Shown here in pieces: positions 1 to 25,265 of a stretch of 25,265 nt of DNA. The position numbers were made by a program, and so were the translations under genes. The notes beneath the pieces were generated by a model. The model searched no databases. It had not been told where the DNA came from and saw nothing but the letters and a program-made list of their open reading frames with translations. Origin of the DNA: a virus; IMG/VR virus record IMGVR_UViG_3300035183_001399, positions 1 to 25,265 of that record; one strand, given 5' to 3'. How positions within the stretch are numbered: position 1 is the first letter of the stretch; each line of letters starts with the position of its first letter.

Positions 1-3000
1 GCGAGCGCGCGGCTTCTTTCGCGCGCGCTTCGGCTTCCGCCTTCGCCGCCTCACTGTAACCCTCCAGCGTCGGCATCCCGGAAGCCAACGTCTCGTTTAC
101 AATCTGGACTGGAACGGGGCCGTCGTACCCGGACTCACGTAGGGTTGCCACAAGCGCCCCCGCGTATTGCGCCCAATCTTCGGACGCATACCGAACCTGA
201 CCGTTGTCGTCCCGGACAAGCAGGATTGCTGGCACGACGCCACTCGACAGGTCGACGCGCTTCGGCACATTGGACACGTCGAGGTGAAGCGCCCCGAGAA
301 ATATGCGCGCGTCAGGCGCGTTGATTGGCGTGTAATCAACCGTCAGTTGCGTGTTAGGAAGGTTTATAGTCGGATTCCCGCCTCGTGGCACGCGCCGTAT
401 AACGTTTTTGGCCCGGTCGTAAACGATTTCGGCATTGTTACGCACGAGGTATGCCGCGATTCTGGGCCCTATATCGTCGACCTTGATTTCTTCACCGAGA
501 TAAAGCTTGGCGAGCGCCTCATCGGCCAAGCGTGTTTCTGCGGCGTCCCACGGCGCAGCGCTGAAGTTGACGCGCTCGGCGTTCTTGGGCAGCGGGCCTA
601 TTACAACGTCGCCGTTCGCGTCCGTGTAAGCGCCCCAGTTGTTGTTCCTTCGCAGCAGCGCAAACGCGCGCGCCAACCCAACTTCGCTGACCTTGGCTGG
701 ACGGCCTTGCTCGATTTCCCTCTGCCAAAAACTAACTGCGTCCGAGTCTTTTTCGTCCAACGGCGTCGAGAGCGCGCTGTCGACGTGCGCTGACGGCGCA
801 GCCTTGAGCCGTAACGTGTTTGTTGGCCGGTCGTATTGGACATTCGGCGACGTTAGCACGAGCGAGAGCACAGACGGGTCGCCTACAGGCGCTGGGACCG
901 TGTACCCCATTCGCAACATGTCGAGGATTGCAGATGCCTTGCTTGCCGCGCGTTCGATTTCTTGCGCCTCGGCATCCGGAGCAGGCAGGGGGCCCAGCGG
1001 GAGCGCGTTTTTGAACATTTCTAGCAAGCCAGCCCTGATAGTCACCGTGGGGTTCGACGCCTTCAATCGCGCTAGGCGCCCAATAAAACTGTTAGATTCG
1101 TTCGGGGCGGCGGTGACATCGTATTCGACCGGGTTGCCGTCCGCGTCGAAACTCGTCGCCACAAGTTTGCCGTCTTTGTTCAGGGCGATGTTGTAAATTT
1201 CGGCGATGCCGTTGTTGCCTTCCGCGCGCGTCACGACAACGCTCGTTCCGGGCCGCATTACGTTAACAAGCGATTGCTGCGTCTGTTGCAGCGCAGACCG
1301 CAGGTCGTTGGCTGCGCTCGATGGAACACGCGGGGCCAACTGTTCCAAGCGCAACATCCGGTTAACGAGCGCGGTTGGGTCGGGTGTAATCCCCTCGTGC
1401 ACGAGCGTAGCGAGATTCGGGAATTGCCAGACGCCGTCGCGCAGTTCCGCTCCCGAGTTCACGAGCCAACTCCGAAGACCGCGCACCGCATTAACCTCTT
1501 CCGGAAGCAGTTGACCGCCCATCTGGAGGAACTCGCGGATACGCTCCTCGCCGGTCAACGTCATGCCTTTGCTAAGCTGGGATTCATCGCCCAGAAGTTG
1601 AGCCATCCGGGCTTCGGGCTTGATATTATTCCAAGTCGAAACGGCACGCCGTATCCCGGCGCCGAGCATCGGGAAAAGACTGAATGTAGCCGTCTCGGAC
1701 GCAACCTGTATCCAGTCGCGTTTATCGTTCGGGTCTCGTATGCCAAACAGGCTCTGAATCTGGTCGGAGGCAATTTCCTCCGCCTCTTCGATTAACGGCC
1801 CGTGGAACTGCGCGCGCTGACGCAACGCCCGAAGCGCGTCGTCCAAGGTGCTTTCCGGGTTCTTCAGAAGGTAACGGTTCACGAGCATTGCTTTGAACCC
1901 GTCCTGCAAATCTTGCGGCAGCGCCTTCGCGCCAGTTTTCACGAGCGAAGCGAGCCCGGCCTCAATTGGTTCACCGAGAACTTCGCTGAATGTCTCGGCA
2001 AAACCCTTGCCGCCAGCTTTCAAGGCGGCTTGGAACCACGGCTCAGCAGGAACGTTTGACAACGCGGCTTGAAGCCGTCCGTCAATTTCCTCGATGTCCG
2101 GGAAGGGCGTAGTCCTCTGTAGAAACTCCGAGCCGCCATGACCGAACCAGCGGAACGGCAACGCGGTTAATGTTCCCGTGACGGCGCCGCCCGTCCATTC
2201 GGCTCCGCGTATTGCTGCGGCTGCGGCGCGTTCGCCGAGCGTTGCCGCTGCGCCGCGTGCCGCAACGCGCTGCAACAGTTGCTCGACGCCCTCTCTCGTC
2301 AGTGCTGACAAACCACGCTCTACAGCCGCGCGACCGACGCGGGCGCCCGCTGAATAGATACCGCCGGTTGCCAAGAACTCCAACGCGAACGGCACCATAG
2401 TGTGGATTATGCTGCCAACCGTGTATCCAGCCTTTTCCCAACCCGTTGCGCCCGCAGGCAACCCCATTGCGTCCAGCTTCGCCTTGTAATCGTAGAGCTT
2501 CTGCAGGTCGGCTTGGTCAGGCTCAAGCCCAGCCTCCAATGCCGCGTTCACGCGCTGCGCCGCAAGCGCAATATCTGCGGTTTCGTAAAATTTGACGCCC
2601 TGCCCTACAAACGGAAGCCAGCTAGTCCAGTCGTCTTCGGTCAACCCTTTGGTGAGTGCGCCAAAAAAGCCGGGACGAACTGTGGTGCTCAATTGCCCTT
2701 CCGGAAGCCAAGGCGCGGTTAACTGTGCGCCGCCACCGGCAGCCGTGCCGCCACCAGCATCCGCGCCGCCAACGGAAGCCGAGCCACTCGTTGCTGGCGC
2801 AGCCAAAGACGGGGACAGGCCACCCAACCGCGACGAGCTTGAGCCGGTAATGAGACTAAAAGCGTCAGGGGCGTATCCGAGCCACGAAGCCAAACTCGAA
2901 GTCCCGCTTTCAGCCGAAGGGGCGGCCTGCCTCCAGTCGTTCGACTGGAAGCTGTAGCTCGGCCGAAAATCGGAGCCGAAAAGGTATTGGAACGCATTCG

Positions 3001-3301
3001 AGGGTATGTCTTCGTTGAGCGAAAAAAGGGGTTGGCCCGCAGTCTGCGTGTTCAACCCGCCGGACGACGGTGGCGCAAAACTAAGACCGCCGAGCGAGTT
3101 GGAATAGTTTGTGGATTGCGCGAAGGCGAGCGGGGAAACCGCGCCGTAGCTGTCCCAAAACGTTTCAGGCTGCGACGCGCTCATCGGGCTGGGTTGCGAG
3201 GCTGAATATATCCAGTCGCCAAGTGATGCGCCGCCGCTTGAACCGCCCCCGCCTAGGCTCGTCCAGCTTTGGTTTGTGTTGGTCTCCCACCAGTTCGCCA
3301 T
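1..3301 (-). CDS. Giant virion/ejection-type protein, 3' end beyond window (at least 1100 aa)
   Basis: A single minus-strand frame opens with ATG at 3301-3299 and stays free of stop codons to base 1, giving 1100 complete codons; the C-terminus lies outside the window. Residues 1 to about 230 are low-complexity and rich in Gly, Ser, Trp and Ala (it begins MANWWETNTNQSW), which looks disordered. A mostly helical region follows, with a hydrophobic segment near residues 290-320 (TMVPFALEFLATGG) that could insert in a membrane or pack in a bundle. The rest is mixed alpha/beta with an Ala/Glu/Lys-rich helix at the edge. Size, position after other low-complexity virion-type genes and the hydrophobic segment resemble the very large internal or 'polyvalent' proteins that some podovirus-like phages eject with their DNA; this is inference, and no enzymatic motif was recognised. 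No Shine-Dalgarno sequence precedes the ATG; instead there are two tandem A-rich 10-mers. The reading frame is certain, the function is not. Confidence 0.85.
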   Translation of the reverse strand, partial: MANWWETNTNQSWTSLGGGGSSGGASLGDWIYSASQPSPMSASQPETFWDSYGAVSPLAFAQSTNYSNSLGGLSFAPPSSGGLNTQTAGQPLFSLNEDIPSNAFQYLFGSDFRPSYSFQSNDWRQAAPSAESGTSSLASWLGYAPDAFSLITGSSSSRLGGLSPSLAAPATSGSASVGGADAGGGTAAGGGAQLTAPWLPEGQLSTTVRPGFFGALTKGLTEDDWTSWLPFVGQGVKFYETADIALAAQRVNAALEAGLEPDQADLQKLYDYKAKLDAMGLPAGATGWEKAGYTVGSIIHTMVPFALEFLATGGIYSAGARVGRAAVERGLSALTREGVEQLLQRVAARGAAATLGERAAAAAIRGAEWTGGAVTGTLTALPFRWFGHGGSEFLQRTTPFPDIEEIDGRLQAALSNVPAEPWFQAALKAGGKGFAETFSEVLGEPIEAGLASLVKTGAKALPQDLQDGFKAMLVNRYLLKNPESTLDDALRALRQRAQFHGPLIEEAEEIASDQIQSLFGIRDPNDKRDWIQVASETATFSLFPMLGAGIRRAVSTWNNIKPEARMAQLLGDESQLSKGMTLTGEERIREFLQMGGQLLPEEVNAVRGLRSWLVNSGAELRDGVWQFPNLATLVHEGITPDPTALVNRMLRLEQLAPRVPSSAANDLRSALQQTQQSLVNVMRPGTSVVVTRAEGNNGIAEIYNIALNKDGKLVATSFDADGNPVEYDVTAAPNESNSFIGRLARLKASNPTVTIRAGLLEMFKNALPLGPLPAPDAEAQEIERAASKASAILDMLRMGYTVPAPVGDPSVLSLVLTSPNVQYDRPTNTLRLKAAPSAHVDSALSTPLDEKDSDAVSFWQREIEQGRPAKVSEVGLARAFALLRRNNNWGAYTDANGDVVIGPLPKNAERVNFSAAPWDAAETRLADEALAKLYLGEEIKVDDIGPRIAAYLVRNNAEIVYDRAKNVIRRVPRGGNPTINLPNTQLTVDYTPINAPDARIFLGALHLDVSNVPKRVDLSSGVVPAILLVRDDNGQVRYASEDWAQYAGALVATLRESGYDGPVPVQIVNETLASGMPTLEGYSEAAKAEAEARAKEAARS

Positions 3302-3321
3302 TTTTTGCTAGTTTTTGCTAG
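3302..3321 (-). repeat. Tandem 10-bp repeat abutting the giant gene's start codon
   Basis: Two perfect copies of CTAGCAAAAA (minus strand) sit head to tail immediately before the ATG at 3301. They fill the place where a Shine-Dalgarno sequence would be expected, and no GGAG-like motif is present. An A-rich unstructured leader can help ribosome entry; whether it does so here is inference. Confidence 0.7.
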
Positions 3322-3350
3322 GGGAAAGCTAAACGTTTGGCCACCAAGTA

Positions 3351-4727
3351 TCAACCGAAGCTAGCCCACGGGAAATTCGGCTGCCAGATTGTCGGCTGGT
3401 TTGTGGGCCAGATGCTCGGCCAGAAAGCGCTGCCTTGCGGTTGCTGTTGTTTTTGTTGCGGTGGTTGCTGCTGCGGCGGTTGCTGCTGCGGTGGTTGAGG
3501 GTTCGGCTCCGGCGTGTTGAGCCACTCCATCGCGCGCGGGGTTAATCGAAACAACAGCACATCGCCCTCTGGTTGCTTCATCATAACAGGTTGTAAGAAA
3601 TCTCTTGGGATGGTTGATGAGACCATTCCAATTGTTTGATTAACGTTGTCCAATTGCAGCTTTACCAGCGCCGCTTGTTCTGCCGCAGCTTTGCGCTCAC
3701 CGGCTTCTGTCGCCGAGCTGGCTTTTGTAGCGTATTCCAAATATTGCATTTCAAGCGCCTTTCTCGAGCCGAGCAACTTGTTCAGCACGTAAATGCTGTC
3801 ATGCAGAGATTGCGCTTGCGAACGGTTTTGGCTTTGCGACATCCGCAAGAGCGCGTTAACGTAGTCTGTCTGCTGCTTATTTAGCTTACCCATAATGTCC
3901 GTGGGAATAGGTTGCCCGGCGCTCGCAGCGCGTACGGCTGTGTTGAAATAAACCGAGTTTAATTCATTTTGCGGGCCGATTCCGAGCGTTCCCCGCATCG
4001 GCGGCGGCACACCAGCTTGTGCAGACGATTGGCCCGGCAACGGAGCGAACAAGGAGGAAGCGTAGCCGAGGTTTTGCCGGATTAGCTGCTGCCTCTCCTG
4101 CTCGTTACTGTACTGCCCGACAATTGGTTGCGACAAAGCGGTGATAGCCTGCCTTACAGGCGTCGCCGCACCACCCGCGCGTTCGACTGTTTGCGCCACC
4201 GTCCCAAGCCAATCGCGCACGGATTGAGCGAACCCGGGCTTATTTGCGTAGGCGTTTTGCACGTCGGGGTTCGACAGGTACCTTTGCGGGTCAATCTGGT
4301 CGAGCGGCGCGGAGCCTTCGCTCCGTCCGGTTTTAGGGTTCGGCGGCAACGGGGTTGTTGGCATAGGCTGGTAGCTGCTGCCGCCGCCGCCACCGCCACC
4401 GCCACCGCCACCGCCCTGACCGGCAGCGATTCGTTGCGCCTCAAGGTTAGCGCTGATTATGAACTTTGCCCAGTCCTGCTGCATTCTCGCATTTTCAAAC
4501 TGGTAGTTGGCAGATTTCGTCGAGACGTTCGACATCGGGGTGTAAAACACAGATTGCAATGCCTGTAACGCAGACAGCTCACGTTCGTACGGCTGGCCTA
4601 CGGCTTCCTTTACCGCTACAACCGTTTGTATCCACTTCAACACCTTGGCATAGTAATCCGGGTCGTTAATCATTGCCGATTTAACGTCCGGCCTAGCCAG
4701 AAACTCGTATATTTTCGGTGTATCCAT
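3351..4727 (-). CDS. 458-aa virion-type protein with duplicated helical module, poly-Gly linker and Trp-rich tail
   Basis: I recognise no family. Two copies of a helical module are visible: residues about 7-60 and 150-200 share a pattern with Y, PDV, a following Asn/Pro-containing turn, a Trp (K-W-I / D-W-L), T-V and a later A-x-x-A-L. The copies are joined by a run of 12 glycines (105-116) and a Pro-rich stretch. After a Gln/Ala-rich helical centre (about 260-375), residues about 406-430 consist of PPQQQ repeats. The last 27 residues hold four tryptophans among Pro, Phe and Asn, as in membrane-interface peptides. The start is ATG at 4727, with AGGAG about 11 bases upstream and AGGA closer. 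It lies between the 207-aa gene and the giant gene, only 49 bases from the latter, in one leftward cassette. An internal or ejected virion protein is the best guess from context and composition. Confidence 0.8.
   Translation of the reverse strand: MDTPKIYEFLARPDVKSAMINDPDYYAKVLKWIQTVVAVKEAVGQPYERELSALQALQSVFYTPMSNVSTKSANYQFENARMQQDWAKFIISANLEAQRIAAGQGGGGGGGGGGGGSSYQPMPTTPLPPNPKTGRSEGSAPLDQIDPQRYLSNPDVQNAYANKPGFAQSVRDWLGTVAQTVERAGGAATPVRQAITALSQPIVGQYSNEQERQQLIRQNLGYASSLFAPLPGQSSAQAGVPPPMRGTLGIGPQNELNSVYFNTAVRAASAGQPIPTDIMGKLNKQQTDYVNALLRMSQSQNRSQAQSLHDSIYVLNKLLGSRKALEMQYLEYATKASSATEAGERKAAAEQAALVKLQLDNVNQTIGMVSSTIPRDFLQPVMMKQPEGDVLLFRLTPRAMEWLNTPEPNPQPPQQQPPQQQPPQQKQQQPQGSAFWPSIWPTNQPTIWQPNFPWASFG
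3458..3497 (-). repeat. 15-bp tandem repeat coding for PPQQQ
   Basis: About 2.7 copies of a 15-bp unit (plus strand GCGGTGGTTGCTGCT, second copy with one change) encode the Pro/Gln repeat near the C-terminus of the 458-aa protein. The unit is a multiple of three, so copy-number change would keep the frame. Confidence 0.75.
4380..4415 (-). repeat. GGCGGT hexanucleotide microsatellite coding for poly-Gly
   Basis: Four GGCGGT units plus four further GGC codons encode 12 consecutive glycines that link the two helical modules of the 458-aa protein. Repeats of this kind are prone to slippage in steps of two codons, so linker length may vary between relatives. Confidence 0.8.
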
Positions 4728-4799
4728 ATCGTCCTAAACTCCTATCATCATCATATCACGAGACCACCTTCATCCCACCGTTTCTTCAACCAATCATAG

Positions 4800-5423
4800 T
4801 CAGGAGTACCCGGTATTATGGCACACACATTTTGACGTACGGCTCAGGACCCCACCCATCTGGCCCGGCCCAAACCAATCCGACGAATCCGGATTAACTG
4901 TCTTCCGCCAACGCAATTCGGTTGCGTCAGTCGCCACCACGCCCGTTGTCAAGCCGAGCACCGACTTTTGTTGGGACGCCGGCGCGCCGAAGAATTGCGT
5001 TGAACCCTGCTGGTTGGCTGGTTGCGATTGTTGCATCAGCAGTGTCAGGTTCGATTTGGCTTCCACGAGGGCGCCCTGCGATTCACACAAGCGACGGAGC
5101 GCGTCGGCGCGCTGTTGCGCTGTTGTCAGTGTGATTTTGTTAATCTGATTTTCGAGTTTCAAGGAGGAGTCGTTCGCCAATTGCAACGCAGGGAATGTTG
5201 CGGCGTAGCGCCGCGCCAAACCAGCGCCGCCAACCGACGCGGGCAAAGAACCAGCAGCGTTTTCCGGATTTGCCCGGCGCATGGCGTAATCTGCGGCATC
5301 GGCTTTTGCCCGCTCAATTTGTTGCCGTCGCAGCCGCAACGCGGTTTCGGATGCGTTTCCGTGATGGTTGGGCACAGCGATGTGGTCGCGCATTTCGTTC
5401 TTTAGTTGTTCTGATATTTGCAT
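4800..5423 (-). CDS. 207-aa helical virion-type protein, C-terminus probably frameshifted
   Basis: The protein is not recognised. Residues 1-150 are Ala/Gln/Arg-rich and predicted helical, with heptad-like stretches (for example around residues 80-130, LKLENQINKITLTTAQQ), followed by a Gln/Ser-rich linker. Start is ATG at 5423, 24 bases after the 326-aa gene ends; the Shine-Dalgarno match is weak. The C-terminus is odd: the last 15 or so residues (ending KCVCHNTGYS) do not look like the rest. Another frame, +1 relative to this one, is open through this point and reads PDYDWLKKRWDEGGLVI before a TGA at 4753-4751. That end would sit 23 bases before the next gene and just ahead of its AGGAG, which is normal spacing for this cassette. 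The gene may therefore carry an indel, or use a frameshift. In a leftward cassette with the 458-aa and giant proteins, an internal virion role is inferred. Confidence 0.7.
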   Translation of the reverse strand: MQISEQLKNEMRDHIAVPNHHGNASETALRLRRQQIERAKADAADYAMRRANPENAAGSLPASVGGAGLARRYAATFPALQLANDSSLKLENQINKITLTTAQQRADALRRLCESQGALVEAKSNLTLLMQQSQPANQQGSTQFFGAPASQQKSVLGLTTGVVATDATELRWRKTVNPDSSDWFGPGQMGGVLSRTSKCVCHNTGYS

Positions 5424-5447
5424 ATGAGCTCGATTACATCAGATACA

Positions 5448-6428
5448 TCATGAAGATGGCGAGAGCGCGCCGAACATAGCGTTCTGGGGCGGCACCGGCG
5501 CTGTTGGAACGCGGTTTTGCTTCGCGGCAGCATCGGCTGGCCTTAACATGCCAGCCACCATCAAGCGCTGGTCTCCTACTATTTGGCGACCGAACGTGCG
5601 CGGGTCAAACCCGGCAGCAACGCCCGGCACTGGGCTGGCGACGGGCGCTGAAGGCGGCGGCGGAGCATACGAAAAGCCGGGCGCGCCGCCAGCGCCTCCG
5701 AGCAAAGCCGCTAGAAGCGCGTCGGCGCTTGCGGGCTGCGCTGGGGCCGGTGCGGCACCGCGCAGTTGGCTCGGGCTGTTCTTCGGCGGAGGCGGTGGCG
5801 GTTGCAGGGCAGGCGGCGGCGGCAACATGGCCTGCATAATTTTCTCCTGTTCGGCAGCGCGTTCCGCAACGCCCCAAGGGTCAAACCCAGCACCGAGTAG
5901 GACGCCGATTTCAGGGTCTGTCAGCCTGTCGGGTCTGGTCAATGCTTTGTTGAATATCTCGCTGAACTGAAGGAATACGTCCGTTGGCACACGCTGTTGG
6001 TAAAACTCGAGTTTGCCGGTCGCTAGCATCTCCTGTGCAGCCTGCTTGAAGTATTTGCGGTAATTCTTGGCGTCGTTGATTACCCCCCTGTCGGATATGC
6101 CGCCGAGCGAACGGGCTCGCGCCCACGGATACTCGGACGCCATGTACGCATTCACCGCGTTATCGGCGGCTTCTCCTATTGCTCCCGTTGTCGGGCTTCC
6201 GCCGCTGCTATATGGCCTATATACGAACTCAATTGCATCACTCACGTGCTGCGCGAATTTTTGCGCTTCTTGTGCCGACAGCCCCGGAGGCGCAGCGGCG
6301 TACTTGTAAATGCCGTACCGCGGTATGGGGGAAGGCTTTCCGCGAGTGAGAATTTCCCAGTCGCCACCATTTAGACTTGAGCCCGATTGTTCCAAGGCCC
6401 AACCCGGTATTGTCCACTCCATGCCCAT
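5448..6428 (-). CDS. 326-aa protein with Pro/Ala-rich C-terminal half, probably virion-associated
   Basis: Residues 1 to about 200 look folded: a Gly/Trp-containing N-terminus (MEWTIPGWALEQ), an alpha-helical region with Tyr/Arg (FVYRPYSSGG), then NYRKYFKQAAQEMLATGK and a further helical region. From about residue 200 the protein becomes proline-rich (two PPPP-type clusters) and alanine-rich. The start is ATG at 6428; a second ATG two codons on (6422) is also possible. GGGG about 8 bases upstream is a fair ribosome binding site. It begins two bases after the stop of the 75-aa gene, which suggests translational coupling. I recognise no family; composition and neighbours suggest a structural or ejected protein. 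Confidence 0.75.
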   Translation of the reverse strand: MGMEWTIPGWALEQSGSSLNGGDWEILTRGKPSPIPRYGIYKYAAAPPGLSAQEAQKFAQHVSDAIEFVYRPYSSGGSPTTGAIGEAADNAVNAYMASEYPWARARSLGGISDRGVINDAKNYRKYFKQAAQEMLATGKLEFYQQRVPTDVFLQFSEIFNKALTRPDRLTDPEIGVLLGAGFDPWGVAERAAEQEKIMQAMLPPPPALQPPPPPPKNSPSQLRGAAPAPAQPASADALLAALLGGAGGAPGFSYAPPPPSAPVASPVPGVAAGFDPRTFGRQIVGDQRLMVAGMLRPADAAAKQNRVPTAPVPPQNAMFGALSPSS

Positions 6429-6430
6429 AA

Positions 6431-6658
6431 TTAGCCCCTTATTTTCCTCGCGAGATTAGAGATTGTGTTGTTCGCGCTATCGTTCCAAGCTTTGAGTTTC
6501 TGGTTCTGCTTCTGCCGCCACAAATCCAATTCGGGCGCGATTTTCCGAAGGCGATGCGGCAGTTCGTCCAGTTCAATTCGTGGCGCAGGATGCCATTCCG
6601 CGCCCAATCCGTTCAGGCCTGCACGCGCAAGTCGAGCGATTTCGTCCGGAGACGCCAT
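6431..6658 (-). CDS. 75-aa hypothetical protein, first gene of the leftward left-hand cassette
   Basis: A small protein of mostly charged helix: an N-terminal ASPDEIARLARAGLNGLG segment, then a Leu/Arg/Lys/Gln-rich amphipathic region, and a basic C-terminus. No family is recognised. The start is well supported: ATG at 6658 with AGGAGGT about 7 bases upstream, the best ribosome binding site in the left half. It is the promoter-proximal gene of the cassette that follows the divergent non-coding region. Confidence 0.75.
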   Translation of the reverse strand: MASPDEIARLARAGLNGLGAEWHPAPRIELDELPHRLRKIAPELDLWRQKQNQKLKAWNDSANNTISNLARKIRG

Positions 6659-6665
6659 GCGATTA

Positions 6666-6685
6666 CCTCCTTTCCTGCCTCCTTT
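6666..6685 (-). promoter_or_regulatory. Doubled Shine-Dalgarno sequence
   Basis: AAAGGAGG occurs twice, 12 bases apart, just before the ATG at 6658 (6666-6673 and 6678-6685). The proximal copy has ideal spacing. The distal copy has no start codon of its own and may act as a ribosome standby site, or may be a relic; that is inference. Confidence 0.55.
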
Positions 6686-6904
6686 ACACGCGAAATTACA
6701 CTCTTTCGGCGTAGCGGCAAGCGGTTTCCGGTTCCAAAAACAAAGGGCTTGACAAACTTTCGCACCCGTATTAAAAACGCGCCCAACAAGGCCCGGCTTG
6801 GGGTCGGGTCGGTCGTTGCTTTGCCTTGATTACGGTTTGCCGCGGTACCAAAAAGGCGGCTCAAGCTCGGCTGGCAATGCAGAAGGTCAAATACAAATTT
6901 GGGG

Positions 6905-6917
6905 GCGCGCGCGCGCG
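6905..6917. repeat. Alternating GC tract
   Basis: Thirteen bases of strictly alternating G and C follow a run of Gs; such sequence can adopt Z-DNA under negative supercoiling. It is directly followed by TTTGACT, a string that also follows a CGCGCG-type run inside the left arm of the inverted repeat at 7136. Confidence 0.5.
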
Positions 6918-7015
6918 TTTGACTCGCGCCGCTCGACGCGGGTCGTTCGGGAGCACAGAATGCAGGCGGAGTAAACAGCCCGACCACGCAACAGACTACA
7001 GCACGAGCCCGAACA

Positions 7016-7037
7016 CGTGCGCGCCAACCGTGCGCGC
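7016..7037. repeat. 9-bp direct repeat CGTGCGCGC
   Basis: CGTGCGCGC occurs at 7016-7024 and 7029-7037, a 13-bp period. It may be chance in a GC-rich stretch, but two copies close together in a candidate origin region could be binding sites for an initiator. Confidence 0.4.
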
Positions 7038-7135
7038 ACAAACGCAACAGCACCGGCCCCGCATCCGGTTCGCTGTCCACCCCAACGCAGCGCGCCCCCA
7101 ACCCATTTTCCACCACCCAAAAACCGCAGCCCCCA

Positions 7136-7256
7136 GAATGCCCCGCAAACGCGCGCATTTGACTTATAGCGCGTTTTTGGAGGCCGTCCGCTATCTCTAC
7201 CCTTTCCGCATGGAAAAACGCGCTATAAACGATTTTAGAGCGTTTACGGGCCATTC
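7136..7256. repeat. Large imperfect inverted repeat with a bipartite conserved motif
   Basis: Left arm 7136-7178 and right arm 7214-7256 (read on the minus strand) are each 43 bp and match at 33 of 43 positions without gaps; the spacer is 35 bp. The matches form two blocks: GAATGnCCCGyAAACGC, then about 11 variable bases, then a perfect 15-mer TTATAGCGCGTTTTT. Each arm therefore reads toward the other and toward one of the two divergent gene sets. This may be a pair of facing phage promoters (TATAGC as a -10-like box), a pair of protein-binding sites, or an origin cruciform. Confidence 0.8.
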
Positions 7257-7307
7257 CTGTACGCGGGTTAAACACAGCGAGCAAAATGCTGTTTCGACTT
7301 GGAAAAA

Positions 7308-7332
7308 GGGGGAAGGGGTTTGGGGATGGGGG
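7308..7332 (+). other. G-quadruplex-forming tract
   Basis: On the plus strand four G-runs follow one another as G5-AA-G4-TTT-G4-AT-G5, which satisfies the standard quadruplex rule with short loops and at least four tetrads. It lies 52 bases right of the inverted repeat, on the strand that would be RNA-like for the initiator transcript, so a DNA or RNA quadruplex is possible. Confidence 0.75.
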
Positions 7333-7578
7333 TTTAGAACGGTCCCTGACTCTCTGTACGCCTTTGGACCCACCAAGCCTTATTTCCGCTGTACCGCGAA
7401 TCTATTTGCAATAGGACTATTAAAATCCGTGAGGTGTATTTGCAAGCTAGTACACTTATATTCGTCCAAGTTTTTGACATCACATTTTTTACGCTGGTCG
7501 GCGCCCTCGTTGATTTCCAACGGTTTACGAATAAAAAATGAGCCGTTTTGGCGCTTAAAAGCTCAAAAATCGCGAAAA

Positions 7579-7593
7579 GGGTGGGGGGAGGGG
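7579..7593 (+). other. Second G-rich tract
   Basis: GGG-T-G6-A-GGGG on the same strand as the tract at 7308, and also preceded by a run of A. It has only three separated G-runs, so a regular quadruplex would need the G6 run to be split or fewer tetrads. Confidence 0.45.
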
Positions 7594-7649
7594 TATTTTT
7601 CGCAAGATTTTGCAGATACTTCTAGGGTGATGGTTTACCTCAATCGGCT

Positions 7650-7669
7650 TGGCAAGAGACGGCTTGCCA
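7650..7669 (+). promoter_or_regulatory. Hairpin 1 upstream of the initiator gene
   Basis: TGGCAAG pairs with CTTGCCA around a 6-base loop. No T-run follows, so it is not a typical intrinsic terminator. It is the first of three hairpins in 76 bases of the initiator leader. Confidence 0.55.
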
Positions 7670-7675
7670 TCCCAA

Positions 7676-7690
7676 GCAACGCCTTGTTGC
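7676..7690 (+). promoter_or_regulatory. Hairpin 2 upstream of the initiator gene
   Basis: GCAAC pairs with GTTGC around a 5-base loop, six bases after hairpin 1. The stem is short, so it counts mainly as part of the series. Confidence 0.4.
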
Positions 7691-7702
7691 CAACACAATT
7701 TT

Positions 7703-7725
7703 GCCGCTTCGCTACGCTCAGCGGC
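7703..7725 (+). promoter_or_regulatory. Hairpin 3 upstream of the initiator gene
   Basis: GCCGCT pairs with AGCGGC around an 11-base loop (TCGCTACGCTC). The sequence resembles bacterial REP-type palindromes. It ends 54 bases before the initiator ATG and lacks a terminal T-run. Confidence 0.5.
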
Positions 7726-7755
7726 TGAAATCGAGAAATCGCGGAACACCTCGAA

Positions 7756-7769
7756 CGTTAACGTTAACG
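7756..7769. promoter_or_regulatory. 14-bp perfect palindrome, candidate operator, next to the initiator RBS
   Basis: CGTTAACGTTAACG is its own reverse complement and contains GTTAAC twice. It ends at the GGAG of the initiator ribosome binding site (7769-7772). A protein bound here would block transcription or, as RNA hairpin, translation; autoregulation by the initiator is a reasonable guess. Confidence 0.6.
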
Positions 7770-7779
7770 GAGACCAGCA

Positions 7780-8688
7780 ATGATACGCAAAATTAGCACT
7801 GAGATGTTGGATTCGTTTCGTGGGCAGCCCTTGGAGTTTTACGTGTTTGTCTGCATGATTCTTTTGGCCGACTCTGACGGCATGGTTGAGATGCCGGTTG
7901 AGAAGTTGGCCGACAGGATTTCGTTGCCGGTTGACCGTGTGCGTCGGGCGTTGGAATCGTTGTCGCGCGAGCATATCGGGTCACGGTGCCGTGCCGAGAA
8001 CGGCGCACGGATACTGCGCGCTAACGGCGGCTGGCGCATTGTCAATTTCGTGGCGTACCAATCCCTTTCAAACGAGGACGCGGCGCGTTTGGCAGGTGCC
8101 GCCGCTACCGTTGCCGGCTCGACACTCGGACAACGTTTGTCGGCATTGAGAGCCGGTCTTTGCGAGATGTACAAGCGCCATCCGGACGCGCTTTGGCAAT
8201 CGCTCGAGGAGCATCGCCTTATCGAAGTCGCTCGTCGCGAGCACGCGCTTGCCGAGTTCGATGAGATAAAGGCGTTCCGCGCGAGGGCGAGTCGGTTTCC
8301 GTCGAACATCAAATCGCTGCTGGAACGTTGGAACGAAACGCTTGACCGCGCGCGTGTTGGGTCGCACACGGACGAGGACGCGCCCTTGACCGTTAGGCTG
8401 AAGGCGGTCGAGCACCTGTTAAGTGGGCATCCGGCCAACCCGGAATCGTTGTGTGCCATCGACAAGCCTACGCCCGAACAGAAACGCGAGTACAAGGAAC
8501 TTTTGGCTGAACGCGAAGAAATCATTCGCCGTATAGCCGGTTTGAAGAAAAAGAAGAAAGGAGAACTCCATGTATCCGAACGCAAACGCATTGCCTGTAA
8601 AGGACGAGACATCAGTATCCGAGACTGCGCTCGCCTATTGTTGCCTGACCGACAGAAACGCGCTGCAAGGCACAATCGACGCTCTTAG
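7780..8688 (+). CDS. Putative phage replication initiator, winged-helix N-terminus (302 aa)
   Basis: Residues about 18-95 read like the winged helix-turn-helix seen in phage replication initiation and DnaD/O-type proteins: a hydrophobic helix (LEFYVFVCMILLADSDG), an MPVEKLADRISLP turn, a recognition-type helix (VDRVRRALESLSRE), then an apparent wing ending GGWRIVNFVAYQSL. Residues 110-270 are charged and helical, and the tail is very basic (five Lys in a row near residue 255, then many Arg and Lys). The likely job is to bind the origin and load the helicase encoded next door. Start is ATG at 7780 with GGAG 7 bases upstream. The last 119 bases overlap the helicase gene in another frame, a long overlap that suggests translational coupling. 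Alternatively the true C-terminus is shorter in relatives. Family assignment rests on pattern and context, not on a search. Confidence 0.7.
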   Translation: MIRKISTEMLDSFRGQPLEFYVFVCMILLADSDGMVEMPVEKLADRISLPVDRVRRALESLSREHIGSRCRAENGARILRANGGWRIVNFVAYQSLSNEDAARLAGAAATVAGSTLGQRLSALRAGLCEMYKRHPDALWQSLEEHRLIEVARREHALAEFDEIKAFRARASRFPSNIKSLLERWNETLDRARVGSHTDEDAPLTVRLKAVEHLLSGHPANPESLCAIDKPTPEQKREYKELLAEREEIIRRIAGLKKKKKGELHVSERKRIACKGRDISIRDCARLLLPDRQKRAARHNRRS

Positions 8689-9880
8689 CGACGGGTTCGA
8701 CGAAGTTTACAACCCGATTGCGCGTTACACGTTAATAGCGTCGCGCGACCTGTTGCTCGCGGGGAAACCCGCCGACTACGTGACCGTTGCCGAGCGTTTG
8801 AAGGCCGAGCACGGCGTCGACGTGGCTGCCTTTAGCGCGTTCGTTGCCGAAGCCGAAAAACTCGTGCCGTCGGCGCAGAACTGGCCGACGTACGTCGAGG
8901 AAGTAACGGTTGCCGCTCGGAAACGGCTTTTGCACCGGGTTGTCACCGAAGCGAAAAACGCACTCGAAACCAACGGCGGCTCCTACGAGAACGCCATCGA
9001 ATCGTTACGGCGCATTGTTCTGGAAACATGCTCGCCGAAAAACAGGGCGAAAAAATTGTCCGACGTGCTCGTCGAGGGTGCGCGCGATTTGTACGACGGG
9101 TCGGCAAAGCACATAACAGGTATCCCAAGCGGTTTAAGCGATTTGGATAGGCTAACGCGGGGGTTCAAGGGCGGTGCCGTTACGGTTATTGCGGCGCGCC
9201 CGTCCATCGGCAAAAGCGCGCTTGCCTCACAAATTCTGTTGCAGGCGGCACTTCAGTCAGTGCCGGTCGCGTATTTCACGCTGGAAATGACGGCTACCGA
9301 AGTCGCAGCCCGGCTCTTGCGGACGCAGCTTTTGACGTTGCCACCCAAAAAGGAAGAGATTGACGGCGCGTATAGCAGGCTGAACCCGCTACAGTTTTGG
9401 ATAGACGACACCGCCGGACTTACGATTACCCAGTTGTGTTCGCGCATGATAGACCTTCAAGCGACACGCGGCGTGCGCCTGTTCGCCGTCGATTACATGC
9501 AACTGGTGCATTGCGACCGCGCGCGCCGGAACGAGAACCGCGAACGCGAGGTTGCCGAAATATCGCGCGCGATTAAAAAAACCGCGTTACAACTGAACAC
9601 GCCAGTCCTGCTCGTCTCGCAACTGAACCGCGAGCCGGAACGGAAAGAACGGCGTCCGACACTGTCCGACCTACGCGAGTCCGGCGCAATCGAACAGGAC
9701 GCAGACCAAGTGATTTTGTTGTACGCGCCGAAGGTCGAGGACGAGTTCAGCGAAGACGGTATCGTACCTGTTCGGGCAGATTTGGCGAAGAACCGCAACG
9801 GGCCGACGGGCATTGTTCGTTTGACGTTTTGCAAACCCAAACTGCGTTTCTATTGCGAATCTCAATCCGAAAGCGCGTAG
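8570..9880 (+). CDS. dnaB-like: DnaB-like replicative helicase
   Basis: This 436-aa protein unwinds DNA at the phage fork as a hexameric ATPase. Residues about 15-115 match the DnaB N-terminal domain (SETALAYCCLTDRNALQGTI, later KPADYVTVAERLKAEHGV). The RecA-like domain holds Walker A ARPSIGKS (209-216), where the usual G-M before GK is S-I; Glu240 in FTLEM; Walker B LFAVDYMQLV with Asp308; the DnaB signature around 349-385 (SQLNREPE, then RRPTLSDLRESGAIEQDAD); and the arginine-finger region KNRNGPTG (408-414). Length is close to bacterial DnaB. The start is ATG at 8570 with AGGAG about 8 bases upstream, inside the end of the initiator gene; a TGA lies nine codons upstream in frame. Its stop overlaps the convergent tail gene by 19 bases. 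Confidence 0.95.
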   Translation: MYPNANALPVKDETSVSETALAYCCLTDRNALQGTIDALSDGFDEVYNPIARYTLIASRDLLLAGKPADYVTVAERLKAEHGVDVAAFSAFVAEAEKLVPSAQNWPTYVEEVTVAARKRLLHRVVTEAKNALETNGGSYENAIESLRRIVLETCSPKNRAKKLSDVLVEGARDLYDGSAKHITGIPSGLSDLDRLTRGFKGGAVTVIAARPSIGKSALASQILLQAALQSVPVAYFTLEMTATEVAARLLRTQLLTLPPKKEEIDGAYSRLNPLQFWIDDTAGLTITQLCSRMIDLQATRGVRLFAVDYMQLVHCDRARRNENREREVAEISRAIKKTALQLNTPVLLVSQLNREPERKERRPTLSDLRESGAIEQDADQVILLYAPKVEDEFSEDGIVPVRADLAKNRNGPTGIVRLTFCKPKLRFYCESQSESA

Positions 9881-11664
9881 GCTTCAATGGCGTGAATGTT
9901 GAATCCGCCGCAAGAACCGTTAAACACAAGCTCGTAATAAACGTACCGGCCTTTCAACGAAAAACGCCAATGCAATTTCGCAACCGGCGATTGGCGCACT
10001 CCGAGCTTCGGCATGTCGGCTGGCGCAATTTTTTCCTGACACGCGATGCGCCGTGGGCTGAACGTGTGCCATACCACACCGCAATTGCTTGTCTTGGGAT
10101 AACCCGCAAGCTCCGAACCGGTCACCTTGGCGTTCGGGTCGTACGGATGCGCCGACACGCCGATGCGCAACGTGACCTCGCCCGGGTCGGTCGGGTCTTC
10201 CGGCTCAACGTAAACCGAGAACCCCACAATGCGCGTTTCGCCTGTGCGGTCAGCCAACGGTAGTTCACCGCGCAAGATGGATTCGTACTGGTCATGCCGC
10301 TTGTTGCCGTTCTCGTCGTAATGCAGGCGAACGTACGAATCGACCAGCCGTTTCAGCCCGAAATCTTTCGTAGACGCCCCGATGAACAACGGACGCGCCG
10401 GGCCGATTGCGTTAGACGGTGACGGCGTCCAATTCACATAGGCAGACATCCCGTAATCCCTGTAATCGGCAGTCTTCGCCGTCAGGTTGAGCACCAGCGT
10501 GTGGTTGTTGAGGCCGCTCGTTGGCCAAATCGCGACGCCTTCCTGAGTCTGCACGGCAGGCCTGTCGTCGGATAGGTATTGTGTTGTGGGCCACGAAATG
10601 TGAATTTCGTTCGACATTTGCAGGCTCGGGTCGCCAACGTTCAAACAAAACGCCGCCACGGGCGACAACACCGCCCCTTGGTCTATGCGGTGTATCCGAA
10701 AAATAATCTCGCTCGCGCCGTGCAACCATTCCGGAGATTCGGGCACGGTATGATTCGGTGAATACGTGTAAATGTCGTCGTCGCCCAAATAATAAGCGGT
10801 GAAGCCGTCTGAAACCAAAGTGTTTGGATACCGCAGACACCGAAGCTTGCTCGTCGGCTCAGTGTAAACCTTCTGCGCCTCGAACAAGACGGCGCCGATT
10901 GAAGAATCGAACCTGAGGGCGCATCGGTAGATGGATTTGTCCGTGAACACGTGCAGGTACCCGCCCAACTCGGCCACGTTCAGAATTTCTTCGCCGTAAT
11001 CCAAGTCCTGAAAATCCGCTAGGCTCGAACCGCCGCGCGACCATATTGTTGGGTTGTTCAGGTCAGACCAGCGCACCCTGTACGAATAAACCTTCCCATC
11101 CTCGGTCGTGTTAAACGCGAACATGAAACCGCGCCAAGCATAGAAGAACGCCGCGCGCGTAAACGGCGCACCCGACAACGCCGTCAGGGAATCCGTCGTA
11201 ATGTTGTAGACGAGCAACGAATCGTAATTGTTGGTTAACAGGACTCTGTCGTGCAACGTTGCGGCGCGGAAGCGTGGTGTGGTTTTGCGTTCGGGGTTTG
11301 CGCTCGAACCGAAGTTGCTGCCGAGAATTCTCCATTGTCCGTCTGATTCGTTGAGAAGGGCAAGGCGCGAGCGTGTGCCCAGCAACAGTTTGGTTTGTCC
11401 GTTGTCGCGAACAGCGCTGTAAAGGAACGTAATCGGCTCCGGGTTATCCTTTTGCTTGGCGTAGAAATCGGATTCGCCGCGTATGCCGTTCACAATCTCG
11501 TAAGGTCGCAGATAACCCCTGCAACGCATCAGGTTGCCGCTGGTGCTGACAGAAAGGTTCTGTTTCCAAACGAAAACGTTCGGTTTTAGCGCGGTCGGCG
11601 CAGAACGCGCGTCCAGCGGAGCTGTTAACGGCGCCACAAAAATCGGCACACCACCTGTTGCCAT
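9862..11664 (-). CDS. Tail nozzle/hub-like virion protein (600 aa)
   Basis: Repeated beta-strand blocks such as TPRFRAATLHDRVLLTNNYD, GFMFAFNTTED and YSYRVRWSDLNNPTIW (about residues 130-210) resemble the beta-propeller nozzle or stabilisation proteins of podoviruses (T7 gp12 and P22 gp10 functional class), in which 'RWSDLNNPTIW'-type lines are common. Residues about 400-600 form a further beta-rich domain. The protein would extend the connector and carry adhesins; no enzymatic motif is seen. ATG at 11664 lacks a clear Shine-Dalgarno sequence and lies 27 bases after the 61-aa gene. Its end overlaps the oppositely oriented helicase gene. The propeller assignment is by pattern and should be tested by structure prediction. 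Confidence 0.7.
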   Translation of the reverse strand: MATGGVPIFVAPLTAPLDARSAPTALKPNVFVWKQNLSVSTSGNLMRCRGYLRPYEIVNGIRGESDFYAKQKDNPEPITFLYSAVRDNGQTKLLLGTRSRLALLNESDGQWRILGSNFGSSANPERKTTPRFRAATLHDRVLLTNNYDSLLVYNITTDSLTALSGAPFTRAAFFYAWRGFMFAFNTTEDGKVYSYRVRWSDLNNPTIWSRGGSSLADFQDLDYGEEILNVAELGGYLHVFTDKSIYRCALRFDSSIGAVLFEAQKVYTEPTSKLRCLRYPNTLVSDGFTAYYLGDDDIYTYSPNHTVPESPEWLHGASEIIFRIHRIDQGAVLSPVAAFCLNVGDPSLQMSNEIHISWPTTQYLSDDRPAVQTQEGVAIWPTSGLNNHTLVLNLTAKTADYRDYGMSAYVNWTPSPSNAIGPARPLFIGASTKDFGLKRLVDSYVRLHYDENGNKRHDQYESILRGELPLADRTGETRIVGFSVYVEPEDPTDPGEVTLRIGVSAHPYDPNAKVTGSELAGYPKTSNCGVVWHTFSPRRIACQEKIAPADMPKLGVRQSPVAKLHWRFSLKGRYVYYELVFNGSCGGFNIHAIEAYALSD

Positions 11665-11691
11665 ATGCGCGTACGCGGTTCGGCTTTGTTT

Positions 11692-11877
11692 TTAGCTCAG
11701 CCTACGCAAACGGCGCAGCGTAAGCGCGAGTCTGGCGCGCCTACCGGTCTTACCGGCTTTCTTGGCGGCCTCTTTGAGCAGCGACATTGGTATCGGCTTG
11801 CCCGTAGGCGCGCCAAGCGCCTTGTGAAGTGCGCCCTTGTTCTTAACCGCGTTTTGTATCCATTTTCCTTTGGTCAT
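11692..11877 (-). CDS. 61-aa basic phage protein
   Basis: A short, strongly basic protein with a conserved-looking start (KWIQNAVKNKGALHKALG), then GKPIPMSLLKEAAKKAG and an Arg/Leu-rich helix at the end. This pattern (W-I-x-x-A-x-K-x-x-G-A-L-H, G-K-x-I-P, R-A-R-L-A-x-T-L) resembles small hypothetical proteins I have seen in tail regions of other phages; no function is known to me. The start ATG at 11877 has GGAGG 5 bases upstream, among the best sites in the window, so strong translation is expected. It sits between the adhesin-like and nozzle-like genes. DNA or RNA binding is possible from charge alone. Confidence 0.8.
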   Translation of the reverse strand: MTKGKWIQNAVKNKGALHKALGAPTGKPIPMSLLKEAAKKAGKTGRRARLALTLRRLRRLS

Positions 11878-11894
11878 ACCAGCCTCCGGTTGGG

Positions 11895-14800
11895 TTAGGA
11901 CGTTGTGATGTTGATGCTGTAGAACGTAATCTTCGGCGTGCCGTACGCTGTCGGTTCATATTGACCGATGAACTTGGCGTACAACCTCCAAGGGCCGCGC
12001 GCCTGCACACCGTAGAACGCTCCGAAAAGTGTAACCTCTTTTTTCTGGATTGAAACGTTGCTGTCGTGCGGGTCGTGTCGAACCGCATCGAACACGAGGC
12101 CAGCGCACCAATCGCCGGTCTTGCCCGGGGTCGGCTTGTAGCTGCCAGTGAACGGGAAGGACGCTCCGCAGCCCGGGCGCGGCGCGTAATCAGCCGCGCT
12201 ATCCGAAAACGTCAGGAACTTGCCAGAAATGTACGAATTGTCCAAACCAACACCCGACATTAACGCGCACGCGTTCTTGCCGTCGGGAGACACAAGTGTA
12301 ACGTACAGGAACGGCAAGTAAGCCATACGTTCTAGCTTCAACGTAAGCGTCAGGCTGGAAACCCTTCCTGCGTTTGGCCAAGGTATGATGAGCGGGTAAT
12401 TGTCCGGGCGCAAGCTGAACGCGCCGTCGTACACATCAGCGTCGTTCAGGTTTCCGGTAAATTCGCCAACTTTAACCTCTCCGTAACATCGCAATTCCGA
12501 TTCGGCCAATGCTCTGGCCAGCGTTTTCGCGTCGTTCACTGCGTCTTGAAATGAAACAAGGCTGTAACCTGTGGCAGATTTCGTAACCGGGTCGCCGACC
12601 ATGCTGCTGTCACAAAATGCCGTATACTCCTGTGTTGATGTGTAGATGCGGTGGCAACGCGGCGCAAGCTTGGTCGCAAGCGAGCCTTGAGCGGCTTGTG
12701 TCGCCTTGTTAACAGCGTCGGCTTGTGACACCGGGCTGGTTGCTTGGGCCGTCTCGCACAACCGCGCTGTAGGCGAGTTGTAGACCTGATAGTTGACTCG
12801 GAATCTTACGCGGCTGAAATCTATCCCGCCAAAACTGCAACCCGGCGTTAGCCAGATAAGCGCACTGTCCTCGACACCTTCTGCCTTGCGACATTCTGTC
12901 GGATGCAATTTTAGTGTTGCAACCGATTTGATTGTGAGCGTCCTGCATATTTTGTATGCGGCGTCGAATGTCGTCTTGGGCGCAAGCGTCGAACCATCGC
13001 TGGGGACGTAACTGCCAACAACAGCCGCGCGTTTACCGCCTGTTCCGGTCGTTTGCGATACCAACAGAAATGTTGATTCGTTGAGTCCGGTGATTTTATC
13101 CCACGTCGAGCTCGGGTCGTTGGCGTCGGGCAACGGTTTTTGCGAGATGGATATGTCCAAGTCGCGCAGCACAAGCCTGTCAAGCGGCTCGTGCGGCCCG
13201 GGCACAATTTGCGCCGCGTCGCCGTCGGACACAAGTTCGACAGATTTAACCCAGACCGGCAGTGTCCCCGTGCCACTAGGATGAGGCTGGCTAAGGCTTG
13301 CCTGCCACTGGAGCACAACGCGCAGGTAACGGTCGCCGCCGCTTTGGACAATGTCCGCAGCGATGTTCCCGGCCTCGAAACGCAAATCAATTTGCGCGTC
13401 GTTCGTAAGCGCGTAACCGGTCGAGCCGAGCCCTTCGTCGCATGTTTTACAGGCCGTAGCTGTGCCGTAATACACGGTTTGCGGAGGGCCGGAACCGGCC
13501 TCGATGTCCGGTAACGCTTGCGGGTCCGGAACAGGCGACGGCGGTGGGTCGGCTGGGCAATCCGGGCACAAATCTTTGAGCGTAACGAAGTGATAAAGCG
13601 AATAGCCAACCGGATTAAACGGAACAACTTGAACTGTTCCATCGATGCCGTTACACGGGCCTTTCGTTGCAATGGGTGTTGCGTGGTAAATGCCGGTTGG
13701 CACCGGGAATTCCGTGTTCAATGCGCCGCAACTGTGGACTATGCACGAATCGTTCTCGCAATCGAGGATATACCCGTCCACGCATATGCCGATGCTTTGG
13801 GGTGGGTTACGGAACAAAATCCACGCTTTATGGCCGAGCCCCCAACCGCTTTCGTCCAACTGAATAATCCAAGGCGCATTCGCAATCGGCATTGGTTGAC
13901 CTGTGTTCTCGTCAACCGGTACCCATGTGTCCGGGAACCCAAACCATTCAGATGTTCGCATGAACCGATAAGGCAGGAACGGCGAGCCGTCCGGGCGCAG
14001 CGCCACGACGTAACAGTCGGTTGGTGTGCCGGATTGGCCTGTCGGGAGCATGACAGTCGCAAACTCGTAATCGCAACACGGGTCAGCGCTGAAATAGCTG
14101 TAACCGTAGTAATCGAGCATGCGCCCCGTTGTATTCTTCAACGCTGGAGTTGTTGGGAACGCAACGTCCTCAAACCGGTCGTCGTGAACGTAGTCGTAAT
14201 GGACAACCTGACTGCCCGTAAACGGCCCGTTGATTTCGGTCAGAACCCAGAAAATGTCCCTGTCGGCCCAAGGATATACGTTGTAGAAAAGGATTCCGGG
14301 CGGAGCGCGCCAGATACGCACCTTCCGGATTCGGGCGCGTTTCACATCGTCATCTGGCAACTTGACGGTGACAACAGCCGGTTGCCCGACGTGCGTTATA
14401 ACGACGTATTTGTAGTGGCCGCCGTTTACGTCGCAAACCCTGCATCCGGTGCAGTCCAGACCGGCACGCGGCTCGTCCGAATCGCAGTGCATGACGACGA
14501 GTTCGGTTTCGCCCTCGTCCGTCACAAACGACGCGGCGTAAATGCGGTGTTCTTCCTCTGGCAACGGCGGCGCCGTCGAGCCGTTCGGCAGGGTCGGTAT
14601 TTGGCCGGGGGCAGCCCTCGGCGGCCAAGGCGCCGGTAACGGCATGACGCTGTTCGCCGCGCCGCAACCGCGCTGGACGAACCGCACATTTTCCATCGTC
14701 AAATCCGAACGGAAAATCTGAGACGGTGTCCCACCGCCTGTCGAACGGAGGATTGACACCCAATACAACAACGGGCCGAACAGCGTCCCAACCGTTCCGG

Positions 14801-16259
14801 CAACGTAAAATTCAATCTTACCGTTGAAGTCCGCGTCGGGAACGAAATTGAAACTGTACTCGCGCGGTTTCGAGTCCCAACCGAACGCGAACACACGCGC
14901 CGCGCGTTCGACACCAAGCTCGTCTATTACGCGCACGCCCAACCCCTGATTGACGCCCAATCGCTGGTTTCCGGCAGCGTAAAACTTGACCGTGTACGTG
15001 TCGCCAGCTTTGTATGCTATCGCATTCAACGAACGCAAGACGGCGCCGTCCTGCGTTACTGGGGAGAAATGGACATATACACCTTCCCCGTATGGCCCCT
15101 GTGCAGAGTGCGGCAACGGGTCTACCAACCCGCGACCGTACAGGTCGAATATACCGCTGCGGACTTCCCATTCCCGGAACGTGACGTAGTTCAGGGCTGG
15201 GACAGGCCTGTAACCTTCCTCCGAATCCATGCAGTTGGACGCGCATATCAAATCGCGGTAATACGTTATGTCCGCGTCTGGGTCTCCGTCGCGTCCGGGA
15301 TACGCATTCGTAAATGCGCCGTTGGAGGCCAAACTGCGCGAAAACTCGAATCCGGCATTGGCACGCAACCCCATTACGATAAAGTGCACGCCCTGCGACC
15401 GTATCGCGCCCAACTGCGATTGTAAGGCGCTCTTCTCCGATGCGTTGAGGAGCGTGTCTTCGCCGTCCGTGTAAACGATAACCACAACGGTCGGTCTGCC
15501 TGTCGGTTGCCAGTTCGGCGGCATGTTCTGCGACGGCCAGTTCGACCAAGAAAGTTTCTTGGCGGCTTCTTGGGCTATCGTAATGAGCGAATTGAAGCTC
15601 GTGCGTTTCCGTTCGCGCGGTTGCGCGGCGATGGTATCAACAGCAGCCGCAACCGCTTCGGGCGTTTCCAAACCTGTAGCCGCTTGCGTTGCCGCCTCGT
15701 CGAACAACCAAATGTCGGCGAAGATTTTGTGGTGTGGCAGCAGGAAATCGCGCGCCTGTTCTTTTATTGAAGCCAGCGCGCGGTCGAACCGCGTGCGATA
15801 CGCTCCGCCAAACGGACTGTCCAACATCGATTTGGACGCATCGACCGCAAAGAAAATCCAGACCGGCATTCCGTTGCAACAATCGCCGCCTGTGACCTGT
15901 ACGCTCGCTGTCAACTCGGCGGACGGCGCACCTGTCGGGCGCGCCTTAATCGTCACATTGCCGCGCCCAACGGCGGTGGCGTTCCCGTTCGCCGGAACAA
16001 TCTGGACAATACTGTTATCGCTGGACTCGAATGTCGCGGACACGGGCATTTCAATGCCCGCCTGAACGTAAAAGACAGAAAAGACCTGTGTGTTTCCGGG
16101 GCAGAGCACAACCGTTTCGGGACGGATAACGTAACGCGCGCCGCATTGCGATGGATGGGACCGAGCATATTCCGGGTTCGAGCAGGGGTCAACCGGCGGC
16201 GCCGGGCACGGAGCGACTACAGGCTGCGGAAGGATTGTTGTCGCGCTTTGTGTTGGCAT
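11895..16259 (-). CDS. 1454-aa multidomain adhesin-like virion protein with vWA, Ig-like and P-domain-like modules
   Basis: Probably a host-recognition or tail-fibre-class protein, inferred from size, position after the connector gene and adhesive domains. In order: a Pro/Cys-rich start (1-42); a bacterial Big2-like Ig domain (about 44-124, with SSDNSIVQIVPANGNATAVG); a von Willebrand A domain (about 132-320) with a complete MIDAS, D140-A-S142-K-S144, T220 and D265 in YTDGED; a jelly-roll carbohydrate-binding-like domain (about 360-560, AYKAGDTYTVKFYAAGN); a long Cys-rich middle with C-x-x-C pairs (CTGCRVC, ACKTC, CPDC); two degenerate DUF5977-like repeats (about 1150-1258, each with an ADAV/DAVN core); and a C-terminus (about 1265-1454) resembling a P/Homo-B domain (LYVTLVSPDGKN, FTGSYKP, GPWRLYAKF). 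ATG at 16259; weak Shine-Dalgarno. It follows the connector-like gene after 12 bases. Confidence 0.85.
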   Translation of the reverse strand: MPTQSATTILPQPVVAPCPAPPVDPCSNPEYARSHPSQCGARYVIRPETVVLCPGNTQVFSVFYVQAGIEMPVSATFESSDNSIVQIVPANGNATAVGRGNVTIKARPTGAPSAELTASVQVTGGDCCNGMPVWIFFAVDASKSMLDSPFGGAYRTRFDRALASIKEQARDFLLPHHKIFADIWLFDEAATQAATGLETPEAVAAAVDTIAAQPRERKRTSFNSLITIAQEAAKKLSWSNWPSQNMPPNWQPTGRPTVVVIVYTDGEDTLLNASEKSALQSQLGAIRSQGVHFIVMGLRANAGFEFSRSLASNGAFTNAYPGRDGDPDADITYYRDLICASNCMDSEEGYRPVPALNYVTFREWEVRSGIFDLYGRGLVDPLPHSAQGPYGEGVYVHFSPVTQDGAVLRSLNAIAYKAGDTYTVKFYAAGNQRLGVNQGLGVRVIDELGVERAARVFAFGWDSKPREYSFNFVPDADFNGKIEFYVAGTVGTLFGPLLYWVSILRSTGGGTPSQIFRSDLTMENVRFVQRGCGAANSVMPLPAPWPPRAAPGQIPTLPNGSTAPPLPEEEHRIYAASFVTDEGETELVVMHCDSDEPRAGLDCTGCRVCDVNGGHYKYVVITHVGQPAVVTVKLPDDDVKRARIRKVRIWRAPPGILFYNVYPWADRDIFWVLTEINGPFTGSQVVHYDYVHDDRFEDVAFPTTPALKNTTGRMLDYYGYSYFSADPCCDYEFATVMLPTGQSGTPTDCYVVALRPDGSPFLPYRFMRTSEWFGFPDTWVPVDENTGQPMPIANAPWIIQLDESGWGLGHKAWILFRNPPQSIGICVDGYILDCENDSCIVHSCGALNTEFPVPTGIYHATPIATKGPCNGIDGTVQVVPFNPVGYSLYHFVTLKDLCPDCPADPPPSPVPDPQALPDIEAGSGPPQTVYYGTATACKTCDEGLGSTGYALTNDAQIDLRFEAGNIAADIVQSGGDRYLRVVLQWQASLSQPHPSGTGTLPVWVKSVELVSDGDAAQIVPGPHEPLDRLVLRDLDISISQKPLPDANDPSSTWDKITGLNESTFLLVSQTTGTGGKRAAVVGSYVPSDGSTLAPKTTFDAAYKICRTLTIKSVATLKLHPTECRKAEGVEDSALIWLTPGCSFGGIDFSRVRFRVNYQVYNSPTARLCETAQATSPVSQADAVNKATQAAQGSLATKLAPRCHRIYTSTQEYTAFCDSSMVGDPVTKSATGYSLVSFQDAVNDAKTLARALAESELRCYGEVKVGEFTGNLNDADVYDGAFSLRPDNYPLIIPWPNAGRVSSLTLTLKLERMAYLPFLYVTLVSPDGKNACALMSGVGLDNSYISGKFLTFSDSAADYAPRPGCGASFPFTGSYKPTPGKTGDWCAGLVFDAVRHDPHDSNVSIQKKEVTLFGAFYGVQARGPWRLYAKFIGQYEPTAYGTPKITFYSINITTS

Positions 16260-16271
16260 AAATCCATCCCG

Positions 16272-18401
16272 TTAACGGCATTGAACGAAGCCGGCACCGT
16301 CCGGGCAACTACACGATGTACTCCAACTTCCAGCACCGCATTTAGGCGGAGGGGGGCAAGAGTTGTACTTCCGCCACACCCGATTCTGGCTCGGCCTAAT
16401 CTCGTATTCCATATCGCAAGTATATATACCCCCATAGCAGTACACAGCACCGTCCTTCGCGGTGTTTAAGCTTTTAACTTCGTTGGAATTCAAAAAGTCG
16501 AGCGCAGCGTTTCTGGCCAGAGCGTCCGCCGCACCTTTGGTTGCGGCGCTGAACTCGCCAGCCGGTACGCGAACCTTGATAGTGATTTTATGCAAAACAT
16601 AGGTGTTGTAGCCAGCAAGGCCCACGCCATTGTAGCGGGTGCAATACAAATATCCACTGTCGACCTTAGCGACGAAGTACGACGATTCCACAATTTCGGA
16701 GTTTTTCTCGACGAGCGAGCCCGAGCCTCCACCGCCACCGGGACCGCCCGGCGGCGCATTGCGCGCGGCGCAGCATTCGTTCGCGCGGCTTTGTGCGGTG
16801 TTTTGCGCTAGCGAATCCGCTGCTGCTTGGGCGGATTCGTGCTGGGCCTTGCCGCTGTTCTCGACAACGTAAGACATCTCTCCCTCGTCAACGTTCCCGA
16901 CGCACGTTGACGAGTCTGAGCACGTGACACTGAAGGATTTCGCCCGGTTCTTGTAAGCGCAACGCAGCGTCGACCAAGCAACCTGTTCGGCGTGCGCGTA
17001 TGCAGCGGCGTTGGCGTCTTCCTTGGACACGGTCGATTTGAATGTGCCCGCGTCGATAACAATTGTGACCGGCGCGCCGACCGGGTCTGGTGCACCATCG
17101 GATTTGACGCAATTTGCGGTGTAAGACACCTCGTCGTTCGCGTATTCGGTCGGGGCGTCTTGGCATTGCAATTGGGCTTGGGCGCGTTGCAGCGCAAGGC
17201 TGTCCGCGCGCGCGTTGGCGTCGTCGGTCGAAATGGTGCTCTGCACCTCACCCGCCTCAACCACGCCAACGGCAGGTGCGCCCGTCTTGCCATCGGGGCA
17301 CGTCGCCGTGGCTGTTCGCCGGTCGTTGTAGAAGACGTTAACGCCGCCGGCGCCGCCGCCGGCTGCACCACCTGCCCCGCCCGTCCCGCCGGTGCCGCCT
17401 CCACCAACACCGCCGCCGCTGCCACTGCCAACGGTCGCCGAACCAGCATACGAACCTTCGACAATAGGCAATGCGCCAGCAACGCTCGCCCCGGAAGCGG
17501 ACGCGAGCGTGCCTTCGCCATATATGCCGCGCAACCTCGTCCGTTGCGAACACTCGTAAACCAACGTAGGTAAAGCGCCCGGAATGCCTGCGGATGGTAG
17601 GCCGTAGTATTGGGTCTTGAAGGCGTTGTATCGCCCGCTATCCGGCTCGTGGTTCATTGCGACCATCATGCCGACATAAGCGCGCAGCGCGTTCAAAACC
17701 ATCGGGTGTTCGTGAAGGGTATCTGAGTCGTTCCAAAACCGCTTTATGCCGTCGAACTCGATAAAGACGGCCTCGGTCGTCTGCACCCAAGGCACGATGT
17801 AAATCAGACCGCCGTGCAACGCCCAATACCCGAACGGTGAGCGCCCAACCGCGTCCGCGTCAGCCGTCGGATACCTGAACCCCATCGGTAACGGGGCCTT
17901 GGACTGTTGCTCGGCGTCGTTCGGCTCGGGATAAATATACTTGTGCGCCAACCCCAACCCGCTCGAACACAACGCGCCCAACGCAGCCCCAACACCCGTA
18001 AACGCGCACGTCTTGTAACGGTCGAAATACCGCACCAACCGGTGATAATTGACCTGCTCGTAATAAACAGGATTACACCAATCCAACTCAGACAACGTAT
18101 CCGGGTTGGCGGATTTGTTCTTCTTCTCGACTGTATAAACGGCCGTTATAATGCCGTCCGGGGCTGGGACAACGGTTGCGCCGCAGCGGAAGTAGCGTGT
18201 GCAGTTGGTGTAGACTATACGGTTGTTAACGCGGAGGCAGGGCACGTGGAGTTGAAGCTCGGAAAGCGCTTCCTCCATGTAACGCGAGTATGGGCCGCGC
18301 ACGACGCGGTTGCCGAGCCCTATCCTGTCCAGAAGGTTCTCAGCCGCGCCCTCCGGGTAGAGCGTTGCAAGAATCGCGTCGCGTGCCTCTGCAAATGTCA
18401 T
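16272..18401 (-). CDS. Connector/adaptor-like virion protein with C-terminal DUF5977-like repeats (709 aa)
   Basis: Residues 1 to about 295 form one unit (start MTFAEARDAILATLYPEGAA, then EEALSELQLHVPC and a beta segment CGATVVPAPDGIITAVYT) that resembles head-tail adaptor proteins placed after the capsid gene in podovirus-like phages. A Gly-rich linker (318-353) leads to three tandem repeats (about 357-413, 421-481, 485-544), each with a Cys-containing beta strand, an AG-x-F/V-x-S-T segment, an S-x-x-D-A-N motif, an Ala-rich helix and a closing Cys. This is the DUF5977 pattern. After a second Gly-rich linker (551-562) a more diverged copy follows (about 565-645), then a Cys/Pro-rich end. An adaptor carrying such an extension could display the repeats at the vertex. 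ATG at 18401 follows the 175-aa gene after 20 bases. Adaptor assignment is moderate; the repeats are clear. Confidence 0.75.
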   Translation of the reverse strand: MTFAEARDAILATLYPEGAAENLLDRIGLGNRVVRGPYSRYMEEALSELQLHVPCLRVNNRIVYTNCTRYFRCGATVVPAPDGIITAVYTVEKKNKSANPDTLSELDWCNPVYYEQVNYHRLVRYFDRYKTCAFTGVGAALGALCSSGLGLAHKYIYPEPNDAEQQSKAPLPMGFRYPTADADAVGRSPFGYWALHGGLIYIVPWVQTTEAVFIEFDGIKRFWNDSDTLHEHPMVLNALRAYVGMMVAMNHEPDSGRYNAFKTQYYGLPSAGIPGALPTLVYECSQRTRLRGIYGEGTLASASGASVAGALPIVEGSYAGSATVGSGSGGGVGGGGTGGTGGAGGAAGGGAGGVNVFYNDRRTATATCPDGKTGAPAVGVVEAGEVQSTISTDDANARADSLALQRAQAQLQCQDAPTEYANDEVSYTANCVKSDGAPDPVGAPVTIVIDAGTFKSTVSKEDANAAAYAHAEQVAWSTLRCAYKNRAKSFSVTCSDSSTCVGNVDEGEMSYVVENSGKAQHESAQAAADSLAQNTAQSRANECCAARNAPPGGPGGGGGSGSLVEKNSEIVESSYFVAKVDSGYLYCTRYNGVGLAGYNTYVLHKITIKVRVPAGEFSAATKGAADALARNAALDFLNSNEVKSLNTAKDGAVYCYGGIYTCDMEYEIRPSQNRVWRKYNSCPPPPKCGAGSWSTSCSCPDGAGFVQCR

Positions 18402-18421
18402 TTTTCCTCAAGCTGGCTTGG

Positions 18422-18949
18422 TCAACCGCCCTTTGCACCGGCGCTCGCCGCCAATGCCTCAATCTCGGACGCCTTTGCGGTGGCGAGCCTCGGCACGGCA
18501 TCGGCGTCCGGTTTGGCAGGTTCGTTGCTCGGGCCGGGCGCGGGGCTGGTTTTAACCGGCTCGGCGGGCGCCGCACGGGAGGCAACCGCCGGTGCGCCGG
18601 ACGTTTTCCGGCCCAATCCGAATAACTGTTGCATCGTTTCCCCGCGATTGAAGATTACCAGTTGCGGATGACGCGATTCTGGCTGCGATGGCGTCTCTAG
18701 TGCTTTTTTTTTAAGCTCGTCGGCGGCTTCCTTGCTTATCCTGTAGACGCCCAAAATGCGCCTGTCCGAGAGCGATTGAAGAACCGGGACGCGCCAGTCG
18801 TTGGACGGCAAACAAAGCACGCCGTGCCCGTCGGCGGTCGGCTCGAAATCAATCGGTTTACCGTCGTGCACGATGCGGTTCACGATGATTTCCTTGCGGA
18901 AACAAACGGTTTCCTCTCCAGAAACGTTGCTCGTACCAGTATCGGCCAT
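18422..18949 (-). CDS. 175-aa hypothetical protein between capsid and connector genes
   Basis: No family is recognised. Residues 20-90 look folded and beta-rich (VNRIVHDGKPIDFEPTADGH, then VLCLPSNDWRVPVLQSL). A short helix (EAADELKKKALETP) follows, and from about residue 110 the chain is Ala/Pro/Ser-rich and probably disordered. The start ATG at 18949 has AGGAG 8 bases upstream. Position between the capsid and connector genes, and size, would suit a head-completion or decoration protein, but that is inference from place only. Confidence 0.7.
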   Translation of the reverse strand: MADTGTSNVSGEETVCFRKEIIVNRIVHDGKPIDFEPTADGHGVLCLPSNDWRVPVLQSLSDRRILGVYRISKEAADELKKKALETPSQPESRHPQLVIFNRGETMQQLFGLGRKTSGAPAVASRAAPAEPVKTSPAPGPSNEPAKPDADAVPRLATAKASEIEALAASAGAKGG

Positions 18950-18969
18950 ACGCCCTTCTCCTTTCGTTG

Positions 18970-19071
18970 TTATGTGGTTAACGTAGTCAGGCCAACCTTA
19001 TCACCGGTCTGATACCAGCGCAACACCGTGAAGCCAAACGGGCCGGGCTTTTTAGGCCCGGCCCATTCCAT
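18970..19071 (-). CDS. Possible 33-aa ORF between capsid and 175-aa genes
   Basis: ATG at 19071 opens a 33-codon frame (MEWAGPKKPGPFGF, later WYQTGDKVGLTTLTT) ending with TAA at 18972-18970. It fits exactly in the gap between the capsid stop (38 bases upstream) and the next gene's ribosome binding site, and GGGG lies 8 bases before the ATG. The composition looks protein-like. Against it, codons 4-12 form the strong stem-loop described separately, which would hinder ribosomes. It may be a real small protein or a chance frame across a terminator-like element. Confidence 0.35.
   Translation of the reverse strand: MEWAGPKKPGPFGFTVLRWYQTGDKVGLTTLTT
19040..19064 (-). terminator. Strong GC stem-loop after the capsid gene
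   Basis: GGGCCGGGC pairs perfectly with GCCCGGCCC around a 7-base loop, 45 bases after the capsid stop. On the minus strand the following bases (GTTTGG) give only a very short U-tract, so it is not a full intrinsic terminator. It may partly terminate or stabilise the 3' end of capsid mRNA, a common arrangement in phages. Confidence 0.55.
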
Positions 19072-19109
19072 CGCGTTCCCCACGTTAACCCCCAGCGCGA
19101 AAGCCCGGA

Positions 19110-20792
19110 TTAAACGTTCGGCGTGGTCGGCGTGTAATCGCTGTCGTCGTAGGTCGTGGTCGGAATGTTGCCCGAGAAGTTGTAAAGCAACAGGTGCGAC
19201 TCGGGACATTCGATAATCGACGTGTAGGTCACGCCGTTAAGCGTAACCGTCCGCGTAACCGTTTCCTCGACGCATTGGAACGCCGGGTCAATCTTGGCCA
19301 AGTCCTGAAGTTTACCGGAAGTCGTGGTAATCCGGTTCGTCTCGACGATACCGGCATACATGTCGGTCAAATCCGGCACCCACAGCCAACGGCCTTGATT
19401 GGCCGCGCCAAGCGTGTTCCACTCGCCCAACAGGTCGTCGAACGCATAGTCGTGGATGACGTTCAGCGTCGCGCCAGAACACCGACCACGGAGCGTGTAG
19501 CTCGTGTAATTGAACCCGAAACTCGCGTTCTTGCCCTGTTTCACGTCCAAGTTCATCCGAAGCATGTCGGACGTGACTTCCTTGTAAAGAACCATGAACG
19601 CGCGGTCGATAAGCTCGGCGGTCACGGCGTCGGTGAACACGTCGAAGCTGGTCGAGGCCGCGCTCCCCACGCTCGCGCGCACGCGCAGAATCTTGTAGAG
19701 CGTGTTGGTCAGCTTCCAAAGGTTCAGGTCTGCGCCCTGCAGGTCAACAACTCGCCCGCAGGCCTTCAATTGCTCAAGCCAACCGACGTTGTTCGCCTTG
19801 TACCCGGCGCAACGCCCGGCGCCGAACCCAAGGTTCGATGGGCTGGCGAAGTTCTGAATCTCGGGCAATTGCGTATAGCCGGTGAGGGTCTGGTTGGCCG
19901 AAATCGGGCGGCTGAACAGCAGGTTATTAAACCAGTTGTTCCAAAACGCCTCAGTCCGTTGCCGGTTCTCCTCAACTTCGGGCAGGTCAACAAACTCGGC
20001 AAAGTACGGGTTGTTTTCGAGAATCAAACGCCTGAACTGCTGGTACTCGTCGCTGGTGCACAGCGTGTAGCGCGTATGCTCCAGCCAGTACGGGATGAAG
20101 TTTTTGTTAAGGTAGGCCGGCTCATCGTCGCAGAACGATTCGCTCTTTGCAACGTTGACCGTGCCGCGCCGGAGCAAGCCCGAGGTTGGATTCGACACGC
20201 TGCCGAAATACGAACCGGCGTTTTGCGGCGTCAAAATCAGCGTGATGTAGTCGCTGCCCGGCGTGCCGTAATCGTAAACAACGCCTTGCCAGAACTGTTT
20301 CGAGCCACCAGTCGTCGGGCTCTCAATGTAAACCCGCATCCCAACCGGGAAACTGCGCGTGCTGGCCGGAATCCCTGTGGTCGAGGAAACGCGCACCGAC
20401 CAACGCCCGCTCCCGGCGTCTACGCCGTTGGTAGCCTTCCAGTGGTTGTTGTTGATAATCGCCTTGCGACGGAGCAGGACGAACGGGCGAATCCGCACCA
20501 GCGTCCGGGTCTGCTCGTCAAGCTGGATGTTTTTGCGGATGTCGCGAACGTTCGCGAGAATGAAATCGCGGAAGGTGTGCTGTTTAACCCCGCACGCGCG
20601 CCCCTCAAGCTGCGTCATGAACAGAGCTTCGGCAATGCGCAGCTTGCCGTTAGGGTCCTTGTATAACGTCTCAATTTCATCGAGCGTAGCGGGTTTGATA
20701 GCGCTGCACAGCGTAATCGTGCCGCACTCGCTGATGTTCGTCCCAATCGCTGGGACGCACCTTTTAAAAACGTCAGTCGTGTTCAGAGCCAT
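19110..20792 (-). CDS. Probable major capsid protein (560 aa)
   Basis: Directly follows the acidic scaffold-like gene, the standard position of the major capsid protein, which forms the icosahedral shell. The sequence is consistent: an N-terminal arm (MALNTTDVFKRCVPAIG), a helix-rich first third with a basic stretch (RDIRKNIQLDEQTRTLVRIRPFVLLRRK), beta segments in the middle (VGMRVYIESP, YITLILTP), and a beta-rich C-terminus. The length is at the upper end for HK97-fold capsid proteins. About a dozen cysteines are spread along it, which is many for a capsid protein. ATG at 20792 has GGAGG 5 bases upstream, the kind of strong site expected for the most abundant virion protein, and a strong stem-loop follows the gene. 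No motif proves HK97 fold; identification rests on order, size and expression signals. Confidence 0.75.
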   Translation of the reverse strand: MALNTTDVFKRCVPAIGTNISECGTITLCSAIKPATLDEIETLYKDPNGKLRIAEALFMTQLEGRACGVKQHTFRDFILANVRDIRKNIQLDEQTRTLVRIRPFVLLRRKAIINNNHWKATNGVDAGSGRWSVRVSSTTGIPASTRSFPVGMRVYIESPTTGGSKQFWQGVVYDYGTPGSDYITLILTPQNAGSYFGSVSNPTSGLLRRGTVNVAKSESFCDDEPAYLNKNFIPYWLEHTRYTLCTSDEYQQFRRLILENNPYFAEFVDLPEVEENRQRTEAFWNNWFNNLLFSRPISANQTLTGYTQLPEIQNFASPSNLGFGAGRCAGYKANNVGWLEQLKACGRVVDLQGADLNLWKLTNTLYKILRVRASVGSAASTSFDVFTDAVTAELIDRAFMVLYKEVTSDMLRMNLDVKQGKNASFGFNYTSYTLRGRCSGATLNVIHDYAFDDLLGEWNTLGAANQGRWLWVPDLTDMYAGIVETNRITTTSGKLQDLAKIDPAFQCVEETVTRTVTLNGVTYTSIIECPESHLLLYNFSGNIPTTTYDDSDYTPTTPNV

Positions 20793-20838
20793 AAGTCCTC
20801 CTTTTTCTGCGAAGAACTTATGGCCTTAGAAAGTCAAG

Positions 20839-22461
20839 TCAACCGATAAAACGCGCTGCAAACGAATCTTTTGCAGAGGGCGGCGTGGTCGGCCCGCTGG
20901 CGCCGACTGGTGCAGGAATTGGCGAGACCGTCGGGGCTGTGACGGGTCTTTCCTGACGCAATGCAGGATGCGTGGGCATCGGCTCGGGCTTCGTATATTG
21001 CCGTTGTTCTCCGGCATTGGATTTGAGCCAGCCTTTCTTTTGCGCGATTTTGGTGAGCTTTTCTTCGAGTTTTTGCATCTCGTTTTTTGTGATGTGCGCG
21101 AATTGGTTGATGATGATGTTGCGGACATCGTTGGTTGTTAGTCGCCAGAAGTTGGCTCGTTGTTCTTCGGGCAACACTGCATACAAGCTTGCGCGCACAA
21201 ACTTTTTCCCATCCACGATTTGTTTTTCGGACGGCAACGATTCGATGTATTTCTCCTGTTCATCAATCAACTGGGCCAATCCCTTGTGGATTTCGTTGCT
21301 CGGGTCGAACTGCCTTGCGCCTCGCGAGAGCAATTCCAATTCGTTTACTGCCGCTGCTAATCTGGATGCGGCCCGCATTGCAACGTCTCCGGCTGGGTCT
21401 TCCTCAGCGAGTTTGCGCGCCGTGTCTGGGTCGACCTGACCGCTCTTGGCTACTTCAGCAAATTCTCCCCCGAGTTCCTTGAACAACGCGGCGACAGCTT
21501 CGCCTTGAGCGCGCGCAGCGTCTGCGAGCGCCTGACGCATCCGCTGTTCCTGTTCAACTGCGCGAATGCGTTCCTCGGCAATCCTTTCTGCCCGCATCGA
21601 GGCCAACGCAGAGACGTAATCGTCTTCGTCGTAGTCAACCTCGAACGCCGCAAGGGCTTCCTCGTGGTCAGCCGGATTAAATTCTTCACCCGGATTTTCC
21701 TTCTCCCATCGGGCGCGGTATTCGAGCGCTTTCCGGATGGAATCCATGTAGCGCTTGGAAATATCCGCGTATTTTTCGGAATGAGTGCGCTCCAGATACC
21801 GGAGCACGTCGAGCCGCTCCAAGTCCTCGTTGGACAATTGGTATATGTCATCGCCAACCTTAATAACGTTCTCCGGCTCTGGCAGGGGCGGCGGCGGAGG
21901 CACCGGAGGCTGCACGGGCGGCTGGTGCGGCATGTTTTTCGAGACCGCTTCGGCTACAGTGCTCGCAACAGCCTTGGCCACTTCCTTGATGTCTTCCTTC
22001 TGGAGTCCACGCCGACGACGCGCGCGTCGTTCGTTTTTATCGGACTCGTCGGATTCGGCGGTTTGCGCGGTTTTGTCCTCGTCCGATTCAACCGATTCTT
22101 CCTTGGGCGGCTTGTCCGATTCCGTGGCGCCTTTGCCCAAGAACTTCTGCGCGAAATACGATGCCGCGAGTTTACCCGGTTCGGCGGACTTTGCCGCCGC
22201 ACCTTTCGCGTCCTTCTGCGCGGCCTCGTCGCTTTTGCTGGCGCCTTGGCTTTGGCCTTGGCCTTGGGTTTGTCCTTGACCGCCTTCTTCGGACTCGTTG
22301 CCTTGCGCCTGAGCGCCAATCCCGATAATTGGCTCGCCAGTTTCGACGGGCGCGCCACGGTCAATAACTACGAAACCCGGCGCTGATGCGGTCGCTTGCT
22401 GCGCGGTTGTAGCGGATTCGGGAGCAGTACTTCGCGATGTTATTGGTGATTTCTTTGGCAT
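20839..22461 (-). CDS. Probable scaffolding protein (540 aa)
   Basis: Scaffolding proteins guide capsid assembly and leave the procapsid before or during packaging. This one has the expected features: an Ala/Ser/Gln/Glu-rich disordered N-terminal half (1 to about 190, with GQGQTQGQGQSQGA and an Asp/Glu-Lys patch), a proline cluster (PPPPPLPEPE), then long charged helices (about 210-480, including AERIAEERIRAVEQEQRMRQ), a Pro-rich stretch, and a short conserved-looking end KDSFAARFIG that could bind the capsid protein. ATG at 22461 with AAGGA about 9 bases upstream; its stop is 46 bases before the capsid start. Length is large for a scaffold. Identification is by composition and position. Confidence 0.7.
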   Translation of the reverse strand: MPKKSPITSRSTAPESATTAQQATASAPGFVVIDRGAPVETGEPIIGIGAQAQGNESEEGGQGQTQGQGQSQGASKSDEAAQKDAKGAAAKSAEPGKLAASYFAQKFLGKGATESDKPPKEESVESDEDKTAQTAESDESDKNERRARRRRGLQKEDIKEVAKAVASTVAEAVSKNMPHQPPVQPPVPPPPPLPEPENVIKVGDDIYQLSNEDLERLDVLRYLERTHSEKYADISKRYMDSIRKALEYRARWEKENPGEEFNPADHEEALAAFEVDYDEDDYVSALASMRAERIAEERIRAVEQEQRMRQALADAARAQGEAVAALFKELGGEFAEVAKSGQVDPDTARKLAEEDPAGDVAMRAASRLAAAVNELELLSRGARQFDPSNEIHKGLAQLIDEQEKYIESLPSEKQIVDGKKFVRASLYAVLPEEQRANFWRLTTNDVRNIIINQFAHITKNEMQKLEEKLTKIAQKKGWLKSNAGEQRQYTKPEPMPTHPALRQERPVTAPTVSPIPAPVGASGPTTPPSAKDSFAARFIG

Positions 22462-22486
22462 ACGCTTAATCCTTTCGGCGATTTAT

Positions 22487-22804
22487 TTAGTCCACAGTCG
22501 GGCCCAGCGCAACCGTTATTGTAAAATCTTTCGCGTCACGAACCGCGCGCAACATATTTATACACTGCCGAATCGTGCAGCTATCCTGTAGCAGCTTTTG
22601 GGTTTCATCGTCTGAACAGTCCAACCCGGCCAGCTTGGCCTCGACCATCCTCGATATGGCCGTGGCATCCGCCTTGAGCGCCATCGAGTTCAACACGCGC
22701 AGAAGCGTGTTGAAGTGCTGCGATTCGAGCCAATGCCTAAACTGCTCGGCGTCTGGTATAGGGATTTTGTCTTCCCTCAAGCTGAAAAATGTGGGCAACG
22801 CCAT
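22487..22804 (-). CDS. 105-aa hypothetical protein between portal and scaffold genes
   Basis: Not recognised. It begins MALPTFFSLREDKIPIPDAE and continues as amphipathic helices (EQFRHWLESQHFNTLLRVLN, then SRMVEAKLAGLD), with a short beta-like end. Two cysteines are near the middle. The start ATG at 22804 has no clear Shine-Dalgarno sequence. The 64-base gap upstream holds a TTGACA on the minus strand (22844-22839), but the matching -10 is poor, so an internal promoter is only a possibility. Its place suggests a role in head assembly. Confidence 0.7.
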   Translation of the reverse strand: MALPTFFSLREDKIPIPDAEQFRHWLESQHFNTLLRVLNSMALKADATAISRMVEAKLAGLDCSDDETQKLLQDSCTIRQCINMLRAVRDAKDFTITVALGPTVD

Positions 22805-22868
22805 ATCGGTGTGGCAATGTGCGCGCCGGAATCGGGCGTGTCAATACGCGACGCTTCACGCGCCGTTG

Positions 22869-25265
22869 TTAAAGCGCGCTGTTGGGAGCGCCCGGCTGCG
22901 GCAGCAGTTGCGGGGCGGCTACAACAGGTGGCGTCGGCGGCGCAGGTGGCGGGACTTGCGTCGGGACGGGCCCGGAGCCGGCCATCATCGGGATAGGCGG
23001 CTCGGCTTGCGGCCCTGCCAACCCAACGTCTGCGGTCGATTGAGTTGCGGACTGAAGCGCTGTGACAATTTTTTCGAGCACGCTACGCAAGACTTCAATC
23101 TTCTGGTCTTGCTGGACGTTGGCGGCGTTAATCTGTTGAAGTTCTTGGCCGACCTTCTGCACCACCTGCTGTAGCGCGCCCATAATCTGTTCGGACTGCT
23201 GGGCGCCCTGACCTGCCGGGCCAGTCGAATCCGATAGTTTGATTCTGAAATTGCGGTCTGCGCCGAGCAACCGAGCAGAGTATTCGAGCAGTTGCGCGAG
23301 CGATTGCGGGTCAATCCGCTGCGCCAAGAGCGGGTTCTGGCCAACGGCTTGCAGCGCCATAAGTATCGCCTTGGCCGATTGTTCGTCGCGCCGCGTCAAC
23401 GGGCCGTTTAATGCCGTCGCAATCGCCTCGAATACGCCGAACTTCATCTTGTTGCCCTTAACGCTGATTTTCGAGCCGTCAGGTCTGCGCCCGACAATTT
23501 CCAGACCGAGCGATTCAATGGCCTTTTCCGCATCGGGTATGTCGGCTGAGATTTCAACCGCAAACTCGCCTTGGAAAAAGCAGATTATGGCTTCGTATAA
23601 CTGCCGTTTCCAAGCGTCAATGGCTTCGTCGATAAACGACGCGGTTAACTGTATCCTGTGCCCGACCTGCTCGCGGATGAACTCGATTTCGCCGCGCGAT
23701 TGCTGGTGCGTCGCCTGACTGCCAAGCTCCTGTGCACTGAAGTTGAGAAGCCTTTCCAGCAGCGCCATAAGGGACGAAAACGCGGACATGATTTGAGTCA
23801 CGTCGCTGTACTGGAATTTGACCTCGTGAATCGCGGCGCGGGTATCGTTCCTTTGCGAAATCCTGTCCTTGAAGGAGTCGAACCCGATTAGGTTAACGCA
23901 CTGGTACTGCCAATGCGTGTGGATTTTGAGCTTTTCTATGGCGTCCTTGTCGATGGTGTTCTCGTCGTAGAACACGATGTTCGTCAGGTTACGCTTGATT
24001 GTGAGGAGCATCTGTGTAACCAGATTCGCGAACATGTCTTGGAACGGAACAATTTCCAGAGCAAGCGACGCATCTGACGCGCGGCATGTATCGGCGTCGT
24101 AGGCCGCGTAAACGATTGGGCGGTAGGGGAACGCCTCGACGTGTAGAACGGATTCGTCCGCGCCGATAATGAACCTGAACCAGAGCGGCTTATCGTAATC
24201 GCCCAAACCCCACTCCGACGGCACGAGTTTCTGGAACAGGACGGTGACGCAAACGGCCTTGTCGTTATCGTTTTCGTTGTATACGAGCATTTCCCGTTCG
24301 CGCGCGCGGTCTGGTAAGCCGGTGACGTTGTCAACGGCGGCCCTTGCGGCCACGGGAAACTCAAGTGTGCACGGATAAACCTCTGAAAAATACGCAGCCC
24401 ATTCGTCGTTCGATTTCAGGTTGTGACCGTACGGCACGCGGTCGATGTTCCAGAAATCTTTGTTTCTTGCAACATCGCCCCAACGCCAAACAGACCAGTA
24501 CCCGGCGTATTCGCAGCCGGTATCTGTGTTCAGCGTATAGGCTGGGTGCGCCAAATCATAAATCAACCGCGTCACATGCGGTTGAACGTAGCGGATACCC
24601 TGCTTTTCAACGATGGATTCGTCGCCGCGTTGCGTGTCCTCAGTGTACCAAGCCTCAAGCGGGAACATAATTGACACCGAGTACATCAGGCACTGGAATA
24701 TCATCTGGCGCAGCACAGACGTGTAACCAAACTGGCGCGCTATAACGTCGCAAATCTGTGTGAGCACCTCGCCCCGTACGCGGTTCTCTGGCGTGTAAAC
24801 TGCTGGCTCGAACTCGAACAGGGGCGATTTGTTGCGTTCGTTGAAAATCTTCGCCAACCGAATCTTCAGATAGGCGCGCACAATCGGCACGAGCACTTCA
24901 TGGAACAACTTCGGGTTAAGCTCGTACCGTTTCTTGCCGTCAGGCCCCTCCGTTTCGACGATGAAATCCTGCTTGTTAAGCCCCCAACCCTTTACCTCGC
25001 GCAGAACGTCCTCCTCGGTTTTGCACCGGGACAGTACGTGCCGGATGATGGTTGGGGTTGTTTGGTGAAAGGGCGCGTCAAACGCCAAATCGACCGCAGC
25101 CCAGATTTTGTAGTAACGCAGGCACCGGTCGCGACCGTTCTTAATCCGGTCGCACGTCAGACGCAAAAGTTCGCGCGGTTTCTCGGCAAGCTCTTCAACC
25201 GGCTTGTCGAATATCTTGCGCAGGCCCGCTGCGTCGAGCCCTAAGCTCTTGATTTTGTCCGGTAA
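22869..25265 (-). CDS. Probable portal protein, 5' end beyond window
   Basis: The frame is open from the right edge (first codon TTA at 25265) to TAA at 22871-22869, 798 residues in the window; the first in-frame TTG at 25166 is not the natural start, since 33 further protein-like codons (LPDKIKSLGLDAAGLRKIF and on) precede it. Portals form the dodecameric ring at the DNA-entry vertex. Support: first gene before scaffold and capsid, typical large size, a Tyr/Trp-rich alpha/beta body, a long helical stem-type region in the second half (QELGSQATHQQSRGEIEFI, then SFIDEAIDAWKRQLYEAI), Gln-rich coiled-coil helices (GALQQVVQKVGQELQQINAA), and a Pro-rich tail. The terminase genes would be expected just right of the window. 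No invariant motif exists for portals, so this rests on pattern and gene order. Confidence 0.75.
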   Translation of the reverse strand, partial: LPDKIKSLGLDAAGLRKIFDKPVEELAEKPRELLRLTCDRIKNGRDRCLRYYKIWAAVDLAFDAPFHQTTPTIIRHVLSRCKTEEDVLREVKGWGLNKQDFIVETEGPDGKKRYELNPKLFHEVLVPIVRAYLKIRLAKIFNERNKSPLFEFEPAVYTPENRVRGEVLTQICDVIARQFGYTSVLRQMIFQCLMYSVSIMFPLEAWYTEDTQRGDESIVEKQGIRYVQPHVTRLIYDLAHPAYTLNTDTGCEYAGYWSVWRWGDVARNKDFWNIDRVPYGHNLKSNDEWAAYFSEVYPCTLEFPVAARAAVDNVTGLPDRAREREMLVYNENDNDKAVCVTVLFQKLVPSEWGLGDYDKPLWFRFIIGADESVLHVEAFPYRPIVYAAYDADTCRASDASLALEIVPFQDMFANLVTQMLLTIKRNLTNIVFYDENTIDKDAIEKLKIHTHWQYQCVNLIGFDSFKDRISQRNDTRAAIHEVKFQYSDVTQIMSAFSSLMALLERLLNFSAQELGSQATHQQSRGEIEFIREQVGHRIQLTASFIDEAIDAWKRQLYEAIICFFQGEFAVEISADIPDAEKAIESLGLEIVGRRPDGSKISVKGNKMKFGVFEAIATALNGPLTRRDEQSAKAILMALQAVGQNPLLAQRIDPQSLAQLLEYSARLLGADRNFRIKLSDSTGPAGQGAQQSEQIMGALQQVVQKVGQELQQINAANVQQDQKIEVLRSVLEKIVTALQSATQSTADVGLAGPQAEPPIPMMAGSGPVPTQVPPPAPPTPPVVAAPQLLPQPGAPNSAL

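Follow-up and report, generated by a model that had tools for sequence, protein, structure and literature searches.

Can a tailed phage recognise its host through an integrin-type, metal-dependent domain built into a giant tail protein? The question is raised by IMG/VR virus record IMGVR_UViG_3300035183_001399, a linear record of 25,265 bp that was analysed over its entire length (the window) and that is likely a genome fragment. Its source is an uncultivated short-tailed bacterial virus bearing a P22 gp10-like gene. On the minus strand, an open frame with an ATG start (11895..16259, -) encodes a putative tail adhesin of 1454 aa. A preliminary description of this DNA had placed in it a von Willebrand A (vWA) domain with an intact metal site (MIDAS), flanked by an Ig-like and a jelly-roll-like domain. 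In cellular adhesion, vWA/MIDAS is a classic metal-switched module for gripping proteins.

The region of aa ~130-320 is a divergent vWA domain. Profile matches place it at aa 135-317 (15309..15857, -), and shuffled controls and a low-confidence structural model accord with this assignment. Searched as a whole, the 1454-aa protein matches Pfam VWA PF00092 with E=0.037. The isolated domain reaches E=5.8e-4 and 20.6 bits over profile positions 2-157 of 174, and it matches VWA_2 PF13519 with E=8.1e-3. Both scores fall under the curated cut-offs (23.8 bits for PF00092, from which the domain is 3.2 bits short, and 27 for PF13519), and naive annotation would therefore overlook the domain. Scores in this range also occur in E. 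coli: YehP, which RefSeq lists as 'VWA domain-containing', obtains 20.2 bits against PF00092 and ViaA, an established vWA protein, 12.9 bits, although other vWA models recognise both proteins with strong scores. When the domain was shuffled or reversed, none of the seven resulting copies gave a Pfam match. The profile search against vWA families that the preliminary description had proposed bears out its domain assignment, with sub-threshold matches to two of them. Domain length, element order and the DxSxS...T...D motif are those of the vWA and integrin I-domain family (PF00092). It differs in being very diverged (18-19% to YfbK and ViaA) and in lying inside a predicted phage tail protein.

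The metal-site residues are all found where they had been described. The first motif, DASKS at 140-144 (D140, S142 and S144; 15828..15842, -), aligns with DTSGS of YfbK and ViaA. T220 (15600..15602, -) forms the second motif, and its column is invariant in the alignment with these two proteins, as are the DxSxS columns. The third, D265 of TDGEDT (15465..15467, -), aligns with the TDG of YfbK. All five residues (D140, S142, S144, T220 and D265) occur in order at loop positions, and as judged from the alignment the MIDAS set is apparently complete. The pattern DxSxS...T...TDG appeared with the right order and spacing in 2 of 20,000 shuffles of the 1454-aa protein, which corresponds to a chance of 1e-4. 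A DNA pattern for YTDGEDT retrieved 16 loci from viral contigs, none with a recognisable vWA motif.

Structure prediction is consistent with this picture. AlphaFold2, run on the single sequence of the vWA domain alone, returned a model of low confidence (pLDDT 47, pTM 0.40) in which the elements follow the beta-alpha-beta-alpha order expected for vWA. The nearest PDB chains of this low-confidence model are mostly vWA or I-domains, with Foldseek E ~2e-3 at best and Z ~8. They include TFIIH p34/p44, PTMP1, MDN1-MIDAS, complement C2a and integrin alphaM, followed by Ku, NorD, the anthrax toxin receptor and Rpn10. Such neighbours lend support to a vWA fold and fall short of proof. A prediction lacking this fold had been named beforehand as grounds for abandoning the assignment; the fold is not absent from the model, but the model is too weak to settle the matter. 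A single-sequence AlphaFold2 run on the Ig-like and vWA domains together was unusable (pLDDT 37).

Both flanking domains of the preliminary description are supported as well. An Ig-like (Big_2) domain occupies aa 45-106 (15942..16127, -). It matches PF02368 with E=3.3e-4 (21.0 bits against a cut-off of 22.8) and phrog_215, 'structural protein with Ig domain', with E=2.9e-5. A beta-sandwich or jelly-roll-like domain follows the vWA domain at aa ~337-510 (14730..15251, -). This stretch has a homologue within a Calx-beta surface protein of Nostoc (tblastn E=3e-6, 28-29% identity), and the Nostoc domain itself matches the choice-of-anchor C model TIGR04362 with E=5.8e-13. The relation to choice-of-anchor C passes through this Nostoc intermediate; directly, the window matches TIGR04362 weakly at 14919-15023, with 12.3 bits against a curated cut-off of 120. 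The copy in the window also differs from the surface-protein jelly-rolls of that family in belonging to a phage protein.

The remainder of the chain is less readily classified. One diverged DUF5977-like repeat is detected at aa 1212-1258 (12486..12626, -) with a profile built from the repeats of the neighbouring 709-aa protein, scoring 9.7 bits where the best of 500 shuffles scored 4.1. The neighbour holds three such repeats, and their occurrence in both proteins hints that the two have an attachment or repeat module in common. A C-terminal domain of ~195 aa (aa 1260-1454; 11898..12482, -) gives the impression of being beta-rich. By eye it also resembles a proprotein convertase P-domain (PF01483), but profile searches did not confirm this, with a weak match on the isolated domain (E=0.26) and none in a second test. 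Neither the whole 1454-aa protein nor any part of it had a homologue in the viral contigs, genome contigs and phages searched, and the plasmid search returned nothing except the Nostoc jelly-roll domain. No tail-fibre PHROG rose above noise for this protein (best E=0.45). A defence role was dropped, PADLOC giving no match.

The genomic setting points to the virion. Read from the right end of the record leftward, the minus strand presents a portal-like gene (22869-25166, -, open-ended), a scaffold-like gene, a capsid-sized gene, a 175-aa gene, the 709-aa gene, the 1454-aa gene, a 61-aa ORF and a 600-aa gene. Labels for portal, scaffold and capsid derive from gene order, size and composition; database searches gave no match for these genes and no portal or capsid homologue. 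The 709-aa protein (16272..18401, -), encoded 12 bp upstream of the 1454-aa gene, is a structural protein with three DUF5977-type repeats at aa 362-544 (PF19404, E=1.2e-16) and a candidate adaptor by its position. Profile comparison did not show it to be a gp4-like adaptor, hhalign against the adaptors of relatives being negative. On the other side, the 600-aa protein (9862..11664, -) is a packaged-DNA stabilization or tail hub protein of the P22 gp10 type. It matches phrog_3287, 'virion structural protein', with E=4e-19, and tblastn pairs it with phage records annotated 'phage stabilization protein'; relatives occur in more than 500 viral stretches. Between it and the vWA gene lies the 61-aa ORF (11692-11877, -), whose small, basic product (MTKGKWIQNAVKNKGALHKALGAPTGKPIP...) is preceded by a GGAGG. 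The 1454-aa gene is flanked by structural genes, and its GC3 equals that of its neighbours, which gives no obvious sign of recent import.

The same position can be followed in relatives. An alignment of gp10-like proteins gave 80 viral loci, which together with four phage genomes make 84 records. Their usual order runs from a capsid gene (~315 aa) through genes of ~105, ~207 and 128 aa to a variable gene, mostly of 190-330 aa, and then the gp10-like gene. The ~207-aa product belongs to phrog_2941, a virion structural protein. Proteins of the variable slot consist mostly of Ala/Ser-rich repeats, and most lack a function label. In Methylophilales phage Venkman, the slot protein gp50 matches phrog_1800 (E=1.2e-26), which clearly marks it as a tail collar fibre, and tail-fibre and adhesion genes annotated by the depositors lie farther upstream of the slot. 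Venkman gp50 and the 1454-aa gene share this slot upstream of the gp10-like stabilization gene, whereas gp50 has 265 aa, no vWA domain and no sequence similarity to the 1454-aa protein. No vWA match occurs in the 84 phage records with a gp10-like gene, most of which are fragments. The 1454-aa gene thus sits in the tail cluster, at the slot that relatives fill with a variable or fibre gene. Its description as a virion gene is supported by this synteny, with the gp10-like gene next to it and a slot that varies among relatives and is once a collar fibre; on that basis the protein very probably forms part of the particle. A separate observation concerns the slot family itself. In loci L022-L101, the gene immediately preceding the gp10-like gene (for example, L062:7106-8005) encodes an Ala/Ser-rich repeat family of variable length, possibly tail fibres or decoration proteins. 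Its members share a W-x(6-9)-W ladder at the C-terminus and carry the motif LEQLD..G.LD at the N-terminus.

A tail location for a vWA domain appears unusual, since both the viral vWA proteins described in the openly licensed papers searched and PHROG labels point elsewhere. Haloviruses encode CobT-like vWA proteins resembling cobaltochelatase (PMC8651126). Jumbo phages and ATV encode vWA proteins that partner MoxR chaperones, and these pairs have been proposed as helpers of virion assembly, not as adhesins (PMC7824862, PMC7911831). In N4, gp25 counts among the core genes, with 'vWFA domain' as its sole description (PMC4193335). All of these proteins share the vWA domain with the window, and several share the MIDAS. 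Unlike the role proposed here, none of them comes with a report of a tail adhesin. In the openly licensed papers searched, phage vWA proteins are found mainly in non-tail settings. The vWA proteins of E. coli match PHROGs whose labels read unknown function or DNA/RNA metabolism, with no tail label among them.

How such a domain would serve the phage can be outlined as a model. We consider the chances about even that the 1454-aa protein acts as a tail adhesin of modular build, with a vWA domain that lends it Mg2+/Mn2+-dependent ligand binding. The protein would attach to the tail close to the gp10-like hub; its C-terminal half, together with the DUF5977-like repeat that it has in common with the 709-aa neighbour, may provide the anchor. 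The exposed head would then be made up of the modules towards the N-terminus (Ig-like, vWA and jelly-roll). A divalent metal may be held by D140, S142, S144, T220 and D265. As happens in integrin I-domains, a ligand on the host surface would complete the coordination of this metal with an acidic group, and the jelly-roll may contact glycans. We infer the anchored end, the metal binding and the binding of a host receptor alike. Weighing against the model are the sub-threshold vWA score, the low confidence of both structure predictions, the 84 records with no vWA match (mostly fragments) and the missing function labels of most slot proteins. The further proposition, that a tailed phage recognises its host through an integrin-type, metal-dependent vWA/MIDAS domain in a giant tail protein, is put forward tentatively, at somewhat below an even chance. 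No report of vWA/MIDAS receptor binding by phage virions was found in the openly licensed literature searched.

The same neighbourhood can be read in favour of a role in building the particle. Here the vWA domain would be an assembly or stabilising module whose metal site grips an acidic residue of the gp10-like or 709-aa protein, leaving host binding to other domains such as the jelly-roll. The vWA gene adjoins the tail hub gene, the DUF5977-like repeat links it to the 709-aa protein, and MIDAS sites also dock intracellular proteins, the MDN1-MIDAS/NLE1 complex being among the nearest structures of the low-confidence model. However, relatives of the same tail class build their tails with no detectable vWA domain, and the Ig-like and jelly-roll domains beside it are of types typically seen in surface proteins. 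Such a clamp between tail proteins is the main rival, and we regard it as unlikely, at perhaps one chance in four. Less probable still is a purely architectural role, with the vWA domain serving a long fibre as no more than a folded spacer or stability unit and the MIDAS residues inherited but not used in binding. Ig-like and other modules of unclear binding role are common in phage fibres, which fits this idea. Against it, a domain so diverged that it drops below the Pfam cut-off has kept all five metal-site residues, which suggests selection on the site.

Two further readings concern what the domain is and where it acts, and both are given little weight. A chaperone-type pairing of a MoxR AAA protein with a vWA partner, at work inside the cell instead of the particle, would match one of the main settings of viral vWA domains (PMC7824862, PMC7911831). 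Yet the record, itself a fragment, contains no match to MoxR-type AAA models (PF07728, PF07726), and the vWA domain lies close to the N-terminus in a giant protein of many domains, encoded in the structural operon, so this reading is very improbable. Slimmest of all is the chance that the region is not a vWA domain and that another alpha/beta domain matches the profile by accident. The sub-threshold Pfam score and the low-confidence structure would allow it, but the profile match is near full length and includes all MIDAS residues, shuffled copies match nothing, the motif has its low chance frequency, and the PDB neighbours of the model are mostly vWA.

If the tail adhesin model is correct, a phage adhesion head with vWA/MIDAS would extend the known receptor-binding folds of phages. 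Adsorption would then be tunable by divalent metal, and the ligand would be expected among proteins or acidic polymers. The locus also illustrates that sub-threshold domains in uncultivated phages can hide recognisable biology.

Other parts of the window complete the description of the record. At its left end, positions 2-3307 (-) hold a frame of at least 1102 aa that runs off the end and resembles, in size and composition, a large internal or ejection-type virion protein. On the strand opposite to the structural operon, positions 8570-9880 (+) encode a DnaB-type replicative helicase (TIGR00665, E=6e-77), preceded on the same strand by a 302-aa ORF.
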